Virus record (IMG/VR): IMGVR_UViG_3300027782_003601
Location: 62,001 to 126,000 of that record
Reading direction: 5' to 3' (one strand)
Length of the DNA stretch: 64,000 bases
Source: a virus
Made by a program: the position numbers and the translations under genes
In this document: positions 1-64,000 of the stretch, piece after piece
Layout of the letters: every line of letters starts with the position of its first letter
How positions within the stretch are numbered: the stretch's first letter is position 1
The notes under the pieces: generated by a model
What the model was told of the DNA's origin: nothing
The model's input: only the letters and a program-made list of their open reading frames with translations
Databases searched by the model: none

Positions 1-2
1 AA

Positions 3-275
3 AATGAGGTAAATAGTGGAAAAAAATTACCAAATGAAGAAGAAAGCGAAGTCATAATGGAAAATATTCGTATTCCAATAGATTCCGATGGTGATGGTGT
101 AATTGATGGGTGGGATACCGATGGTGATGGGTTAATAAATGAATGGAAAGAAATTGGTCCAAGAAATGGTATGCAACCATATTATGCAAAACCTGATTTT
201 GATTGGAATAATAAAAATGCTTGGATAAATGACCAAAATGCAGTTAATTTTTGGTTAAAATACAAAAAATCATAA
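3..275 (+). CDS. Partial protein with calcium-binding type-3 repeats (5' end outside window)
   Basis: The reading frame is open from base 3 with no stop before the first ATG at 57, so the gene very probably starts upstream of the window and only its C-terminal end is present. Two DxDGDG loops (DSDGDG and DTDGDG, residues 9-30 counted from the ATG at 57) look like thrombospondin type-3 or dockerin/EF-hand-like calcium sites. The tail is rich in Trp and Asn (FDWNNKNAW). A short protein of 72 residues starting at 57 cannot be excluded. Function is not known; calcium-binding repeats of this kind are usual in surface or secreted proteins, so an extracellular or virion role is only a guess. Confidence 0.5.
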   Translation, partial: NEVNSGKKLPNEEESEVIMENIRIPIDSDGDGVIDGWDTDGDGLINEWKEIGPRNGMQPYYAKPDFDWNNKNAWINDQNAVNFWLKYKKS

Positions 276-304
276 CAAAGCTTGTTTTTATGAAATAAAT
301 GTTG

Positions 305-314
305 TATATTTATA
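305..314 (+). promoter_or_regulatory. Putative promoter TATATTTATA before uvsE
   Basis: TATATTTATA lies 2 nt before the ATG at 317, with a TTG at 282-284, 20 bp upstream of the box, as in Bacteroidota -33/-7 promoters. If transcription starts 5-7 nt after the box, the mRNA would be leaderless or would start inside the gene. Alternatively the box is silent and translation starts at the in-frame ATG at 299. Confidence 0.5.
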
Positions 315-316
315 CT

Positions 317-1222
317 ATGAATATAGGATATGCATGTATTAATATGACGATGGGTAAAAAAGTTACCACAAATCGTTCAATGGTGAAAAAAACGTTCAAT
401 GCCAAAGGCTTGGATTATGTTTCGGAGTTGGCATTAGCAAATGCTAAAGATATTATCAAAATTTTAGAATGGAATAGACAACATAAGATTCATTTCTTTC
501 GTCTATCTTCTGCAATTATTCCGTGGGGTGATAATTTAGACTTAACTCAATTAAAAGATTATAAAGAGATTAAGAATGAATTAAAGAAAGCAGGTGATTA
601 CGCTAAACTTCATAACATCCGTATAACATCACACCCAGGTCCATTTAATGTATTGGTTTCTCCAAATGAGAAAGTAATTTTGGCTACAATAGCAGATTTA
701 GAATTACATGGTAAAATCTTTGATATGATGGGGTTAGAATTATCGCCTTATAATAAGATTAATATTCATTGTAATGGCGTTTACGGAGATAAAAAATCTG
801 CAATGGATAGATTCATCAAAAACTTTCAAAGACTCTCTAAATCGGTACAAAAACGACTTACAATTGAGAATGATGATAAAGCATCTATGTATTCAGTTAA
901 AGATTTAATGTATATACATAAAGCAATCAAAATACCGATTGTATTTGATTATCATCATCATACATTTTGTACAGGTGATTTATCAGAAGAAGATGCACTT
1001 AAACTAGCAGCTACAACTTGGCCCAAAGGTATTACGCCAGTTGTACATTATTCCGAATCAAAGGCATTGCATGAAAATAATCCAAAAGAAAAACCACAAT
1101 CCCATTCATTATATATCAATACTCTACCTAATACATACGAATTGGTTGTGGACATTATGTTGGAATGCAAAGCTAAAGAGCTTGCTTTATTAGATATAAA
1201 AAAAAAATATAAAATAGATTGA
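317..1222 (+). CDS. uvsE: UV damage endonuclease (UvdE/UvsE family)
   Basis: TIM-barrel, metal-dependent endonuclease that nicks DNA 5' of UV photoproducts and starts alternative excision repair. The protein begins MNIGYACINM and carries the family signatures YVSELALANAKD, FRLSSAIIPWG, TSHPGPFN, HCNGVYGDKKSAMDRFI, LTIENDD, FDYHHHTF and VVHYSES in the right order, and its length of about 301 residues is normal for the family. An in-frame ATG at 299 would add MLYIYT, but family members start close to GYACIN, so 317 is preferred. It lies first in a run with peptide deformylase and the late sigma factor. Phage-encoded UvdE is known; it probably repairs phage DNA in sunlit water. Confidence 0.9.
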   Translation: MNIGYACINMTMGKKVTTNRSMVKKTFNAKGLDYVSELALANAKDIIKILEWNRQHKIHFFRLSSAIIPWGDNLDLTQLKDYKEIKNELKKAGDYAKLHNIRITSHPGPFNVLVSPNEKVILATIADLELHGKIFDMMGLELSPYNKINIHCNGVYGDKKSAMDRFIKNFQRLSKSVQKRLTIENDDKASMYSVKDLMYIHKAIKIPIVFDYHHHTFCTGDLSEEDALKLAATTWPKGITPVVHYSESKALHENNPKEKPQSHSLYINTLPNTYELVVDIMLECKAKELALLDIKKKYKID

Positions 1223-1237
1223 ACCAAAAACAAATAA

Positions 1238-1885
1238 ATGAAATTAATTACAGATAAAAACACAAATGGTTTAACATCCAAAGAATTTACAGAATTCTTA
1301 AAAACTCCTACATTATATTCTACTTTTACAAAAGAAGAAGCAGATGAATTAGAACAAACACTTAAAAAAGGATTGGAAACATATCCAGGTTTAGGTATTT
1401 CGGCAACTCAATTAGGAATTAAAAAAAGAGCATGTTATATTAAGTTTGGTGATGATGAAAATGGTGTAGAATTATTTTTATTAAATCCAATTATTAAAGA
1501 ACGTAGCAAAGATGGATTTTTATTTTACGAAGGATGCTTATCTATTCCAAAAACAATAACTACTCCATTAAAAACTATTCGTGCTACTAAAGTTGTTGTT
1601 TCAACGGATAATTTAGGTGAATTAACATTTGAAATTAATCCAGATGGGGATAAAGCAAATGAAAAAGTTTCACAAGAAACAATGATGACAGTTATTGTTC
1701 AGCATGAGATTGACCACTTAGATGGGTTTACTATTAAAGATAGAGTTTATTCAACTACCCGTTCTGTTAAAAATAATTATGGGAGAAACGATTTAGTTGT
1801 AATGAAATCACCGGATGGTGAAATGATTGAAGTTAAATATAAGAAAGCAAATCAGTTTTTCTTAAAAGGATATGAAGTAGTTTAA
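1238..1885 (+). CDS. def: Peptide deformylase
   Basis: Fe/Zn hydrolase that removes the formyl group from nascent protein N-termini. All three family motifs are present: motif 1 GLGISATQL (51-59), motif 2 EGCLS (98-102, metal-ligand Cys100) and motif 3 QHEIDH (155-160, ligands His156 and His160, catalytic Glu157). At 215 residues it is longer than most phage deformylases (about 130-150), with an N-terminal extension of about 30 residues and a C-terminal tail of about 45. It follows uvsE after 15 nt and precedes a small membrane protein by 1 nt. Phage deformylases are well documented in marine myoviruses, where they are thought to sustain protein maturation during infection. Confidence 0.93.
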   Translation: MKLITDKNTNGLTSKEFTEFLKTPTLYSTFTKEEADELEQTLKKGLETYPGLGISATQLGIKKRACYIKFGDDENGVELFLLNPIIKERSKDGFLFYEGCLSIPKTITTPLKTIRATKVVVSTDNLGELTFEINPDGDKANEKVSQETMMTVIVQHEIDHLDGFTIKDRVYSTTRSVKNNYGRNDLVVMKSPDGEMIEVKYKKANQFFLKGYEVV

Positions 1886-1886
1886 T

Positions 1887-2138
1887 ATGATATTTTTATA
1901 CATAACAATTGCAATTTTATTAGCATTATCCATAATATTGGGTTATGTTATTATTATAAATTTACGAAAGTTGGAAAGTTACGAAGATTTCATTGAAAAA
2001 GAAATCGGCAGAAACGAAGCATTACTGGAGGCATTAAGACAAATAGATGAACGTCAAATGTTTGAGAAGGATGATGATGTAGGTTCAATATTTTACCAAA
2101 TAAAAGAAACCATCGAGAGATTCAAACAATTTAATTAA
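1887..2138 (+). CDS. Small single-pass membrane protein with coiled-coil tail
   Basis: Not recognised. The first 25 residues are a clear hydrophobic transmembrane segment (FLYITIAILLALSIILGYVI), followed by a charged cytoplasmic-type helix rich in Glu, Arg and Leu (about residues 30-80) that looks like a coiled coil. It is tightly packed between def and the sigma factor gene (1 nt gaps), so it is probably co-expressed with them. Its topology would be a short N-out or N-in anchor with a soluble C-terminal helix; a role in host membrane or transcription remodelling cannot be read from sequence. Confidence 0.6.
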   Translation: MIFLYITIAILLALSIILGYVIIINLRKLESYEDFIEKEIGRNEALLEALRQIDERQMFEKDDDVGSIFYQIKETIERFKQFN

Positions 2139-2139
2139 A

Positions 2140-2829
2140 ATGCCAAGAAAACCCAAAAGTAAACAATATTTTACAAAAGATACAGAAGATGCTATTATAG
2201 AGTATAACTCAACCGATGACCAAAGAGTTAAAGATAAAGTTTATAAAGATAGAATAAAACCTGCATTTGATAAACTTGCAGAAATAGTTTATAACAAATG
2301 GAAATTCAGTTATTTTGATGATGACCCTAGAGATGTAATGTCTGAAGTTGTTACATTTATGATTGAAAAGATTCATATGTACAAAGAAGGTAAAGGTAAA
2401 GCATTCTCTTATTTTACTATTGTTGCCAGAAACTATTTGATTTTAAATAACAACGCAAATTACAAACGATATAAAGATACTGATATTATATCAAACTTAC
2501 CCGAACATTGGGATACTGAAAACAATTGGGAAGAAGAAACTATAAATGATGAATTTCGTACATTTAATAAAAGAATGTTGGCATATTGGGATATTCATTT
2601 AGAAAATCATTTCCCAAAGAAAAGAGATATGCAAATCGCAGATGCAGTTTTAGAATTATTCAGAAGAGCAGAATACATAGAAAGTTTCAATAAAAAATCT
2701 TTATATCTACTTATTAGAGAGATGACTGGACATCCAACTCATTATATAACTAAGATTGTCAATAAAATGAAAGACAAGCAAATGGAGTTATATAGTGAAT
2801 TTGATAGAACAGGAGACTTGACTATGTAA
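2140..2829 (+). CDS. Late-transcription sigma factor, T4 gp55-like
   Basis: The protein of 229 residues has the layout of the phage late sigma family: a basic N-terminus, a region-2-like helix block (DPRDVMSEVVTFMIEKIHMY, then KGKAFSYFTIVARNYL) in which the KG..F.YF..VARN segment is the conserved core/-10 recognition helix, and a C-terminal helical part (about 150-220) with LLIREMTGHPTHYITKIVNKM that could be a helix-turn-helix. T4 gp55 is 185 residues and recognises the -10-like late promoter together with the sliding clamp. Its presence fits the recurring TATATTTATA motif before late genes in this window. Identification is by pattern, not alignment. Confidence 0.8.
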   Translation: MPRKPKSKQYFTKDTEDAIIEYNSTDDQRVKDKVYKDRIKPAFDKLAEIVYNKWKFSYFDDDPRDVMSEVVTFMIEKIHMYKEGKGKAFSYFTIVARNYLILNNNANYKRYKDTDIISNLPEHWDTENNWEEETINDEFRTFNKRMLAYWDIHLENHFPKKRDMQIADAVLELFRRAEYIESFNKKSLYLLIREMTGHPTHYITKIVNKMKDKQMELYSEFDRTGDLTM

Positions 2830-2853
2830 ATAATTATTAATAAAGAATAAAAT

Positions 2854-3258
2854 ATGGCATCTGAATTTCAGTTATTTGATGGTAAAAACTTATCATCACT
2901 ATTTAAAGATATTTACGATAATCAACAAGTAAAAAAGAAGAATATATCAGATATGATTGAATCTCTTCGTAAGCTGATTCGTAATGTAGGTGAAGCAACA
3001 GTACTTGCACCTATTATTAGAGATTTAATTGATTCATCTATTAAAAACGATGACCACTTAATTAAATTGGCAACAATTGCTCAAAGATTAGCTGCTGCTG
3101 AAGCAAAGGGTATTGGTGAAGACGGTTGGTTGAGTGAGCAAGAAAAAGCACAACTATTAACGGAATTGGAAGATACTGTTAATGAGATTGATAAAAAGAA
3201 TGATGAAAAGTTATTGGATATTCAGGTTGAAATAGAAGATATAAAAACTAAATTATAA
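2854..3258 (+). CDS. Hypothetical helical protein between sigma factor and baseplate genes
   Basis: Not recognised. 134 residues, almost entirely predicted helix, with an Ala-rich stretch (LAAAEAKGIGEDG, about residues 83-95) and an acidic C-terminus (LEDTVNEIDKKNDEKLL onward) suited to coiled-coil formation. Its stop overlaps the next ATG (TAATG), so translation is probably coupled to the spike-like gene downstream. The position next to the sigma factor suggested the T4 co-activator gp33, but I see no gp33 signature; a baseplate assembly or chaperone role is equally possible. Confidence 0.6.
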   Translation: MASEFQLFDGKNLSSLFKDIYDNQQVKKKNISDMIESLRKLIRNVGEATVLAPIIRDLIDSSIKNDDHLIKLATIAQRLAAAEAKGIGEDGWLSEQEKAQLLTELEDTVNEIDKKNDEKLLDIQVEIEDIKTKL

Positions 3259-4457
3259 TGGAAACATTTTTAGCAACGGTAGATAACGTTTATCCAACAA
3301 ATACCAATTTTTTAAAAAAAGAAGGTAAAGATACAATTTCAATATATACCAATTCACCATCATTCTCCGATACAGATGCAAGTTTGTATGGTGCAATAAC
3401 TTATAGATTTGAAGATAGTAATGCTAAAGATGATATTGCAAAACCATTTGATAAAAATAATTTTACATTTCCAATTAAAGGAGAAACTGTTGTAATATTA
3501 AAAATGTTTGGAACAAATTCTCAAACATTTTGGATGCCATATACTAACACACCTTACCCAAATTATAGAAAAGATTACATAACAGATAAAAATACTAAAA
3601 AAGATAAATCTGAAAATAGTGGTGCAAAACTTGAACCTACAAAAATAAATGCAGCAGGTGGAACTATTAAAACAAATATTACTAAAGAAGATGATATTGG
3701 TTATAAAGTAAATGATAAAATTAAATTTATAAAACCAAAAGAAGGCGATACCATTTTAAGTGGTAGAGTTGGTAATACGATTCGTTTATCGGAATTCTTT
3801 TTATCTTCCGATGGTAAATCTTACCCAGGTATATACATTCGTAACAAACAAAATGCAGAATTAGATTCCAATCCAATCGGTCAAATGATTGATGAAGATA
3901 TAAACAAAGATGGAACATCTGTTTATTTTGTATCAGGTAAAACCAAAGTTCCATTTAAAGAAACAATATCTAAAACCAAAATAGGATTTAAAGAATACCC
4001 ATCCGATTTTAGTGGAGAACAATTATTTATAAATTCGGATAGAATAATATTATCTGCAAAAGCAAATGAGTTTATTATATATGGAAAAGGAAATACTGGT
4101 GTAATTACAGATGGTAATTATTCTATAGATGCGGGTAAAGATGTTTATGTTAATTCTGATAAGAATATAACAATACATTCTAATGGTGCAAACCAAATAT
4201 TTTTAAATTCTGAAAATGGTAAGATATATTTAGGTAAAAATCAAGGAGAAGGTGATTTTAAAGCAGATGTTCAAAATATGGTATTAGGTGGTGTATTGGT
4301 TCAAATAATGAGTGAATTAATTGATTTGATAACCGAATCGGTATATGCATCTTCTTTTGGACCAACTTTTCCTGGTCCGGAAAATATTTCATCATTTTTT
4401 GCACTAAAAGATAAATTAAAAACCCTATTATCATCTACAAACTTTTTGAGTAAATAA
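3258..4457 (+). CDS. Baseplate hub/central spike protein, gp5-like (no lysozyme domain)
   Basis: The N-terminal 110 residues resemble an OB-fold spike base (long polar strands, FPIKGETVVILKMFG, WMPYTNTPYP). The C-terminal half has the short alternating pattern of a trimeric beta-helix needle: IDAGKDVYVNSDKNITIHS and QIFLNSENGKIYLG, as in gp5/VgrG-type spikes where each strand ends in Gly, Asn or Asp. T4 gp5 carries an internal lysozyme domain; none is visible here, as is usual in marine relatives. It is followed immediately by another tail gene and lies upstream of gp25- and gp6-like genes, consistent with a baseplate hub location. The spike call is inferred from pattern and context. Confidence 0.6.
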   Translation: METFLATVDNVYPTNTNFLKKEGKDTISIYTNSPSFSDTDASLYGAITYRFEDSNAKDDIAKPFDKNNFTFPIKGETVVILKMFGTNSQTFWMPYTNTPYPNYRKDYITDKNTKKDKSENSGAKLEPTKINAAGGTIKTNITKEDDIGYKVNDKIKFIKPKEGDTILSGRVGNTIRLSEFFLSSDGKSYPGIYIRNKQNAELDSNPIGQMIDEDINKDGTSVYFVSGKTKVPFKETISKTKIGFKEYPSDFSGEQLFINSDRIILSAKANEFIIYGKGNTGVITDGNYSIDAGKDVYVNSDKNITIHSNGANQIFLNSENGKIYLGKNQGEGDFKADVQNMVLGGVLVQIMSELIDLITESVYASSFGPTFPGPENISSFFALKDKLKTLLSSTNFLSK

Positions 4458-4458
4458 A

Positions 4459-5688
4459 ATGTCTTGGACGATATACAAAACTAATGTATTAACATCAGCA
4501 GTAACATTTAGGTTTAAAAATGACTCAGATGGAGCTGCTTCTTTTATTGCAAATGAATACGATGAGTGTATAAAGCGAGGTGGTGATATGATATATGGAG
4601 TTCCTATTATCAATGGTAATGTTATAGGAATGACAAATGTTATAAAAGCAGCTTTCAAAAAAGGCAGAGAAAGTGGTGGTGAAAATTTTAATTTATTAGC
4701 AGAAATATATCCATCCGCATTTGATGCATATTGGTTAGGTGCTGAAATGGCTCCGTTTCCAAATCCGTTAATAAGACCATTGGGTTGGCAATCAACTCCA
4801 CCTGCTCCAGGTACACTTATGAATATTGGACCAGACCCAATATCGTTAGCAAAATCCGTTGCTATAAATAAAGCATTAAAAGAAGCTACACAATCATTAG
4901 TTGATGAATTAAAAAAACAAACAATTGAAATTGGTGGTATTAGTATAAATGTATACGATACAATTATTAAAGTTTTAAATAAAGAAGTTGTTGCAAATGA
5001 AATTAAAAATCATCCTGCAATTATAGCAGGAAAAGAAATAGTTCAAAAATATAACGAAATTAAAAACAAAAAACCTTCAATTGGTTCTCAATTTAAACCA
5101 TCTATTAAATTTCCATTTCCAGAATTACCAAAAAGAAAAGATTTAATTGAAAAATCTAAAAAAAAATTATTGGATGAAGCGGCTGATGAAATTAAAAAAG
5201 GATTAATATTAGCAGTTGAAGAACAAATATTACAAAAAATAATATTACCTATACAATCATCAATAGAATTATCAAAATCAATTCCATCACCAAAGCCTAC
5301 AAAAGAACAAATTAAAAAATCTATAATGGATGCTATAAACGGATTAAAACCTGAAATAGATTTATCTACATTTAATATTCCAAAACTACCGACTAAAGAA
5401 GAATTAAAAAAACAAATAGAAGATGAGTTACCAACAAAAGAAAAATTGATGGCTATAGCATTTGATACGATTAAAGATAAAATTCCAAAAATACCAAATA
5501 TATGGTTTGTTCCACCATCATTTAAATTTAATCCGGCATTTATGATATTTTTAGACCCATTTGTTAATTTGGCAAAGTTGCATTTAATGGGAACGGGTGG
5601 AACTATGATGGTTATGGCTCAATATCCACCACCTGCACCACCTGCTCCTGCTATATTATTATGGTCTGGATATAATGTCATTGGATAA
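4459..5688 (+). CDS. Probable baseplate/tail structural protein with Lys-rich helical middle
   Basis: Not assigned to a named family. 409 residues: a globular N-terminal part (residues 1-140, with GVPIINGNVIGMTNVIKAAF and YWLGAEMAPFPNP), a long Lys/Glu-rich helical region (140-340) containing several KPTKEQIKKSI/LPTKEELKKQI-like repeats, and a compact hydrophobic C-terminus rich in Gly, Met and Pro ending PPPAPPAPAILLWSGYNVIG. The small Pro/Gly-rich tail might be a spike-tip or membrane-contacting element but no PAAR metal-binding motif is evident. Its place directly after the spike-like gene argues for a baseplate hub or tip component. Confidence 0.6.
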   Translation: MSWTIYKTNVLTSAVTFRFKNDSDGAASFIANEYDECIKRGGDMIYGVPIINGNVIGMTNVIKAAFKKGRESGGENFNLLAEIYPSAFDAYWLGAEMAPFPNPLIRPLGWQSTPPAPGTLMNIGPDPISLAKSVAINKALKEATQSLVDELKKQTIEIGGISINVYDTIIKVLNKEVVANEIKNHPAIIAGKEIVQKYNEIKNKKPSIGSQFKPSIKFPFPELPKRKDLIEKSKKKLLDEAADEIKKGLILAVEEQILQKIILPIQSSIELSKSIPSPKPTKEQIKKSIMDAINGLKPEIDLSTFNIPKLPTKEELKKQIEDELPTKEKLMAIAFDTIKDKIPKIPNIWFVPPSFKFNPAFMIFLDPFVNLAKLHLMGTGGTMMVMAQYPPPAPPAPAILLWSGYNVIG

Positions 5689-5699
5689 TTTAAACTTAT

Positions 5700-5709
5700 T
5701 ATATTTATT
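5700..5709 (+). promoter_or_regulatory. Putative late promoter TATATTTATT
   Basis: One mismatch from the recurring TATATTTATA box, placed 22 nt before the ATG at 5732 in a 43-nt intergenic gap. Inferred from recurrence of the motif in the window. Confidence 0.5.
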
Positions 5710-5731
5710 AACATAACGAACATATTTTATT

Positions 5732-6277
5732 ATGAAATCAGACATTTTATTATCACTTATTAAAGAAGTGGTTAGGAATGAAGTTAAAACACAGGTTAGA
5801 CAGCAAGTTATTTCTGAAATAACAAAGCTTGTTAAATCCGGTACAGTTAAATTAAATTCAAACAGAAAACCACAAGCTCCTACATTAAAGGAGGCTATTA
5901 AATCGGTAGACCCGTTTACGGAAGCCACACGTGTTTTGCAAAAAAGTAGAACATCTACATTACAACCTCAAAAAACTCAACAACCTAAAAGGGAATTTTC
6001 AAAAGACCCTATGATTAATGAGATTCTTAATATGACAACTCCATTTTCAGCCGAGCAAAGAGCAGAGGGAGGAATGGGTAGTGGGGCAAGTGTATTAGAT
6101 ATGCTACAACCACAAATGAGTGTTGAAGAAGATGGTTGGGAAACTATGGATTATAGAGAATCCGGTGTCCCACAATCCATACCACAACAATTAGAATCAA
6201 CAGGAGATGCATTACAAGATGCAACTATGAAAGCATTAACAAGAGATTATTCAGAATTGGTAAAAAGATTTAAATAA
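5732..6277 (+). CDS. Hypothetical baseplate-region protein
   Basis: Not recognised. 181 residues with an N-terminal amphipathic helix (LLSLIKEVVRNEVKTQVRQQ) similar to N-terminal peptides seen in head genes of this phage, a Gln/Pro/Lys-rich linker (about 50-90), a Gly-rich turn (EGGMGSGASVL) and an acidic, Gln-rich C-terminal part. Low complexity in the middle suggests a flexible or scaffolding protein. It has its own putative late promoter and its stop overlaps the start of the gp25-like gene (TAATGG), so it belongs to the baseplate operon. Confidence 0.6.
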   Translation: MKSDILLSLIKEVVRNEVKTQVRQQVISEITKLVKSGTVKLNSNRKPQAPTLKEAIKSVDPFTEATRVLQKSRTSTLQPQKTQQPKREFSKDPMINEILNMTTPFSAEQRAEGGMGSGASVLDMLQPQMSVEEDGWETMDYRESGVPQSIPQQLESTGDALQDATMKALTRDYSELVKRFK

Positions 6278-6714
6278 TGGCAATAGAGTTAGGTAAAGTA
6301 AATGTAGTAGATTTAACTGAAAATGATTATAAAATAATAGGAATTGGAATAAACAAAACATCCAATTCAAATGGAATATTTCCCGTTAATTATACAACTT
6401 TATCTCAGGCAAAAGATAATTTAAAAAATTTAATTCTTACACATAAAGGTGAAAGAATTATGAATACAGAATTTGGTTGCGATATTTGGAAATTATTATT
6501 TGAACCAATTATTGAAGGGGAAATAGATAAAAGAATAGAAAATACAATAGTTGATGCAGTATCTATTTGGTTACCATATTTAAATATAGATGAAATAATA
6601 TTTGATTACAATAACAATGATATAGATAACCATACCATTGGATTGGATATTAAATTTTCATTAGTATCAAATCCAAATTTAAGTGATTCAGTACAAATAA
6701 ATGTAAATAATTAA
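6277..6714 (+). CDS. Baseplate wedge protein, gp25/GPW-like
   Basis: The segment LKNLILTHKGERIMNTEFGCDIWKLLFEP (read in two halves: LTHKGERIMNTEFGC and DIWKLLFEP, about residues 48-76) is the hallmark of the GPW/gp25 family, with the conserved R-x-GER-x-M and FG motifs. Length (145 residues) equals that of typical gp25 (132 in T4). gp25 forms the sheath-initiating part of the baseplate wedge, with a shallow lysozyme-like fold and no enzymatic activity. It directly precedes the gp6-like wedge gene, the same order as in many contractile-tail systems, so contractile-tail morphology is implied. Confidence 0.9.
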   Translation: MAIELGKVNVVDLTENDYKIIGIGINKTSNSNGIFPVNYTTLSQAKDNLKNLILTHKGERIMNTEFGCDIWKLLFEPIIEGEIDKRIENTIVDAVSIWLPYLNIDEIIFDYNNNDIDNHTIGLDIKFSLVSNPNLSDSVQINVNN

Positions 6715-6716
6715 TA

Positions 6717-8747
6717 ATGGCAATTAAACCGATAGATAAGAATTGGGGAAACGATAATAAAAAAATAAGTTATCTTGGTAAAGATTTTGCTTCATTAAAG
6801 CAAAATTTAATAGATTATACTAAAACTTATTTCCCCAATTCTTATGCTGATTTTTCCGATGCATCTCCTGGAAATATATTTATAGAGCAAGCAGCTGCTA
6901 TTGGTGATATTCTATCATTTTATCAAGATGTTCAATTAAAAGAATCAATGTTGGCTTATGCTACAGAACGTAAAAATGTTATAGCATTAGCACAAGCAAT
7001 GGGATATAAACCAAAAATATCATCTCCGGCGGTAACAACAATAACAATTTATCAATTAGTTCCATCGGTTGGAGTTGGTTCAAATAGTGTACCTGATAGT
7101 AGATATTATTTGAGAATAAAAGAAGGAATGGAAATCCAATCTTCAACGAATACAAACGTAATATTTAGAACAACAGATTCTGTTAATTTTGCAGAAACTG
7201 GCAGTAATTCGGTTAGTGTATTTGAAAGAGATACAAATGGTAATCCTACACGATATTTAATTTCAAAAAATGTAAAAGCTATATCAGCAAAAGAAATATC
7301 AACTTCAATTACATTTCAAGCAACTGATACCGATTATCCATCTTCAACATTAAATGATACCAATATTATAGAAATAACTTCGGTAAAAGATTTGGATACA
7401 AATGAAATATGGTACGAAGTTCCTTATTTAGCACAGGAAAGTATTTTTATTGAAAAACCAAACACCTCATATAATTCCGATTTAAGCGATTTCTCCGGTT
7501 CAGTACCTTATATTTTAGAAGTACAAAAAGCACCACGTAGATTTTCAACTAAAGTAAATTCCGATAATACAATTGATTTACAATTTGGTAGTGGTGGTGG
7601 TAGTGGATTAGCCGATGAACAAATATTACCTAATACAAAAAATATAGGATTGGGATTAGCAAATAGTATTCAAAGATTAAATAAAGGTATTGACCCATCT
7701 AATTTTTTAAAAACAAATACATTTGGAATATCACCCGCTGGTAAAACTCTTTTAGTAAAATATTTAGTTGGTGGTGGAATTGAATCAAACATTAATAGTG
7801 GTGATTTAACTACAATTAAAAAAATTGAATTTGAAGAAGATATATTATCAATTTCATCTGATATATTAAATTCATATAATGATACAAAAACAACCATTAT
7901 AGTTGAAAATTTAGAACCTGCGGTTGGTGGTAGAAGTAGTGAAACTATTGAAGAAATAAGACAAAATGCATTGGGTTCGTTTGGTTCTCAAAATAGAGCA
8001 GTAACAAGACAGGATTATATTGTTAGAGCATTATCTATGCCAGAACGATATGGTAGTATTGCAAAAGTATATGTATCACCTGATGGTGAAATTGATAATA
8101 ATTCACCAGCATCCATTTTAGCAAATCCAAAATATATTTCAGAATTTGTTGGATTAGTTGATGGGTTAAAAGGGAAATCGCAATCAGAAGTTCAAAAAGA
8201 ATTAGTTAAATATCTTTCACAAAAACGTTCTGCAATATCGGAAGTAAATAATCCATTTGCAATTAATATGTATATTTTGGGATATGATGCAAATAAAAAA
8301 CTTACAAATTTAAACACTGCAATTAAACAAAATCTTAAAACTTATTTAAGTGAATATCGTTTAATGACAGATTCTGTAAATTTATTAAATGGATTTATTG
8401 TAAATATTGGATGTGATTTTGAAATAGTTTGCTATTCTAATTATAATAAAAATGAAGTAATAGCAAATTGTTTAGTACAATTGCAAGATTATTTTAATAT
8501 AGATAATTGGACATTTAATAAACCAATAAATCTTTCAGAAATAGAATTAATATTAGCAAACGTAGAAGGAGTAATGAGCGTTCCATCGGCTAGAATACAT
8601 AATCTTTGTGGTGGGGATGGAAATTATTCTACAAACAAATATAATATAGAGCAAGCAACTAAAGATAAAATTGTGTATCCATCATTAGACCCTTGTGTTT
8701 TTGAAGTTAAGTACCCAAATAAAGATATTAAAGGAAGAGCACTATAA
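6717..8747 (+). CDS. Baseplate wedge protein, gp6/J-like
   Basis: 676 residues, close to T4 gp6 (660). The N-terminus has the ISYLGKDFASLKQNLIDYTK and SPGNIFIEQAAAIGDILSFY motifs of the family, and the middle has the J-like core: GGRSSETIEEIRQNALGSFG followed by QNRAVTRQDYIVRALS (about residues 403-440). The C-terminal third (LSQKRSAISEVNNPFAINMYI onward) matches the dimerisation part of wedge ring proteins. gp6 forms the inner ring of the baseplate and drives its rearrangement on infection. Start and stop overlap neighbours by the TAATG pattern. Confidence 0.88.
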   Translation: MAIKPIDKNWGNDNKKISYLGKDFASLKQNLIDYTKTYFPNSYADFSDASPGNIFIEQAAAIGDILSFYQDVQLKESMLAYATERKNVIALAQAMGYKPKISSPAVTTITIYQLVPSVGVGSNSVPDSRYYLRIKEGMEIQSSTNTNVIFRTTDSVNFAETGSNSVSVFERDTNGNPTRYLISKNVKAISAKEISTSITFQATDTDYPSSTLNDTNIIEITSVKDLDTNEIWYEVPYLAQESIFIEKPNTSYNSDLSDFSGSVPYILEVQKAPRRFSTKVNSDNTIDLQFGSGGGSGLADEQILPNTKNIGLGLANSIQRLNKGIDPSNFLKTNTFGISPAGKTLLVKYLVGGGIESNINSGDLTTIKKIEFEEDILSISSDILNSYNDTKTTIIVENLEPAVGGRSSETIEEIRQNALGSFGSQNRAVTRQDYIVRALSMPERYGSIAKVYVSPDGEIDNNSPASILANPKYISEFVGLVDGLKGKSQSEVQKELVKYLSQKRSAISEVNNPFAINMYILGYDANKKLTNLNTAIKQNLKTYLSEYRLMTDSVNLLNGFIVNIGCDFEIVCYSNYNKNEVIANCLVQLQDYFNIDNWTFNKPINLSEIELILANVEGVMSVPSARIHNLCGGDGNYSTNKYNIEQATKDKIVYPSLDPCVFEVKYPNKDIKGRAL

Positions 8748-9847
8748 TGCATAAATTTTTCACATCATCATTTGACGCAAGTATATACTTACAACAACCA
8801 GACCAAAATGCAGGTAGGGATGAAATATTGGAAGTAGGTAAATTATATTATGGTTCTACCAAAGATATTGCTAGAACTTTAATTAAATTTAATTCAACAC
8901 AAATATCACAATCTGTTTATGAAAATATTGGTACAGGTAGTTATTCTGCATTTTTAAATTTAAAAGCAGCTAAATCGGAGGAAATACCATTACAATATAC
9001 TTTGTATGCAAACGCATTATCTTCAAGTTGGATAATGGGAACAGGTACTAAGTTTGATAATATTACAACGGATGGTGTTAGTTGGAAATATAGAGATGGG
9101 CAAACTAAATGGGTAGGTTATGATACAACAGGTGGTACAGCAGTATATCCTACTACTGGTAATACAACAACAGGTTCGGCAAATGCAGAAGGTGGTGTAT
9201 GGTATTTAAGTGGTTCATCATCTCAATCATTTGATTATGAAAGTGATGATGTTAGAATGGATGTTACAAATTTAGTTAAATTATGGGTAAGTGGTTCTAT
9301 AACAAACAATGGATTAATTTTACATCATGGTTTATCAAATGAAGCAGATACATTGGATTATGGTGTTATTAAATTCTTTTCAAAAGAAACCAATACAATA
9401 TATGAACCAAAATTAGAATTAGTTTGGGATGATAGTTCATTTTTAACTGGAAGTTTATTACCCGTTACAGGTTCCGCACAAGAAGGATATAAAGTAGTTA
9501 TTGGTAATTTAAAAACTAAATACGTTAGTAATACAAAAACAAAAATTAGATTAAAAGGTAGAGATATGTATCCATCAAAAACATTTGATAAAACATTCTC
9601 ATATGACCAAGTTAAATATTTACCATCTGGTTCAACTTATTATCAAATAGAAGATTATATAACAGGTGAATCAATATTCCCATTTGGTAATTATACTAAA
9701 GTAAGTTGTGATTCCACATCCAATTATTTTATAATGGATTTATCAACATTACCAATTAATAGAGAATACCGATTAAAAATAAAAATAATTGAAAACGGAA
9801 TATCTACATTTATAGATGATAAATATATATTTGAAATAATATCATAA
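8747..9847 (+). CDS. DNRLRE-type beta-sandwich tail/baseplate protein
   Basis: The first 240 residues look like a DNRLRE/CBM-like beta sandwich: SFDASIYLQQPDQNAGRDEI, ARTLIKFN, then MDVTNLVKLWVSGSITNNGLI, matching the 'D-V-T-x-L-V-x-x-W-x-x-G-x-x-N-N-G-L' pattern of that fold. The C-terminal 120 residues (VVIGNLKTKYVSNTKTKIRLKG onward) look like a second beta-rich domain. DNRLRE modules usually occur in secreted or surface adhesion proteins, so this could be a carbohydrate-contacting baseplate part. Its position right after the gp6-like gene fits baseplate; the exact role is unknown. Confidence 0.6.
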   Translation: MHKFFTSSFDASIYLQQPDQNAGRDEILEVGKLYYGSTKDIARTLIKFNSTQISQSVYENIGTGSYSAFLNLKAAKSEEIPLQYTLYANALSSSWIMGTGTKFDNITTDGVSWKYRDGQTKWVGYDTTGGTAVYPTTGNTTTGSANAEGGVWYLSGSSSQSFDYESDDVRMDVTNLVKLWVSGSITNNGLILHHGLSNEADTLDYGVIKFFSKETNTIYEPKLELVWDDSSFLTGSLLPVTGSAQEGYKVVIGNLKTKYVSNTKTKIRLKGRDMYPSKTFDKTFSYDQVKYLPSGSTYYQIEDYITGESIFPFGNYTKVSCDSTSNYFIMDLSTLPINREYRLKIKIIENGISTFIDDKYIFEIIS

Positions 9848-11010
9848 TGAATACAGCAGAAACAATTTCTGAAAAAATACAAGATGTAAAAGATATGCGT
9901 TTGGAAGAAATTTTAAAAATATCTGGTTCAGCTGCTATTACAAAAAATGAATATGGTGTAACTATTGTAAATGAAAATGATTCAGCATCTTCTTTAATTT
10001 TTAAATCTTTAAATAAAGATAAATACGATGATGCCGAATTAGAAAAAGCAATAGATGTTGTAATCAAAGAATTAAAACCTAATATTCCTAAACCGAATTT
10101 AGATTTAGTTCCAAAACCATTATATGATGCCGAAGTTGCAACAAATGAGGATTTAAGAAAAAAAGTAGCTGCTTTAACTCTAGAAAATGAAGATTTAAAA
10201 CAACAAGTTGCTACATTACAATCATTGATAGAAATAGAAATAAACAAAAGATTAATAATAGAACAAACCAATGATGCATTATCAAATCAATTAACAATTT
10301 TATCAAAAACTATTTCCGATTTTGCATTACAAATATCAACGGCAGTTCAAAAATCAATTGATGAATCCATTTTAAGAGCATCTTTACAAGCACAGAATAA
10401 AGGTTTCTTTGCACAGATTACGGCATTGATTAAACAAATAGATTCATTAAACTCAGTCATTGAAGGTTTACAAGCGCAATTAGGCGCATCTCAACAACAA
10501 CAAGCACTTGTACAAGGAACAAGAGCAACGGCATTGGCAAGTGGGGCAGATATGTTATTAGAAACTGTATTGGTTAAGTTAGAACCATCTATAGCTAAAT
10601 CAGAACCACCAATTAAAGCAAATATAAGTTCTGAATTAAATGGTAAGTGGATTAATGGGCAAACTATTAAATTTACAAATAACGATAAAGAACCAATAAA
10701 AGTTGAAATATCAGTTAGTTATCCAAATAATATTAAATTCTTTAATATACCAGAAACATCATTTACTGTTGGTGCAGATGGAACAAAAGATATAACTTTA
10801 ACTCTAGATGTACAGGCAACAAGAACATATGCTGCAAATTGGGTAAAGACATATGCAGGGATATTCACATCCGAAACCAATTCAAAAGATTACACAGGTG
10901 GTTTGATGAGTATAACTGTAACTAATGCAGCAGGTAAGAGTGAGATGAAACCTTACGGAATCAAATTATCTAAAAAGAATAAAGAAGATTATCAAAATCA
11001 TCAAACATAA
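9847..11010 (+). CDS. Tail protein: coiled coil plus C-terminal Ig-like domain
   Basis: Not recognised by name. Residues about 95-215 form a long coiled coil (LRKKVAALTLENEDLKQQVA, then many Leu/Gln/Ser heptads). The C-terminal 130 residues (NISSELNGKWINGQTIKFTN to GLMSITVTNAAGK) read as an Ig-like/beta-sandwich domain with a Gly-Trp start. Such a stalk-plus-head design suits a short fibre, whisker or baseplate spacer. It starts by TAATG overlap with the preceding gene and is followed after 6 nt by the next structural gene. Confidence 0.6.
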   Translation: MNTAETISEKIQDVKDMRLEEILKISGSAAITKNEYGVTIVNENDSASSLIFKSLNKDKYDDAELEKAIDVVIKELKPNIPKPNLDLVPKPLYDAEVATNEDLRKKVAALTLENEDLKQQVATLQSLIEIEINKRLIIEQTNDALSNQLTILSKTISDFALQISTAVQKSIDESILRASLQAQNKGFFAQITALIKQIDSLNSVIEGLQAQLGASQQQQALVQGTRATALASGADMLLETVLVKLEPSIAKSEPPIKANISSELNGKWINGQTIKFTNNDKEPIKVEISVSYPNNIKFFNIPETSFTVGADGTKDITLTLDVQATRTYAANWVKTYAGIFTSETNSKDYTGGLMSITVTNAAGKSEMKPYGIKLSKKNKEDYQNHQT

Positions 11011-11016
11011 TAATTT

Positions 11017-12339
11017 ATGAGTATTACAAAATATACTAACTTTGAGCAAATTGATTCTAGAAAAGAAAATAAAGGTGATTTTCTTTTAAAGGATGATTTA
11101 CTTATTGTGTCCAAAACTGAAATAGAAGAAGCAGATTTTGGTGATTGTAAGCATGATGTAATGGAAGTATCTGTATATGATGTTAATAATGTTTTGTTAC
11201 CAAATAAAACAGGAAATAATGTTGCATATATAAAACCAAATGATATAAAAAACTATATGTACGATATAGTTAATAAAGTTGGTCAAAAAGAACTTGCTAT
11301 AAATGTTGAAAAATTATTAAATAATTTAGGATTTTCAAATGGTATTCTTAAAATTAATATAAATTTTGTAAGGAATAAAATAGGAACGGATAATGAATTA
11401 ACAAGAGTTTGGATTCAAGAAATATCACCATCAAGAGAAGAAATTCGTATTTTACCATTAAAAACAAAAGATGGTGAAGTAAATAAAATTACAAAATCAG
11501 AATTTAAAAATATTCACAATTTAAGTAAAGATTTTAAATACTATAAAAAAAATATATTAGATGCCTTAGATAAATTTGAAGGAAATTCTTTAACTGTAAT
11601 AGATGATGCTTTAGTTGCTAAATTTGGAAATGATTTTAGAGATGTATTAAAAAAAGATTTTGGATTAAGAAATTTAGATGATTTTCATAAAAGAATATTT
11701 GAAAATTTTAGAGATAGTATTAAAAATTGGGTAAATAATAAATACTATGATGTAACGCAACCTACCTTTGGTAAACCATCGGAAATACGATTTGAAAATT
11801 GTGGACAATACAATTTTGGTATGTTGATGGGTGAAATTCAAAACATATTAAATAATTGTATCCAATTTAATACAAAGGCATTACAAAGAAGGCAAGTTGA
11901 TATTAAACAATTACCAAAAGAATTTGCAATAGTTGAATTAAGAAAACAAATTCAAAATAATTTAGATGCATTTAGTACTAAAATTGATATTAAGAGAAAC
12001 ATTTATATGCCAGATAAAGTGGATATAACTGTTACTGGAACAAATGAATTGCCACCAATTAAAACTACAAAAGAAGTTATAATTACAGAACCAGACCTTA
12101 CACCAATACCACCACCCAAACCTAAGCCTGTAAAAGAACCTGTTAAAGAAATAACACCCACAGTTGTAACAACTCCAAAACCAAATTTAGTAGATACTGC
12201 ATTTAGTACTGCTGCTGAACAAGAAATAGGATTAGGAATCGCAAATTCGGGAAATAGATTTTATAGTACATATGTACCTGGTGGATTTGATGCCAATTTA
12301 TCTAATGTAGAGAATGACCCAACGGGTAGAGATTATTAA
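11017..12339 (+). CDS. Hypothetical baseplate/tail structural protein
   Basis: 440 residues of unknown family. The N-terminal 150 residues are beta-rich with VMEVSVYDVNNVLL and LTRVWIQEISPSREEIRILP, which reads like a two-stranded capping domain; the middle is alpha-rich (DFHKRIFENFRDSIKNWVNNKY); residues about 345-390 form a Pro/Thr/Lys linker (PIPPPKPKPVKEPVKE); the end is a short Gly-rich segment (GGFDANLSNVENDPTGRDY). Domain alternation and operon position make a structural role in the baseplate likely. The ATG at 11017 is the first in frame after a stop. Confidence 0.55.
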   Translation: MSITKYTNFEQIDSRKENKGDFLLKDDLLIVSKTEIEEADFGDCKHDVMEVSVYDVNNVLLPNKTGNNVAYIKPNDIKNYMYDIVNKVGQKELAINVEKLLNNLGFSNGILKININFVRNKIGTDNELTRVWIQEISPSREEIRILPLKTKDGEVNKITKSEFKNIHNLSKDFKYYKKNILDALDKFEGNSLTVIDDALVAKFGNDFRDVLKKDFGLRNLDDFHKRIFENFRDSIKNWVNNKYYDVTQPTFGKPSEIRFENCGQYNFGMLMGEIQNILNNCIQFNTKALQRRQVDIKQLPKEFAIVELRKQIQNNLDAFSTKIDIKRNIYMPDKVDITVTGTNELPPIKTTKEVIITEPDLTPIPPPKPKPVKEPVKEITPTVVTTPKPNLVDTAFSTAAEQEIGLGIANSGNRFYSTYVPGGFDANLSNVENDPTGRDY

Positions 12340-12345
12340 TAATAA

Positions 12346-12355
12346 GATATTTATA
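12346..12355 (+). promoter_or_regulatory. Putative late promoter GATATTTATA
   Basis: Matches the recurrent box, 13 nt before the ATG of the 1636-residue tail gene at 12369. No obvious TTG at -33, as expected for a phage late promoter rather than a host one. Confidence 0.6.
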
Positions 12356-12368
12356 ATAAAAGTATTAA

Positions 12369-15300
12369 ATGGCATTAACTGACGAGCAAAAATTAGAGGC
12401 GGATAAAATTGGAATGACATACGAATTGTATGAGGCATTGAGCAATATAACAATTGACCCAAAGGCTCTTTCAGGTTTGAATGAAACTCTTGCTCAATTA
12501 AACTCACCTGCTGGGCAAGCTCAACTGCAAGCTGATATTGCAAAAAATATTGGACCTATAAATCCACTTACAATGTTGGGCTCTGATACAATTGGACCAA
12601 TCTATCAACCATTAACTTTTACGGATTCTGCTGGTAATGCTGTTGTAGTAAATGAAAGAAACCCAACAAATGTACCACAAACATTAAAAGCTCTTCAAGA
12701 TTTAGAAATTACAAAAGTTGCAGATATTCCTTTACCAAATCCACCTGCTACTCAAACGAGAATAGAAAAACAAGAAATAGTTACACCAAATCCAAATTCT
12801 CAATATGAAATTTCTTTTGGTAGTAATTTTAAAAATGAGTTAGGAGGTAACGTATCTTTATCTTATCAAATTGTATTAAATGATTACATACATGATAGTG
12901 GTGTTTTATTTTTAGATGGAACTAAAAGTTCTATTAAAAAACAATTATCAAAAGATATTTTACAAAATGGTAAAGTTTTATTAAAAATAGAAGGAAATCT
13001 TCCTGATGGGTTTACATTCAATGGAATTTATGAAGGTAATTCATCTCAAATAAAAAACGAAGGTAAAGATTTATCTGCATTAAATAAAGTAAATGGTACT
13101 GTATTTTCCGTATCTGCAAACAAATTATTTAGTAGTTTTGTTGTTATTGCAAATTTTCAAAAAGAAATTAAATATGCAGAACCAAAAATTAGTTTACCAA
13201 ACGGTAATAAATTTAATGTTTTTGTAAAAGATTCTGATTTAGAAAAATCAATTGCAATTCCTTTTAATACGGAACAAGCGGATAAAGTAATTGTATATTT
13301 AGGACCTAATAATACATTAGAAGTACCTGCATCGGATAGACAAGCAATTATTTATTTTCAAAAAGATTTTGCAGAAGTGTATGGTACTAAAAAAATAATA
13401 TTAGTAGCATATAGTAATAATTTTGGTACTGGTGGTAGAACCGAAGTTAATGTAACATTTACATCTATAAACGATTTCCCATCTATTACAGAAACAACAT
13501 TTGCTGAATTAATAGATGTTCCATCTTTTTCAGATTATAATCTATCATATGATGTAAGTTGGAATACATTTGCAGCAACAAGTGTAGATATACATTTAAA
13601 ATTAAAAAATAATTCATTTGTTCCATTATTCGTAAATCAACCTACAAATGGAAAAGTAAACATACATCTTAAAACATTAAGAGAAAAATTTCCTAATTGG
13701 GTAGGTAGTAATACCATAACTTTAAAATTAATACCATACAATAGAGGTGGTGCAGAATCATTAACTGGAAATGATTATGAAATTGTAACAAATTTAATTT
13801 TACCAAAATTAGAAATTAATGAAGAGATTTTTGGTAAAGCAATGTTTGATGCTTTTATTGAAAAGTTACAAATAATTGAACCGGAAAAAGAAAGTAAATA
13901 TCTCACACACCTTGCTAATTTTGGCAATGATGAAGAAATATTAATTTCATCTTGGGAAGAAGATGATTGGACATTATCTAAAAAATCCGTAGATAATTTA
14001 GGTAATGAATTTGTACAGGAAAGTGATAAAGTAGAATCTTTAATTTTAAAATTATATTCACCAATTCCTGCATCGGTAACACCAAACTCAACATTTTGGG
14101 TTACAAAATTACTAACAAATCCATTAGTAGAAACTGTAATACTTACAGAACAAGATAATTTATCTTGCCCACCAATAAAAGGACCTAATTTTTCAATTGA
14201 AGTTGATTATATAAAAGGTAGTGCTACTAATTATGAATCATTGGATGATATAATATTAACAAATACATCATCCGCACAATTAGTTGGTATGTATTTGAGT
14301 TCATCATTGGTTAATACGGATGATTTAAATATTGAATATACAACTGGTTCTACATATGCATGGAATAACTTTGTACATTTTAGTTCTGCAAAAGAAAGAG
14401 TAGATAATTTTGTTTATAAAGTTCAGTTAATTGAAAATTATGAATCATTAATATCAGCATCTTACTATGACCCATCATCTTATGGACACACAAATACAAT
14501 TTCTGCGCAACAAGAAAGAGAAAAACAACAATTAAAAAAAGACCAATTAATAAATGCATTTGATGGATTTGAAAATTTCTTATACACATCATCTTCAATA
14601 AGTTGGCCTTATAGTGGTAGTATTAGATTGTTATCAACAAATTCAAATGTAACAAATTGGTATGAAAATATTATAACATTAGCAGGAGATTTTGATATAG
14701 AAAATCCAAATTGGGTTCAAAACAATATTCCACAATTCATTGTAAATAATACAGATAATGAAAGTATGTTATTATTTTTATCAATGGTTGGACAACATTT
14801 TGATAACATATATTTTTATACAAAATCAATTGAAAAAAGTAGAGGTTTGGGTTACAAATCAAAAAATGGTATTTCTGATAAACTCTTATTTGAAACACTT
14901 AAATCTTTTGATTGGGATGCTAAGAATTTAGGAACAGATTCTAAACTTTGGGATTATGTTTTTGGAAAAGATATAAATGGTGGAGTTACAAATACTAATC
15001 CTGTTAAACAAAGAACATATGAAGTTTGGAGAAGAATTGTAAATAATTTACCATATCTATTAAAACACAAAGGTACACGCAGAGGTGTATATGCTTTATT
15101 AAGTTGTTATGGTATTCCATCATCAAATCTTTCTATTTTAGAATTTGGAGGACCCGAAGTTACGGATACCAATAAGAGTAAATTAGTAATGGATAATATT
15201 ACAACTGCTCTTAAAATGAATAATGGTTCTAGAATTGATTTTGAATGGAAAAATACAGAAAAAAATAGAAGACCAGATACAATTGAATTTTTTGTAAAAC

Positions 15301-17279
15301 CTACAACAAGTGGGTTATATACTTTAATTTCAGGTAGTGGTTGGGATATAAAATTAAGTGGTTCTGCTAATAGTAATAATGGATATGTAATATTTGATTA
15401 TTCAACTACAAATGCAATTAGTTCTTCTATATTACCTATATTTAATGGTTCATTTTTTGGTATATCTGTAAGTAGAGAAGTTAGTGGTAGTTTTCACAAC
15501 TTAGAATTAAATGTTAGACAAGCAGATAAAGAAAGAACTTTATTCCAAAATAACACAACTGCAAGTGTTGCAAGTGGTAGTTCAAATTGGAATAGTGGTT
15601 CTTTTATCACATTAGGTGGTAGTTTTAGTGGTAGTATTGATGAATTCCGTTTATGGTCTACACCATTAAATAAGGAAAGATTTTACGAACACGTTTCTTT
15701 TCCAGAAATGATTAATGGAAACCATATATCAGCATCAACTGATGATTTGTTTTTCCGTTTAGATTTTGAATATCCTAAAAACTTAGCAACATATACTACA
15801 TTACCAAATGTAGATACAAATATTTACTTTAGTGGAAGTTTAAAAAGAAATAATTATGAAAGTGGTAGTTCTGCTTTATTATATTCACAAAATCCTTCTG
15901 CATCATATTCGGCAAGTACATATGGATTTTCAAACATAAATACCTATCCATATAATTTTGAAGCAATAGATAGAACAGTTGTATTAGATATACCAGATTT
16001 TGGTTCATCAAGATATTCAACTAATAAAATACGTTTTGAAGAACAAACATTACTAACAGATTTATCGGTTAATAGTAGAGCTACTAGAAAATCATTTGAC
16101 CAATCTCCAACTGATTCAAATAGAGTTGGTTTATTTTTCTCTCCTACAAAAGAGTTAAATATTGATATTGCTAAATCATTTGGTGGAATTAATTTAGATA
16201 ATTATATTGGTGACCCTTCCGATAAATACAAATCAAATTATAAAGATTTGGATAGTTTAAGAAGTTATTATTTTAAAAGATTTAATAATATAGACATATA
16301 TGCTTATATTAACTTGATTAAGTTATATGAAAAATCTATGTTTGAAGATATTAAAAATATGCTGCCTGCAAGAGCAAAAGCAACAACGGGTCTTTTAATT
16401 GAACCACATTTTTTAGAAAGAAGTAAAATTGCTCAAAAAAAACCAACTGGTGAAAATGAACAATATGAAACTGCAATACATTATGATGAATCTACTTTAA
16501 TAACTTCTGAAAATATTCAAAAAGAAATAATATTAGATGCAAATTCTGAATATTTATTTACTGCAGAAAATAATCAATATGATTCAATAGTTGATGCAAA
16601 TTTAAGTGAAAATTTAAATGTTGATAATTATCAATATGATGTTGAAATTCCAACTTCTAAAACTACTTTAGTAGAAGCTGAATCTTATCAAAAAGATATT
16701 TTAATAGATGCAGGATTAAAAGACCCTACAATACTTACTGAAATTGATATACTTAATAGTAATATTGTAGTTGGTCAAACTGATTATGAAAATATTGGAT
16801 TTGGATTGTATGCTGAAAACGGATATGCAATTAGAACATATTTTGATAAAAATGGAAGAATTGTAAAAGAAAGAGTAAAAGTTGATTTAGTTAAAGAACA
16901 AAAAACAATAAATATTGTTAAATTTAAAACAGTTACAAATGGTGTTGGTGACCCAAGAGATGGTATGATTTTATCATCATCGGTTTACTACGAAACATCT
17001 TTAAATATACAACCATTTTCTGGTTCTAAAGTAATTAACGCAGGAACTGGGAGTATAATTGAAGTAACACCTGTTAGTGGATATTTACCAACTCACTTTA
17101 GAAATGTATCTGATTTGACAAGAGGAATGGAAAATTCTTATTTTAGAGGTTCAAAAAACACGGCAGCAACTACTTTGGATGGAACTCCTCCAATTGAGGT
17201 ATTCTCAACTAACCCTAATACATTAAAAGTAAATAAAGCAGGTAGAAGTGCAAATGAACCAATTTTGGAAGTTGAGTAA
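12369..17279 (+). CDS. Very large baseplate/tail protein with gpI-like and LamG-like domains
   Basis: 1636 residues, the largest gene of the tail block. Residues about 885-920 (VWRRIVNNLPYLLKHKGTRRG and VYALLSCYGIP) match the signature of phage tail protein I/wedge proteins, where a short helix 'LxxxKGTxxxxxxLLxxyG' recurs. Residues about 955-1120 read as a concanavalin A/LamG-like sandwich, ending with the typical GGSFSGSIDEFRLWSTPLNK. Residues about 1360-1470 contain diverged repeats of about 22 residues with ILDAN/ILIDAG and QYD motifs. The first 600 residues are Ig-like and beta-rich. Wedge protein gp7 of T4 is also very large, so this may fill the gp7/gp10 position, with a sugar-binding insertion. 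Confidence 0.65.
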   Translation: MALTDEQKLEADKIGMTYELYEALSNITIDPKALSGLNETLAQLNSPAGQAQLQADIAKNIGPINPLTMLGSDTIGPIYQPLTFTDSAGNAVVVNERNPTNVPQTLKALQDLEITKVADIPLPNPPATQTRIEKQEIVTPNPNSQYEISFGSNFKNELGGNVSLSYQIVLNDYIHDSGVLFLDGTKSSIKKQLSKDILQNGKVLLKIEGNLPDGFTFNGIYEGNSSQIKNEGKDLSALNKVNGTVFSVSANKLFSSFVVIANFQKEIKYAEPKISLPNGNKFNVFVKDSDLEKSIAIPFNTEQADKVIVYLGPNNTLEVPASDRQAIIYFQKDFAEVYGTKKIILVAYSNNFGTGGRTEVNVTFTSINDFPSITETTFAELIDVPSFSDYNLSYDVSWNTFAATSVDIHLKLKNNSFVPLFVNQPTNGKVNIHLKTLREKFPNWVGSNTITLKLIPYNRGGAESLTGNDYEIVTNLILPKLEINEEIFGKAMFDAFIEKLQIIEPEKESKYLTHLANFGNDEEILISSWEEDDWTLSKKSVDNLGNEFVQESDKVESLILKLYSPIPASVTPNSTFWVTKLLTNPLVETVILTEQDNLSCPPIKGPNFSIEVDYIKGSATNYESLDDIILTNTSSAQLVGMYLSSSLVNTDDLNIEYTTGSTYAWNNFVHFSSAKERVDNFVYKVQLIENYESLISASYYDPSSYGHTNTISAQQEREKQQLKKDQLINAFDGFENFLYTSSSISWPYSGSIRLLSTNSNVTNWYENIITLAGDFDIENPNWVQNNIPQFIVNNTDNESMLLFLSMVGQHFDNIYFYTKSIEKSRGLGYKSKNGISDKLLFETLKSFDWDAKNLGTDSKLWDYVFGKDINGGVTNTNPVKQRTYEVWRRIVNNLPYLLKHKGTRRGVYALLSCYGIPSSNLSILEFGGPEVTDTNKSKLVMDNITTALKMNNGSRIDFEWKNTEKNRRPDTIEFFVKPTTSGLYTLISGSGWDIKLSGSANSNNGYVIFDYSTTNAISSSILPIFNGSFFGISVSREVSGSFHNLELNVRQADKERTLFQNNTTASVASGSSNWNSGSFITLGGSFSGSIDEFRLWSTPLNKERFYEHVSFPEMINGNHISASTDDLFFRLDFEYPKNLATYTTLPNVDTNIYFSGSLKRNNYESGSSALLYSQNPSASYSASTYGFSNINTYPYNFEAIDRTVVLDIPDFGSSRYSTNKIRFEEQTLLTDLSVNSRATRKSFDQSPTDSNRVGLFFSPTKELNIDIAKSFGGINLDNYIGDPSDKYKSNYKDLDSLRSYYFKRFNNIDIYAYINLIKLYEKSMFEDIKNMLPARAKATTGLLIEPHFLERSKIAQKKPTGENEQYETAIHYDESTLITSENIQKEIILDANSEYLFTAENNQYDSIVDANLSENLNVDNYQYDVEIPTSKTTLVEAESYQKDILIDAGLKDPTILTEIDILNSNIVVGQTDYENIGFGLYAENGYAIRTYFDKNGRIVKERVKVDLVKEQKTINIVKFKTVTNGVGDPRDGMILSSSVYYETSLNIQPFSGSKVINAGTGSIIEVTPVSGYLPTHFRNVSDLTRGMENSYFRGSKNTAATTLDGTPPIEVFSTNPNTLKVNKAGRSANEPILEVE

Positions 17280-17295
17280 TAATTTTTAAAAAAAC

Positions 17296-17305
17296 TATAT
17301 TTATA
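17296..17305 (+). promoter_or_regulatory. Putative late promoter TATATTTATA
   Basis: Perfect copy of the recurring box, 23 nt before the ATG at 17329; a TTG at 17272-17274 stands 21 bp upstream. Confidence 0.65.
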
Positions 17306-17328
17306 TCAAAAGATAATACATTAATACT

Positions 17329-17952
17329 ATGGGATATTTAAGTAATACCGAATTAACAGTAGATGCAATCCTTACAAAAAAAGGTAGAGAGAAACTGGCA
17401 GCGGGACAGGGTTTAAACATTACTCAATTTGCTTTGGCAGATGATGAGATTGATTATTCATTATATGAACCAGCTCACCCACTTGGTTCAGCTTACTACG
17501 ATGCAGCAATTAAAAATATGCCTGTATTAGAAGCAAATCCTGATGAAACTCAGGTAATGAAATATAAATTAGTAACACTTCCAAAAAATACAACTCGTAT
17601 TCCAGTAGTTGAATTTGGTGTTCCTAACATTTCAGTTAATCAAAAAAGTGGTGAAGTTGCATTATCACCAACAACATCTCCAGCAGGAAATAGAAGTTTA
17701 GGATACACCATTGTATTATCAAACAAAAATGCAGGTGATATTATTGGTGCAGGTGTAACATCGGAAGTTGGTTCAGTACCTATTTTTATTGGTGATGATA
17801 TTTCAGCAACTGCAGCAGTATCTAAAGGATTAACATTCAAATTTATACCGAATCCATCTTTAACATCTACCATTAAAACTACTATTACAGTTTATGGTAA
17901 TGAAACAGGGGGTTCACAAACTATTCCAATTACCGTAACTTACGTTCAATAA
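17329..17952 (+). CDS. Conserved-type virion structural protein
   Basis: 207 residues. The N-terminus MGYLSNTELTVDAILTKKGREKLAAG followed by ITQFALADDEIDYSLY is a pattern I associate with structural proteins of uncultured marine T4-like phages, where 'LTKKGRExLA' and 'FALADDEIDY' are conserved, but I cannot name a function. The C-terminal half (about 110-207) is beta-rich with Ser/Thr and resembles an Ig-like domain. Own late promoter; followed after 9 nt by the paralogue-containing gene at 17962, with which it probably forms a two-gene unit ending at the terminator at 19246. Confidence 0.65.
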   Translation: MGYLSNTELTVDAILTKKGREKLAAGQGLNITQFALADDEIDYSLYEPAHPLGSAYYDAAIKNMPVLEANPDETQVMKYKLVTLPKNTTRIPVVEFGVPNISVNQKSGEVALSPTTSPAGNRSLGYTIVLSNKNAGDIIGAGVTSEVGSVPIFIGDDISATAAVSKGLTFKFIPNPSLTSTIKTTITVYGNETGGSQTIPITVTYVQ

Positions 17953-17961
17953 TAAAGAAAA

Positions 17962-19221
17962 ATGGCAATAATTAGAGACAATAGAGGAGCACTTTTAGCA
18001 AGTCAAATATCACAATATTTGGCAGGCGCTGCTAACACCGCAGGAACTCCCGTAGATTCAGGTGAATTAGTTAGAATTGTAAATCAATTTTTAGGAACTG
18101 GTGAACAAATCAGTTCAGATATGACTACTATTACAAATGGTATTTATAAAAAATTTGGAGCAATTGATAAAGTAACTAATAGAACTGAAATCGTAACATC
18201 TGGTATTTGGAGCGGTGATACTGGTTCATTAGTAGTAAATTCAACATATACATCTTCTGCACAAATTGCAAGTGTAAGTGGTAAATATTATATAGATGTT
18301 TATAATGGTTTAACATCATCAACTGCATCGGAAGTTCAATTCTCAATTGCTTATGGTGATGTTGATGGATACGGAGCACCAACATTAAGTCAAAATGATT
18401 CATCTACTTTACCAAGTAAAGCAACTTATAATCAATATCGTAATATTTTATTAGATGCAAATGACCCTTATTTTAGTGTATATTCGGGTTCAACCGCAGG
18501 TGGGTATGATTTGCGTGAGTTTTATGCAATTAATATTAACAGAGCAAGATATAAAGAAAGATTAGACCCAGGTAACATTTCAATTAGATTAGCAGGTGCT
18601 ACAGGTACAGTTACTTTAATTGATGATAGTGGTGGAACTAATGAAACTGTAACTACATCTGGAAGAGTTTATAATATGGTTAGTGGTTCATTGAATATTG
18701 GTTCTGCATTAACTGCATCAATTAACACATATACATCTTCAAATGGACAAGGTTGGGGATTATTTTATCCAGATATGGGTATTATAATATTAAACCCTGA
18801 TGCATTAGCAGGAAAAGTTAATTCAAATTTAGGAGCAGCAAGTGGTTCAATTCCAGGAGTTTATCACAATAATTCAACATCCGCATCTGTAAGAGTTGGT
18901 ACATCTGGTTCACTTGCATTATTACAAGCATTAGCAAGTGGTTCAGACTTTCAAGTTCGTAGAACGGAAAACGTTTCAACTTCTCATTACTTTGTAAGAG
19001 CAAACAATAGAGAATTTAACTTCTCAAACAATCCATCATTTACAACTGGTTCGGTTGGTGAGTTTGTTCAAATGACCTTTGAAAGAGACCCTAAAGTTTA
19101 TATTACAACTGTAGGTTTATACGATGATGCTAATGAACTATTAGCAGTAGCAAAAACTTCTAAACCAATTCAAAAATCATTTGATAAAGAAGTTGCAATT
19201 AAAGTTAAATTGGATTTTTAA
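17962..19221 (+). CDS. Virion structural protein, paralogue of the 21491 gene
   Basis: 419 residues, beta-rich and Ser/Gly-rich. The N-terminal SQISQYLAGAANTAGTPVDSG and the C-terminal block VYITTVGLYDDANELLAVAK followed by TSKPIQKSFDKE are distinctive. The last 45 residues are clearly related to the end of the protein at 21491 (FITTIGLYDDNCELVAVAK, LPKPIKS), so the two are paralogues with a common C-terminal assembly domain and different bodies. The segment GWGLFYPDMGIIILNPDAL (about residues 257-275) is also typical of this family in marine phages. A neck, whisker or baseplate periphery role is possible; the family has no function I can name with certainty. A strong terminator follows. Confidence 0.65.
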   Translation: MAIIRDNRGALLASQISQYLAGAANTAGTPVDSGELVRIVNQFLGTGEQISSDMTTITNGIYKKFGAIDKVTNRTEIVTSGIWSGDTGSLVVNSTYTSSAQIASVSGKYYIDVYNGLTSSTASEVQFSIAYGDVDGYGAPTLSQNDSSTLPSKATYNQYRNILLDANDPYFSVYSGSTAGGYDLREFYAININRARYKERLDPGNISIRLAGATGTVTLIDDSGGTNETVTTSGRVYNMVSGSLNIGSALTASINTYTSSNGQGWGLFYPDMGIIILNPDALAGKVNSNLGAASGSIPGVYHNNSTSASVRVGTSGSLALLQALASGSDFQVRRTENVSTSHYFVRANNREFNFSNNPSFTTGSVGEFVQMTFERDPKVYITTVGLYDDANELLAVAKTSKPIQKSFDKEVAIKVKLDF

Positions 19222-19245
19222 TTAAAAAATAACTTATAGACTACT

Positions 19246-19268
19246 AACCCACCTTTTGGTGGGTTTTT
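19246..19268 (+). terminator. Rho-independent terminator
   Basis: Perfect 8-bp GC-rich stem AACCCACC / GGTGGGTT with a TTTT loop, followed by TTTAG, 24 nt after the stop of the structural gene at 19221. Confidence 0.88.
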
Positions 19269-19277
19269 AGTTTATAC

Positions 19278-19287
19278 GATATTTATA
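19278..19287 (+). promoter_or_regulatory. Putative late promoter GATATTTATA (distal)
   Basis: First of two boxes between the terminator and the fibre gene, 61 nt before the ATG at 19349. Tandem boxes would give two start sites. Confidence 0.45.
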
Positions 19288-19319
19288 GTAGTATATGGTT
19301 TTGTATTTTAAAGAATAAT

Positions 19320-19329
19320 CATATTTATA
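19320..19329 (+). promoter_or_regulatory. Putative late promoter CATATTTATA (proximal)
   Basis: Second box, 19 nt before the ATG at 19349, the typical spacing for this motif family. Confidence 0.6.
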
Positions 19330-19348
19330 GAAAAGACAAAAAAGATAA

Positions 19349-20740
19349 ATGGCAGCAATATTACAATTAAGAAGAGGTACAACGGCAGCAAAACCAACTC
19401 TATCTGCGGGTGAAATGTATGTAAATACCACATCACAATCTTTACAGGTTGGAATTGATGGTTCAACTGAAATTACATTAGCAAAATTAAATAGTGTAAA
19501 CTCTGGTTCTTTTAATGTAAGTGGAGATATCACATTGGGTGGTACAATTACTATTGGTGATAATGCAATTGATAATGTTGTATTTAATGCAGATATAAGT
19601 TCTTCAATTATCCCAAATAATGATAATACATTTGATTTAGGTAGTACAACTTTTAGATATAGAAATGTAAATGCAACATCTATATCAGGAGCAATTGCTT
19701 CAACTAATGGTGTAATATCTGGTTCTTCTCAATTAACGATATTGAATGCCTATACTGCATCTGCAAATATATGGAGTGGAAGTATTGATACAAAATTTAC
19801 AACATTATTAAGTGTAACTGCATCTTATAATACTGCAACTGCATCTTTAAATACATTTAGTGCAAGTGTTAACGGACATATTGCAGATATTAATACTAAA
19901 ACTGGTTCATTTGAAACTAAAAATACTTCTTTAGCAACAATTAGTGGTTCATTAATTTTAACTGCAAGTTTTTTAGAAGCTAAAAACGTTTCTTTGGCAA
20001 CTACAACGGGTTCATTAATATTAACCTCAAGTTTTTTAGAAAGTAAAAATTTATCATTGGCAACAATTAGTGGTTCATTAATTTCAACTGCAAGTTTTGT
20101 TGAAACTAAAAATTTATCATTAGCAACTACAACCGGTTCATTGATATTAACTGCAAGTTTTGTTGAAACTAAAAATTTAACATTATTAACTACAACCGGT
20201 TCATTAATTTCAACTGCAAGTTTTTTAGAAGGTAAAAATCTTTCTTTAGCAACTATAACGGGTTCATTGATATCTTCGGCATCAATAGATTCTAGTAAAT
20301 TTACATCATTAGCAACATATACATCTTCATTAAATGTTTGGACAAGTTCAGTAGCAACAACAGGTTCTAACACATTTATTGGTAATGAAATTATAACAGG
20401 TTCATTGACAGTAACTGGTAGTGTAAAAGGAAACATAGTTCCAATAACTATAGCATCTCTTACTGCATCATTGGATATGAACTTAGGAAGTTATTTTACT
20501 TTAACTCTCGCAAATACTGTAACTACACATATTAGAGCTACAAATATAACGCCAGGTATGAGTGCAACACTTTTGATTACAACGGGTACAAATTCAACGG
20601 CATCACTATCGCCATTATTATTACAACCATCTGGTAGTTCATATAGTGCATCTATTGGTGTTAGTAAAAAAGATGTACTTTCGTTAGTTTCATTTGATTC
20701 AACAAATATGTATGTAGTATCAACTAAAGCAATGCAATAA
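19349..20740 (+). CDS. Tail fibre protein with 21-residue repeats
   Basis: 463 residues. The start AAILQLRRGTTAAKPTLSAGE followed shortly by LQVGIDGSTE is the common N-terminal attachment module of phage fibres (QLRRGT...L..GE.....). Then comes a strand-rich part with NDNTFDLGSTTFRYRNVNA, a usual fibre motif, and about six tandem 21-residue repeats of the type SLATISGSLILTASFLE (about residues 194-320) that should build a trimeric beta/coiled stalk. The C-terminal 110 residues (IVPITIASLTASLDMNLG onward) are a compact beta domain ending in LVSFDSTNMYVVSTKAMQ, a small tip domain seen in many fibres. Two putative late promoters precede it and a lectin-like gene follows. Confidence 0.8.
   Translation: MAAILQLRRGTTAAKPTLSAGEMYVNTTSQSLQVGIDGSTEITLAKLNSVNSGSFNVSGDITLGGTITIGDNAIDNVVFNADISSSIIPNNDNTFDLGSTTFRYRNVNATSISGAIASTNGVISGSSQLTILNAYTASANIWSGSIDTKFTTLLSVTASYNTATASLNTFSASVNGHIADINTKTGSFETKNTSLATISGSLILTASFLEAKNVSLATTTGSLILTSSFLESKNLSLATISGSLISTASFVETKNLSLATTTGSLILTASFVETKNLTLLTTTGSLISTASFLEGKNLSLATITGSLISSASIDSSKFTSLATYTSSLNVWTSSVATTGSNTFIGNEIITGSLTVTGSVKGNIVPITIASLTASLDMNLGSYFTLTLANTVTTHIRATNITPGMSATLLITTGTNSTASLSPLLLQPSGSSYSASIGVSKKDVLSLVSFDSTNMYVVSTKAMQ
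19928..20305 (+). repeat. Tandem 63-bp (21-residue) repeats in fibre stalk
   Basis: Six units beginning at 19928, 19991, 20054, 20117, 20180 and 20243 keep an exact 63-bp period; a seventh diverged unit starts at 20306. Each encodes SLAT-x-x-GSL-x-x-x-ASF-x-E-x-KN. Copies differ at several silent and conservative positions, so the array is old but length-variable in principle. Confidence 0.9.
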
Positions 20741-20741
20741 T

Positions 20742-21479
20742 ATGATATTTCAAAATTTTGGATTTAATCAAAATTATCCAATTACAAATATTATTTCCCC
20801 AAATTTAGTTTTTGATTTGGATGCAGCAAACTATTCAGCAGTACCTACTAATGGGACTACTATTGCAGGTACAGGTGCATACGCCATATCAACAAGTACT
20901 CCTAACTCTAGAATAACTTGGAATGCATCAAATGGTGGATTATTTAGAAGTAATTTTGGTGGAGATGGCATTGGTGATTATATTATAGGTGGACCTAACT
21001 GGGGTTCTGGTCAATCATATACAGTATTTATGGCATATAGATTAAATACCGCTTCAGTTGGTCCTCCGGGTAATACAACAAACTATGGTAGATTATTAAA
21101 CTCTAATACCGCAACTCCTGATTTTTTAATGGGTGGATATAGTGGTTATCCTCAAGCATTATTTATCAATGGGGTTACTGTCAATCTTACTGGAACTGCA
21201 AGAGATACCAATGTATGGCGTTTAGATTGGGCAGTAATAGATGGTAACGTTAAGAATGCAGATTTATATTCAGCAACATCATCGCAACCAACTACACCTG
21301 TATATACAACTACAAATGCTAGTATAAGCGCATTTAATCAACTTAGATTATTTGCCAAATCAGATGGAAATGAATGTGCACCTGGAGATATTGGATTTGT
21401 TAAAGTTTGGGATGGTAAATTAACTCTTTCGGAAATACAAACTCAATATGCGTTATATAAAACCAGATTTGGGTATTAA
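20742..21479 (+). CDS. LamG/concanavalin A-like lectin-fold protein
   Basis: 245 residues that read as one concanavalin A-like jelly roll. The N-terminus (SPNLVFDLDAANYSAVP) and the end (GDIGFVKVWDGKLTLSEIQT then QYALYKTRFGY) match the phage and bacterial LamG pattern 'G-x-I-x-x-x-x-V-W-x-x-x-L-x-x-x-E-I-x-x-x-Y'. Such domains bind sugars on the host surface. Placed 1 nt after the fibre and 11 nt before a structural protein, it could be an accessory tip or receptor-binding protein of the preceding fibre. Confidence 0.7.
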   Translation: MIFQNFGFNQNYPITNIISPNLVFDLDAANYSAVPTNGTTIAGTGAYAISTSTPNSRITWNASNGGLFRSNFGGDGIGDYIIGGPNWGSGQSYTVFMAYRLNTASVGPPGNTTNYGRLLNSNTATPDFLMGGYSGYPQALFINGVTVNLTGTARDTNVWRLDWAVIDGNVKNADLYSATSSQPTTPVYTTTNASISAFNQLRLFAKSDGNECAPGDIGFVKVWDGKLTLSEIQTQYALYKTRFGY

Positions 21480-21490
21480 ATTATTATAAT

Positions 21491-22741
21491 ATGTTAAAGA
21501 GAATACCAAAATCGGATATTAGTATAAGACCTTTTAAGGCATATAAGGAGTGGTCATTTAATCAAACAAGTGCACCAATTGCCGGTATATATGTATATTC
21601 TGCGAGCATTGGTAATGTAGTTAACAATTTCCCAACTGCATCTGTATATAATCCAACAAAAAATGAATGGATTTCATATTATCCTGCATCAATATACGGA
21701 CAATTGAGAGCTCAATTTTATAATGGAGAGGAAGATAATCCATTTTTTAGAAGTGGTGATAAAACAAATGTATATGATACCGATTCTAATACAAAAGAAA
21801 GATATTTAAATAATGATGCAAAAGTAATTTCAATACCACAAATATATACGGGTGAAGGAATTAAAAAAGGTTCGGTAGTATTAACGGATTCAAGTTCAGT
21901 TTACATAGATGATAGTTATGGTAATTTAATAAATTCTACTCCAGATACTGCAACTATTAGTAGATTAGATTTAGAAAATAATATAATAAATTTTACAGAT
22001 TCATTAGGAACAATATATAGTGCATCATTTCAATTAGCTTCTGGTGATTTTGATTTGGGATTGGGAACTATAAATGTAACATATAATGGAAACGATTATG
22101 ATTTAGTTTTACAAAGTATAGATGCAAACGATAATATGGTTGTAACTAATATTCCATTTTTAGGTGGAACAGGTCAATTTGGATTATCTCAAAGATTAGG
22201 TAATATATTTTACACTCAGGGATTAATAGTGTTTAATAGAAGTGCACATTTATTTTTAAAAAATGAATGGAATATATCATTTAAATCAACACAAACTATT
22301 TACGAAAACGAATATCTTTTAATTGTAAATGAAAGTGAATTTAATGTATCTACCAATCCATCTGCAATAATTATTGTAAATGAAGAAACGGGTAGTGTTC
22401 AAAATACGAATGATGTATTTAGTGCAATTCGTAAAAATACAATTACAAAAACAATTACAAATCCAGGTGTTAAATATATTCGTAAAAAATCTGTATTACA
22501 AAACGGAAATACTTTAGATTATAGATATGGTTCAAATGTAAATACTGCAATTAGTGGTGGATTTGAACATTATGATTTAAGTGGTTCTGTAGATTCAACA
22601 GGTTCATTTTTAAATCCATTTATTACAACAATCGGTTTATACGATGATAACTGTGAATTAGTAGCAGTTGCAAAATTACCAAAACCAATAAAATCGGAAC
22701 CAGATATTCCTGTAAATTTTATTGTTCGTTTTGATACATAA
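21491..22741 (+). CDS. Virion structural protein, paralogue of the 17962 gene
   Basis: 416 residues with the N-terminus MLKRIPKSDISIRPFKAYKEW and a beta-rich body. The C-terminal block PFITTIGLYDDNCELVAVAK followed by LPKPIKSEPDIPVNFIVRFDT is related to the end of the protein at 17962, marking them as paralogues. The N-terminal segment IRPFKAYKEWSF, as well as VFSAIRKNTITKTITNPGVK near residue 320, recurs in my memory of similar marine phage structural proteins but without a named role. Ends 2 nt before the next late promoter. Confidence 0.65.
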   Translation: MLKRIPKSDISIRPFKAYKEWSFNQTSAPIAGIYVYSASIGNVVNNFPTASVYNPTKNEWISYYPASIYGQLRAQFYNGEEDNPFFRSGDKTNVYDTDSNTKERYLNNDAKVISIPQIYTGEGIKKGSVVLTDSSSVYIDDSYGNLINSTPDTATISRLDLENNIINFTDSLGTIYSASFQLASGDFDLGLGTINVTYNGNDYDLVLQSIDANDNMVVTNIPFLGGTGQFGLSQRLGNIFYTQGLIVFNRSAHLFLKNEWNISFKSTQTIYENEYLLIVNESEFNVSTNPSAIIIVNEETGSVQNTNDVFSAIRKNTITKTITNPGVKYIRKKSVLQNGNTLDYRYGSNVNTAISGGFEHYDLSGSVDSTGSFLNPFITTIGLYDDNCELVAVAKLPKPIKSEPDIPVNFIVRFDT

Positions 22742-22743
22742 TT

Positions 22744-22753
22744 GATATTTATA
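22744..22753 (+). promoter_or_regulatory. Putative late promoter GATATTTATA
   Basis: Box 17 nt before the ATG at 22771; TTG at 22722-22724, 19 bp upstream. Confidence 0.6.
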
Positions 22754-22770
22754 TATAAACAATACAAACT

Positions 22771-22977
22771 ATGCCAACAATAGAAGAATTATACAAAGCA
22801 AACCAAGCATCATTAGGAGTTGATAAAATTTCATTTGCAGCAGGTCAGCACGCACAAACACCATACACTACCGATGATTTAAAAAAAGCAGATGAGCAAG
22901 TTTTAACTGCTGCAAAATTCAAAACAGGTAGAGGTGGTGCATTAATTGATAAAAAGTATTCTGATACTTTCAAATAA
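22771..22977 (+). CDS. Small hypothetical protein
   Basis: 68 residues, unrecognised. The sequence is polar and helical (MPTIEELYKANQASLGVDK, then TDDLKKADEQVLTAAKFK) and ends DKKYSDTFK, with no Cys and no membrane segment. It has a good putative promoter and lies 2 nt upstream of the resolvase gene, so it opens this small operon. Confidence 0.65.
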   Translation: MPTIEELYKANQASLGVDKISFAAGQHAQTPYTTDDLKKADEQVLTAAKFKTGRGGALIDKKYSDTFK

Positions 22978-22979
22978 TA

Positions 22980-23396
22980 ATGGCTAAAAAAGTTACATCA
23001 AAAAAACCAACCAAAAAAGGTTGGGTAGCAAGAAAGCATGGTTTCAAATCAGGCTTGGAAGAATCAATATCAATTCAAATAGATAGTAAAGGAATTCCCG
23101 TACAATATGAATCCGAAAAGATTCCATACATTGTACCTGCATCAAAACACACATACAATCCAGATTTTAAATTACCAAATGGTATCTTTATAGAAACCAA
23201 AGGTAGATTTGTTCCTGCTGATAGAAAGAAACACCTATTCATAAAAGAACAACATCCTGAATTTGATATTAGGTTTGTATTTACATCATCAAAAAACAAA
23301 ATTTCAAAAAATTCAAAAACATCTTATGCAGATTGGTGTGATAAGAATGGTTTTTTGTATGCGGATAAATTTATTCCAGAAGAATGGTTTAATTAA
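22980..23396 (+). CDS. Endonuclease I, T7 gp3-like Holliday junction resolvase
   Basis: The 138-residue protein follows T7 endonuclease I closely: SGLEESI, KIPYIVPASKHTYNPDFKLPN (read as IPYIVPAS and HTYNPDF), GIFIETKGRF, DRKKHLFIKEQHPEFDIR, and FADK/YADKFIPEEW at the end. The four catalytic residues of the family are in place as Glu27, Asp62, Glu72 and Lys74. It cleaves branched DNA, and in T7 it also degrades host DNA. In a T4-like phage, which normally uses endonuclease VII, it is the likely junction-clearing enzyme before packaging. A basic N-terminal tail (KKVTSKKPTKK) may bind DNA. Confidence 0.93.
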   Translation: MAKKVTSKKPTKKGWVARKHGFKSGLEESISIQIDSKGIPVQYESEKIPYIVPASKHTYNPDFKLPNGIFIETKGRFVPADRKKHLFIKEQHPEFDIRFVFTSSKNKISKNSKTSYADWCDKNGFLYADKFIPEEWFN

Positions 23397-23428
23397 TTTG
23401 GAAATTTGAAATAATTGTTGTATCTTTG
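23397..23428 (+). promoter_or_regulatory. Bacteroidota-type promoter (TTTG-20-TATCTTTG)
   Basis: TTTG at 23397-23400 and TATCTTTG at 23421-23428 are separated by 20 bp, matching the Bacteroidota housekeeping consensus (TTTG / TAnnTTTG). The -7 box ends 4 nt before the ATG at 23433, so the mRNA for primase is probably leaderless. This is the only host-type box I found, suggesting early expression by host RNA polymerase. Confidence 0.75.
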
Positions 23429-23432
23429 TATC

Positions 23433-24374
23433 ATGCTAAATAATACAGATAAAACAAAAATAACTACAACACTATCTAATGTGTTAGGAAGTTTTTCCGT
23501 TTTAAGGGGAAACGAATTAGCATTTCATTGTCCATTCTGCCATCATCACAAACAAAAATTACAAGTAAATACCGAAACACAACATTGGCATTGTTGGACA
23601 TGTAATAGTGGTGGTAAGAAACTCACATCCTTATTAAAAAAGTTAGATGTTGATAGGAAAACTATTACGGTTATTAGAGAGATATATGGTGATTCACACT
23701 ATAACCCACAAAACGAAGATAGTGATGCTAAAATATTTATTTCATTACCAAAGGAGTTTATTTCATTAGCAGAACAACCAAAGGGGTTTAATCCAGAATA
23801 CAAACAAGCAATGAACTACCTTATTCAAAGAGGTATAACAGAAAAACAAATTGTAAAGTATGGTATTGGGTATTGTAAAGAAGGTTTATATAGTAGAAGA
23901 GTAATTATCCCATCTTATAATTGCGATGGTTCATTAAACTACTTTGTTTCTCGTTCTTATTATATAGATGAGAAGATGAAATATAAAAATCCACCAATCA
24001 GTAAAAATGTAATTTGTTTTGATTCCCAAATAAATTGGAATGAACCAATTATCTTATGTGAGGGGGTATTTGATGCAATTACAATCAGAAGAAACGCAAT
24101 TCCCCTATTAGGGAAGTTTCCATCTAAATTATTAGTTGAAAAAATCTTTATGAATGGGGTTAGTGATATTGTTATTTCATTAGATAATGATGCTAAAACG
24201 GAAGCATTGAAAGCATCTGAATATTTTAGAAAGCAAGGAATAAATGTTAAATTTATGAATCTAAAAGATAAAGATGCTGCTGATATGGGGTATAATAAGT
24301 TTTACGAAGAATTAAATTCTACAAAAGAATTTGGAATAGAAGATTTGTTGTTATCAAAAATTAATAGTTTATAA
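23433..24374 (+). CDS. DNA primase with zinc finger and TOPRIM domain
   Basis: 313 residues. A zinc-ribbon (Cys33, Cys36 in FHCPFCHH and Cys54, Cys57 in HCWTCNSGG) resembles the CHC2/gp61-type finger that recognises template sequence. The TOPRIM core follows with ILCEGVFDAI (Glu210) and DIVISLDNDAK (Asp251, Asp253), the metal-binding triad. No helicase motor is attached, so it acts like T4 gp61 with a separate helicase encoded elsewhere. An in-frame TTG at 23415 exists, but it would place translation start inside the promoter; the ATG at 23433 is preferred. Ends by TAATG overlap with the glycosyltransferase gene. Confidence 0.88.
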   Translation: MLNNTDKTKITTTLSNVLGSFSVLRGNELAFHCPFCHHHKQKLQVNTETQHWHCWTCNSGGKKLTSLLKKLDVDRKTITVIREIYGDSHYNPQNEDSDAKIFISLPKEFISLAEQPKGFNPEYKQAMNYLIQRGITEKQIVKYGIGYCKEGLYSRRVIIPSYNCDGSLNYFVSRSYYIDEKMKYKNPPISKNVICFDSQINWNEPIILCEGVFDAITIRRNAIPLLGKFPSKLLVEKIFMNGVSDIVISLDNDAKTEALKASEYFRKQGINVKFMNLKDKDAADMGYNKFYEELNSTKEFGIEDLLLSKINSL

Positions 24375-24931
24375 TGAAAATAGGATTTATACTTCCTGGT
24401 AGAGATTTTTCCAATAGATTCATAGATAGTTGGACAAATGTTTTATATTGTATGCCAAAAGAGTGGGATTGGTTTCATATTAGTGGATACGCACCAAATA
24501 TTTTTTATAATAGAGAAGCTTTGTTGTATAGAGCAAAAGTATTTAAACCCACACATTATATGTGGATTGATAGTGACCAAGTTTTTAATTTTAAAATGTT
24601 AGAAAAATTAGTAAATCATAATTTACCAATAATATCTGGAATATACAAAAAATCACCAGATTTATTTGCTTGTTGTAAATTAGATGGAAAAACTTTAACA
24701 ATAGAAGATATTGTAGGTAAAACCGATTTAATGGAAGTTAAAGCAAATGGTATGGGGTTTATGTTGGTTAAAAGAGAAGTATTTGATTGTATTATAGACC
24801 CATTTGAACCACAGGACCCAGACCAATGGGAAGATTTTACATTTGCAAAAAAAGCAAGAGAAAGAGGTTATAAATCATATATTGACCCAACTTTAATAGT
24901 AGGACATGAAAAAAAGATAGTTTATGAATAG
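24374..24931 (+). CDS. Glycosyltransferase-like protein (GT-A fold, phage type)
   Basis: 185 residues. MKIGFILPGRDFSNRFIDSW starts a Rossmann-like first strand, and MWIDSDQVF (Asp66-Ser67-Asp68) gives the DxD metal/sugar-nucleotide motif after a helix ending FKPTHY. A second half-domain, VKANGMGFMLVKREVFDCI followed by WEDFTFAKKARERGY, matches small phage glycosyltransferases with the 'E/D-D-x-x-F' acceptor-side motif. It lies between primase and the recombination fusion, by TAATG overlap with primase, which fits modification of DNA or a virion protein, but the acceptor cannot be told from sequence. Confidence 0.75.
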   Translation: MKIGFILPGRDFSNRFIDSWTNVLYCMPKEWDWFHISGYAPNIFYNREALLYRAKVFKPTHYMWIDSDQVFNFKMLEKLVNHNLPIISGIYKKSPDLFACCKLDGKTLTIEDIVGKTDLMEVKANGMGFMLVKREVFDCIIDPFEPQDPDQWEDFTFAKKARERGYKSYIDPTLIVGHEKKIVYE

Positions 24932-24976
24932 AATAAAAATAATTTACAATATAAAATACTATATAAAAAATAACTT

Positions 24977-27900
24977 ATGTTAAAATTAAAAAAGGTGTTT
25001 CATGTGGCCGATGTACATATTCGTAATGTAAAAAGACATAATGAGTATCGTCAGGTGTTTAATAAAATGTTTAATGAAATTCGTAAAAGAGGAACAGAGG
25101 ATTCAATAATTTATTTAGCAGGTGATATTGCTCATGCTAAATTAGAACTATCCCCTGAATTGGTTAGAGAGATTAGTTGGTTATTTACGGAGTGTTCTAA
25201 ATTGTGTGAAACTATTCTTATTACGGGAAATCACGATTGTAATATGAATAATTCCGATAGATTGGATGTACTTACTCCAATCGTAGAGGCATTAAATTTA
25301 CCAAACTTTACATACCTACGAGATACTCAAGTTTACTCAATTGGTGGAGTAGATTTTTCTGTATTTTCTATTTTTGATAAAAGAGAAAATTGGATTCCTG
25401 CAAATAAACTTTTTGGTAATAAAAAGATTGCACTTTTTCACGGACCATTAGATACATCTCAAACGGATATTGGATATGTGGTATCATCTCGGCATTTTAC
25501 ACCCGATATGTTTGATGGGTATGATTTGGCTCTATTAGGTGATATTCATAAAAGACAAATCATTACATCTCCTAAAGGATGTACTATTGCATATGCGGGT
25601 TCATTGGTTCAGCAAAATTTTGGTGAAACTTTGGAGAAACATGGTTTGCTTGTTTGGGATTTGGATAAAATGAGTTATGAGGAAATTGATATTCAAAATG
25701 ATTATGGATATTATACTATGGATATTGATAATGGAAATGTTCCAAAGGTTTCCGATATGCCAAAGAATCCTCGTTTAAGAGTTCGTTTATCAAATACGGA
25801 TACTTCGGATACTAAACGAGTAATTGCTGAAATAAAACAATTATATGGTGTTGAGGATTTTACAATTATTAGAACAGATTCACTTTCTAAATCAAAAACA
25901 GGAAATAGAAACAATAGATTAGATTTTGAAGATATAACCGATGTAAACTATCAGAACTCTCTTATAAATGATTATATTGGTAGAATGATGCCGTTTGTTA
26001 CTAAAGAAGATTTAGATGGGTTGGAAAATATTAATAGAGATATTAATAGTAGAATAACTCACGATGATATACAAAGAAACATACATTGGAAACCAGTTAA
26101 GTTTGAGTTTTCTAATATGTTTAGTTATGGAGAAAATAACAAAATTGATTTTACTAAAATTGGTGGATTAATGGGATTATTTGCACCAAATGCAGCTGGT
26201 AAATCTTCTCTATTTGATGCAATTTCATTTTGTTTATACGATAAGTGCAGTAGAGCATTTAAAGCATCTAATATTTTAAACAATCGTAAAACGGATTTTG
26301 TTTGCCATTTACATTTTCAAATTGATGGATTGAATTACCACATTGAAAGAACTGCCAAAACAATTAACAAAGGGAAAAATGTTAAAGTTGATGTTCAGTT
26401 TTGGAAAGAAGAAAATGGATTAAATACAATCTTAAATGGAAATGAAAGAAGAGATACGAATCAAATTATTGAACAATATGTAGGAAAATATGAAGATTTT
26501 ATTTTAACTGCATTATCATTACAAGGAAACAATGCTTTATTTATTGATAAATCTCAATCGGAAAGAAAAGATTTATTAGCACAATTTATGGGTATTAACA
26601 TATTTGATAAATTATACGATATTGCAAGTGAAGATATTAAAGAAGTTTCTATCTTAATTAAAAACTTTAAGAAAATAGATTTTACTTCAGAATTAGCTGA
26701 AAAAAAGATTGAATTTATTGCTAAAACTACCGAACTTAAAGATTTAGAAAAAACATTAGATATTAGAACATATGATAGAGATGATTTAGGAGAAAGAATT
26801 GTTGGATTAAGTGCTCAATTAGTTCCTATGGATGGTAATTTAAATATAGATGATTTGAATCAATCTAAAACAAAATTACAATCTACATTGAATGGGTATA
26901 CTTCTTCATTTGAAACAAAACAAAATACTATTACCAATTATAGTAAATTGGTTGCAGATGTTTCTGAATCAATGGAAACCACTAAAAAGTTTTATATTTC
27001 AGAAGAAGAACACATTGATATTGAAGAAGCTCACTCTAATTATGTTAAAGCAGAAAGAGATTATAGTGAAGCAAATACCAAACATCAATTATTAAAACAA
27101 AAAATTCAAACTATTAAAGATAAGATTGCTCATTTAGAAACACATGAATATGACCCTAATTGTAAATTCTGTTGTGATAACGTATTCGTAAAAGATGCAT
27201 TAAAAGCAAAAGAAGAGTTGGAGGGATTGGAAGCGAGTTTAGATTATAGTTTGGATGATGTAAATGGTTCTCTAAATGTAATGAGTCTTTTTGAAACATC
27301 CAAAGAACAATACAAAGATTTACAAACATTAAAATTAAAATATCAAAAAGGATATTCTACAATTGAAACCGAAAAAGCAGAATTAAACGGATTAAAAACT
27401 AAAATAGAATTAGCAAAGCATCAATTAGAAGTTGTTGAAGAAAATATTCGTAAGTATTATATAAATGAAGAAACCATTAAACGTAATACTAAGATAGAAA
27501 CTATGATAAATGGTTTACAAAAAACCAAAAAAGAAATAGAAGCAGAAGTATCTGAATTGAGTAGAAAGATTGGTGATACAAAGGGTGTTATTGCCTCCAT
27601 ATCTTCGTTTGTAGAGGGGATAAAGGTTAGGATGAATGAAGTTAAAGACTTGGAAGAAAAGAATCGTTTATACACCTACTATTTGGATTCTGTAAAAAGA
27701 GATGGGATACCTTATGAGTTAATTTCTAAAGCTTTGCCTGTTATTGAAAACGAAGTAAATAACATTCTTGCGCAAGTAGTTGATTTTAGTTGTGTAATGG
27801 AAATGGATGGTAAATCAATTAATGCTAAAATAGTTTATGATGACCAGGAATGGCCTTTAGAGATGTGTAGTGGTATGGAGAAGTTTGTTAGTGGATTGGC

Positions 27901-28138
27901 AATCAGAGTTGCGCTTATTAACATATGTAACTTACCCCGTCCAAACTTTTTAGTAATTGATGAAGGGTTTGGTACATTAGATTCCGATAATTTATCATCC
28001 TTATTTATGATGATGCAATATCTTAAAACTCAATTTGATTTTATATGGGTTATATCTCACTTAGAACAAATGAGAGATATTGTAGATGGTTTAATTGAAA
28101 TTAAAAAAGTGGATGGGTTCAGTAAGATTAATTTTTAA
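24977..28138 (+). CDS. Fused Mre11/SbcD-Rad50/SbcC recombination protein (T4 gp47 + gp46 in one chain)
   Basis: 1053 residues. Part 1 (1-365) is an Mre11-type phosphoesterase: HVADVH (Asp12, His14), AGDIAH (Asp50), TGNHD (84-87), FHGPLD, LLGDIHKR. Part 2 (370-1053) is a Rad50-type ABC ATPase: Walker A APNAAGKSS (Lys409), long coiled coil (about 560-930) with a central zinc hook CKFC (Cys729, Cys732), signature EMCSGMEKF, Walker B FLVIDEGFGTLD (Asp995, Glu996), and final H-loop WVISHLEQM. T4 encodes these as two subunits, gp47 and gp46; here one uninterrupted frame joins them, with no ATG at the junction that would need separate translation. It resects DNA ends for recombination-dependent replication and probably degrades host DNA. 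Confidence 0.9.
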   Translation: MLKLKKVFHVADVHIRNVKRHNEYRQVFNKMFNEIRKRGTEDSIIYLAGDIAHAKLELSPELVREISWLFTECSKLCETILITGNHDCNMNNSDRLDVLTPIVEALNLPNFTYLRDTQVYSIGGVDFSVFSIFDKRENWIPANKLFGNKKIALFHGPLDTSQTDIGYVVSSRHFTPDMFDGYDLALLGDIHKRQIITSPKGCTIAYAGSLVQQNFGETLEKHGLLVWDLDKMSYEEIDIQNDYGYYTMDIDNGNVPKVSDMPKNPRLRVRLSNTDTSDTKRVIAEIKQLYGVEDFTIIRTDSLSKSKTGNRNNRLDFEDITDVNYQNSLINDYIGRMMPFVTKEDLDGLENINRDINSRITHDDIQRNIHWKPVKFEFSNMFSYGENNKIDFTKIGGLMGLFAPNAAGKSSLFDAISFCLYDKCSRAFKASNILNNRKTDFVCHLHFQIDGLNYHIERTAKTINKGKNVKVDVQFWKEENGLNTILNGNERRDTNQIIEQYVGKYEDFILTALSLQGNNALFIDKSQSERKDLLAQFMGINIFDKLYDIASEDIKEVSILIKNFKKIDFTSELAEKKIEFIAKTTELKDLEKTLDIRTYDRDDLGERIVGLSAQLVPMDGNLNIDDLNQSKTKLQSTLNGYTSSFETKQNTITNYSKLVADVSESMETTKKFYISEEEHIDIEEAHSNYVKAERDYSEANTKHQLLKQKIQTIKDKIAHLETHEYDPNCKFCCDNVFVKDALKAKEELEGLEASLDYSLDDVNGSLNVMSLFETSKEQYKDLQTLKLKYQKGYSTIETEKAELNGLKTKIELAKHQLEVVEENIRKYYINEETIKRNTKIETMINGLQKTKKEIEAEVSELSRKIGDTKGVIASISSFVEGIKVRMNEVKDLEEKNRLYTYYLDSVKRDGIPYELISKALPVIENEVNNILAQVVDFSCVMEMDGKSINAKIVYDDQEWPLEMCSGMEKFVSGLAIRVALINICNLPRPNFLVIDEGFGTLDSDNLSSLFMMMQYLKTQFDFIWVISHLEQMRDIVDGLIEIKKVDGFSKINF

Positions 28139-28298
28139 TTTTATCTACTTTTAAAACATTAAAAGATGGTTTATGAACACCAACGTGTTTTTTGATTAAA
28201 TTTTCAACTAAACTACCCATTTTGAACCCATGTTCTTCGCAATATTCTTTGAGAAGTTCGTGGGTTTCTTTTTTGATTTGTAGCATTGCATATTTCAT
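28128..28298 (-). CDS. Small ribbon-helix-helix DNA-binding protein (antisense)
   Basis: The only minus-strand gene seen. Reading from the ATG at 28298 (complement) gives 56 residues: MKYAMLQIKKETHELLKEYC, then EEHGFKMGSLVENLIKKHVG and a short basic tail, ending at TAA 28130-28128. The pattern of a short beta strand (YAMLQI), a helix (KETHELLKEYCEEHG) and, after a turn, a second helix (MGSLVENLIKKHV) is that of the CopG/Arc/MetJ ribbon-helix-helix fold, which dimerises and binds operator DNA with the strand. It overlaps the 3' end of the fusion gene by 11 bp. Its own promoter-like box lies at 28345-28336. It is likely a repressor of its own or neighbouring promoters. Confidence 0.75.
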   Translation of the reverse strand: MKYAMLQIKKETHELLKEYCEEHGFKMGSLVENLIKKHVGVHKPSFNVLKVDKIKN

Positions 28299-28335
28299 AA
28301 CTTTATTTTTCTATAGTAAATATTAGTTTTATTTA

Positions 28336-28345
28336 TATAAATATC
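28336..28345 (-). promoter_or_regulatory. Putative promoter for the antisense gene
   Basis: On the minus strand positions 28345 to 28336 read GATATTTATA, the same box as on the plus strand, 37 nt before the antisense ATG. It overlaps a palindromic AT stretch (TATTTATATAAATA, 28330-28343) that also offers a plus-strand box, so the site may act in both directions or be an operator. Confidence 0.5.
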
Positions 28346-28362
28346 GTACTTTAATTTTTTAA

Positions 28363-28372
28363 CATATTTATT
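28363..28372 (+). promoter_or_regulatory. Putative late promoter CATATTTATT
   Basis: Box 17 nt before the ATG of the 1260-residue fibre at 28390, pointing away from the antisense gene. Confidence 0.5.
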
Positions 28373-28389
28373 ATAAAATAAAACGTATA

Positions 28390-31300
28390 ATGCCGGTAAT
28401 TAAAAAAACCCTTTTTGATGAAAAATTAGAAAAGGTAAATGTATTAGTAAACGATACAGACCCAAATAGTAAATATTTTAAAATAACCGAACTTAATGAT
28501 ACATTTACTGGCGGTAAAAATGCGTTTTTAATTCAAGGTTCTGAATATTTGGTACCTGATACCATTATTAAAATTCAAATAAAAGATGCAAATGGTGATA
28601 CCATTTATTACGAACCCGGTGAGGGCATGGTTTCTTCTTCAGTAAATGGAGAATCTTTTGTTTCTGAATACTATGAAGGAACATCCAAAGTAGTTTCTGT
28701 CTACATATATCCAAATAAAACAATAGATGAAAATGGTAATCCATTAGATGGGACTGCATTTGGTCCTGCTACAATTACTATATTAGGTGAATTAAAAGAA
28801 TTTGAATCCGATGGTTTAATAATGCCTATACCAAGTAATTGGACGGATACATATAATGTAAAATGGACAAAAACAATAAATGTAAATCCATTATTACCAA
28901 ACGTTACAAAAATACGTTTTTATAAAAGACCATTTGCAACAATTAAAGAAATTTTACAACCTTTATATACATTCGTTGGTAATACAAAAGTCGCATCATC
29001 GGTTACACAATCATTTGCTGATATAAAACTTTTAAATTTAGAAACATTTGCGGGTGATGTAAAAAGAGTAAAAGTATTTAGAACATCACAGGGTGATATA
29101 TCAGATTATGATTTAATACAAGATGTTTTATTAGAATCAAAAGAATTACTAACTACATATGGTTTAAGTGGTAGTGTGGTTGGAAATACGGGTATATTTA
29201 CATCTGAAACTTTACAAAAATATTGGAATACTGGTTCTTTAACTGCACAATTAACATCAAGTAGAGTTGAAAGTGGATTAAAATTATCAGGTAGTGGTAT
29301 ATTAAGATATAGCCAATCATTAGATATAAATTCAGCAAATACATACGAATTAAATTTAGACGCATTTTATTCAGGAAGTGTAGATAGTAATTTAGGAATA
29401 TATCTTTCATCCGGGTCTCTTAGTAGTAGTATTGGTACATTATATGGTATAACTCCAACAAAAAATCTTTCCGATGTTGTAATACCATTTAGTATTCCAA
29501 ACAATTATCCATCGGCATCTTTATATTTTTCACAATCAAATGGGGAATGGCATTTAGGAAATGTTAGTTTAAAATTATCACAAGATACGGCATTTTCACC
29601 AGATAGTATTTCGTTTATAACAACGATGCCAACTATATTGGGAAATGATGTATTTAATTTTAAATTTGAATTTTACGATTTAAATAATAATTATGTTCCT
29701 GTTTTTGTAACACAAAGTGCAACATTTGTTGGAGCTCCATCAACTACAAATATTGATACAAATGCAATAATAAGTTCATCCGTTTCTCAATCAAATGCAG
29801 TATTGTATCAAGTATCATCTTCTATTAGTGGAACGATGACCACATATAGTTCATCGGCTAGTAGTAGCATTTTAACATTAAGTAGTTCCGTAAGTACATC
29901 GGTATTGGCATTAACTGGTTCAATTAGTTCATCATTATCATCATCATTTGGATTTACAAGTAGTTCTGTTTATACTTTAAGTAGTTCAGTATCTGCATCA
30001 ATTGCAGCAGTTAGTTCATCTATATCTCAAAGTGTTTATCAAGGATTATTACCTGCATTTACAAGAGTTCAAAATTTAGCAGATGGAAATTATAGTGGTT
30101 CATTTATTAGTGGAAATATAATTTATTCACCTGTTATAGGTGGGCAATTAGGATATTTTAGTACTTTGTTTAAAGTAGGGCAATCTCCAAATTCAATTTA
30201 TTTAGATGCAAGACAAACACCAAGAAAAATATTTATAGGTGGAGCAATACCTGGTGGGGATACTGAATATTCTGGTGCATATAATAATCCAAATACATCT
30301 GTATATTTGGATAGTAATGGTCAATTTTCATTAAAAGATAAATTAACATTTGATGGAACAAACTTATCTGTAAATGGAACTATAAATGTAACAGGAGGAA
30401 ATGCAGCAACTGATACAAATGCTTTATTATATTCGGTAAGAGCAGCAGCTTCCGCATCTATATCGGGTTCAAATGCTTTAAATGCCGCAGATAGAGCAGC
30501 TGCTTCCGCATCTATATCGGGTTCATCTGCTTTAAATGCCGCATATAGAGCAGCAGATTCGGCATCATTGAGTGGTTCATCCGCAACTGCATACGCATTA
30601 TCTCAATCAACTTATCGTTATAATCAATCTACTGCATTATTACAAACATTAGCAGATGGAGGATATAGTGGTTCATTTATTGGAAGTACAACAATTTATT
30701 CTCCAAATATTGGTGGACAAAACGGATATATTTCAAACATTTTAAGAGTTGGACAAAATGGTATAACATTAGATGGTGGTAATAAAGCAATTTATGTTGG
30801 AAGTGGTACATATTCAAACGCAAACACTCCATTCTATTTTGCATCGGGTTCTACAAATATATTTTCATTAGGTGATAAATTATATTGGAATGGAAGTACA
30901 TTGATTATAAGTGGAACTATAAATGTAACCGGTGGAAATGCGGCAACTGATGCAAATGCATTATTATACTCACAAAGAGCAGCTGCTTCCGCATCTATAT
31001 CAGCGAGTGCGGCACAATCAAACGCAATTTCAACCGCAGCTGGAGATGCAACCACAAAAGCAAATAATGCACAATCAAATGCAATTTCAACTGCAGCAAG
31101 TGATGCAACTACAAAAGCAAATACGGCCTATAACAACGCAACTGCTCAATTACAATTATTAGCAGATGGAGGATATAGTGGTTCATTTATTGGAAGTACA
31201 ACAATTTATTCTCCAAATATTGGTGGAGTGAATGGATACATTTCAAATATACTCAGAGTTGGACAAAATGGTATAACATTAGATGGTGGTAATAAAAAGA

Positions 31301-32172
31301 TTTATGTTGGAAGTGGTACATATGGTAATGCATTAACACCATTCTATTTTGCATCTGGTTCTACAAATATATTTTCATTAGGTGATAAACTAACTTTTGA
31401 TGGCAGTACCCTATCTGTAAATGGTAATATAACTGCAACTGGTGGTTCATTTAGTGGATTTATGACAGCAGGTACTGCAAAAATTGGAAAAGATGTAAGT
31501 GGAACTGAAGATGGGCTTTGGTTAGATTCAAACAACTATTGGTACGCAGGTGAAGCCAAATTCAGAATGGGTACGGCAAATACATATTTAACTTATGATT
31601 CTGGTTTAGGTGCTCCTATTTTTTATGCAAGTTCTGGTGTTGCATTATGGGTAGATGGTGATGGTACTAATCCTGGATTTGCTGCATTAACGGTAAACGA
31701 TGGTGGATTAAAAGTATATAATACATTGGCGGCAAATAGTGGATATGCAATAGATTGTATAGGCTCATTAAGAGTAAACAATAATTTACAGGTTGGAGGA
31801 AGTGGTTCATTTACTGGAGATATTATATCACAAGCATCCGATAAAAGATTAAAAGAAAATATAACAACTATAACATCTGCATTAGATAAGGTGCATAAAA
31901 TAAATGGTGTATATTTTAATTTTACAAATGAAGCAAATAAATTAAATAAAAATTTAAGTAAAAATAAACAAGTTGGATTTTTAGCACAAGAAATACAATC
32001 AGTATTACCTGAAATTGTTAAACCTGCGCCATTTGATATAGGTAGTGATGGTAATTCTATAAGTGGTGAAAATTATTTAACAATTCAATATGAAAAAGTA
32101 GTTCCGTTGTTATTACAAGCTATAAAAGAATTAAAGTTTGAATTAGATGAAATTAAAAAGCTAATTAAATAA
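28390..32172 (+). CDS. Large tail fibre with C-terminal S74 intramolecular chaperone
   Basis: 1260 residues. The N-terminal 400 residues are beta-rich and probably the attachment end; residues about 480-560 are a Ser/Ala-rich stalk; residues 560-1040 contain repeated modules of the type LADGGYSGSFIGSTTIYSP and SLGDKLTFDGSTLSVNG; residues about 1040-1150 are the receptor-side domain. The last 111 residues (SDKRLKENI, Ser1150 and Lys1155, to IKELKFELDEIKKLIK) are a peptidase S74 endosialidase-type chaperone that trimerises the fibre and cuts itself off before Ser1150 using the Ser-Lys dyad. It is the main candidate host-range fibre. Stop and next start overlap by TAATG. Confidence 0.85.
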   Translation: MPVIKKTLFDEKLEKVNVLVNDTDPNSKYFKITELNDTFTGGKNAFLIQGSEYLVPDTIIKIQIKDANGDTIYYEPGEGMVSSSVNGESFVSEYYEGTSKVVSVYIYPNKTIDENGNPLDGTAFGPATITILGELKEFESDGLIMPIPSNWTDTYNVKWTKTINVNPLLPNVTKIRFYKRPFATIKEILQPLYTFVGNTKVASSVTQSFADIKLLNLETFAGDVKRVKVFRTSQGDISDYDLIQDVLLESKELLTTYGLSGSVVGNTGIFTSETLQKYWNTGSLTAQLTSSRVESGLKLSGSGILRYSQSLDINSANTYELNLDAFYSGSVDSNLGIYLSSGSLSSSIGTLYGITPTKNLSDVVIPFSIPNNYPSASLYFSQSNGEWHLGNVSLKLSQDTAFSPDSISFITTMPTILGNDVFNFKFEFYDLNNNYVPVFVTQSATFVGAPSTTNIDTNAIISSSVSQSNAVLYQVSSSISGTMTTYSSSASSSILTLSSSVSTSVLALTGSISSSLSSSFGFTSSSVYTLSSSVSASIAAVSSSISQSVYQGLLPAFTRVQNLADGNYSGSFISGNIIYSPVIGGQLGYFSTLFKVGQSPNSIYLDARQTPRKIFIGGAIPGGDTEYSGAYNNPNTSVYLDSNGQFSLKDKLTFDGTNLSVNGTINVTGGNAATDTNALLYSVRAAASASISGSNALNAADRAAASASISGSSALNAAYRAADSASLSGSSATAYALSQSTYRYNQSTALLQTLADGGYSGSFIGSTTIYSPNIGGQNGYISNILRVGQNGITLDGGNKAIYVGSGTYSNANTPFYFASGSTNIFSLGDKLYWNGSTLIISGTINVTGGNAATDANALLYSQRAAASASISASAAQSNAISTAAGDATTKANNAQSNAISTAASDATTKANTAYNNATAQLQLLADGGYSGSFIGSTTIYSPNIGGVNGYISNILRVGQNGITLDGGNKKIYVGSGTYGNALTPFYFASGSTNIFSLGDKLTFDGSTLSVNGNITATGGSFSGFMTAGTAKIGKDVSGTEDGLWLDSNNYWYAGEAKFRMGTANTYLTYDSGLGAPIFYASSGVALWVDGDGTNPGFAALTVNDGGLKVYNTLAANSGYAIDCIGSLRVNNNLQVGGSGSFTGDIISQASDKRLKENITTITSALDKVHKINGVYFNFTNEANKLNKNLSKNKQVGFLAQEIQSVLPEIVKPAPFDIGSDGNSISGENYLTIQYEKVVPLLLQAIKELKFELDEIKKLIK
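30439..30566 (+). repeat. 54-bp tandem repeats (Ala/Ser helix) inside fibre
   Basis: Two near-identical 54-bp units (starting about 30439 and 30493), each encoding RAAASASISGS followed by ALNAA, plus a diverged third copy, form an Ala-rich stalk segment. A related pair of AISTAA units lies near 31020-31125. Confidence 0.7.
30649..31399 (+). repeat. Duplicated about 240-bp module inside fibre
   Basis: Bases 30649-30889 and 31159-31399 are direct repeats of a module beginning LADGGYSGSFIGSTTIYSP and ending FYFASGSTNIFSLGDK, estimated by eye at 85-90 percent identical. A third, more distant copy begins near 30076. Recent in-frame duplication has lengthened the fibre. Confidence 0.85.
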
Positions 32173-33587
32173 TGCCAATACCAGTTAAATCTTCTGGACC
32201 AATATCATTTTCGGAAATATCAGCAGGTGTGGCTTCCGCTGGTGGAACTGCCTCTACATCATTTGTAAATTTATCACGTCAAGCATATACAATAACTGGG
32301 GATTCCAGATTTTTAACACCAGATAGATTTACTGATTTTGAATATACCACAACAACTACAACAACTACAACTACATCAACTACAACAACTACAACAACTA
32401 CAACTACTTTACCTCCATTAACTATAACAAATAGTGGTGTTACTTGTTTTGGTATACTTGGTGCATTTACTTCAACTATTGGGGGAGGTAGTGGAACATA
32501 TAATTTTATTGCAATTGGTACAACTCAAGCAAATGCAGATAATGCAGTTAGGGGAATTAGTGGAACAAGATATGCTGCCTCACCAAATCCATATCAATGG
32601 TCTAATATTTCAAATGGAACATATTATATTGCAGTAATGGATTCGGTAGGCAATGTAACAGTTCAAGGAATTTCAGTAACAGTAAATTGTACTACAACTA
32701 CAACATCAACTACTACAACTACTACTACAACTACTACTACATCAACTACTACAACTACTACTACAACCAGACCACCATTAACTATAACAAATAGTGGTGT
32801 TACTTGTTCTGGAATACTTGGTTCATTTACTTCAACTATTGCAGGAGGTAGTGGGACATATGATTGGATTGCAATTGCAGATTCAGCTCCAAATGCATCT
32901 AATGCAGTTAATGGTATTAGTGGAACTAGATATGCTGCATCACCAAATCCATACAGTTGGAATAATATTTCAAATGGAATATACTATATTGCAGTGAAAG
33001 ATTCGGAAGGAACGGTAACAGTTCAAACACTTACAGTAACGGTAAATTGTACTACAACTACTACAACTACTACTACAACTACGGCAGCACCAACTACAAC
33101 TACAACAACTACTACAACTACCTGTCCTCCATATGGAACTTATTTGTATGAATATTGCGATAATGTAAACCATAATAAGATTGGTGTTTTTGCTGATGGT
33201 TCTTGTGGAACTTACGAGTCGGTAATTGCTTATAATGACCCGGCGTGTGGATACGTTGCACCAACTACAACTACAACAACTACGGCAGCACCGACAACTA
33301 CAACTACAACAACTACGGCAGCACCGACAACTACAACTACAACAACTACGGCAGCACCGACAACTACAACTACAACAACTACGGCAGCACCTAATTGTCA
33401 GCAATATACTTTGATAAATTATGATGAATTTTCAGATATATATAGTTACCAATCTTGCGATGGAACTCAAAATAATGATGTAGTATTACAAGGTGGTGGG
33501 GGTAGTGTTACTATTTGTGCAAGAACAGGAACTGTAACTGCCGGAGGTGCAATAAGTGTAAGTTTGCCACAAGGAACTTGTACATAA
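32172..33587 (+). CDS. Threonine-rich adhesin with SprB-like repeats
   Basis: 471 residues with a modular layout: an N-terminal cap (1-57, MPIPVKSSGPISFSEISAG), then four Thr-rich linkers of 8-25 residues separating folded units. Two copies (residues 81-173 and 201-293) of a 93-residue Ig/PKD-like domain begin PPLTITNSGVTC and end VTVNC; the GGGSGTYNFI/GGSGTYDWI centre resembles the SprB repeat of Flavobacterium gliding adhesins. A small Cys-rich domain (CPPYGTYLYEYCDN) and a last domain (NCQQYTLINYDEFSD to the end) follow, separated by AP-T8-A repeats. No signal peptide is present, as expected for a virion protein. It probably is a receptor-binding or decoration protein; Thr linkers are candidates for O-glycosylation. 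Confidence 0.75.
   Translation: MPIPVKSSGPISFSEISAGVASAGGTASTSFVNLSRQAYTITGDSRFLTPDRFTDFEYTTTTTTTTTTSTTTTTTTTTTLPPLTITNSGVTCFGILGAFTSTIGGGSGTYNFIAIGTTQANADNAVRGISGTRYAASPNPYQWSNISNGTYYIAVMDSVGNVTVQGISVTVNCTTTTTSTTTTTTTTTTTSTTTTTTTTRPPLTITNSGVTCSGILGSFTSTIAGGSGTYDWIAIADSAPNASNAVNGISGTRYAASPNPYSWNNISNGIYYIAVKDSEGTVTVQTLTVTVNCTTTTTTTTTTTAAPTTTTTTTTTTCPPYGTYLYEYCDNVNHNKIGVFADGSCGTYESVIAYNDPACGYVAPTTTTTTTAAPTTTTTTTTAAPTTTTTTTTAAPTTTTTTTTAAPNCQQYTLINYDEFSDIYSYQSCDGTQNNDVVLQGGGGSVTICARTGTVTAGGAISVSLPQGTCT
32411..33050 (+). repeat. Two copies of a 93-residue SprB-like domain
   Basis: Copies at about 32412-32690 and 32772-33050 are highly similar in DNA and protein; they differ mainly in the loop after the GGGSGTY motif. 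The intervening Thr-rich linker is built of ACT/ACA codons. Confidence 0.8.
33258..33386 (+). repeat. 33-bp tandem repeats coding APTTTTTTTTA
   Basis: One 30-bp unit (33258-33287) and three identical 33-bp units (33288-33320, 33321-33353, 33354-33386) of Thr codons flanked by Ala/Pro. Unit length is a multiple of three, so gain or loss of units keeps the frame and changes linker length. Confidence 0.93.
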
Positions 33588-33669
33588 TATTAAATACATC
33601 CGTTACCAATATGTGAATGATTATTATTTATGGTATATATTATAAGTTATTAATAAAATAAAAAAAGTT

Positions 33670-34641
33670 ATGAAAAATTTAAGATTTATATGTGCTCAAC
33701 CTGCCAGTTTATACTATGCATGGCAAGTAGAAGTTATGTTAAACAACTTTATAGAAATGGGGGTACATCCCAACAATATAGATATTGTATGTTGGAAAGA
33801 AAAAGGAGTAATACCAGAAGAATGGAGTAAACTGGCAAATGGGTATGCGGCACGTTTCTTTTTCTATGATGATATGAGAGAAACAAAACATTATATTTCA
33901 TCAATCAGACCAAATATTTTAAAGCAACATTGGATAGCACAACCACAATTAAAAGATAGTGCTATATTTTACCACGATTCAGATATTATCTTTACTAAAC
34001 CAATTGGTGAATGGGTTACAGATGAAATGATAAATGATAACCAATGGTATGGAAGTGATACACGTTGGTACATTGCACACTCTTACATCAAAGGTAAAGG
34101 ACAAGATATAATAGATGAGATGTGTAAGATAATGGATTTACCCGAATCCTTAATTGAAGAGAATGAGTTAAATTCTATTGGAGCACAATATTTAATGAAA
34201 GGTATAGATTATAATTTTTGGAATAGAGTTGAAATTGATTCTGAATTATTATATAAAAATATTACAGATTTAAATACTGAAAAAATTATTGAAGATAGAA
34301 GAACGATGCCACCTGGAGAAGAAAGAACACCATACCATCCTTTGCAAATATGGTGTGCAGATATGTGGGCAGTATTGTGGGGTGGATGGAGATTGGGATA
34401 CAAAACAAATTGCCATCCAAATTTTGATTTTAGTTGGGGAACATCAAATGAAGATGATTACTTTAAGATGAATATATTTCACAATGCTGGAGTAACATCA
34501 AGTGAATATGGTAAATTTTATAAAGCAAATTATATTGATTCATTACCATATAACGAACAATTAGAAATAACACCCAATACGGCAAGTTGGCATTATTGGA
34601 ATTGGATACAAAAAACAAAACAAAAATCAGTTTTATTATGA
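33670..34641 (+). CDS. Glycosyltransferase-like protein, possibly peptide O-glycosyltransferase
   Basis: 323 residues. MKNLRFICAQPASLYYAWQV opens a GT-A Rossmann-like domain, and IFYHDSDIIFTKPIGEW (about residues 97-113) carries the DxD motif (Asp-Ser-Asp) after a long acceptor-side segment with SIRPNILKQHW. The C-terminal half has WCADMWAVLWGGWRLGYKT and IFHNAGVTSS, as in Golgi-type peptidyl-serine or hydroxyproline glycosyltransferases, where an acidic Asp before the W-rich helix is the base. The resemblance is by pattern and is tentative. It is encoded 82 nt downstream of the threonine-rich adhesin and overlaps a radical-SAM gene by ATGA, which suggests it modifies that adhesin. Confidence 0.6.
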   Translation: MKNLRFICAQPASLYYAWQVEVMLNNFIEMGVHPNNIDIVCWKEKGVIPEEWSKLANGYAARFFFYDDMRETKHYISSIRPNILKQHWIAQPQLKDSAIFYHDSDIIFTKPIGEWVTDEMINDNQWYGSDTRWYIAHSYIKGKGQDIIDEMCKIMDLPESLIEENELNSIGAQYLMKGIDYNFWNRVEIDSELLYKNITDLNTEKIIEDRRTMPPGEERTPYHPLQIWCADMWAVLWGGWRLGYKTNCHPNFDFSWGTSNEDDYFKMNIFHNAGVTSSEYGKFYKANYIDSLPYNEQLEITPNTASWHYWNWIQKTKQKSVLL

Positions 34642-35672
34642 TAGAGCATATAAAAAATCAGTTTCAAGAATACAAAATAAATCAATTACAATTAGACCCC
34701 TTTGGAGTTTGTAATGCAAAATGTTGGTTTTGTCCGGTTGTTTTAAAAGGAAATCCAAAAGAAGGAAGAGAAGTAATGAGTCCTCAATTATTAGAAAAAA
34801 TAATAAAAAATCTAATAGATGAAAGGGAAACAGATAATGGTTTAGTGACTAAAAGTTTTGGTGGTTTTTATACTGCACATTATAACGAAATTTTATTATA
34901 CCCACATTTTGAACAATTATTACAAATATGTCAAAAATATAGATTATGTTTTATGGTGTTATCAAATGGTGTAACTTTAACACCAGAAAAAGTTGATTTG
35001 ATAAATAAATATAGTGGAGTGGTAAATGGTATATGTTTGAATGTTCCTGCGTTTGAAAAAGATTTGTGGAGTAAAAGAGCTGGAGTAAATCCTAAATTAT
35101 TTGATAAATTAATATCAAATATTGAATATGCAATTGATAATTTACCAATTATGGTTCAACATAAAACAATGTCAATTCAAATAAATGGAGCAAACGAATA
35201 TTCTTTTGAAGATAAAGGTGGGTGGTTAACAAAAGGTCCTGATTTTCCATCGGATATGAATTTAGACCCAATAACAGGTGAATTGGCAACACAAGAAAAA
35301 ATAGCAAGAGAACTATTCCCAACTATGCAAATATTTTCAGTTCCATCGTTGATAGATAGAGCAGGTGAGTTAGATAGTATTATGAGCAATAAATCTTCTA
35401 TCATTCGCAATTTACAAGGTGGAGATGAAACTAAAAAAGTTATTGGTTGTGGAAATGGTAGAGAAGTTGGGGGAAGACCTGTTGGTTGGATTCATGTAAA
35501 TGCAGCAGGAAAAGCATTTTTATGTTGCAATGATTATGATATGGAAATAGTAGTTGGTGATTTTAAAACACAAGAATTATCAGATTTTTGGGGAAAAGAT
35601 GAACATATAGAATTAGTAAAAAAATCTTATGAAAGTATATGTAGAACATGTGCTTCTGCAATTTTTGAATGA
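34638..35672 (+). CDS. Radical-SAM/SPASM-type enzyme
   Basis: 344 residues. The start at 34638 overlaps the glycosyltransferase stop (ATGA); upstream in-frame codons lie inside that gene. The CxxxCxxC motif GVCNAKCWFCP (Cys25, Cys29, Cys32) binds the 4Fe-4S cluster. A classic beta/alpha barrel follows (MVLSNGVTLTPEKVD, GICLNVPAFEKDLW). The C-terminal part with GCGNGREVGGRPVGWIHVN, FLCCNDYD, VVGDFKTQELSDFWGKDEH and CRTCAS looks like a SPASM or twitch auxiliary-cluster domain, as in enzymes that modify peptides or sugars. The partner could be the adjacent glycosyltransferase and the adhesin. The substrate is not known. Confidence 0.8.
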   Translation: MIEHIKNQFQEYKINQLQLDPFGVCNAKCWFCPVVLKGNPKEGREVMSPQLLEKIIKNLIDERETDNGLVTKSFGGFYTAHYNEILLYPHFEQLLQICQKYRLCFMVLSNGVTLTPEKVDLINKYSGVVNGICLNVPAFEKDLWSKRAGVNPKLFDKLISNIEYAIDNLPIMVQHKTMSIQINGANEYSFEDKGGWLTKGPDFPSDMNLDPITGELATQEKIARELFPTMQIFSVPSLIDRAGELDSIMSNKSSIIRNLQGGDETKKVIGCGNGREVGGRPVGWIHVNAAGKAFLCCNDYDMEIVVGDFKTQELSDFWGKDEHIELVKKSYESICRTCASAIFE

Positions 35673-35673
35673 T

Positions 35674-36315
35674 ATGAAAATAGCAATTGGTTTATTTGGG
35701 ATACATTATCAAAAACAATTAATTCATTGGATGCCAGATTGGTTGTTGGATATTGATTATAAGAATGTTTTAGATAATAACAAAAAATATTTGTATAGAA
35801 ATAATGATATAACATTCTATTCATCCACATATTTTACAGAAAAATTACCAGAATTAATTAATGATTTTAAATTTAAAAAATTACAATTAAATCAAATGCA
35901 AAATGAAAAAAATGAAATTATACAAAATAGATGGATAAAACGAAATAAAAGATTTAAAGAAACTATAAAATTAATTTTAGATGATGGTGTAGAATATGAA
36001 TATGCTATAATTCAAAGATTTGATTTATTTTTTAAAAAAAGTGTTTTTGATTATTAATTAGATTATACTAAATTAAATTTAATATGTAAATCAAAAACGG
36101 CAGATGATGTTGAATATTGGGATGATAACTTTTATTTTTTACCATATAAATTATTAAAAAAATTTTATAATGATTTGTGTAAGATACCTGAGAATGTAAG
36201 TTCACATTGCCATAATCAATATATAAAAGATTATAATTATTTGATAAACGAAGCATATGGTAGTCATGAGATTCCAATTTATATAATAGATAGAAACCCA
36301 TCTATAAAATTATGA
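35674..36315 (+). pseudogene. Glycan-modifying-type gene interrupted by an in-frame stop
   Basis: The frame starts at ATG 35674 (1 nt after the radical-SAM stop) and runs MKIAIGLFGIHYQKQLIHWM through YAIIQRFDLFFKKSVFDY, where TAA at 36055-36057 interrupts it after 127 codons. The same frame then stays open for 85 more codons (LDYTKLNLICKSKTADDVEY, WDDNFYFLPYKLLKKFY, then IPIYIIDRNPSIKL) to TGA at 36313-36315. The IQRFDLFFKK and DDNFYFLPY motifs on either side of the stop suit one continuous glycosyltransferase-like domain with an R-x-D-L acidic motif, so this is probably one gene with a nonsense mutation or a sequence error. Readthrough of TAA cannot be excluded. Confidence 0.65.
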
Positions 36316-36420
36316 TAGTATTTATCACAACAGGTTACGAAAAAAATTAAAAGAACTTAAAAAAAAGAACCCTTTTATTTATAAAAGTTTCTAATCTTAA
36401 ATTTTAAGATATTTATACAT
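36316..36420 (+). promoter_or_regulatory. Intergenic region with AT-rich hairpin and late promoter box
   Basis: GATATTTATA at 36408-36417 lies only 3 nt before the ATG at 36421, so the transcript may be leaderless or start inside the gene. A weak AT-rich hairpin (AGAAC ... ATAAAAG, about 36367-36391) ends with a short T-rich run and might terminate the preceding cassette. Confidence 0.45.
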
Positions 36421-39400
36421 ATGAAATTAGAAGTAGATAAACCAGAGGTAAAAAAATTAGTAGTAGTATACTCGGGTCGTTTCCAACCATTCCATGCTGG
36501 GCACTATGTATCCTATTTAAAACTTTGTCAAAAATTTGGCAAAGATAATGTATATATTGCAACATCAAACGTAACATCTGGTCCAAAATCTCCATTTAAT
36601 TTTAACGAAAAAAAGGAAATTGCAACTAAAATGTTCAATGTTCCATCTGATAAATTTATAGAAGTTAAAAACCCATATGCTCCTAAAGAAATATTACAAC
36701 ATTTTGATGGAAAAACTACTGCTTATATTGCAGCAGTTGGGGAAAAAGATGAAAGTAGATTAACTGGTAAATATTTTAAACCATATAAAGGTAAAACTGG
36801 ATATGGATATGATGAGATAGGATATACATACGCAGTTCCTGCCGAATCAAACCCAATTAGTGGAACGGATGTTCGTAATTGGTTAGGTAGTGGAGATGAT
36901 GAATCTAAAAAGAAAAGATTCTTAAAAGCATATCCAAAGTTTAATGCAGATATTTTTAAAATGATAACAAACAAATTAAATGAAGATGGATTTCCTGGAG
37001 GAATCGGTACTGGTTTAGATTTACCAGGAGGATATATTAATGGTGCACCAACGGGTTCAACAAACGAATCAAATAATACTCACCCATCTTCAGAATTTAG
37101 AAAAGAACCACATCCAACAAGATATGAAACAGAACATCCATCGGATGAACCTGATTGGTATAAAACTGAAAATTTATATGACCCAATTGGAAATGTAATT
37201 GATAGAGTTGTTGCTGAAGAAATATTTAAAGAATTTTCTAAACAATATTTTGGTGAAGCTCCTAATCCTATAATGGATAAGGAGTTTGATTATACTGCTG
37301 CAGATGGTAAAAAGAAAAAAATTACTGTTAAAGGTGCATTAAGATTACCAAAAGAACATCCTGCACACGTTCAAGCTTCCAAATTAGTTGGTAGTGATAA
37401 AACATCTGCAATAGCAAAAGGACCAGAGGATGCTCCTGCAAACGAACCAAAAAAATTACCACAACAAGGAAAAGCTGCAAAACAAGCAGCAAAACCTGCT
37501 CAACCTGGACAACCAGTTAAGCAAGGTCAGACTCAACAAGGTAAAGCAGATAAGGCAACGGGAAAATCCACAACATCCACACCACAAGGAGCAGAACAAA
37601 CTCCACCTCCACAAACATTAAGTGGTGATGAATTAAAATCATCAGCTGAAAAGAAAAAAGATACAAACAAAAGTGTATTTGGAAAATGGGGTGATAGATT
37701 TAAACAAGAAGTTAAAGAAATTGGAGATACTATTAAAACATTTTTGGATGAAGATGAAGCTCATATAGCACATGAAGGACATGACCCGAATTCTCCAATA
37801 AGAAAAAAAATCACAGAAAAACTTACTGATTTTGTAGCAAAAATGCCTGCAAATGTTGCAAAGCATGTATTAAAAGTTGCAAAACAAAAAGTACATCAAT
37901 TAAAAAATACAGGTAGAGGTATTCAATCATTGGCAGTATCTGCAATGAAAGGTGAAAAACCTAAATTTGGTATGTATAAAAATAGAGATGGTAAATGGCA
38001 ACATAGTGAAAATGAAGCTAAAAGACAAAAGAAGGCATTTATAGATACTGGAAAAGATATTGCATTAACTGCGGCAGCAGTAGTAACCGCAGGTGCAATT
38101 TCGGGAGCAGTAGCAGGTGCAGCTCATGGAATTGGTGGAATTGCACATGGCGCAGCTCATGGAGCAACACATACATTATCTCATGGGGTAAGTGGATTTT
38201 TACATCATATGGCAGTTGATTTTGGAAAACATTGTTTTAAAGAATCTGTATTTTTAGCAACTGGCGCAGGACATACTCAAGCAGCTAATTTAGCTATGGG
38301 AGCGGGTTTAATTGGTGAAAATATTTGGAAAAATACAATCAATGAAGAAGATGATATTAAACAAAATACATCAATGTATACCGAATTATTGAAACAAACT
38401 TTGGAAAAAATGGAAACGTTTGAACCAAATCCAACTCAATATTTGGAAATGCTAAAATCATATGCGGCAACTAAACAAAAAGCAGATTTGCAAAAATTAG
38501 TAGGTCCTATGAATGAAGTAATTTCTCCATTAAAAAGAGAAAACGTAAATCATTTTGTAGAATACGCAACTAAACGATTAAAATTAAAAGAACAACCAAA
38601 AGTAACATTAATAGAAGACCCTGAGTTTTCAAAACAAAATCATTCATTAGGAGGATACAATGTTGATTCTAAAGAAATATTTGTAGCAACTGAAGGTAGA
38701 TTAACTGCGGATATTTTAAGAACTATTGCACATGAAATGGTTCATAGAAAGCAAGATGAAATGGGATTGATTGGTGATTCAGTAAAAGATGGTGCAGATG
38801 GTTCTCCAATAGAAAATAAAGCAAATTCAATAGCAGCAATATTACTAAGAGAATATGGTAAATTAAATAAAACAATTTACAATGAAGATATTAATATAGA
38901 TGTTGATAAGGGTGATACTGTTTTAATGGGTAAATTTAAAAACAAAAAAGTAGTAGCAAAAGACTTTGGAACTGATGACCATGGAATGCCAACAATCAAT
39001 GGTAAAGTTGCAACCACATTTAGAATACCAAGAGGAGAAGAAAAACCAGATTCACAATCCGTATTTGATGAAGTAACTACAAACGATTGGCATTTTAAAG
39101 CAATTATGGCTTTATATGATAAATCAAATTCATTTGGTAAAAAGAAAATAGCAGCAGCAGTTTGTTCAGACCCAAATGCAAATAGAAAAGATATTGTAGT
39201 TCAATTGAGAGATTCGGATTATCAAGAAGTAACTGCTATTACTGATAAATTAAGATTATCAGAATATATTGAAAAAAAAAAATTAAATGAAATTGAAGCT
39301 AAAACTAAAGGATTAGGTGGAACTAATCCAAATGATTACGAAACAAAAGCTGAAAAAGATTTTAATAAACACCATAGTATAGATATGTACACAAATTCAT

Positions 39401-40962
39401 TAGGTACTTTAGATAAAGATACTGTTGATTTTGATGATGGTGGTGTTGATGTTGGATTTGTTCCATATAATTCAAAAAAAGATAAAATAAAAAGAGGTTA
39501 TGAGCCTGTTAAAACTGAAAAACTAACACAATCTAATTTAGATAGTGTTGAAAAATATGCAGATAGAGAATTAAAACCTGCTGATATAGAGTTTAGTAAT
39601 CATTTTTTTGATAGAGTTAATGATACTCGTAATGGTAAAGAAATATCTGAACCAGAACTAACTGGTTTTTTTAAGAGATTAATACGCCACAAAAAACAAT
39701 TTATAGATTTTTTAGATAAATACAATCAAATCGTAGTTAAAGACGATAGAAGTAATATCAATATTCCATTTGCAAAGATGGCAAATAAAGTTATTGCCAA
39801 AACTATAATGAGAAAAAATGATTTTCAAACCACTTCTCCTACAATCGTAAATGAAGTAGGTGAGGGTTCATCAAAGCCATATTCTTTTACTCAAAAAAGA
39901 AACGAAAAAAATAATAAAATTTACTCATTTACTACCACTTCAAATGAAGATTATAGAGTTGAGTTTGATTATAAAGATAAGTTTGATGCTTGGGAGGTAT
40001 CATTTGCTACATATTTTGATTCAGATGATGCAGTTATAAATAAAGGAGAACTATACTCTGTAATGGCAACTATAACAAATATATCATTAGATTTTATTAA
40101 AAAAGTAAATCCTAAAACAGTATATTTTTCATCTTCAAAAAATTTTGATAATGATAATAGACGTGAAAAACTTTATTTGGCTTATATAAAAAAACAACTC
40201 CCTAATTGGAAATTGGGTAAAAACTCTGGTTTTACTACATTGACTAACCCTAAATATAATAATCAACCAAAGTTTGATTGGTTAAAACAACCAATAAATG
40301 AAATTACACAAGGTTTGTATGCAGGTAAAATTAAAATTGGTGGACAATCAGTTGATATTGAAGTAGAATTATTAGGAGCTGACAATAAAACAAAAGAGTT
40401 TTTAACAAAGATAATTCACATAGATAAAGAATATCAGAACAAATTACCTATTGGTTCTCAATTCAAAATACCAGCAAGAGTATTTAGAATGCCAGGTGGT
40501 GGATGGCACAAAATTAAATCATCCGCATTTAAAGAATCATTAAATGAGGGCGGAGCATATGGACATATGTCTCATCCGTTTGATGATATGAATTTAACTT
40601 TTGGTGATTTAAAAAATATAATCACAAATGCATTAACTGGTAATTTAGAATTGACAAGAGAAAAATGTATAGCTGGTGATACTATAATACATACTGAAAA
40701 AAATGGTGATATGACTATTGCAAAGTTTGTAGATAATAAATTAGTTGATAAAGTATTGTCATTTAATGAAGAAACCAAACAAAATGAATATATGGATGTT
40801 ATGTTATCTTTTAATAATGATATTTCAGATGATTGGTTGGAAATTGAATTAGAGGATGGAAAAACTATACAAGTAACTCCGAATCATAGAATGTATGTAG
40901 AAGGAATTGGATATGTTGAAGCAAAACATTTGACAAAAGATATGGAGTTAAAAATAATCTAA
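36421..40962 (+). CDS. Giant multidomain protein, N-terminal part: nucleotidylyltransferase + HExxH + ligase N-extein + split-intein N half
   Basis: 1513 residues. Residues 10-180 are a cytidylyltransferase/NMN-adenylyltransferase-like domain: VVYSGRFQPFHAGH (His25, Gly27, His28) and ISGTDVRNW near 146-154. A Pro/Gln/Lys linker (about 330-410) and an Ala/His-rich hydrophobic stretch (about 560-620) follow, then AHEMVHRKQDEMG with HExxH at 771-775, typical of zinc peptidases. Residues about 1040-1180 carry the FSNHFFDRVNDTRNGKEI motif common in phage polyproteins. Residues 1380-1415 (YGHMSHPFDDMNLTFGDLKN, then LTREK) are the start of a ligase-like nucleotidyltransferase whose presumed active-site Lys1415 is the last extein residue. 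Residues 1416-1513 are an intein N half. It needs trans-splicing with the product at 41742 to complete the ligase-like domain. Confidence 0.85.
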   Translation: MKLEVDKPEVKKLVVVYSGRFQPFHAGHYVSYLKLCQKFGKDNVYIATSNVTSGPKSPFNFNEKKEIATKMFNVPSDKFIEVKNPYAPKEILQHFDGKTTAYIAAVGEKDESRLTGKYFKPYKGKTGYGYDEIGYTYAVPAESNPISGTDVRNWLGSGDDESKKKRFLKAYPKFNADIFKMITNKLNEDGFPGGIGTGLDLPGGYINGAPTGSTNESNNTHPSSEFRKEPHPTRYETEHPSDEPDWYKTENLYDPIGNVIDRVVAEEIFKEFSKQYFGEAPNPIMDKEFDYTAADGKKKKITVKGALRLPKEHPAHVQASKLVGSDKTSAIAKGPEDAPANEPKKLPQQGKAAKQAAKPAQPGQPVKQGQTQQGKADKATGKSTTSTPQGAEQTPPPQTLSGDELKSSAEKKKDTNKSVFGKWGDRFKQEVKEIGDTIKTFLDEDEAHIAHEGHDPNSPIRKKITEKLTDFVAKMPANVAKHVLKVAKQKVHQLKNTGRGIQSLAVSAMKGEKPKFGMYKNRDGKWQHSENEAKRQKKAFIDTGKDIALTAAAVVTAGAISGAVAGAAHGIGGIAHGAAHGATHTLSHGVSGFLHHMAVDFGKHCFKESVFLATGAGHTQAANLAMGAGLIGENIWKNTINEEDDIKQNTSMYTELLKQTLEKMETFEPNPTQYLEMLKSYAATKQKADLQKLVGPMNEVISPLKRENVNHFVEYATKRLKLKEQPKVTLIEDPEFSKQNHSLGGYNVDSKEIFVATEGRLTADILRTIAHEMVHRKQDEMGLIGDSVKDGADGSPIENKANSIAAILLREYGKLNKTIYNEDINIDVDKGDTVLMGKFKNKKVVAKDFGTDDHGMPTINGKVATTFRIPRGEEKPDSQSVFDEVTTNDWHFKAIMALYDKSNSFGKKKIAAAVCSDPNANRKDIVVQLRDSDYQEVTAITDKLRLSEYIEKKKLNEIEAKTKGLGGTNPNDYETKAEKDFNKHHSIDMYTNSLGTLDKDTVDFDDGGVDVGFVPYNSKKDKIKRGYEPVKTEKLTQSNLDSVEKYADRELKPADIEFSNHFFDRVNDTRNGKEISEPELTGFFKRLIRHKKQFIDFLDKYNQIVVKDDRSNINIPFAKMANKVIAKTIMRKNDFQTTSPTIVNEVGEGSSKPYSFTQKRNEKNNKIYSFTTTSNEDYRVEFDYKDKFDAWEVSFATYFDSDDAVINKGELYSVMATITNISLDFIKKVNPKTVYFSSSKNFDNDNRREKLYLAYIKKQLPNWKLGKNSGFTTLTNPKYNNQPKFDWLKQPINEITQGLYAGKIKIGGQSVDIEVELLGADNKTKEFLTKIIHIDKEYQNKLPIGSQFKIPARVFRMPGGGWHKIKSSAFKESLNEGGAYGHMSHPFDDMNLTFGDLKNIITNALTGNLELTREKCIAGDTIIHTEKNGDMTIAKFVDNKLVDKVLSFNEETKQNEYMDVMLSFNNDISDDWLEIELEDGKTIQVTPNHRMYVEGIGYVEAKHLTKDMELKII
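40666..40959 (+). other. Split intein 1, N-terminal half (IntN)
   Basis: Begins at Cys1416 with block A CIAGDTIIHTEKNGD and contains block B TIQVTPNHRMYVEG (the TxxH motif, His in NHR). The half is 98 residues, ending at a stop codon at 40960-40962, which is the usual split position after block B. The extein residue just before it is Lys1415. Confidence 0.88.
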
Positions 40963-40987
40963 CAACCATCAGTTTTTTCACAAAATT

Positions 40988-40997
40988 TATATTTATA
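40988..40997 (+). promoter_or_regulatory. Putative late promoter of homing endonuclease 1
   Basis: Perfect TATATTTATA, 20 nt before the ATG at 41018, inside the 55-nt gap after IntN. It would give the endonuclease its own late transcript. Confidence 0.65.
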
Positions 40998-41017
40998 TGT
41001 AAATAAAAACTATAAAT

Positions 41018-41752
41018 ATGATTGAAAAGTGTAAATATTGTGAAATAAAAATTAAAATTATTGGAAAAAATAGTATGAATGGACATATAACAAATTGTAA
41101 AAAATATAAAGAATGGAGAGATACTACTTTTAATTATGATTTTTTATATGATGCGTACATAGTAAATGGAAAGTCCGCATTACAAATTGCAAATGAAAAT
41201 GGGTGGAAATCATCTACTATAGTAAATAAACAATTGAATAGATTGGGTATAGCTGTTAGAAATGTTAAACAATCCCACCATATGTATGAGTATAAGTCTA
41301 GAATTGAAAAAACTAATTTTAAAAAATATGGAGCAGTAAATCCATTAAGTAAAGGAACTGTATCATATGAAAAACGAAATAAAACAGTTAAAGAAAAATA
41401 CGGAGTTGATAATGTATTTCAACATATGGATGTTAAAGAAAAAATAAGAAATTCTGGAGCATTCAAATCATTATTTCCAAACTATAATATAAATTCTATA
41501 CGAATTATAGAAGAGTATGGTAAGAAATATGGATATAATTTTCAACATGCCGAAAATGGGGGAGAATATTTTGTAAATGGGCTTGGATATTATTTGGATG
41601 GGTATGATAAAGAAAAAAATGTAGTAATTGAAATAGATGAATCCCATCATTTTAATAAAGATGGTTCACTTAAACAAAAAGATATAATACGTCAACAAAA
41701 AATAGAAGAATTATTACTATGTAAATTTATTAGAATAAAATATGAGAATTAA
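41018..41752 (+). CDS. Homing endonuclease 1 (Vsr/EDxHD-type), inside fractured ligase-like gene
   Basis: 244 residues. N-terminal zinc-finger-like motif (CKYCEIKIK with HITNCKK), then a helix-turn-helix ALQIANENGWKSSTIVNKQL and NUMOD-like segments with KYGAVNPLSKG and EKYGVDNVFQHM that contact DNA. The nuclease core is at about 165-244: RIIEEYGKKYGYNFQHAENG, GYYLDGYDKEKNVVIEIDES then HHFNKDG, consistent with an EDxHD catalytic set (Glu/Asp/His residues in the LDGYD and EIDExHH motifs). Its last 75 residues are clearly homologous to endonuclease 2 at 45154, while the N-termini differ. It is flanked by the two halves of a split intein, with the intein C-half ATG inside its last codons. Confidence 0.82.
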   Translation: MIEKCKYCEIKIKIIGKNSMNGHITNCKKYKEWRDTTFNYDFLYDAYIVNGKSALQIANENGWKSSTIVNKQLNRLGIAVRNVKQSHHMYEYKSRIEKTNFKKYGAVNPLSKGTVSYEKRNKTVKEKYGVDNVFQHMDVKEKIRNSGAFKSLFPNYNINSIRIIEEYGKKYGYNFQHAENGGEYFVNGLGYYLDGYDKEKNVVIEIDESHHFNKDGSLKQKDIIRQQKIEELLLCKFIRIKYEN

Positions 41753-41846
41753 ATCTATAAAAAAAATAAATAAAGAGCAAAACAGATATGATTTAAAAGT
41801 AGATGGGTTTTCATGCTACTATGCAAATGATATATTAGTTCATAAT
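41742..41846 (+). other. Split intein 1, C-terminal half (IntC)
   Basis: 35 residues from MRIKSIKKINKEQNRYDL to DILVHN, with block F (NRYDLKVDG) and block G (ANDILVHN, terminal Asn35 preceded by His34). The next residue Thr36 is the +1 nucleophile. The ATG overlaps the endonuclease 1 stop by 11 nt. Confidence 0.88.
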
Positions 41847-42887
41847 ACGGATGGGCAAGCTCTTGCAATTAGTTGGAAAAATGGTAGATTAATTGCAGCA
41901 AGAAACAAATCACATTTACAAAATGCAGGAGTAGGTGCTATGGGTATTGAAGATGTTGCATCAAAGTTTGCAGGTAGAGGTGGATTAACTGATGCTTACA
42001 ACTTTGCAATGAAAGATTTATCAGCAGCAATTCAATCTCTTTCAGAACCACAGAGAAAAAAAATATTTAACGAAGGACAGTGTTTTATGAATTTAGAGGT
42101 TATATGGCCTACATCGGTAAATGTAATACCTTATGGACAACCACTATTAGTATTTCACAATACAACTTGTTATGATGAGAAAGGTGTAGCAATCGGAGCA
42201 AATCAAGGAGCAGCAACAATGTTGGCAGGAATGATTAAACAAGTAAATGGAGATGTTCAATCTAAATATACAATTCAAGGACCTCCTGTAACAAAATTAC
42301 CAAATAATGAAGAATTGAGTTCTAAGCAAAGTAAATATTTAACACAACTACAAAAATTACAATTTCAATTTCAATTAAGTAATAAAGATGGTGTAGCAGA
42401 TTATCATCGTGCTTGGTGGGCAAACTTCATAGATAAGAGTAAAGTTAAGTTACAAAAATTAGAAAGAGATGCTTTAATTAACAGATGGGCATTTGGTGAT
42501 AAATCATTGCGTTTAAATACTATTACTGATAAAGATGCTCAAAAATGGGCAATGGATAATGATAAAGTAAATGTGGCAAACCAACAAAAAGAAAATATCA
42601 GACCATTTGAGGAAATATTTTTAGGAGTTGGAGCAGATGTTTTATCATTTATGGATTCAGTATTAACTGTAAATCCAAATGCAGCAGTTGCTAATATGAA
42701 ACAAAGATTAAAAGATACTGCTGATAAGGTAAGAGGTAGTGGAGATGTATCTAAAATAGAAAAATTAAAGAAAGAATTAGCAAGATTACAATCAATTGGT
42801 GGATTGGATAAGATAGTTCCAAATGAGGGTATTGTATTTATTTATAAAGGAAACACTTATAAACTTACAGGAACTTTTGCACCTTAA
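41742..42887 (+). CDS. Ligase-like protein, C-terminal part preceded by split-intein C half
   Basis: 381 residues. Residues 1-35 are the intein C half (see separate entry), Thr36 is the +1 residue. The extein begins TDGQALAISWKNGRLIAARN; joined to the LTREK end of the 36421 product it forms EKTDGQ, the KxDG motif I of ATP-dependent ligases and related nucleotidyltransferases. Downstream are an IEDVASKFAGRGGL segment, the FMNLEVIWPTSVNVIPYGQP motif (III-like), and NEGIVFIYKGNTYKLTGTF at the end (motifs IV/V, EGIVF and YKLTG). It is therefore a ligase-like adenylyl-transfer domain whose activity depends on splicing. RNA or DNA ligase specificity cannot be told from sequence. Confidence 0.85.
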   Translation: MRIKSIKKINKEQNRYDLKVDGFSCYYANDILVHNTDGQALAISWKNGRLIAARNKSHLQNAGVGAMGIEDVASKFAGRGGLTDAYNFAMKDLSAAIQSLSEPQRKKIFNEGQCFMNLEVIWPTSVNVIPYGQPLLVFHNTTCYDEKGVAIGANQGAATMLAGMIKQVNGDVQSKYTIQGPPVTKLPNNEELSSKQSKYLTQLQKLQFQFQLSNKDGVADYHRAWWANFIDKSKVKLQKLERDALINRWAFGDKSLRLNTITDKDAQKWAMDNDKVNVANQQKENIRPFEEIFLGVGADVLSFMDSVLTVNPNAAVANMKQRLKDTADKVRGSGDVSKIEKLKKELARLQSIGGLDKIVPNEGIVFIYKGNTYKLTGTFAP

Positions 42888-42919
42888 ATCAGATTTTAGG
42901 TATTTTTTACGAATAGTTT

Positions 42920-42929
42920 GATATATATA
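42920..42929 (+). promoter_or_regulatory. Putative late promoter variant GATATATATA
   Basis: Deviates from the box at two positions, 31 nt before the ATG at 42961. Low confidence because AT runs are frequent here. Confidence 0.35.
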
Positions 42930-42960
42930 ATAAATAAATTAGTTATATTAATATAGAATT

Positions 42961-43629
42961 ATGGCAAAGAGAAAATCCTTTGAAGAAAAAAACAAACACA
43001 TTCACAAATCTCGTCAATTAATTATAGATACGGTTTTTGGTAGAACGGATGATAATCAAACAACATTTGGTTACGAAAAAGAAGCCGACAAAAAAAGAGA
43101 AATTGGTGAAAAATGGGTGGATAGTGATGGTGTACAATGGGAACAAAAAGATGGGTTTAGAACAAACCTAACTAAAATGGATGAAGTAAGAGAATTCTTA
43201 CAAAAAATCAGTAGATGTTCTTTACCTGAATGTAAAACTGTAAAATATAGTACTGCAGATAAAAAAGCAATTGTTAAAACTACTATGTGTTTAGATTGCT
43301 TATCTAAAGTTGAAACAAAATTAAGAGTAGATGGTACATGGCCATTTTATGAGGATTATAAGATTACATTAAATAAATTAGGTTATATAAGAGATATAAA
43401 ATCTCAAATGGAAGAAGCATTGTTAGGTATTAAACAACAAGTTGAAATGGTAAATGAAAATGGTACTATTTCTAAATGGCAATGGGATATTGATATTGAA
43501 AAAGTAAAAGAAGATATTAAAAAAGATATAGATGGAGCATATGATGCAATTGAAGCTTTATTAGAAAGAAAATTAGCATTAGAAGAAAAATTGATAGAAT
43601 TAAATCATTCAGAACTTATAAAACAATAG
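42961..43629 (+). CDS. Hypothetical protein with Cys pairs, upstream of terminase
   Basis: 222 residues. A basic N-terminus (MAKRKSFEEKNKHIHKSRQ) leads to two Cys pairs (CSLPEC about 97 and CLDC about 119) that may bind zinc, followed by long helices (about 140-220, KLGYIRDIKSQMEEALLGIK to LEEKLIELN). The coiled-coil end and position two genes before the large terminase suggest the small terminase or a packaging accessory, but no gp16 signature is seen. Function is unknown. Confidence 0.6.
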   Translation: MAKRKSFEEKNKHIHKSRQLIIDTVFGRTDDNQTTFGYEKEADKKREIGEKWVDSDGVQWEQKDGFRTNLTKMDEVREFLQKISRCSLPECKTVKYSTADKKAIVKTTMCLDCLSKVETKLRVDGTWPFYEDYKITLNKLGYIRDIKSQMEEALLGIKQQVEMVNENGTISKWQWDIDIEKVKEDIKKDIDGAYDAIEALLERKLALEEKLIELNHSELIKQ

Positions 43630-43632
43630 ATT

Positions 43633-44259
43633 ATGACAAAGATATTTTCATTCGCAAACATTTTAATAGTTGGTTTAATTGCATTTATTGTATTTAAACA
43701 ATGTAGTAGTGAGGATAAAGAAATTAAAACTATTAATGTTGATGGTAAAAAATATGAATTACTAAAACATAAAATAGATACATTTGTCGTTGAACATACA
43801 CAAATAAAATACAGAAAAGGAAAAGATATTCCTTATGAAGTAATTGTAGAAAAAGAAAAAAAAGTAGAAGTACCTGTTTATATAAAAGCCGATACTGAAA
43901 GAATATTAAAAGATTACCATGCAAAAGTTTTGTATAAAGATAAATTAGTATTAGATAATGAGTTGGGGACAATTGAAATAACTGATACTATATCTATGAA
44001 TAAAATTATTGGTAGAAAGTGGAATGCTCAAATGAGAGAAAGAACTGTTACTGATACTAAAATTGTAAAAGAACTTCCAAAAAATCAAGTTTATATTGGG
44101 GCACAGGGTGTGATAGGTAATTCTATTGTAATGGTTGGACCTCAAATAACTTTAAAAACCAAAAAAGATAATCTATATGGTGTAAATTTGTTTTTAGATG
44201 CAAACGGAAACAAATACTACGGAGCATCTATTGGTTGGAAGATTAGATTGAAAAAATAA
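43633..44259 (+). CDS. Membrane-anchored hypothetical protein
   Basis: 208 residues. The N-terminus (IFSFANILIVGLIAFIVFK) is a transmembrane anchor, followed by a long Lys/Glu-rich stalk (residues 30-140) with IPYEVIVEKEKKVEVPVYI. The last 60 residues (VYIGAQGVIGNSIVMVGPQI, then YGVNLFLDANGNKYYGASIG) are alternating strands of the small beta-barrel type seen in Bacteroidota phage proteins. This shape, anchor plus periplasm-spanning coil plus beta end, would suit a spanin or envelope protein, but a role in lysis is only an inference. It ends 1 nt before the terminase start. Confidence 0.55.
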   Translation: MTKIFSFANILIVGLIAFIVFKQCSSEDKEIKTINVDGKKYELLKHKIDTFVVEHTQIKYRKGKDIPYEVIVEKEKKVEVPVYIKADTERILKDYHAKVLYKDKLVLDNELGTIEITDTISMNKIIGRKWNAQMRERTVTDTKIVKELPKNQVYIGAQGVIGNSIVMVGPQITLKTKKDNLYGVNLFLDANGNKYYGASIGWKIRLKK

Positions 44260-44260
44260 T

Positions 44261-45115
44261 ATGGCAGTTCAAGGGCAACCTAAAAAATCTCTTAAAGAGA
44301 TAATTGCAGAAGAATATCGTAAATGTGGATTAGACCCAATTTACTTTATGAAAAAATATTGTGTTATCCAACACCCAACAAGAGGTAAAATACCTTTCCA
44401 CCTATATCCGTTTCAGGAAAATTGTTTAACAGACTTTAAAGAAAATCGTTTCAACATTATTCTTAAATCCCGTCAATTGGGTTTATCAACCCTTTCTGCG
44501 GGTTTTATTTTGTGGAAAATGTTGTTTAACGAAGATTTCAATGCATTGGTTATTGCAACTAAAGTAACAGTAGCAAAAAACTTAGTAGAGAAAGTAAGAG
44601 TAATGCACGATTTACTACCCGTATGGTTAAGAGATGGTGGGAACTCTTCGGTTGAAGATAACAAACTATCACTTAAACTAAAGAACGGTTCTCAGGTTAA
44701 AGCAATTGCATCCTCACCCGATGCAGGACGTTCGGAAGCCCTATCCCTATTAGTAGTGGATGAGGCAGCATTCATTAGAGATATTGATGAAATTTGGTTA
44801 TCCGCACAATCAACTCTATCAACGGGTGGTAGTGCAATTGTATTATCAACTCCAAATGGTGTGGGTAACTGGTTTCACAAAATGTGGGTAGAAGGGGAAA
44901 GTGGTGCAAATGGATTTAATCCTATAAATCTCCATTGGACAGTTCATCCAGAAAGAAATCAAAATTGGAGAGATGAACAAACTCGTATTTTGGGAGCAAA
45001 AGGAGCAGCACAAGAATGTGATTGTTTGTGGGGTGAATCCAAAGTTCAAGTTAAAAACCTAGAAACGATGGAAATAGACCATTATACTTTGGAACAATTG
45101 TATGATATTTTATAA
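44261..45115 (+). CDS. terL: Terminase large subunit, N-terminal ATPase part + split-intein N half
   Basis: 284 residues. The packaging ATPase fold is visible: adenine-binding segment HLYPFQENCL (47-56), Walker A-like SRQLGLST (70-77), where the usual Lys is Leu, Walker B LSLLVVDEAAF (Asp167, Glu168), and coupling motif VLSTPNG. It ends GAAQECD at residue 254, and residues 255-284 (CLWGESKVQVKNLETMEIDH and 10 more) are an intein N half of only 30 residues. The C-terminal nuclease half is encoded at 45878-47068, so the full enzyme requires trans-splicing. In T4-like phages gp17 is one chain. The gene begins 1 nt after the previous stop. Confidence 0.92.
   Translation: MAVQGQPKKSLKEIIAEEYRKCGLDPIYFMKKYCVIQHPTRGKIPFHLYPFQENCLTDFKENRFNIILKSRQLGLSTLSAGFILWKMLFNEDFNALVIATKVTVAKNLVEKVRVMHDLLPVWLRDGGNSSVEDNKLSLKLKNGSQVKAIASSPDAGRSEALSLLVVDEAAFIRDIDEIWLSAQSTLSTGGSAIVLSTPNGVGNWFHKMWVEGESGANGFNPINLHWTVHPERNQNWRDEQTRILGAKGAAQECDCLWGESKVQVKNLETMEIDHYTLEQLYDIL
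45023..45112 (+). other. Split intein 2, short N-terminal half (IntN)
   Basis: 30 residues from Cys255 with block A CLWGESKVQV; block B is not here but in the C half. This is the atypical early split (N half about 25-35 residues) known from terminase split inteins such as AceL-TerL. Confidence 0.85.
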
Positions 45116-45119
45116 TTTA

Positions 45120-45129
45120 TATATTTATA
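45120..45129 (+). promoter_or_regulatory. Putative late promoter of homing endonuclease 2
   Basis: Perfect TATATTTATA, 24 nt before ATG 45154 (15 nt before an in-frame GTG at 45145). Parallels the box before endonuclease 1. Confidence 0.65.
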
Positions 45130-45153
45130 CGCAAGAATGCGATTGTGGAAAAT

Positions 45154-45888
45154 ATGAACTATGTAACAGAAGGCTGGCAAAAAATAAAAAAATCAATAGA
45201 AATTATTGATAAAATTTATTCATTTGATGAAACTAAAACTTTATTATTAAATGAGTATTATTATGAAAATTATTTTGGAAAAGCTAAAAATAGAACTTTA
45301 ATAAACGATAATCCAAAACTATATAAATCAATATATTATCATAGTAGTATTTTAGAAGATACTATGAAAAATCACAACAGATATAAGGGATGGTATAATT
45401 TTAAATTTAGATTAAAATTTATAGCTGAAATTGATGGTAATATAAATAAATTAAAATGCAATTGTGGAAAAACATATACATGGAATGTTTATTGTAGAAG
45501 TTGTCCTGAATATCACAAAACTTGGTTAGGTAAGAATCATACCGATGATACTAAAAAACTAATGAGAGTATCCACAATTAAGTATTTAGATAAAACTAAT
45601 GGACAACTAGCACCGAGATATAATATAAATTCAATACCAATAATAGAGGAATACGGAAAAATCAATGGATATAATTTTCAGCATGCAGAAAATGGTGGTG
45701 AATACCATATCAAAGAATTGGGTTATTTTTTAGATGGATATGATGTTGAAAAAAATGTAGTTATTGAAATAGATGAAAGGCATCATTTTGATTCAAATGG
45801 TAAATTGAAAAAAAAAGATATAAAAAGAGAGCAGGAAATAACCAAATTATTAAAATGTGATTTTATACGGATAAAATATGAAAACTGA
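45154..45888 (+). CDS. Homing endonuclease 2 (Vsr/EDxHD-type), inside fractured terminase gene
   Basis: 244 residues from the ATG at 45154 (an upstream GTG at 45145 would add three). The N-terminal half differs from endonuclease 1 and has a Cys4-like finger (CNCGKTYTWNVYCRSC, about 102-117) and a TWLGKNHTDDTKKLM motif. The nuclease core is close to that of endonuclease 1: PIIEEYGKINGYNFQHAENG, GYFLDGYDVEKNVVIEIDER, HHFDSNG, and the same ending FIRIKYEN. The two enzymes have equal length and the same final residues. The ATG of the intein C half lies inside its last codons, giving an 11-nt overlap. Confidence 0.82.
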   Translation: MNYVTEGWQKIKKSIEIIDKIYSFDETKTLLLNEYYYENYFGKAKNRTLINDNPKLYKSIYYHSSILEDTMKNHNRYKGWYNFKFRLKFIAEIDGNINKLKCNCGKTYTWNVYCRSCPEYHKTWLGKNHTDDTKKLMRVSTIKYLDKTNGQLAPRYNINSIPIIEEYGKINGYNFQHAENGGEYHIKELGYFLDGYDVEKNVVIEIDERHHFDSNGKLKKKDIKREQEITKLLKCDFIRIKYEN

Positions 45889-46222
45889 TTATATATTAAA
45901 ACTTAATACTAAATACGAAATAATGACTCCAAATGGTTATAAATCATTTGGTGGTATTCGTAAATTAATAAAAAGTGATTATTATGAAATACACTTATCA
46001 AACGGATATAAATTAAAATGTTCTATAAACCATAAATTTATAAAAGATGGCGTTGAAATAGTAATCAATGATATAAATGTTGGTGATTATATTGATGGTG
46101 ATGATAATAAAAAAGTTGTCATACAAATTAAGGAATATAAAACAAAAGATATTACATTATTTGATATTGTAGAAGTAGATGGTGGTAATATATTTAATGT
46201 TGATGGTGTAGTTTCTCATAAT
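45878..46222 (+). other. Split intein 2, long C-terminal half (IntC)
   Basis: 115 residues containing block B (KCSINHKFIKDG, TxxH-type with His52), a NVGDYI segment and the F/G blocks TLFDIVEVDGGNIFNV and VVSHN (His114, Asn115). Together with the 30-residue N half it makes a 145-residue mini-intein lacking an internal endonuclease. Confidence 0.87.
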
Positions 46223-47068
46223 TGTGATTTTGTTGGTTCTGGAGATACCGTAATAGACCCGGAATTATTAACTTGGTATAAGAACACATATGTAATGGAA
46301 CCTGTTGAAAAAGCAGGGTTTGATAGAAACCTATGGAAATGGGAATATCCAAATTACAACAAACAATATATGGTTATAGCTGACGTTGCAAGAGGAGATG
46401 CAGCCGATTATTCTACTGCACAAGTTTTAGATATTGAAGATTGTTCGCAAGTTGCCGAATATAGAGGAATGATTGATACCAAAGATTTTGGAAACTTTCT
46501 TACTGCATTAGCAACCGAATATAATAATGCACTTTTAGTAGTGGAAAATTCAAACGTAGGTTGGGCATGTATTCAACAAGTAATAGATAGAGGATATCAA
46601 AATTTATTTTATATGAGTAATGATTTAAAATATATTGATGTTGAAAGACAAATGAGTAATAGGTTTTACAGAGATGAAAGGCAAATGGTTGCAGGATTTT
46701 CAACAACAACAAAAACACGTCCTCTTATTATTTCAGCATTAGACACTTATATGAGTGAGAAAGATATTCTTATTCGTAGTGGTAGATTAATAGATGAAAT
46801 GTTTACATTTATTTGGCAAAATGGTAGAGCAGAAGCAATGAAGGGATATAATGATGACTTAATTATGGCATTAGCAATTGGATTATGGGTTCGTAATACT
46901 GCACTTCGTTTAAGACAAGAAGGAATAGATTTAACCAAAAATATGTTAAATTCTGCACACGTTGCTAAATATAGTGGAATGATTACAACAGGTCATTTAA
47001 ATAGTAATCCATATGAAATGGAAGTGGGTAACAAAGAAATAGAAAATTTAACTTGGTTACTTCGTTAA
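45878..47068 (+). CDS. terL: Terminase large subunit, C-terminal nuclease part preceded by split-intein C half
   Basis: 396 residues: residues 1-115 are the intein C half, and Cys116 is the +1 residue. The extein (CDFVGSGDTVIDPELLTWYK onward) is the RNase H-like nuclease of gp17: YMVIADVARGDAADYSTAQV with the catalytic Asp, VVENSNVGWACIQQVID, and KGYNDDLIMALAIGLWV with the conserved DD. The joined protein would read GAAQECD-CDFVGSG at the splice site. Length of the ligated terminase would be about 535 residues (254 + 281), typical for gp17-like enzymes. Confidence 0.92.
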   Translation: MKTDYILKLNTKYEIMTPNGYKSFGGIRKLIKSDYYEIHLSNGYKLKCSINHKFIKDGVEIVINDINVGDYIDGDDNKKVVIQIKEYKTKDITLFDIVEVDGGNIFNVDGVVSHNCDFVGSGDTVIDPELLTWYKNTYVMEPVEKAGFDRNLWKWEYPNYNKQYMVIADVARGDAADYSTAQVLDIEDCSQVAEYRGMIDTKDFGNFLTALATEYNNALLVVENSNVGWACIQQVIDRGYQNLFYMSNDLKYIDVERQMSNRFYRDERQMVAGFSTTTKTRPLIISALDTYMSEKDILIRSGRLIDEMFTFIWQNGRAEAMKGYNDDLIMALAIGLWVRNTALRLRQEGIDLTKNMLNSAHVAKYSGMITTGHLNSNPYEMEVGNKEIENLTWLLR

Positions 47069-47074
47069 TTTTTT

Positions 47075-47084
47075 TATATTTATA
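47075..47084 (+). promoter_or_regulatory. Putative late promoter TATATTTATA
   Basis: 17 nt before the ATG at 47102; TTG at 47053-47055 is 19 bp upstream. Confidence 0.65.
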
Positions 47085-47101
47085 TGTTGAAACTATTATA
47101 G

Positions 47102-48268
47102 ATGACAGAAGATTTAGATAAATGGTTTAAAGAAAAATGGGTAAACATCGGCAAAAAAGTTGATGGAAAACATCCACCATGCGGAACTTCTGGTGAAAAA
47201 AGTGGATACGCAAAATGTGTACCCGCTGCAAAAGCTGCCGGAATGAGTAAAAAAGAAAAAGAAAGTGCAACTCGTAGAAAAAGAGCAGCACAAAACGATG
47301 CAGGAAGAGGTGGTAAGGATAGTAAGGGACAAGGTAAAGCACCAATAAATGTTTCTACTAAACCAAAAAACGAAGAGTGGAGTGATAAATATAAAAAGAG
47401 TATAGATTGCAATAATCCAAAAGGTTTCTCTCAAAAAGCACATTGTGCAGGAAAGAAAAAAAATGAAACCATAAGTATAGAAGAAAAGTTAAATTTATTT
47501 TTAGAAAAAAATTGCCCAACAGACCCTGGTAAATGGTCTGCATCTAAATCGGCAGCAAAATCTAAATTTGATGTTTATCCATCAGCATATGCAAATGGAT
47601 GGGCAGCTAAAAACTACAAAGCAAAAGGTGGTGGCTGGAAAACTTGTAATGAGGGTGTAGAATTAAATGAAACATGTTGGGATGGATATAAACAAGTTGG
47701 AATGAAAGACAAAGATGGTAGACAAGTTCCTAATTGTGTTCCTATAAGTGAAGCAGAAAGTGCTGCACAACAAGCTGCTATTGCCATTAATATGAAGAAA
47801 AAAGGTATTAAACCTAAAAACGAAGAAGCACCAATGAATCCTGCTACAAATCAACCTGGTGGATATTGGGGAGATGAAGCAACTGAAGATATTAATTCAG
47901 ATGATGATGTAAACTATGGTTTAGTTGAACCGGAAGAATATGATGTAGAGGATGAAGATATGGCAGATTTCATTGCTTTTATGAGAGGATATGATAAAAA
48001 CCTAAATGAAGGATGTCAATGTTTAAGAGAAGCTGAATATCAGGGTAGAGAAGTTCAATTGGGTAAACCAATGCAAGGTGATGTTAAGAAATTTAAAGTA
48101 TATGTTAAAAATCCAGCAGGTAATGTTGTTAAAGTAAACTTTGGTCAAAAAGGAATGTCTATTAAAAAGAATAATCCAGATAGAAGAAGAAGTTTTAGAG
48201 CAAGAATGAATTGTGATAGTCCAGGACCTAGAGATAAAGCAAGATATTGGAGTTGTAGAGCTTGGTAA
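47102..48268 (+). CDS. DUF5872-type modular phage protein between terminase and portal
   Basis: 388 residues built of short modules. MTEDLDKWFKEKWVNIGKKV followed by GKHPPCGTSGEKSGYAKCVP is the DUF5872-type start found in many marine phages; CPTDPGKWSASKSAAKSKF and YPSAYANGWAAKNYKAKGGG, CWDGYKQVGMKDKDGRQVPN followed by CVP, and a final DRRRSFRARMNCDSPGP, ARYWSCRAW are further small Cys/Trp modules that recur across phage genomes. A long acidic stretch (about 265-300) separates them. The many Cys and Arg/Lys modules suggest small metal- or DNA-binding units. Position between terminase and portal suggests a packaging or head assembly role, but the function is unknown. Confidence 0.7.
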   Translation: MTEDLDKWFKEKWVNIGKKVDGKHPPCGTSGEKSGYAKCVPAAKAAGMSKKEKESATRRKRAAQNDAGRGGKDSKGQGKAPINVSTKPKNEEWSDKYKKSIDCNNPKGFSQKAHCAGKKKNETISIEEKLNLFLEKNCPTDPGKWSASKSAAKSKFDVYPSAYANGWAAKNYKAKGGGWKTCNEGVELNETCWDGYKQVGMKDKDGRQVPNCVPISEAESAAQQAAIAINMKKKGIKPKNEEAPMNPATNQPGGYWGDEATEDINSDDDVNYGLVEPEEYDVEDEDMADFIAFMRGYDKNLNEGCQCLREAEYQGREVQLGKPMQGDVKKFKVYVKNPAGNVVKVNFGQKGMSIKKNNPDRRRSFRARMNCDSPGPRDKARYWSCRAW

Positions 48269-48296
48269 AAAGCTTGGAAATTAAAAAAAAATTTAT

Positions 48297-48306
48297 TATC
48301 TTTATA
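48297..48306 (+). promoter_or_regulatory. Putative promoter TATCTTTATA
   Basis: Fits TAnnTTTA; 19 nt before the portal ATG at 48326, with TTG at 48274-48276, 20 bp upstream. It is intermediate between the host-type box (TATCTTTG) and the phage box. Confidence 0.55.
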
Positions 48307-48325
48307 GATACTTTACAAATTAAAA

Positions 48326-50077
48326 ATGGCAGATAAATCAGTATTAGGCAGGTTACAGAAATTATTTTCAACAAACACCATTGTTCGTAAAACGGAGAAA
48401 GGATTAAAGGTCATTGACACTGATGAGTGGCAAAATATGACCACAAATCTTGTTGACCGATTTATGAAGTTAAAAGTAACTAACTATGGAACAGGTCAGA
48501 TGGAATCATCTATGGCATACCAACAAGTTCGTATAGATTTATTTAGAGATTACGATTCAATGGATATGGACCCGATTTTATCATCGGCATTAGATATTTA
48601 CGCAGATGAATGTACTGCAAAAAATGAGCAAGGTAATGTCCTAAAGATACATCACGAAGATGATAATATCAAACAAATATTAGAAAATCTTTTTTATGAT
48701 ATTTTAAATATTGAATTTAATCTTTGGCCTTGGACTAGAAATTTAGTTAAATACGGAGATTTCTTTTTACAATTAGAAATAGCAGACGAAGAAGGTATTG
48801 GTATTGTAAATGTAATGCCATTATCTCCATACGAAGTAAGTAGAATTGAAGGGTTTGACCCGGCAAATCCACAAAGAGTAAAGTTTGCATATGCTCCATA
48901 TCAAAACCCATTGGGTGCATATGGTATGAGTCCAAAAAAAGAATTTGAAAATTACGAAATGGCACATTTACGTTTAAACTCAGATTCAAACTTTTTGCCA
49001 TATGGTAAATCTATAATTGAGGGAGGAAGGAGAGTGTGGAAACAATTAATGTTGATGGAAGATGCAATGTTAATTCACAGAGTAATGAGAGCACCTGAAA
49101 AAAGAATCTTTAAAATTGATGTAGGTAATATTCCACCAAACGAAGTGGATAATTATATGCAAAAGATTATAAATTCATCAAAGAAAGTTCCTTTTGTTGA
49201 TGAAAGAACAGGTGAATACAATTTAAAGTATAATGTTCAAAACCTTATTGAAGATTATTATATGCCAGTTCGTGGTAATGATAATGGTACATCTATTGAT
49301 ACTTTAAAAGGTTTAGAGTATAATATGATTGATGACATCAATTATTTAAAAAATAAAATGATGGCATCACTAAAAATTCCAAAAGCATATTTAGGATACG
49401 AAGAAGATACTAATGGTAAAGCAACATTAGCATCTATGGATATTCGTTTTGCTAAAACAATTGAAAGAGTTCAGAGAGTATTAATTTCAGAATTAACAAA
49501 AATTGCAATCGTTCATTTATATGCACAAGGTATTAATGATGACCGTTTGACTAATTTTACATTAGAATTAACTACTCCATCTAAAATATACGAACAAGAA
49601 CAAGTTGAATTATATACTTCAAAGGTAGCGTTAATTCAACAAATGCAACAAACAAAAATGTTCTCCAAAGAATGGATGTATGAATCTGTTATGAAGATGG
49701 CTAAAGATGAGCAAGATGAATTAACATTGGGTGTATTAGAAGATACAAAACAAGCATTCCGTTTAACATCAATTGAAACTCAGGGAACAGACCCTGCTAA
49801 ACCAACTGGTGTAGAAGGAGAACCCACAAACGTTGAAGAAGAATTAGATAGATTAAAATCAGAATTATCTGCAAATGGTGTTGGAAGACCAAAAGACCCG
49901 GTTAGATATGGACATGATGACCATCCGGAAGGTAGAGACCCATTAGGAATTAAAACTCTTAAAACAAAAGAAGGTTCTGTAAAATACAAACCAAGAAACT
50001 CATATCAAGAAATATTTAAAGATATGGATGGTAATAAAAAAACTATTTTAACAGAAGATTTGGATAAAAAATCATAA
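48326..50077 (+). CDS. Portal protein, gp20-like
   Basis: 583 residues (T4 gp20 is 524). N-terminal QVRIDLFRDYDSMDMDPILS, SALDIYADECTAKNEQGNVL, and WTRNLVKYGDFFLQLEI give the portal core; the GKSIIEGGRRVWKQLMLMED and AMLIHRVMRAPEKRIFKIDV motifs are highly characteristic of the family, as is LKNKMMASLKIPKAYLGYEE near residue 350. The C-terminal 100 residues are charged and likely disordered (DDHPEGRDPLG). It forms the dodecameric ring at the packaging vertex and nucleates head assembly. Confidence 0.93.
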   Translation: MADKSVLGRLQKLFSTNTIVRKTEKGLKVIDTDEWQNMTTNLVDRFMKLKVTNYGTGQMESSMAYQQVRIDLFRDYDSMDMDPILSSALDIYADECTAKNEQGNVLKIHHEDDNIKQILENLFYDILNIEFNLWPWTRNLVKYGDFFLQLEIADEEGIGIVNVMPLSPYEVSRIEGFDPANPQRVKFAYAPYQNPLGAYGMSPKKEFENYEMAHLRLNSDSNFLPYGKSIIEGGRRVWKQLMLMEDAMLIHRVMRAPEKRIFKIDVGNIPPNEVDNYMQKIINSSKKVPFVDERTGEYNLKYNVQNLIEDYYMPVRGNDNGTSIDTLKGLEYNMIDDINYLKNKMMASLKIPKAYLGYEEDTNGKATLASMDIRFAKTIERVQRVLISELTKIAIVHLYAQGINDDRLTNFTLELTTPSKIYEQEQVELYTSKVALIQQMQQTKMFSKEWMYESVMKMAKDEQDELTLGVLEDTKQAFRLTSIETQGTDPAKPTGVEGEPTNVEEELDRLKSELSANGVGRPKDPVRYGHDDHPEGRDPLGIKTLKTKEGSVKYKPRNSYQEIFKDMDGNKKTILTEDLDKKS

Positions 50078-50090
50078 AGTAATATAAAAC

Positions 50091-50100
50091 TATATTTATA
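50091..50100 (+). promoter_or_regulatory. Putative late promoter TATATTTATA
   Basis: Perfect box in the 44-nt gap after the portal gene, 21 nt before the ATG at 50122. Confidence 0.65.
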
Positions 50101-50121
50101 TCTGACATATTACAAAAATTA

Positions 50122-50994
50122 ATGAAAAAAATTAAGCATTCAAAATTTAAAAATACTGGATTTATATTTGAACTATTAGTAAGACAAATTACTTCTGAAA
50201 TTATGTCCACTAATAATTCGGTAGCAGAGAAGATTTTAAAAGAAAATTTTAATTCAAAAAAAGAACTTTCAAAAGAATTAAAATTATATCAGTATCTTAT
50301 CAACGAAAAATATAATTCAGAATCTAAAGCAGAACAATTTATTAATACAATTTGCGAAGCAAGAAAAAGATTAGATGAAAAAAAACTTATAAAAGAAAAA
50401 TATAATCTAATTAAACAATTAAAAGAAACTTATAATATTGATGAGTTTATCAAATCATCGGTATCCAATTATAAAACTCTTGCTTCAATTTACAAAATAT
50501 TTGAAGTAGTTAGTACCGAAGAACAATACGACCCAACGGATATTGTTAGTTCCCGTTTTACTATTGCAGAAAACATTATCAATACATCTATTCAGAACAA
50601 AGATTCAAAAATCAAAAATGCAGTATTAGAAGAATACAGAAAGCAAGATGAAGATTTAAGAGCAATTTCATATAAATTTTTAGTAGAAAATTTTAACAAA
50701 AAATATAAAAATTTAACAAATGACCAAAAAAGTTTATTGAGAGAATATATTAATAATATCAATAATACTGGTAAATTAAATGCATATGTTTCTGATGAAG
50801 TTTCTAAATTGATTGGTGGATTAAAAGAAGTTGGTGCTAAAATTACAGATAAAGTAACTAAAATTAAATTAGCAGAAACTATTTCCAATATTAGAAAGAT
50901 TAAATCAGCAAAAAGAATTAAAGAAGAACATCTTTCAGCAATGATGATGATTTATGAATTATTAGGAGAATTAAAAAATAGTTTAAATAAATAA
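50122..50994 (+). CDS. Hypothetical helical head-block protein
   Basis: 290 residues, nearly all alpha helix and rich in Lys, Glu, Asn and Ile, with basic N-terminus MKKIKHSKFKNTGFIFELLV and many heptad-like stretches (LNEYINNIN, KEVGAKITDKVTKI). GFIFELLVRQITSEIMS is a phrase I associate with conserved marine T4-like head-region proteins of unknown role. It lies between portal and protease, the place of the T4 gp67/gp68 prohead core genes, so a core or assembly chaperone function is plausible. Unclear family. Confidence 0.55.
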   Translation: MKKIKHSKFKNTGFIFELLVRQITSEIMSTNNSVAEKILKENFNSKKELSKELKLYQYLINEKYNSESKAEQFINTICEARKRLDEKKLIKEKYNLIKQLKETYNIDEFIKSSVSNYKTLASIYKIFEVVSTEEQYDPTDIVSSRFTIAENIINTSIQNKDSKIKNAVLEEYRKQDEDLRAISYKFLVENFNKKYKNLTNDQKSLLREYINNINNTGKLNAYVSDEVSKLIGGLKEVGAKITDKVTKIKLAETISNIRKIKSAKRIKEEHLSAMMMIYELLGELKNSLNK

Positions 50995-50996
50995 AA

Positions 50997-51266
50997 ATGG
51001 TAAATTATAGAATATTTAACGCAAAAGAATTTGTAGCAGCAGGTGCAGGAACATCTGGTTCTTTGGATAAAGCTTGGGGAGTAATGAGAGGTTCGGCAGT
51101 ATGTTCAGGTTCAATAACATTGGAGGGATTTGTAAATGCATCCGGTTCTAATCCAACTAGTAATCGTGCTACATTAAAATTAGAATCTTTAATTCAAGGA
51201 GAACCCATTCCATGTTATGTTAGAGATATTACAGTAACAGTAGGAACTGCTTATTTATTAGCATAA
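50997..51266 (+). CDS. Small Gly/Ser-rich protein, possible head decoration protein
   Basis: 89 residues. It is compact, beta-rich and contains two Cys (VCSGSITLEG and PCYVRDITVT), with the end VTVGTAYLLA typical of a small jelly-roll or Ig-like protein. Size and place inside the head gene block would fit a capsid decoration or plug protein, but I have no family match. Confidence 0.5.
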   Translation: MVNYRIFNAKEFVAAGAGTSGSLDKAWGVMRGSAVCSGSITLEGFVNASGSNPTSNRATLKLESLIQGEPIPCYVRDITVTVGTAYLLA

Positions 51267-51278
51267 AATTATAAAGAT

Positions 51279-52388
51279 ATGCCATCAGTCAGTAAAGCAC
51301 AGCAAAAATTTATGGGAATGGTTCATGCTGCCCAACAGGGTGATATGGAAAATCCATCACCCGAAGTTCAAAAAGCAGCAGATTCAATGTCTGATAAAGA
51401 TGCCAAAGATTTTGCATCAACAAAACATAAAGGTTTACCTGACCATGTTAAAGAATTTATTATTAGAGAAGTTAGGGGTATTAAAACAATTAGTAAAGAG
51501 TATGGTGATATTGTAGACCAAATTCAAAAACATTTGGAATTATATAAACAAACAAAAGGAACTCCTGCTGAAAAACAACATATTCAACAATTAAAACAAC
51601 TTAATGATAAAAAGAAATCATTGGCAGCTGAATTAGACCAAAAAGTTAGTGGGATGTATAAAGATGCGGAATTAAAAGTTGATGAAATAAATGTTACTGG
51701 CAATATAGATGGATATAATACTCCATATGCATTTAGTGGTAAAGATGATGAAACATCTAAAGGAAAGAAACAAGCAGATTTAACTGGATATTCAGTAGTT
51801 AAAGAATCTTTAATCAAAGAAGATATAGATACTATGTACCTTGCTATGATTGTAATGGCACAAGCAGCAATACTAGGTGGTAATATTGGTATGTTAGCCG
51901 GTAAATACGTTGATAGTAAAGGTGTATTTCCAAATATTGATGATATAAAAAGATGGTGGAAAGATAGAAAAGATGATAAAGCAGTTAAATCAATCATAGC
52001 TAAAATAAAGAGTGACCCGGAAATGATTGCATTTTTCAAAATGTCTCAAACTCAACAAAGAGGGAAATTTAGAAAATTGGTTGCTACCAAACTATCTCCG
52101 GATGAAATTCAATATTTGAATAGAATTAACAAAAGTGATTTACAAGAAAATCGTTGGGTAGCATTACGACAAGAAGAATCAACTCCAACTCAAAAAATAG
52201 GAAGAGGGATTTCAAATATAAATAAACAACTTAAAGAAATGGAACAATTTCTAAGTTGGTACGGTAAAATTAAAAATGAAAACGGAGTTTCTAATAAAAA
52301 TTTCTGGAAAAGAACAAATTCTCATATTTATAATATAAAAGAGAGGTTGTTAAAATTAGACCAACAAATTCGTAAAATATCTGAATAA
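51279..52388 (+). CDS. DUF3008-type protein with membrane-like segment
   Basis: 369 residues. The N-terminal SVSKAQQKFMGMVHAAQQGD followed by SPEVQKAADSMSDKDAKDFA is the DUF3008 signature found in many phages. Helices with charged heptads follow (ILRD..., HIQQLKQLNDKKKSLAAEL), and residues about 184-208 (DTMYLAMIVMAQAAILGGNI, GMLAG) form a hydrophobic stretch that could span or associate with membrane. The C-terminal 100 residues are helical and basic. It lies in the head operon and overlaps its successor by TAATG, so a prohead or internal head role is likely; function unknown. Confidence 0.65.
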   Translation: MPSVSKAQQKFMGMVHAAQQGDMENPSPEVQKAADSMSDKDAKDFASTKHKGLPDHVKEFIIREVRGIKTISKEYGDIVDQIQKHLELYKQTKGTPAEKQHIQQLKQLNDKKKSLAAELDQKVSGMYKDAELKVDEINVTGNIDGYNTPYAFSGKDDETSKGKKQADLTGYSVVKESLIKEDIDTMYLAMIVMAQAAILGGNIGMLAGKYVDSKGVFPNIDDIKRWWKDRKDDKAVKSIIAKIKSDPEMIAFFKMSQTQQRGKFRKLVATKLSPDEIQYLNRINKSDLQENRWVALRQEESTPTQKIGRGISNINKQLKEMEQFLSWYGKIKNENGVSNKNFWKRTNSHIYNIKERLLKLDQQIRKISE

Positions 52389-52948
52389 TGAAATTACACC
52401 AATTAAAAGAGCTTGTTAAGCAAGTTGTAAGAGAAGAGGAAGATTACCAACAACTGTTTAAACATATGTTGGATAAATCGGGTAAATCAATTCCATCTAT
52501 GTCCGATGATGAAAAAAAGAAATTCTTTAATGCAGTAGATACGGCATACAAAGCAAAATCGGAAGGTAGATTGCGAGGATATAACGAAGAACAACTTAAT
52601 GAAAAAAGTTTTAAAGCAAGTATTGGTAGACGTATTGTAGATGTGGGTGGTCAAAGTAAAGAACAATTTATTAAATATATGAAACATCGTGGATTAATTC
52701 AAGTTTTTAAAACAAAAGATTTGAAAAATTCAGATTATTTTTATGTATATGAATCTGCAAACGAAGGAACAAACGAAGAAGAAATTAAATGGAATGCAGT
52801 TGAAAACGCAATCATTAACTTTCTAAAAATGAATACAAAGATTTTAGATAAAAGAGTTAAAGATAGAGATACTGATGGTGTTAAAGGTGGTTTACAATCA
52901 ATAATTGATGGATTAACTAACGCACAACGTAGTTTAAAATTAAAGTAA
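52388..52948 (+). CDS. Head-region protein with N-terminal LKELVKQVVREE peptide
   Basis: 186 residues; not recognised. The first 20 residues (MKLHQLKELVKQVVREEEDY) form an amphipathic helix that is nearly the same as the one at the start of the protein at 53558 (LKELIKQVIREE). The rest is helical (FKHMLDKSGKSIPSMSDDEKKK, GRRIVDVGGQSKEQFIKYMK). Such a shared N-terminal peptide next to the protease gene looks like a capsid-targeting or core-binding sequence, in analogy with the T4 internal head proteins. Start and stop are both TAATG overlaps. Confidence 0.65.
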   Translation: MKLHQLKELVKQVVREEEDYQQLFKHMLDKSGKSIPSMSDDEKKKFFNAVDTAYKAKSEGRLRGYNEEQLNEKSFKASIGRRIVDVGGQSKEQFIKYMKHRGLIQVFKTKDLKNSDYFYVYESANEGTNEEEIKWNAVENAIINFLKMNTKILDKRVKDRDTDGVKGGLQSIIDGLTNAQRSLKLK

Positions 52949-53538
52949 TGAGCAAGGGATTATTGATAGAGACGCATTTGTTTGAAGCAAAAATACAAGA
53001 AGAATCTAACGGTACTTTACTTGTTAAAGGTGTTTTGCAAAGAGCAGGTGCTGAAAATCAAAATGGTAGAAGATACCCTAAAGAAATTCTTGAAAGAGAA
53101 TGTAAAAAATATCAACAACTTATTAACGAAAGAAGAGCATTGGGTGAATTAGACCATCCAGATTCTCCCGTTATTAACTTAAAGAATGTATCACATAACA
53201 TTAGAGAAATTTATTGGGAAGGTGATGATGTATGCGGAGTAGTAGAAATCCTTTCAACACCATCTGGTAACATTTTAAAAGAATTATTAAAAAACAACAT
53301 CCGTTTAGGTATTTCATCAAGAGGATTAGGTTCGGTAAAAGAATTAAAAGATGGAACTGTAATGGTAGCAGAAGATTTTGAATTAGTAGGTTGGGATTTT
53401 GTTTCAAACCCATCTACACATGGAGCATTTATGGCACCTGTAAACGAATCCAAACAATGGAAGAAGATTGCAGATGAGTGTGGTAAATGGTGTAAAGTAC
53501 AAGATTTAATGAGGGAAATTCTAATAGAATTAAATTAA
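52948..53538 (+). CDS. Prohead protease, gp21-like
   Basis: 196 residues (T4 gp21 is 212). The catalytic residues of the herpesvirus-type fold are in place: GELDHPDSP (His70) and GISSRGLGSV (Ser123 or Ser124). The strand VLQRAGAENQNGRRYPKEIL and EDFELVGWDFVSNPSTHGAF are typical of the family. It cuts scaffold, core and major capsid proteins during head maturation, usually after Glu in L-x-E-type sites. The gene lies where T4 has it, before scaffold and capsid genes. Confidence 0.93.
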   Translation: MSKGLLIETHLFEAKIQEESNGTLLVKGVLQRAGAENQNGRRYPKEILERECKKYQQLINERRALGELDHPDSPVINLKNVSHNIREIYWEGDDVCGVVEILSTPSGNILKELLKNNIRLGISSRGLGSVKELKDGTVMVAEDFELVGWDFVSNPSTHGAFMAPVNESKQWKKIADECGKWCKVQDLMREILIELN

Positions 53539-53557
53539 TAAAAAAAACAATACAAAT

Positions 53558-53872
53558 ATGAAAGTAGTAGATTTGTCACCTGGAAAAAAAATAAATACTC
53601 AACAATTAAAAGAACTTATTAAACAAGTTATTAGAGAAGAAAATTATCATAAAAAATTAGCTAAAGAATCATTAGAAGATTTGGATACAACATTGCCAGT
53701 TGGTGTTGAAAGATATTTAGATAAGATGGTATCTCAAATTAAAGGAATGAATCTTAATCGTAAAAAAGAGATTCTTGTATTAGCAAAAGTAATTGATGCT
53801 ATGGGAATGGATAAGCAAGAATTAATGAGATACATCCAACAAATTAAGAAAAAAGATATTTTAGGAAAATAA
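53558..53872 (+). CDS. Small head-region protein with LKELIKQVIREE peptide
   Basis: 104 residues. Starts MKVVDLSPGKKINTQQ, then LKELIKQVIREENYHKKLAK, matching the peptide at the start of the 52388 protein. The rest is helical and charged (LEDLDTTLPVGVERYLDKMV, VIDAMGMDKQELMRYIQQIK). No family identified. If the shared peptide targets the prohead core, this may be an internal or core protein. Confidence 0.6.
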   Translation: MKVVDLSPGKKINTQQLKELIKQVIREENYHKKLAKESLEDLDTTLPVGVERYLDKMVSQIKGMNLNRKKEILVLAKVIDAMGMDKQELMRYIQQIKKKDILGK

Positions 53873-53876
53873 TACT

Positions 53877-54512
53877 ATGATACGTTTAAAAGATTTACTT
53901 AAAGAATCAGAAGAGCTACAACAACTCCCAACTGAATTAAAAAGACACTTCTTAGAAATCATTTCAACTTATGGTCAACATAGAGAAGGAATGACTAGAA
54001 AATCTGATATCAGACAAGTTGCAGAAACTTTAGGTGGTATTGCAGATGCAGCACAAGAATATACTTTGAGAGAAGGTGGTGATTGGTTTGATAGAGTTAC
54101 TATTAAACGTAATATGAGTGAGTTAAAAAAATTACAATCTGCATTTGAAAAAGAATCACTAGAAGCAAAAGCACAGGAACAAAGATTGGAAGCTCTATAT
54201 GAAGATATGGGGAATGTGTTAGGAAGATATTTTGAGATAGCTAATGTTTCAGAAAAAGTTATGAAAGAAAGATTGGGTAGAACTTCAATTCAAGAAGCTA
54301 AAAAATACGATATAGGTTCTGGATGGATGGGAAATGGTTTAACTATTTGGAATAGAGCTGAAGAACAATATGGTGATTATAAAATAATTGCTCATATTGG
54401 TAAAGATGGTACTTTAAGTATAAGAGATAAAAAATTACCAAATGATATCAAGCAAATGTTCCAAACTTGGGCAGATACTATGAAAAAGGGTGATAGACCA
54501 GCAACATACTAA
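53877..54512 (+). CDS. Hypothetical helical head-region protein
   Basis: 211 residues. The N-terminus MIRLKDLLKESEELQQLPTE has an LK-rich amphipathic pattern like the neighbouring genes. A long helical region (QVAETLGGIADAAQEYTLRE, ELKKLQSAFEKESLEAKAQE) and a terminal beta hairpin-like segment (EQYGDYKIIAHIGKDGTLSI) follow. Not recognised. It is placed 4 nt after the previous gene, in the same operon as the protease. Confidence 0.6.
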   Translation: MIRLKDLLKESEELQQLPTELKRHFLEIISTYGQHREGMTRKSDIRQVAETLGGIADAAQEYTLREGGDWFDRVTIKRNMSELKKLQSAFEKESLEAKAQEQRLEALYEDMGNVLGRYFEIANVSEKVMKERLGRTSIQEAKKYDIGSGWMGNGLTIWNRAEEQYGDYKIIAHIGKDGTLSIRDKKLPNDIKQMFQTWADTMKKGDRPATY

Positions 54513-54516
54513 TTAA

Positions 54517-54888
54517 ATGGAAGAGTTAGCATCATTATTATTACAAAGTAGAACTCAAGCTCATTCTTTCCATTGGGGAGTTAAAGGTATAGGTTCACAT
54601 TCTGCACATTTAGCATTGGGTAATTACTACGATTCAATCGGTGAGTTGGTAGATGGATTAGTTGAAGCATATCAAGGTAAAGAAGGTTTGATTCAAATTT
54701 CAGGAATTGGAACATTAGATAAAAATAATGATATTAAAAATATTATTAATTACTTTGAAACTCTTTGTAATTTAATTGCAAAATTAAGAAAAAATCCTAA
54801 ATTGCAAGATTCTTGGATACAAAATGATATTGATACAATTGTATCTTTACTATATTCTACTAAATATAAATTGGTTAATCACCAATAA
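54517..54888 (+). CDS. DUF5856-type Dps/ferritin-like protein
   Basis: 123 residues with the pattern LLLQSRTQAHSFHWGVKGIG followed by SHSAHLALGNYYDSIGELVD, GLVEAYQGKEGLIQ that I associate with the phage DUF5856 family, a four-helix-type fold with His residues (H17, H19) arranged as in Dps ferroxidase or DNA-binding starvation proteins (AHxFHW). Whether iron is bound is not shown by the sequence. It is the last gene before the terminator at 54918, so it belongs to the head operon; a role in protecting DNA or scaffolding the head is inferred only. Confidence 0.7.
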   Translation: MEELASLLLQSRTQAHSFHWGVKGIGSHSAHLALGNYYDSIGELVDGLVEAYQGKEGLIQISGIGTLDKNNDIKNIINYFETLCNLIAKLRKNPKLQDSWIQNDIDTIVSLLYSTKYKLVNHQ

Positions 54889-54917
54889 AATTTAGTAATA
54901 TACAAAAAAATACTGAT

Positions 54918-54945
54918 AATTCCAAAGAAATTTGGAATTTTTCTT
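54918..54945 (+). terminator. Rho-independent terminator
   Basis: Perfect 9-bp stem AATTCCAAA / TTTGGAATT with a GAAA tetraloop, followed by TTTTCTTT, 30 nt after the DUF5856-type gene stop. Confidence 0.85.
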
Positions 54946-54960
54946 TAGTTTTCTAAAAAG

Positions 54961-55112
54961 TTATATACTTATTATTAAATATCCCATTCATTATGGGATT
55001 ACTTTTTATAGTTGATTAATGAATACCCTTCTTTATAAGGCGTGACCGAACAATCAACAGAATATCATTGGAGTTGTAATCAATAACTTCACAAGTAAAT
55101 CATAAAAAATAA
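54961..55112 (+). promoter_or_regulatory. Structured leader/promoter region before scaffold and capsid genes
   Basis: The 224-nt gap between the DUF5856-type gene and the scaffold gene holds the terminator, then a TATACTTATTA element (about 54964-54974), a 7-bp hairpin ATCCCAT/ATGGGAT (54981-54999, loop TCATT), and a second possible stem GTTGATT (55011-55017) / AATCAAC (55053-55059) enclosing CCTT/AAGG. Two tiny frames (8 codons each, TAATG-linked) lie within. It may stabilise or regulate the abundant scaffold-capsid mRNA; evidence is pattern only. Confidence 0.4.
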
Positions 55113-56444
55113 ATGGCAAACTCAAAATTGTTAAAAGAAGCAATCGCCGATGCTAAAGCCGTAAAGGAAACCGCATTAGCAAACGCAAAATTAGCTCTTG
55201 AAGAAGCATTCACTCCAAGATTACAATCTATCTTATCTCAAAAGATGAGAGCAGAAGCAGAAGAAATGGAAAATGATGACCAAGAAGAAGCTATGTATGA
55301 AGAATTGGATTCGTCAAACATTGGTTCAAAAGTAGGAACTGATGCGGCGGCAAATCCTGGAGCTCAACCAACATTAGATGCAGATACTGATTTATCAGTA
55401 GGTGTAGCTAAAGATAGTGGAAAACCAGAGCAAGCAGGAACTGACTACAGTAAAGTAGCAGACATCAACGAAGAAGATGATATGGGATATGGAGATGATG
55501 AAAAAGACCAAGAAATTGCTGAATTGAAAGCTAGATTAGCTGAATTAGAAGATGGCGGCGATGATTGGGCAGATGGTTTTTCTCCAGAAAACGAAGAAGA
55601 AGACCCTTTTGCATCAATGAAAGGGGATGATAATTCTTATGGAATGGAAGATGAGGAAGATGACCATATGGAACCAGATATGGATAATATGGGTGGTGAA
55701 AGTGATAATGATGAAGATAATATGGATTTAGAATCTATTATCAGAGAATTAGAAGCACAATTAGGTGATGATGGAGAAGATGATGAAGAAATGCCAAAAG
55801 AAGACCCTAATGCAGATAAAATTGCTGAATTAAAAAGACAATTGGCTGAATTAGAAGATGGTGGAGAAGATTGGTCAGATTCCGATGAACCAAAAACAGA
55901 ATCTAAAAAATTAAGAGAATCACGTAGAAGATTAAGAGAAGATTATACCGATGGAGCTGAAGTTGGTACTGATGAAGACGGTGAAAAAGTAATTGACTTA
56001 GAAGAAATTCTTCGTGAAATGGAAGATGATATGAAAGGTGGTTCGGAAGAAGATGATTCAGAAGAATTAAAATCAGATTTAGAAGAAGCATACAAGACTA
56101 TCAAATCATTACAATCAACTATTAATGAAGTTAATTTGTTAAATGCAAAATTATTATTCGCTAACAAATTGTTCAGAGCTCATAATATGACTAACGAACA
56201 AAAAGTTAAAGTAATTGAAACTTTGGATAGAACAAAATCAGTAAGAGAAGTTAAATTGGTTTACTCTACATTGGCAGAGAATTTCAAATACACTTCATCA
56301 AACAAAATTGTTAAGAAATCAATCGCAGAAGGAATTGCAAGTAAAGTAACTAAATCTACTAAGCCAGCAGCTCAAAAACAAGTAATTTCGGAATCTGTTG
56401 CAATTTCTAACAGATTTAAAAAATTAGCAGGTATTATTAAATAA
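55113..56444 (+). CDS. Prohead core scaffolding protein, gp22-like
   Basis: 443 residues. The N-terminus (LLKEAIADAKAVKETALANA, KLALEEAF) is a basic/Ala helix, the centre (65-310) is extremely acidic with long Asp/Glu runs (EEDEEDDHMEPDMDNMGG), and the C-terminus is a basic helix ending SVAISNRFKKLAGIIK, matching gp22-type ends. Two copies of an IAELKA/KRQLAELEDGG-type motif are seen. Position directly before the major capsid gene is as in T4 (22-23). It forms the assembly core that the prohead protease removes, and it probably also helps size the capsid. Confidence 0.85.
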   Translation: MANSKLLKEAIADAKAVKETALANAKLALEEAFTPRLQSILSQKMRAEAEEMENDDQEEAMYEELDSSNIGSKVGTDAAANPGAQPTLDADTDLSVGVAKDSGKPEQAGTDYSKVADINEEDDMGYGDDEKDQEIAELKARLAELEDGGDDWADGFSPENEEEDPFASMKGDDNSYGMEDEEDDHMEPDMDNMGGESDNDEDNMDLESIIRELEAQLGDDGEDDEEMPKEDPNADKIAELKRQLAELEDGGEDWSDSDEPKTESKKLRESRRRLREDYTDGAEVGTDEDGEKVIDLEEILREMEDDMKGGSEEDDSEELKSDLEEAYKTIKSLQSTINEVNLLNAKLLFANKLFRAHNMTNEQKVKVIETLDRTKSVREVKLVYSTLAENFKYTSSNKIVKKSIAEGIASKVTKSTKPAAQKQVISESVAISNRFKKLAGIIK

Positions 56445-56467
56445 CGAAAAAACAATTTAATTTAAAA

Positions 56468-58129
56468 ATGAACTTAAAAAAATTAATGACAGGTGCTAAC
56501 CCACAAAGCATTATGCTTGAGCAAACTAGAGGTTTGAAAGGCAAGTGGGAAAAAACAGGATTACTTGAAGGAGTAGGTTCTGAAACAACTAAGCATGGTA
56601 TGGCAGTGATGTTAGAGAACCAAGCTAAGCAATTATTGGACGAGGCAACTCGTACAGGTACTTCAGCAGGTTCTGAAGAATGGGCAGGTGTTGCTCTTCC
56701 ATTAGTAAGACGTATTTTCGGTTCTATCGCAGCAAAAGAATTTGTTTCGGTTCAACCAATGAACTTACCTTCAGGTCTTATTTTCTATATGGATTTCAAA
56801 TATGGTTCAACTGCAGGAAAAGATTCTAATAGACCAGCTTCTGGTTCTTCTTTATTTGGTGATGGTGGTACTTATGGTAAAGATTCTTTATCTCCAGCAG
56901 GTAACAAATTAGGTTCAACTCAAGCTACTACTGGTGGTTTGTATGGAGCAGGACGTTTTGGATACACAATCAATGATACTAAAGTTGCCGTTGCCGGTAA
57001 AACTATTGCAACTGCTTCATTGGCTGATATTTCTTTTGATTTAACTGATTCTACTATTTCTGGTGCATACGCAACAGGTCGTATTAAAAAAGTAACTGTA
57101 CCTTTTACTGATTTATCAGGTTCTAGAGGTTCTGCTGACCAAAACGCAGTTAGAGCATTTGATTTTATCAACTCTGGTTCTGGATTTACATTCTTACCAC
57201 AATATACTAAAGTTAATGGTGCTAACGTTGAATTCTTAGCTTATACTACTCTTAATACATCTACTGCATTTGGTGGAACTGTTGCAACTGTAGCAGGTGA
57301 GGTTGTTTATGTAGCTCAACCGGGTGCTGATAACAGAGGTGATTTTGAAGATAAAGGTTCTGATTTAGCTATTACAGAAATTGAATTAGAATTAAAATCT
57401 GAGCCAATTGTGGCTAAGACTCGTAAATTGAAAGCAATCTGGACTCCAGAATTAGCTCAAGATTTAAATGCATATCACTCAGTAGATGCTGAAGCTGAAT
57501 TAACTCAAATGTTATCTGAGTATATCTCATTAGAGATTGACTTAGAAATTTTAGAGATGTTGCAGCAAAACGCATTCACAACTGATTATTGGTCTGCAAA
57601 AGTTGGATACGATTTTAACTCAGCAACAAATACTTTCGCAATTGATTCTAACGCAGCTGCTGCAAGTGCTTACCAAAAGAGTAGTTGGTTCCAGACTTTG
57701 GGTATCAAATTACAAAAGGTATCTAATAAGATTCACCAATTAACAATGAGAGGTGGAGCAAATTTTGTCGTTTGTTCTCCTAACGTTGCAACTATTTTAG
57801 AATCAATGAATGGTTTCTCAGCAAATCCTGGTAAAGATGCTTTACAATTTGCAGCTGGTGTAACTAACATTGGTCAAATTTCTAATAGATACGATGTTTA
57901 TAAGAATCCTTATATGACAGAAAACGTTATCTTATTAGGTTTCAAAGGTTCTAACTTCTTTGAGACAGGTGCGGTTTACGCTCCATATGTTCCGTTGATT
58001 ATGACTCCATTAGTGTACGACCCAACTAACTTTACTCCACGTAGAGGTGTTATGACTCGTTACGCTAAGAAAATCGTAAGACCAGAATTTTACGGTAAAA
58101 TCATCGTTGATGGATTAGAGACTCTTTAA
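56468..58129 (+). CDS. Major capsid protein, gp23-like
   Basis: 553 residues (T4 gp23 is 521). The segments VALPLVRRIFGSIAAKEFVS and VQPMNLPSGLIFYMDFKYGS are the HK97-fold N-arm/E-loop signature of the gp23 family, and VAKTRKLKAIWTPELAQDLN followed by HSVDAEAELTQMLSEYISLE is the conserved spine helix region. The protease probably removes the first 59 residues: LLDE|A at Glu59/Ala60 fits the L-x-E rule and position of the T4 site (Glu65/Ala66). It is followed by a strong terminator, as expected for a highly expressed gene, and shares the upstream leader with scaffold. Confidence 0.95.
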   Translation: MNLKKLMTGANPQSIMLEQTRGLKGKWEKTGLLEGVGSETTKHGMAVMLENQAKQLLDEATRTGTSAGSEEWAGVALPLVRRIFGSIAAKEFVSVQPMNLPSGLIFYMDFKYGSTAGKDSNRPASGSSLFGDGGTYGKDSLSPAGNKLGSTQATTGGLYGAGRFGYTINDTKVAVAGKTIATASLADISFDLTDSTISGAYATGRIKKVTVPFTDLSGSRGSADQNAVRAFDFINSGSGFTFLPQYTKVNGANVEFLAYTTLNTSTAFGGTVATVAGEVVYVAQPGADNRGDFEDKGSDLAITEIELELKSEPIVAKTRKLKAIWTPELAQDLNAYHSVDAEAELTQMLSEYISLEIDLEILEMLQQNAFTTDYWSAKVGYDFNSATNTFAIDSNAAAASAYQKSSWFQTLGIKLQKVSNKIHQLTMRGGANFVVCSPNVATILESMNGFSANPGKDALQFAAGVTNIGQISNRYDVYKNPYMTENVILLGFKGSNFFETGAVYAPYVPLIMTPLVYDPTNFTPRRGVMTRYAKKIVRPEFYGKIIVDGLETL

Positions 58130-58153
58130 TCTCAATCAATTAAAGTAACCATT

Positions 58154-58187
58154 AAGGGAGGACAGAAATGTTCTCCCTTTTGTTTTA
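58154..58187 (+). terminator. Rho-independent terminator after the capsid gene
   Basis: An 11-bp stem AAGGGAG-G-ACA / TGT-T-CTCCCTT (one G-U pair) with a GAAA loop is followed by TTTGTTTTAT, 24 nt after the capsid stop codon. Confidence 0.9.
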
Positions 58188-58215
58188 TAGGATATATCAG
58201 TTCTTTTTTATTTCT

Positions 58216-58225
58216 TATATTTATA
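58216..58225 (+). promoter_or_regulatory. Putative late promoter TATATTTATA
   Basis: Perfect box 24 nt before the ATG at 58250, just downstream of the capsid terminator. Confidence 0.65.
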
Positions 58226-58249
58226 GGTGTAAAACTATAAATTTTCATT

Positions 58250-59446
58250 ATGTCTGTAAACACATACTGGTCAGGTTCAGTATCTGGCTCATTTATATCG
58301 GGTTCATCTACTCCTTTTGGAATTTACGATTCGGATACTGGATTTAGAAATGATGCACCTAAAACTGCAACATGGGTAGCAAAGCGTTTAGGATATCCAA
58401 TTGTTAATATTGAATTGAATAATGACCAAATATTTGCTTGCTTTGAAGAATCTGTTTCAGAATATTCAGCACAAGTAAATCAATTTAATCTTCGTAATAA
58501 CCTTGATATTTTAAGAGGTCAACCAAAGGGTAAAATTGCAAATTATTCTCAAACTCTTGTAGATGGTTCATATTTGCCAACATCAATTCGTATGGCACAA
58601 CAATATGGAACATTATCAGGTGTAGGAGGTTCAACTGCAATCAAAAAAGCATATATAACATTAACATCATCAGTTCAAGTATATGATTTGATGACTCAAG
58701 CAACAGATAATGAAAGTAGTCGTTCTTTTGGGTTAATATTTAGTGGTTCATCAACTGTTGATGTTACAAAGGTATTTCACGAAGCAATTCCCGCAATTAC
58801 TCGTTTCTTTGACCCATATTCGGTAGGTGCACAAGGTACGTTGAATTTAATGAGTGAGTTAGGTTTTGGTAATTATTCACCTGCTGCACAATTCTTAATG
58901 ATGCCTTTATATGAGGATGTATTGAGAATGCAACATATTGAATTTAATGACCATATTCGTAAATCAGCATTTACATTTAATATTGTAGATAATAAATTAG
59001 AAATATTTCCCGTTCCAACTATAAATTCACCATCAAGAATATACTTTGAGTATATGAGTAGAGATGAATTTGAACATGATTCTCAAACTATTCAATCAGA
59101 ATCACTTTCTGATTATTCAGATATTCCGTATGATTTTATTCAATATTCAAATATAAATGATGTTGGAGTACAATGGATTAGAAAGTATACATTAGCACTC
59201 TCTAAGGAGTTGTTAGGAGCAATAAGAGAGAAGTATTCATCTATTCCTATACCTGATGCAGAAATCTCTTTAGATGGGGCAGCATTGAGAGCAGAAGCAC
59301 AAGTTGAAAAAGATTATCTAATCACTCAATTAAGAGAAAATTTAGAAGAGATGAGTAGAAAAAATGTGATGGAAAATAAAACACATGAATCTAATCATCA
59401 TCAAGAAATGTTAAGAAAAGTTCCATTAAAATTATATGTAGGATAA
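58250..59446 (+). CDS. Neck/head completion structural protein, gp13-like candidate
   Basis: 398 residues. DTGFRNDAPKTATWVAKRLG and YPIVNIELNNDQIFACFEES, VSEYSAQVNQFNLRNNL form the conserved N-terminal block of a widespread marine T4-like structural protein. The C-terminal 100 residues hold QYSNINDVGVQWIRKYTLAL, SKELLGAIREKYSSIPIP, and a coiled coil (LITQLRENLEEMSRKN). Position after the capsid gene and before the gp14-like gene suggests the neck (gp13) or head-tail connector. The identification is by synteny and remembered pattern, not alignment. Confidence 0.6.
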   Translation: MSVNTYWSGSVSGSFISGSSTPFGIYDSDTGFRNDAPKTATWVAKRLGYPIVNIELNNDQIFACFEESVSEYSAQVNQFNLRNNLDILRGQPKGKIANYSQTLVDGSYLPTSIRMAQQYGTLSGVGGSTAIKKAYITLTSSVQVYDLMTQATDNESSRSFGLIFSGSSTVDVTKVFHEAIPAITRFFDPYSVGAQGTLNLMSELGFGNYSPAAQFLMMPLYEDVLRMQHIEFNDHIRKSAFTFNIVDNKLEIFPVPTINSPSRIYFEYMSRDEFEHDSQTIQSESLSDYSDIPYDFIQYSNINDVGVQWIRKYTLALSKELLGAIREKYSSIPIPDAEISLDGAALRAEAQVEKDYLITQLRENLEEMSRKNVMENKTHESNHHQEMLRKVPLKLYVG

Positions 59447-59447
59447 T

Positions 59448-59903
59448 ATGCCAAAGTTTTCATTAGGTAGAGATTTAGATTTTTTTCATAGTATTGCCAG
59501 AGAATTGGTAGATACTGTGATAGAAAATACATTTATATTATTTAAAGTAGATTTAAATGCTACAAAAGTAAATATTTACGGAGAAGCATTAGATAAAACT
59601 TGGCATCCAGGTGTTGAATTATATGGTTTAGTTGATAAAGAACCTGAAGGAGTTTTATATGAAGGATTTGGTCCAGATTTAGTACAAGCTATGACTTTTA
59701 AAGTTGATAAAGGATTGTGTGAAGAAAGAAACATATATCCCGAAATTGGTGATATTATACATTACGATGATTCCTATTATGAAATTGATAATACAAATGA
59801 AATTCAGTTTATAGCAGGTTCACCTGATAATAATTGGAGTATTGTAATTACGGCATTCCAAGTAAGCAAATCAACTCTAAATATAGAACAAAGAATAGAT
59901 TAA
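59448..59903 (+). CDS. Neck protein, gp14-like candidate
   Basis: 151 residues. Pattern: FSLGRDLDFFHSIARELVDT, GEALDKTWHPGVELYGLVDK, then DIIHYDDSYYEIDNTNEIQF, AGSPDNNWSIVI. The GDxIxxxDxxYEIxNxxE segment is typical of the T4 neck-protein family (gp14), which is a compact beta protein closing the head after packaging. Smaller than T4 gp14 (256 residues). The gene follows after 1 nt and is followed by a tail-type protein after 1 nt. Confidence 0.6.
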   Translation: MPKFSLGRDLDFFHSIARELVDTVIENTFILFKVDLNATKVNIYGEALDKTWHPGVELYGLVDKEPEGVLYEGFGPDLVQAMTFKVDKGLCEERNIYPEIGDIIHYDDSYYEIDNTNEIQFIAGSPDNNWSIVITAFQVSKSTLNIEQRID

Positions 59904-59904
59904 T

Positions 59905-61017
59905 ATGTCTACTAACCCATTAAGAAAATCCGATAGGATTCTACAATCAAAATCTACAAAAGAAGATATAAAACAAAGTATATCTCTTTTTGATATAGAT
60001 TATGCAATGATGTCTTATTTAGAAGATACGGCATTGCCTACATTAGATAATAATGGTGTTGGATTAAAAATACCTGTAATTTATGGTAATTCGGAAAGAT
60101 GGAATGGTGCAAGAAGACAGGGTGTATTTAGAGATGATAAAGGTAAAATTCAATTACCTTTAATGATGATTCGTAGAACATCAATTGCAAAGGATGACCA
60201 AATGCCAATGCTAAATAGACATGTTTCATATTCCGGTATTACAAAATATTCAAAAGATAATAAATACGATAGATTTACATTATTGGGTAAAAATGTACAA
60301 CCTAAATATGAAATTTATAAAATACAAATGCCAGAATATGTTGAATTAAACTATGATTGTATGGTTTGGACTTCATATACAGAACATTTAAATGCAGTAA
60401 TAGAGCAATTACAATATACAGGAACTTATTGGGGAGATAAAGATAAATTTAAATTTAGAACAACTATTAGTGATTTTAATGTTGTAAATGAAGTTGGTGA
60501 GGGAACGGAAAGAATTAATAGAGTTGAATTTAGTTTATCAGTAAAAGCGTATTTACTTCCAGAAAAATTTGATGGTCAAAATACAACTAAAAAATCATTT
60601 TCTACAAAAAGAATTGTTGTTGCAACTGAAACCGATGTAACTGCAAATGGTAGATTAGAAGGGATGTTAACTACCCCATCTCCATATTATGATAATAAAG
60701 ATTTAATTGATTTTTTATCTATAAATAATAGTAAAACACAAAACCCAATTTCAAATAATACTATTACATTCACATCAATAAAAGCAATAAAAACACCATC
60801 GCAATTGACATCGGTTGTAACTTCAGGAATGACATATGGTTCAGATGTATATGATATAAAATTATACATAAATGGTGTTAGAGTATTACAATCAACTAAA
60901 TTTACAGTTGTAATAAGTGCTACATCCATTGTGGTAACATTTTTGCCAGCAGGAATTGGATACAACGTAACATCTACAGATGAAATTGCAATAACAGGTA
61001 AATTTATAGATGTATAA
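59905..61017 (+). CDS. Tail/neck structural protein (unknown role)
   Basis: 370 residues. FDIDYAMMSYLEDTALPTLD, LKIPVIYGNSERWNGARRQG and VFRDDKGKIQLPLMMIRRTS are a characteristic N-terminal block I recall from structural proteins of uncultured marine T4-like phages. The central part is beta-rich (PEYVELNYDCMVWTSYTEHL, YWGDKDKFKFRTTISDFNVV), and the last 90 residues are an Ig-like domain (YGSDVYDIKLYINGVRV). No T4 homologue can be named; a tail completion (gp3/gp15) or neck protein role is possible from position. Ends TAATG into the next gene. Confidence 0.55.
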   Translation: MSTNPLRKSDRILQSKSTKEDIKQSISLFDIDYAMMSYLEDTALPTLDNNGVGLKIPVIYGNSERWNGARRQGVFRDDKGKIQLPLMMIRRTSIAKDDQMPMLNRHVSYSGITKYSKDNKYDRFTLLGKNVQPKYEIYKIQMPEYVELNYDCMVWTSYTEHLNAVIEQLQYTGTYWGDKDKFKFRTTISDFNVVNEVGEGTERINRVEFSLSVKAYLLPEKFDGQNTTKKSFSTKRIVVATETDVTANGRLEGMLTTPSPYYDNKDLIDFLSINNSKTQNPISNNTITFTSIKAIKTPSQLTSVVTSGMTYGSDVYDIKLYINGVRVLQSTKFTVVISATSIVVTFLPAGIGYNVTSTDEIAITGKFIDV

Positions 61018-61364
61018 TGAAACGAAATATTTTAGATATAACACAAACTATAAGTAGAAAACCTGGAAATGCAATATTAACACCTTATAATTTAAAGGAT
61101 TCTACTTATTGGATTTTTGAAGCAAAGGGTTGGAGATTTAAATCTATTTTAAGAGAAATAGAATTTAGAGAAACTCAAAATAGATTAAATATTCACATAA
61201 ATACTCAAAATATAAGTCCAAAAGATTATATTGCAGAAGATGGACCTACTGGATTATTAATAAAATTTATAAAAAATAATTTTGAAATGTATATTATTGA
61301 TGGGAACTCATTGGATGGTGGAGATTTTATAGAAATAAAAGGAGATATAGAAAAATATGCTTAA
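61017..61364 (+). CDS. Hypothetical small protein
   Basis: 115 residues, not recognised. It is beta-rich, with a basic N-terminus (MKRNILDITQTISRKPGNAI) and TGLLIKFIKNNFEMYIIDGN near the C-terminus. It overlaps the previous stop (TAATG) and the next start by 8 bp, so it is embedded in the tail operon. Confidence 0.55.
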   Translation: MKRNILDITQTISRKPGNAILTPYNLKDSTYWIFEAKGWRFKSILREIEFRETQNRLNIHINTQNISPKDYIAEDGPTGLLIKFIKNNFEMYIIDGNSLDGGDFIEIKGDIEKYA

Positions 61365-62028
61365 TAAATTTTCATCAAATGCTAGAAAATTAAATAGAAT
61401 CATTCCAAAAGTTAATTTTAACAATTTGAATGATTCTTTATATATTACTGCTAGTCTTTTAAATGTAGAATTACCATCATCATCTTCGTATCAATCTAAT
61501 ACACGACAAAACCCATTTGGTCCAACTGTTATTAATACAAATAATATTAATGATAGTTTGTATACAACTGCTAGTTTACAAAATATAGAATTGCCATCAT
61601 CATCTTCATACCAATCGCATACTCGTTCTAATTCAAATCCAATAAAAGTTATAAACAACAAACAAACTATAGAAGATTTTCATAATGAAATATTTGAACA
61701 TAGTGTTAGATATGTTGAAAGAAAAGTTGATGAATTTAATAATGATTTAAATACATTAACAATGTATAATGTATTTTTAGATTATGGTACGGAAGGTGCT
61801 AATTCGGATAATTTTGAAATATTTGTGTTTGGATTGCAAATACCGGGAGATTATACAATTGTGGAAATAAATAATAATGTTGTAATAAGTTTAAATGATG
61901 AGTATATAGATTTTGATAATGTTACACTTGATGATATTTATGTTATAGGTAAAATAGTAGAAATTGGTTTGAATTCTGAAGATTATTTTGGTTTAACAAC
62001 TGAAAATGATGAAAATATAATATTGTAA
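61357..62028 (+). CDS. Hypothetical protein with duplicated 29-residue segment
   Basis: 223 residues, not recognised. Two copies of NDSLY-x-TASL-x-N-x-ELPSSSSYQS occur near residues 24-48 and 65-91 (DNA about 61426-61500 and 61549-61620). After them comes an acidic beta-rich domain (VRYVERKVDEFNNDLNTLTM to the end) with hydrophobic ends. Possibly a fibre-attachment or adaptor protein, since the next gene is a fibre. Confidence 0.55.
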   Translation: MLNKFSSNARKLNRIIPKVNFNNLNDSLYITASLLNVELPSSSSYQSNTRQNPFGPTVINTNNINDSLYTTASLQNIELPSSSSYQSHTRSNSNPIKVINNKQTIEDFHNEIFEHSVRYVERKVDEFNNDLNTLTMYNVFLDYGTEGANSDNFEIFVFGLQIPGDYTIVEINNNVVISLNDEYIDFDNVTLDDIYVIGKIVEIGLNSEDYFGLTTENDENIIL

Positions 62029-62030
62029 AA

Positions 62031-64000
62031 ATGACAAATAAAAGTAAAAAAATATCGGATTTACCTTCATTAAGCCCCGCATCATTGGATACGACTTATG
62101 TAGTTGGGATATCAGGTAGTACAACTTATAAGATTTCCATAAATCAATTAACATCTTCATTAGATAGTGTATTTGCAACCGATTTAGCAGCTGCTGCATT
62201 GAGTAGTTCAAATGCAATAATGTATCAGACAGCATCAGCGGCATCAACTTGGACATTTAATCACTTTTTGGCAACTAAATATCCTATTGTAAATGTTTAT
62301 GATAACAACGATAATATTATAATTCCACAATCAATAGTAGCAAACAATAGTAGTTCTTTAACAATAACATTTTCATCACCAAGAACAGGTACTGCGGTAG
62401 CATCTAAAGGAGGATATGTAGGTTCGGCGGTAGGAAATGCCACAACCGCAAATGCATTAGCAACTGGTAGATTAATAAATAATACCCTATTTGATGGTAC
62501 ACAAAACATAACAATACCTAATTTAGTTTCGGGTTCAACCCAAATTTCATTAGCAGGTACATCTGATTATAATAGTTTATTTGCAGGGGTTGCATCATCA
62601 ACGGCATCATTAAATGTATTTACTTCATCAATAAACAGATGGAGTAGTTCTTTAGCAACAACTGGTTCTAATACATTTATAGGAAATCAAATAATAACTG
62701 GTTCTTTATTTGTTTCTGGAACTATATTACAAAATGGTGGTGGATTAGCAGTTCAAGATGGTACAATTTTATACCATAGTTCTTCTAATTGGTTTATTCC
62801 AACATCAACTGTTAGTACATCGGGTACAATTGCAACTTCAGTTGGTACTCAGTTTACATCGGCAATGATTGGTGCTAAATTAACCATACTAAGAGAAAGT
62901 AAAATAATAACCGCATTTACATCAAATACACAAGTAACGGTTGATTCTGCCTACTCACAAAACTATAGTTCAATTCCATCTGGTAGTTGGGGAGTTTGTA
63001 GTAAAGCATTTGAAATACAATCTGATAGCAGTATTTATTATTACAATAAAACTGGTGCAGTTGTTTTTGGTAAACGTTCCGATTCAAATGTATATGCTGC
63101 TAATTTATTATCAACTTCCGGTGATTCATTTTATTTATTGGTAAATTCATTTGGAATAAATAAAAACTTTACTATAAATTGGTCTGATGATACATCTGGT
63201 GTTAATACCAAAAGTATAGGTTTAAGAAGAAACAATACTGGTTCTTTAGAAATATATGATGGAAATACTGTAGATGGGGCGGTTGCAAATAGAAGAGATT
63301 TAATTGCTAGAGATATTACGGGTTCAAATGCTACATTTAGTGGTTCGTTTAATATAACTGGTTCATTAACAATGTCTGGTGATATTATACCTTCAGCAGA
63401 CAATATTAGGTCATTGGGAAAAGCAAATTTTGATTATAATACTGTATGGGCAAGAAAAGTAAGAAGTTCGGGAGGATTAACATTCCAAACAGATAATTAT
63501 AATTTATATTCTGGCACATCATTTACAGAAATATTAAGAATTAATGCGGTATCTAGTAGTTTTATTTTTCAAAATGGAGGTACATTTAATGATAATGGAT
63601 ATCGTATACAAATAAACGCATCTGGCTCTGCATCGGGTTCATTATTCGTATCCGGTTCATCTGTATTTTCTGGTTCAATTAATATTAGTAGTGGTTCAAT
63701 TACAATGCCAAATAGACCTGCATTTAGAGTGTATGGAGCAGGTGGAGCAACTTCGGCAATAACTACATTATCTGGTAGTATGACAACAATTGATTATAAT
63801 CAAGGTGGTTGGGATAATACAACGGGCACATTTACTGCACCAATTGCAGGATTATATCAAGTAAATTTAGTTTGTAGAACAAATTCAAATTCAGGTTCGG
63901 CAGCACAAATTGTAGTATTTAAAAATAATACAGGTGGTGCTAGTGGAACTGCACAAGTAATGATAGAGTGGGCTTCAAATACAAGTATGAACCACACAGG
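62031..64000 (+). CDS. Tail fibre with C1q-like C-terminal domain (3' end outside window)
   Basis: The frame opens at ATG 62031 (MTNKSKKISDLPSLSPASLD) and runs without a stop to the last base, so the gene is truncated by the window. The first 60 residues resemble fibre N-termini (SKKISDLPSLSPASLDTTYV). Repeats of the GSNTFIGNQIITGSL type occur near residue 220, and GDIIPSADNIRSLGKANFDY occurs near 450, both usual in phage fibres; GSNTFIGNEIITGSL also occurs in the 19349 fibre. The last 95 visible residues (PAFRVYGAGGATSAITTLSG, NTTGTFTAPIAGLYQVNLVC) match C1q-like/TNF-type domains, which sit at fibre tips and bind receptors. Confidence 0.8.
   Translation, partial: MTNKSKKISDLPSLSPASLDTTYVVGISGSTTYKISINQLTSSLDSVFATDLAAAALSSSNAIMYQTASAASTWTFNHFLATKYPIVNVYDNNDNIIIPQSIVANNSSSLTITFSSPRTGTAVASKGGYVGSAVGNATTANALATGRLINNTLFDGTQNITIPNLVSGSTQISLAGTSDYNSLFAGVASSTASLNVFTSSINRWSSSLATTGSNTFIGNQIITGSLFVSGTILQNGGGLAVQDGTILYHSSSNWFIPTSTVSTSGTIATSVGTQFTSAMIGAKLTILRESKIITAFTSNTQVTVDSAYSQNYSSIPSGSWGVCSKAFEIQSDSSIYYYNKTGAVVFGKRSDSNVYAANLLSTSGDSFYLLVNSFGINKNFTINWSDDTSGVNTKSIGLRRNNTGSLEIYDGNTVDGAVANRRDLIARDITGSNATFSGSFNITGSLTMSGDIIPSADNIRSLGKANFDYNTVWARKVRSSGGLTFQTDNYNLYSGTSFTEILRINAVSSSFIFQNGGTFNDNGYRIQINASGSASGSLFVSGSSVFSGSINISSGSITMPNRPAFRVYGAGGATSAITTLSGSMTTIDYNQGGWDNTTGTFTAPIAGLYQVNLVCRTNSNSGSAAQIVVFKNNTGGASGTAQVMIEWASNTSMNHT

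What the first reader, a model, noticed from the sequence alone, without database searches (positions are those of the whole stretch)
40666..41846. Fractured ligase-like gene: split intein placed directly after the presumed catalytic lysine
The 36421 product ends as an intein N half (block A CIAGDT, block B TPNHR) and the 41742 product starts with an intein C half (ANDILVHN then Thr). The extein junction reads EK | TDGQ, i.e. the KxDG motif I of ATP-dependent ligases is cut right after the nucleophilic Lys. Until trans-splicing the enzyme cannot work, so the mobile element could act as a switch or delay. A free-standing endonuclease gene lies between the halves, matching the published 'fractured gene' arrangement of Dassa and co-workers (2009), here in a genome context and with a giant multidomain extein.
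Basis: partly seen in the sequence, partly recalled or inferred. Interest (0 to 1): 0.88.

Follow-up and report, generated by a model that had tools for sequence, protein, structure and literature searches.

The report
Phage split intein with self-targeting operator
A mobile protein-splicing element has broken a phage ligase-like gene in two exactly at its active-site lysine, and the DNA-cutting gene it carries has a small copy of its own target sequence next to its start, which probably lets the cutter switch itself off.

Summary
Window 36421-40962 ends in an intein N half (98 aa) and 41742-42887 begins with the C half (35 aa). They interrupt EK|TDGQ, which is contiguous in 76 of 79 relatives. 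A Vsr-like homing endonuclease gene (HEN) lies between. All relatives recovered with this intein have it at the same residue, usually with the HEN (lost in L070). The intein+HEN block is far more similar between phages than the flanking gene, so it moves as a cassette. Lys1415 sits at the motif I lysine of RNA/DNA ligases, by profile and (weakly) structural evidence. The same genome holds a second fractured gene, terminase (TerL), of AceL-TerL type; its HEN has a related nuclease domain and an unrelated DNA-binding domain.

It is inverted at the ligase and direct at TerL. The ligase copy is kept in six lineages, varying only at the wobble base of one codon. This matches the I-TevI autorepressor-operator design, not found described for split inteins in the papers searchable here. 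Binding and repression are inferred, not shown.

The parts
36421..40665 (+). N-extein, residues 1-1415: NMNAT/cytidylyltransferase-like domain, HExxH motif, ... ends TREK; Lys1415 = codon 40663-40665
   Evidence: contiguous with TDGQ in 76 relatives
40666..40962 (+). intein N half (98 aa + stop)
   Evidence: TIGR01445 E=1.4e-8; nearest solved NrdJ-1
40966..40979 (-). inverted copy of the joined homing site, GAAAAAACTGATGG (codons E K T D G): proposed operator
   Evidence: only match of GARAARACNGAYGG in 64 kb, expected 0.02; kept in all 10 ligase-type loci examined with a spacer over 40 nt
40990..40997 (+). TATTTATA, promoter-like element of the HEN gene
   Evidence: 9 of 20 + strand copies lie 11-32 nt upstream of ORF starts, p=1e-9
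41018..41752 (+). homing endonuclease gene (244 aa); C-terminal Vsr-like nuclease domain, about residues 157-242
   Evidence: phrog_3339/phrog_12131 homing endonuclease; I-Bth0305I 3r3p and Vsr among Foldseek matches, weak; invariant N,H,D,E,D,E,H,D,R
41742..41846 (+). intein C half (35 aa), start overlaps HEN stop by 11 nt
   Evidence: PF14890 E=5.6e-4; gp41-1 E=0.0055
41847..42887 (+). C-extein: TDGQ..., ARNK, NLEVI, EGIVF, YKLTG motifs of a ligase-like domain; last 10 aa missing in this copy
   Evidence: alignments A1, A3; AF2 model of uninterrupted homologue pLDDT 87.9
44261..45022 (+). second fractured gene: terminase large subunit N-extein, ends QECD
   Evidence: Terminase_6N E=3e-8; uninterrupted TerL in L070
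45023..45115 (+). short (30 aa) intein N fragment of TerL
   Evidence: size as in AceL-TerL/GOS-TerL (PMC11766414)
45122..45129 (+). TATTTATA, promoter-like element of the TerL HEN
45132..45147 (+). direct copy of the TerL homing site CAAGAATGCGATTGTG (15/16; codons Q E C D | C)
   Evidence: pattern CARGARTGYGAYTG: 2 in 64 kb (site and copy), expected 0.01
45154..45888 (+). TerL homing endonuclease; C-domain 73% identical in protein and 77% in DNA to the ligase HEN, N-domain unrelated
45878..46222 (+). TerL intein C fragment (115 aa), 11-nt overlap with HEN
   Evidence: PF14890 E=3.1e-6
46223..47068 (+). TerL C-extein
   Evidence: phrog_24361 terminase E=5.6e-17

Best explanation
This is a fractured gene: a mobile, naturally split, NrdJ-1/gp41-1-like intein inserted between the motif I lysine and the rest (TDGQ) of a phage ligase-like (covalent nucleotidyltransferase) domain. 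The cassette is [intein N half - stop - operator/promoter spacer - HEN - intein C half]. Steps: (1) the two halves are made as separate proteins, the C half by translation coupled to the HEN (11-nt overlap; inferred); (2) the intein halves associate and splice, restoring EKTDGQ (inferred from conserved catalytic residues and purifying selection); (3) the HEN cuts intein-less EK-TDGQ alleles and the whole cassette is copied in (movement shown by sequence, cutting inferred); (4) the HEN also binds a copy of its homing-site core beside its own promoter and limits its own expression, as I-TevI does (copy, position and conservation shown; binding and repression inferred). A second, unrelated split intein in the terminase gene of the same phage has the same design.
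For: Intein halves. Precise empty sites. Same insertion residue in all loci found with this intein family, with intact 244-304 aa HENs. Mobility: window vs L005 the cassette has 4/1181 mismatches and the flanks 49/1241 (p=8e-11); window vs L213 152/1181 against 417/1241 (p=3e-34); cassette dS below extein dS. Purifying selection on all parts: dN/dS mostly 0.1-0.3. HEN loss with the split intein kept and a HEN 3' remnant in L070. Lysine = motif I; ligases fill the top 23 PDB fold matches. Operator copy. Of 51 upstream regions, each joined site matches best upstream of its own HEN. Promoter-like element. Precedent: I-TevI operator, 15/20 identity to the homing site, over the late promoter (PMC2988022).
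Against: No experiment. Fold matches to ligases and to Vsr/I-Bth0305I are individually weak, and the PF09414 gathering score is not reached. The HEN of L242 has a 5-nt spacer without a copy. The fractured uvsW of CF-SP2 and the RNA polymerase gene of L243 show no site copy, so the operator is not universal. L070 has lost the HEN but keeps the copy, which may mean recent loss or another role. The lineages compared share ancestry, so counts are not independent. dS values are near saturation in distant pairs.
Confidence: 0.72

Rival explanations
1. The homing-site copies are scars of how each HEN entered the intein (a captured piece of its own target) and have no present function.
For: Orientation and position differ between cassettes; the HEN-less L070 still has its copy.
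Against: Ligase-type copies survive synonymous saturation elsewhere and vary only at the Thr wobble base; in several loci the copy matches the commonest empty-site allele (GAAAAAACCGATGG, 44 of 156) rather than the locus's own flank; two unrelated intein sites share the feature, each beside a promoter-like element.
Confidence: 0.2
2. The copies act in RNA: a hairpin hiding the HEN start, or an antisense pairing with the exon ends.
For: TerL group B loci have two inverted copies that fold into a hairpin (L240 z=-2.6; L235, L238 z about -1.6). I-TevI-type HENs also use RBS-hiding hairpins (PMC2988022).
Against: Ligase-type and TerL group A spacers fold no better than shuffles (z +0.7 to -1.4); no Rfam element or group I intron in the region; in L240 the inverted copy fits the homing site perfectly but its partner copy imperfectly.
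Confidence: 0.12
3. One reading: the split intein is a switch or delay for the ligase, of benefit to the phage.
For: If it is a ligase, the enzyme is inactive until splicing, and the C half probably depends on HEN-linked expression (11-nt overlap).
Against: 76 of 79 relatives lack the intein; cassette history is that of a mobile element; insertion at invariant residues is the usual intein habit; no sign of conditional splicing.
Confidence: 0.08
4. The extein is not an active ligase but a ligase-derived or unrelated structural protein, so the lysine is not a nucleophile.
For: Motif V reads YKLTG, without the second Lys of many ligases; a long helical insert separates motifs III and IV; no curated cut-off reached; Foldseek TM-scores are about 0.2.
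Against: E39, K40, D42, G43, A58, R59, E124, E367, G368 and K379 invariant in 51 relatives down to 32% identity; hhalign, Pfam and Foldseek all single out RNA ligases.
Confidence: 0.25

Closest known systems
Fractured genes with split inteins and Vsr-like HENs (Dassa et al. 2009, NAR 37:2560; known to me from memory and citations, not readable here)
   Same: Two-gene split extein, free-standing HEN between the halves, canonical split point, intein halves nearest NrdJ-1 and gp41-1, nuclease domain with 3r3p/1vsr among its fold matches
   Different: New extein (NMNAT-plus-ligase-like giant protein) and new site (after motif I Lys); two fractured genes in one genome sharing a HEN nuclease domain; homing-site copies upstream of the HENs
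AceL-TerL / GOS-TerL atypical split inteins
   Same: Terminase gene, very short N fragment (30 aa here; 25 and 37 aa there, PMC11766414)
   Different: Seen here with its HEN and upstream homing-site copy; known members were described mainly as splicing tools
I-TevI, I-TevII, I-TevIII operators of phage T4 (PMC2988022)
   Same: Homing-site-like sequence just upstream of the endonuclease gene and at its promoter
   Different: Those endonucleases are GIY-YIG or HNH and intron-encoded; here Vsr-like HENs of split inteins, and the I-TevI operator was proven by binding and repression assays
Phage KLEP7 intein-containing RNA ligase
   Same: Intein inside an RNA ligase active-site motif
   Different: Contiguous intein of about 360 aa inserted near motif III (GEWAG), not split and not at motif I

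Membership tests
Fractured gene (split intein + free-standing HEN) | N-extein+IN ORF, HEN ORF, IC+C-extein ORF in this order | tested here: met
Fractured gene (split intein + free-standing HEN) | Intact uninterrupted alleles with precise junction | tested here: met
Fractured gene (split intein + free-standing HEN) | HEN of the Vsr-like family | tested here: inconclusive
   I-Bth0305I 3r3p prob 0.84 and Vsr 1vsr prob 0.69 among Foldseek matches but E 0.24-0.5; weak DUF559/RAP/MTES_1575 hits
Split intein, class 1 | Cys1, block B TxxH, terminal HN, +1 C/S/T | tested here: met
   all 16 copies
Split intein, class 1 | Trans-splicing activity | not testable with these tools
   needs expression of the two halves
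ATP-dependent RNA/DNA ligase (covalent nucleotidyltransferase) | Motif I KxDG invariant | tested here: met
ATP-dependent RNA/DNA ligase (covalent nucleotidyltransferase) | Curated family cut-off (PF09414) reached | tested here: not met
   (best E 0.0021); therefore 'ligase-like', not filed as a member
ATP-dependent RNA/DNA ligase (covalent nucleotidyltransferase) | Nucleotidyltransferase fold | tested here: inconclusive
   ligases rank 1-23, E>=0.013, TM about 0.2
HEN autoregulated by homing-site-like operator (I-TevI type) | Homing-site-like sequence upstream of HEN at its promoter | tested here: met
   (promoter role of TATTTATA inferred)
HEN autoregulated by homing-site-like operator (I-TevI type) | Binding without cleavage and repression | not testable with these tools
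   needs gel shift, cleavage and reporter assays
AceL-TerL-type split intein | TerL host gene with short N fragment | tested here: met

The most novel reading that the evidence does not exclude
Homing endonucleases of split-intein 'fractured genes' regulate themselves through a built-in copy of their own homing-site core placed at their promoter. The feature evolved at least twice (ligase site inverted, terminase site direct or as an inverted pair), in step with a modular HEN whose nuclease domain is shared between two unrelated inteins of one phage.
Probability: 0.6. Interest if true: 0.72.

Novelty: new variant of a known kind. Interest (0 to 1): 0.62.

Why it matters
Fractured genes supply the fastest split inteins used in protein engineering, but how their endonucleases are expressed and controlled is, as far as I could find, unknown. 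A homing-site copy at the HEN promoter gives a directly testable answer and hands over the probable recognition core of each HEN (EK|TDG and QECD|C codons), which is otherwise hard to obtain. The ligase site adds a naturally tested split point after a catalytic lysine, and several diverged intein pairs as candidate splicing tools.

Tried and rejected
PDB sequence search with the extein profile and the HEN profile gave no real relative. T4 Rnl2 profile comparison put K on K35, but at P=0.013 only; the PF09414-type phage ligases did better. Group I intron or other RNA element for the reverse-complement-of-exon-junction motif: no Rfam match, so an intron guide sequence was rejected. TATAAATA (T4 late promoter) at 41011-41018 overlaps the HEN ATG, but the start-proximal element of this phage is TATTTATA. 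Site copies were not found in the fractured uvsW of CF-SP2 or the RNA polymerase gene of L243. With each locus's own 600-nt flanks as target, the junction was the top match in only some loci, because local codons differ at wobble positions; the codon-degenerate pattern test resolved this. Host: only three binned contigs with the extein, from three unrelated bacterial groups, so no host call. Dassa 2009 could not be read.

Full report
Observation. The giant ORF 36421-40962 ends in an intein N half starting at Cys1416 (codon 40666), and ORF 41742-42887 starts with a 35-aa C half ending HN before TDGQ. TIGR01445 scores above its cut-off (E=1.4e-8). The nearest solved inteins are NrdJ-1 (E=7e-7) and gp41-1 (E=0.0055). 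Of 79 relatives of the C-extein whose junction could be read, 76 have an uninterrupted EK-TDGQ; L004, L005 and the more distant L070 carry the C half.

The extein. An alignment of 51 uninterrupted homologues (down to 32% identity) keeps E39 K40 D42 G43, A58 R59, E124, E367 G368, K379; this is the order of nucleotidyltransferase motifs I, Ia, III, IV and V (motif names assigned by eye). PF09414 RNA_ligase is matched by 20 of 51 members (next family: 3), best E 0.0021, below its cut-off. hhalign against phage RNA ligases gives P=2.8e-4 with EK(T/L)DGQN on EKLDGxN; the reversed control gives 0.26. Against T4 Rnl2 the same lysine falls on K35, P=0.013. The AlphaFold model (pLDDT 87.9) has RNA/DNA ligases as the first 23 PDB matches, each weak. 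I therefore call it ligase-like and consider Lys1415 the probable nucleophile. A compact 640-aa relative in Microcystis phage Mel-JY01 has only the NMNAT-like and ligase-like parts (EKLDG).

The element family. Scans with the N half and with the HEN nuclease domain recovered ligase-type cassettes at the identical residue in L070, L211-L220, L226, L231, L232 and L242 (L211/L212 are the same contigs as L005/L004). HENs are intact; 11-nt overlaps with the C half recur (20 nt in L242). In L070 the HEN is gone, a piece of its 3' end remains before the C-half ATG, and the split is retained. Cassette versus flank: window/L005 4 of 1181 against 49 of 1241 mismatches; window/L213 152 of 1181 against 417 of 1241. 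dS falls in parallel (window/L213: extein 1.25, IN 0.48, HEN 0.55). So the whole split cassette moves between phages. dN/dS of IN, HEN and IC is mostly 0.1-0.3.

A second fractured gene. TerL is split at QECD|C with a 30-aa N fragment and a 115-aa C fragment (AceL-TerL type), again with a HEN whose end overlaps the C fragment by 11 nt. The two HENs share the C-terminal nuclease domain (73% protein, 77% DNA identity from the YNIN motif to the stop) while the N-terminal halves are unrelated. This points to a shared nuclease module with exchanged specificity parts.

Homing-site copies. The 55-nt spacer between the IN stop and the HEN start holds CCATCAGTTTTTTC, the reverse complement of GAAAAA|AC(N)GATGG, i.e. 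the joined, intein-less site. The codon-degenerate pattern GARAARACNGAYGG occurs once in the 64-kb window, there (expected 0.02). All 10 ligase-type loci examined with a spacer over 40 nt have it, inverted, always registered on -6 to +8 of the insertion point; chance per spacer is 1e-5 to 1e-7 by composition. Between lineages only the Thr wobble base differs. Several copies equal the commonest empty allele (44 of 156 sites) and not the locus's own codons. Upstream of the TerL HEN stands CAAGAATGCGATTGTG, a direct copy (15/16) of -12 to +4 of the TerL site. In relatives L281, L282, L283 and L233 the copy is kept at the same place; in L235, L237, L238 and L240 there is one copy in the tail of the N fragment and an inverted one after its stop, on both sides of TATTTATA or TATTTATC. 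Among 51 upstream regions in the window, each joined site fits best in front of its own HEN. TATTTATA is start-proximal in this phage: 9 of 20 + strand copies lie 11-32 nt before an ORF, p=1e-9; in non-coding DNA 13 copies on the + strand against 2 on the other.

Reading. T4 I-TevI has a homing-site-like operator (15/20) over its late promoter, binds both sites equally, cleaves the operator about 100-fold less and represses itself; I-TevII and I-TevIII have similar sequences (PMC2988022). The arrangement here is the same in form. Shown: copies, positions, conservation, promoter-like neighbour. Inferred: HEN binding, lack of cleavage, repression. RNA hairpins are not a common denominator, and no Rfam element was found. 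I found no description of such operators for split-intein HENs in the searchable papers, but Dassa et al. 2009 was not readable.

Verdict. Observation confirmed; fractured-gene reading right; catalytic-lysine placement likely; switch hypothesis unsupported. The most interesting part is the self-target copy at both HEN promoters.

Noticed in passing
window 42875-42925: The C-extein of this copy ends 10 aa early because of a one-base difference from L004, which is otherwise 99.9-100% identical around it; the lost tail holds an invariant Asn-Gln. Assembly error or recent variant; intact copies exist.
   Followed up: partly
L243 1500-6022: A third kind of fractured gene with a related HEN: RNA polymerase beta-prime split right after the catalytic NADFDGD motif; the C half appears to end in Asp, not Asn.
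   Followed up: partly
window 36421-40665: The N-extein combines an NMNAT-like domain (GRFQPFHAGH, ISGTDVR), a HExxH motif near residue 770 and the ligase-like domain; in Mel-JY01 phage only the first and last remain. An NMNAT-ligase fusion near the terminase genes may deserve its own study.
   Followed up: no
L070 9132-9959 and L233 1125-1952: GIY-YIG-like free-standing endonuclease genes directly beside the ligase/terminase genes in relatives.
   Followed up: no
L171 (Prevotella phage Lak-A2) 3001-3258: Vsr-like HEN domain directly upstream of a release factor 2 gene in a Lak megaphage.
   Followed up: no

What the first reader, a model, noticed from the sequence alone, without database searches (positions are those of the whole stretch)
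45023..46222. Terminase split by an atypically divided intein (30-residue N half)
The N half contains only block A (CLWGESKVQV, 30 residues); block B (CSINHKF) lies in the 115-residue C half. This early split resembles the AceL-TerL-type split intein from an Antarctic lake phage terminase, and the C half reads alike (TPNGYKSFGGI, SINHKFIKDG, VVSHN followed by Cys). The other split intein in this window is divided in the usual place, so one phage uses two split sites.
Basis: partly seen in the sequence, partly recalled or inferred. Interest (0 to 1): 0.85.

Follow-up and report, generated by a model that had tools for sequence, protein, structure and literature searches.

The report
Terminase split by early-cut split intein
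A phage's DNA-packaging motor gene is broken in two, and its halves are almost certainly rejoined as proteins by a known kind of self-splicing element cut unusually near its front end; a DNA-cutting "homing" gene sits between the halves, and its start region holds a small copy of its own DNA target, possibly an off-switch.

Summary
TerL is split into two genes: 254 aa of extein plus a 30-aa IntN (45023-45112), and a 115-aa IntC (45878-46222) followed by CDFVGSG. By sequence profile and fold, both halves match the two chains of the Cat intein (PDB 6dsl), the consensus of atypically split inteins. At least 145 related phage loci carry the uninterrupted AAQECDCDF-type site. The second split intein in the window is divided canonically (98/35 aa), so one phage does use two split sites. 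The kind is known (AceL-TerL, GOS-TerL, Cat).

(1) A homing-type nuclease gene (45154-45888) lies between the halves, so this is a "fractured gene". (2) About 30 related loci form a decay series: full nuclease, truncated, absent but still split, and three fused (cis) inteins. (3) Both fractured genes carry, beside the nuclease's promoter-like TATTTATA, a conserved short copy of their own insertion site: direct in TerL (45132-45146), inverted in the other gene (40966-40979). This resembles the operator through which phage T4's I-TevI represses itself. I infer nuclease autorepression in split-intein genes. Splicing, cleavage and repression are all untested.

The parts
44261..45022 (+). TerL N-extein (ATPase domain), 254 aa, ends ...GAAQECD
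   Evidence: phrog_5989 E 4.6e-44, Pfam Terminase_6N; 145 relatives continue uninterrupted from here
45023..45112 (+). IntN, 30 aa, Cys1 / block A only; stop 45113-45115
   Evidence: profile matches CatN 6dsl_A; dN/dS 0.16 against L082
45122..45129 (+). TATTTATA promoter-like motif
   Evidence: motif in 10 of 52 upstream regions against 5 of 915 coding bins, Fisher p 2e-10
45132..45146 (+). direct copy of the insertion-site DNA (CAAGAATGCGATTGT = QECD|C), putative operator
   Evidence: 14/15 match; the 15-mers overlapping the insertion point match best of 1591 TerL 15-mers; 0 of 20000 shuffles; present in 16 of 32 distinct relatives
45154..45888 (+). homing-type nuclease, 244 aa (alternative GTG start 45145); Vsr/PD-(D/E)XK-like C-terminal domain
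   Evidence: dN/dS 0.16
45878..46222 (+). IntC, 115 aa: block B SINH, ends SHN; ATG overlaps the nuclease stop
   Evidence: 6dsl_B CatC E 2e-18; fold 6dsl_B E 1.4e-7
46223..47068 (+). TerL C-extein (nuclease domain), begins Cys+1 CDFVGSG
   Evidence: matches 3c6a, 3ezk and 3cpe (T4-type terminase, gp17); phrog_24361
40666..40959 (+). canonical 98-aa IntN of the second fractured gene (stop 40960-40962)
   Evidence: TIGR01445 intein_Nterm over cut-off
40966..40979 (-). inverted copy of the second gene's insertion site (reverse complement of GAAAAAACTGATGG = EK|TDG)
   Evidence: 13/14 match, 0 of 20000 shuffles; kept in 8 of 8 distinct lineages, varying only at the Thr wobble base
40990..40997 (+). 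TATTTATA promoter-like motif before the second nuclease
41018..41752 (+). second nuclease, 73-74% identical to the first over the C-terminal ~93 aa
41742..41846 (+). canonical 35-aa IntC of the second fractured gene, followed by TDGQ
   Evidence: Pfam Intein_splicing 2-35, below cut-off

Best explanation
TerL is a fractured gene. The two precursors (ATPase half ending in a 30-aa IntN; 115-aa IntC leading the nuclease half) are translated separately, the intein fragments associate into a class 1 HINT fold, and Cys1, the block B His, the terminal Asn and Cys+1 carry out protein trans-splicing that restores QECD-CDF and a full TerL. The early split lies where a Vsr-like homing-type nuclease gene sits; that nuclease spreads the element into uninterrupted TerL alleles. 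Shown here: anatomy, homology of both halves to the Cat intein, uninterrupted alleles, selection on each part, a homing-like divergence minimum. Inferred: splicing and nuclease activity. Also inferred, at about 50% and not included in the confidence below: the copy of the insertion site beside the promoter-like motif is an operator by which the nuclease represses its own gene, as I-TevI does in phage T4.
For: Both halves match the two chains of one solved atypically split intein. Exact empty sites in 145 loci, with AAQECDCDFVGSG commonest. The same anatomy (IntN 30-38 aa, nuclease, IntC about 108-117 aa) occurs in about 30 distinct loci. Against L082, dN/dS is 0.16-0.17 for IntN, nuclease and IntC. 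Synonymous divergence falls from 0.71 (N-extein) to 0.40 (IntN) and 0.30 (nuclease), then rises to 0.47 (IntC) and 0.60 (C-extein); bootstrap intervals of nuclease and exteins do not overlap, as expected from recent homing. All combinations of occupied and empty TerL and second-gene sites occur. [quoted passage not shown]
Against: No experiment shows splicing, cleavage, promoter use or repression. The IntN match is weak on its own (single-sequence phmmer finds nothing; profile E 0.018). The nuclease has no Pfam or PHROG hit of note, and its Z-scores to I-Bth0305I (6.9) and Vsr (6.8) are middling. Half of the distinct TerL split loci lack the site copy, mostly those where the nuclease start abuts or overlaps the IntN stop, or where the nuclease is truncated or lost. 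An unguided search for such copies upstream of other family nucleases shows nothing above background.
Confidence: 0.9

Rival explanations
1. TerL is simply broken (a frameshifted or pseudogene cis-intein) and the halves are not spliced.
For: No biochemical proof of splicing here; some relatives do show nuclease decay.
Against: Purifying selection on extein, IntN and IntC (dN/dS 0.03-0.17); the splicing residues are invariant across 12 lineages; only one TerL in the 176-kb record; the split persists in about 30 distinct loci.
Confidence: 0.04
2. The copy of the insertion site beside the nuclease is a recombination footprint (capture of target DNA when the nuclease gene entered), not a functional operator.
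For: The TerL copy contains only the left half plus TGT; it is still present in two loci that lost the nuclease (L239, L272).
Against: It does not track the resident TerL at wobble bases (TerL CAG against copy CAA in 6 of 16 lineages), so it is not freshly copied. A second, unrelated host gene shows the same thing, inverted and spanning the insertion point, with 13 of 14 bases fixed in 8 lineages while the flanks vary. Both lie beside a TATTTATA motif.
Confidence: 0.3
3. The TerL copy is a relic of the CxxC zinc finger that starts the nuclease in some relatives (LKCKLCxYxAKQLFQH), matching QECDC by coincidence.
For: Relatives L163, L166 and L172 have a CxxC finger at this place, and the window reads QECDCGKYELC there in one frame.
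Against: Up to 14-15 of 15 bases identical to the TerL site; the frame relative to the nuclease varies between lineages; it does not explain the inverted copy in the second gene.
Confidence: 0.08

Closest known systems
Cat / AceL-TerL / GOS-TerL atypically split inteins (S2 split, after helix alpha1)
   Same: TerL host by name; IntN of 25-30 aa with block A only; Cys1, SHN and Cys+1; IntC homologous to CatC (40% identity over 115 columns by fold alignment)
   Different: Different sequence; nuclease gene between the halves, decay series and cis relatives described here; whether AceL-TerL itself has such a nuclease could not be checked
Fractured genes (Dassa 2009, cited in PMC13014065) and AceL NrdHF (PMC7891396)
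   Same: Host gene broken by a split intein with a free-standing homing-type nuclease ORF between the halves
   Different: AceL NrdHF is split canonically (98/48 aa) around a GIY-YIG enzyme; here the same nuclease family sits in one atypical and one canonical split in the same phage
T4 I-TevI (and I-TevII, I-TevIII) operator sites (PMC2988022)
   Same: Copy of the homing site beside the endonuclease's promoter inside the mobile element
   Different: Group I introns and GIY-YIG or HNH enzymes there; split inteins and a Vsr-like nuclease here; binding not tested
VidaL and PolB16 OarG (S1 atypical splits)
   Same: Short IntN, naturally split
   Different: Split earlier, after strand beta2 (15-16 aa IntN)

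Membership tests
Class 1 intein (HINT) | Nucleophilic residue 1, block B T/SxxH, terminal (H)N, nucleophilic +1 | tested here: met
   C1; SINH; SHN; C+1; Cys1, the block B His, SHN and C+1 invariant in 12 lineages
Class 1 intein (HINT) | HINT fold | tested here: met
   AlphaFold2 model of IntC (pLDDT 67); the leading PDB matches are inteins and other HINT domains, 6dsl first
Class 1 intein (HINT) | Protein splicing activity | not testable with these tools
   Needs expression
Atypically split TerL inteins (Cat/AceL type) | IntN under 40 aa, split before block B | tested here: met
   30 aa IntN; block B in IntC
Atypically split TerL inteins (Cat/AceL type) | Sequence homology of both halves to Cat | tested here: met
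   IntC E 2e-18; IntN profile best hit CatN at E 0.018, weak
Atypically split TerL inteins (Cat/AceL type) | Same TerL insertion site as AceL-TerL | not tested
   AceL extein sequence not held by any tool
Fractured gene | Split intein halves flanking a free-standing nuclease ORF | tested here: met
   Nuclease ORF 45154-45888 between the halves; repeated in most of about 30 relatives
Vsr-like homing endonucleases (I-Bth0305I type) | Vsr/PD-(D/E)XK catalytic domain | tested here: inconclusive
   3r3p Z 6.9, Vsr 1cw0 Z 6.8, RAP domains Z up to 10.9; no sequence hit
I-TevI-type autorepressed homing endonuclease | Copy of the homing site at the nuclease promoter | tested here: met
   the promoter itself is inferred from motif enrichment
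I-TevI-type autorepressed homing endonuclease | Binding without cleavage, and repression | not testable with these tools
   Needs gel shift, cleavage and reporter assays

The most novel reading that the evidence does not exclude
Fractured split-intein genes in these phages regulate their nuclease through a self-operator: a short, wobble-tolerant copy of the nuclease's own homing site is kept beside the nuclease/IntC promoter. Because IntC is translated just downstream of the nuclease (the ORFs overlap), the nuclease would thereby also control the supply of the C-half of TerL, linking homing to assembly of an essential packaging enzyme.
Probability: 0.45. Interest if true: 0.68.

Novelty: new member of a known kind. 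Interest (0 to 1): 0.5.

Why it matters
Few atypically split inteins have been characterised, and they are valued tools because a short IntN can be made synthetically. This set supplies about 30 natural TerL sequences with IntN of 30-38 aa and, unexpectedly, natural fused (cis) versions. The series from full nuclease to truncated, lost and re-fused makes the evolutionary fate of a fractured gene readable. If the site copies are operators, they give a direct, cheap test of how homing nucleases embedded in essential split genes are kept in check, and the copies could point to nuclease targets in other fractured genes.

Tried and rejected
Single-sequence PDB search with IntN plus flank found no intein; the profile of 12 relatives was needed. 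Pfam, PHROGs, NCBIfam and PDB sequence searches did not name the nuclease. The Dassa 2009 paper, the Cat extein-dependence paper and a split-intein review were not in the held library. PMC6333167 did not discuss TerL inteins. An unguided scan for target-site copies upstream of all family nucleases was underpowered, because 13/15 matches are background in this AT-rich DNA; only the test anchored on the known junction is informative. For the second gene, the junction 15-mers tie for best with a few others, so that case rests on conservation across lineages. A protein-level reading of the QECDC copy was dropped because its frame relative to IntN and the nuclease varies. The spliced product of the second gene matched no family.

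Full report
What is there. On the + strand, ORF 44261-45115 encodes the ATPase half of a T4-type large terminase (phrog_5989 E 4.6e-44) and ends with 30 intein residues after GAAQECD. ORF 45878-47068 starts with 115 intein residues ending VVSHN and goes on as CDFVGSG plus the TerL nuclease half. Between them is a 244-aa ORF (45154-45888; alternative GTG start at 45145) whose stop overlaps the IntC start codon. The finding's coordinates are exact.

It is real and precise. Of the IMG/VR relatives where both flanks could be placed, 145 loci have no insertion at this codon boundary; the window and three independent contigs carry 1200, 872 or 661 bp there. The spliced product AAQECDCDFVGSG equals the commonest uninterrupted form. 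A second record is identical to the window across the insertion and 90 bp on each side, and the virus record (176,192 bases) holds one TerL only. Spliced in silico, the protein matches terminase family phrog_2 over residues 41-485.

The intein halves. IntC finds the engineered consensus intein CatC (6dsl_B) at E 2.3e-18 alone and 2e-23 as a 12-sequence profile. The IntN profile's best PDB hit is CatN (6dsl_A), E 0.018. An AlphaFold2 model of IntC (pLDDT 67) has 6dsl_B as first Foldseek match, E 1.4e-7, ahead of gp41-1 and VidaL. Cys1, the block B His, SHN and Cys+1 are invariant over 12 lineages. According to PMC13014065, atypical splits occur after strand beta2 (VidaL, PolB16) or after helix alpha1 (AceL TerL, GOS TerL), and TerL CAT has a 30-aa IntN. 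The window's intein therefore joins a known class.

Two split sites in one phage. The second intein (40666-40959 and 41742-41846) is divided 98/35, the canonical way. Its nuclease shares 73-74% identity with the first over the last ~93 residues, so one nuclease family sits in both split types. Occupied and empty states of the two sites occur in all four combinations, so they move independently.

The nuclease. No sequence family names it. Its predicted C-terminal domain aligns with I-Bth0305I (Z 6.9), Vsr (Z 6.8) and RAP domains (Z up to 10.9); the RAP-domain protein FASTKD4 is itself called Vsr-like in the literature (PMC11879112 title). Z under 8 can be a common arrangement, so membership of the Vsr-like homing family is likely but inconclusive. 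Against L082, dN/dS is 0.16 for the nuclease, 0.16 for IntN and 0.17 for IntC. Synonymous divergence is lowest in the nuclease (0.30; 0.21-0.39) and highest in the exteins (0.71; 0.62-0.81 and 0.60; 0.51-0.69), the pattern expected from recent horizontal homing.

Decay and re-fusion. About 30 distinct TerL loci share the IntN (30-38 aa) - nuclease - IntC layout or a reduced form of it. Some keep a truncated nuclease (L030, L027). Some have lost it but stay split: L272 beside its full-length sister L279, L246 beside L244, and L247 beside L270, and also L268, L280 and L239. In L246 the two ORFs overlap by about 14 nt. L252, L292 and L305 are single-ORF cis inteins; L252 keeps an internal Met at the place of the IntC start, which suggests re-fusion rather than an ancestral state. 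Tree resolution is modest, so the number of losses is uncertain.

The site copies. Right after the IntN stop, the window has TATTTATA (45122-45129) and then CAAGAATGCGATTGT (45132-45146), a 14/15 copy of the DNA around QECD|C. Among 1591 15-mers of the TerL gene, those overlapping the insertion point match this 41-nt spacer best, and none of 20000 shuffled spacers does as well. The copy is present in 16 of 32 distinct relatives at +5 to +20 after the stop. The others mostly have the nuclease start abutting or overlapping the IntN stop, or have a truncated or lost nuclease. The copy's wobble bases do not follow the resident TerL. Having seen this, I looked for the same in the second gene and found an inverted copy of its site, CCATCAGTTTTTTC = reverse complement of GAAAAAACTGATGG (EK|TDG), between the IntN stop and TATTTATA. 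It is kept in 8 of 8 distinct lineages, varying only at the Thr wobble base, and the commonest empty allele there reads GAAAAAACCGATGG, identical to the copy in most relatives. TATTTATA itself is enriched upstream of genes (10/52 against 5/915; p 2e-10).

Reading. The T4 literature (PMC2988022) describes this arrangement for I-TevI: a sequence like the homing site at the late promoter, bound but cut about 100-fold less well, giving autorepression; [quoted passage not shown] I therefore propose that both nucleases here repress their own promoters. Because IntC is translated downstream in the same unit, this would also affect the C-half of TerL. This is inference; the main rival is a recombination footprint.

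Limits. AceL-TerL itself and several key papers were not available to the tools. The site-copy idea arose from the data; the second gene was a follow-up prediction with orientation left open. The column-by-column conservation table of the TerL copy was made on loci picked with a loose pattern, so its invariant columns are biased; the shuffle test on each locus's own junction is not. No activity of any kind has been shown.

Noticed in passing
window 40966-40979 and 45132-45146: Both fractured genes keep a short copy of their own intein insertion site beside the nuclease's promoter-like motif (inverted in one, direct in the other).
   Followed up: yes
L252 (cis, 143 aa), L292, L305: Natural single-ORF (cis) versions of the TerL intein at or near the same site; L252 keeps an internal Met where IntC normally starts.
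   Followed up: partly
L163/L296, L166/L299, L287: The homologous intein sits two codons earlier (QE|CDTEF type instead of QECD|CDF); the empty site contains a TGTGAT-TGTGAT-like repeat that could allow sliding.
   Followed up: no
window 40651-40665 and 41847-41870: The second split intein interrupts a conserved EK|TDGQ motif that resembles the KxDG active site of nucleotidyltransferases/ligases; the spliced protein matches no Pfam or PHROG family.
   Followed up: partly
window, 52 + strand gene models: TATTTATA is a strongly enriched upstream motif, a candidate late promoter of this phage.
   Followed up: partly
L205-L207, L215, L217 and others: The same nuclease domain occurs free-standing between phage genes and just before the C-part of what looks like a DNA polymerase (YIDTDS), suggesting further gene fractures.
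   Followed up: no
L246 against L244: Loss of the nuclease seems to have gone through a short shared sequence (TTATAATTT) at the IntN end and IntC start, leaving two overlapping ORFs.
   Followed up: partly
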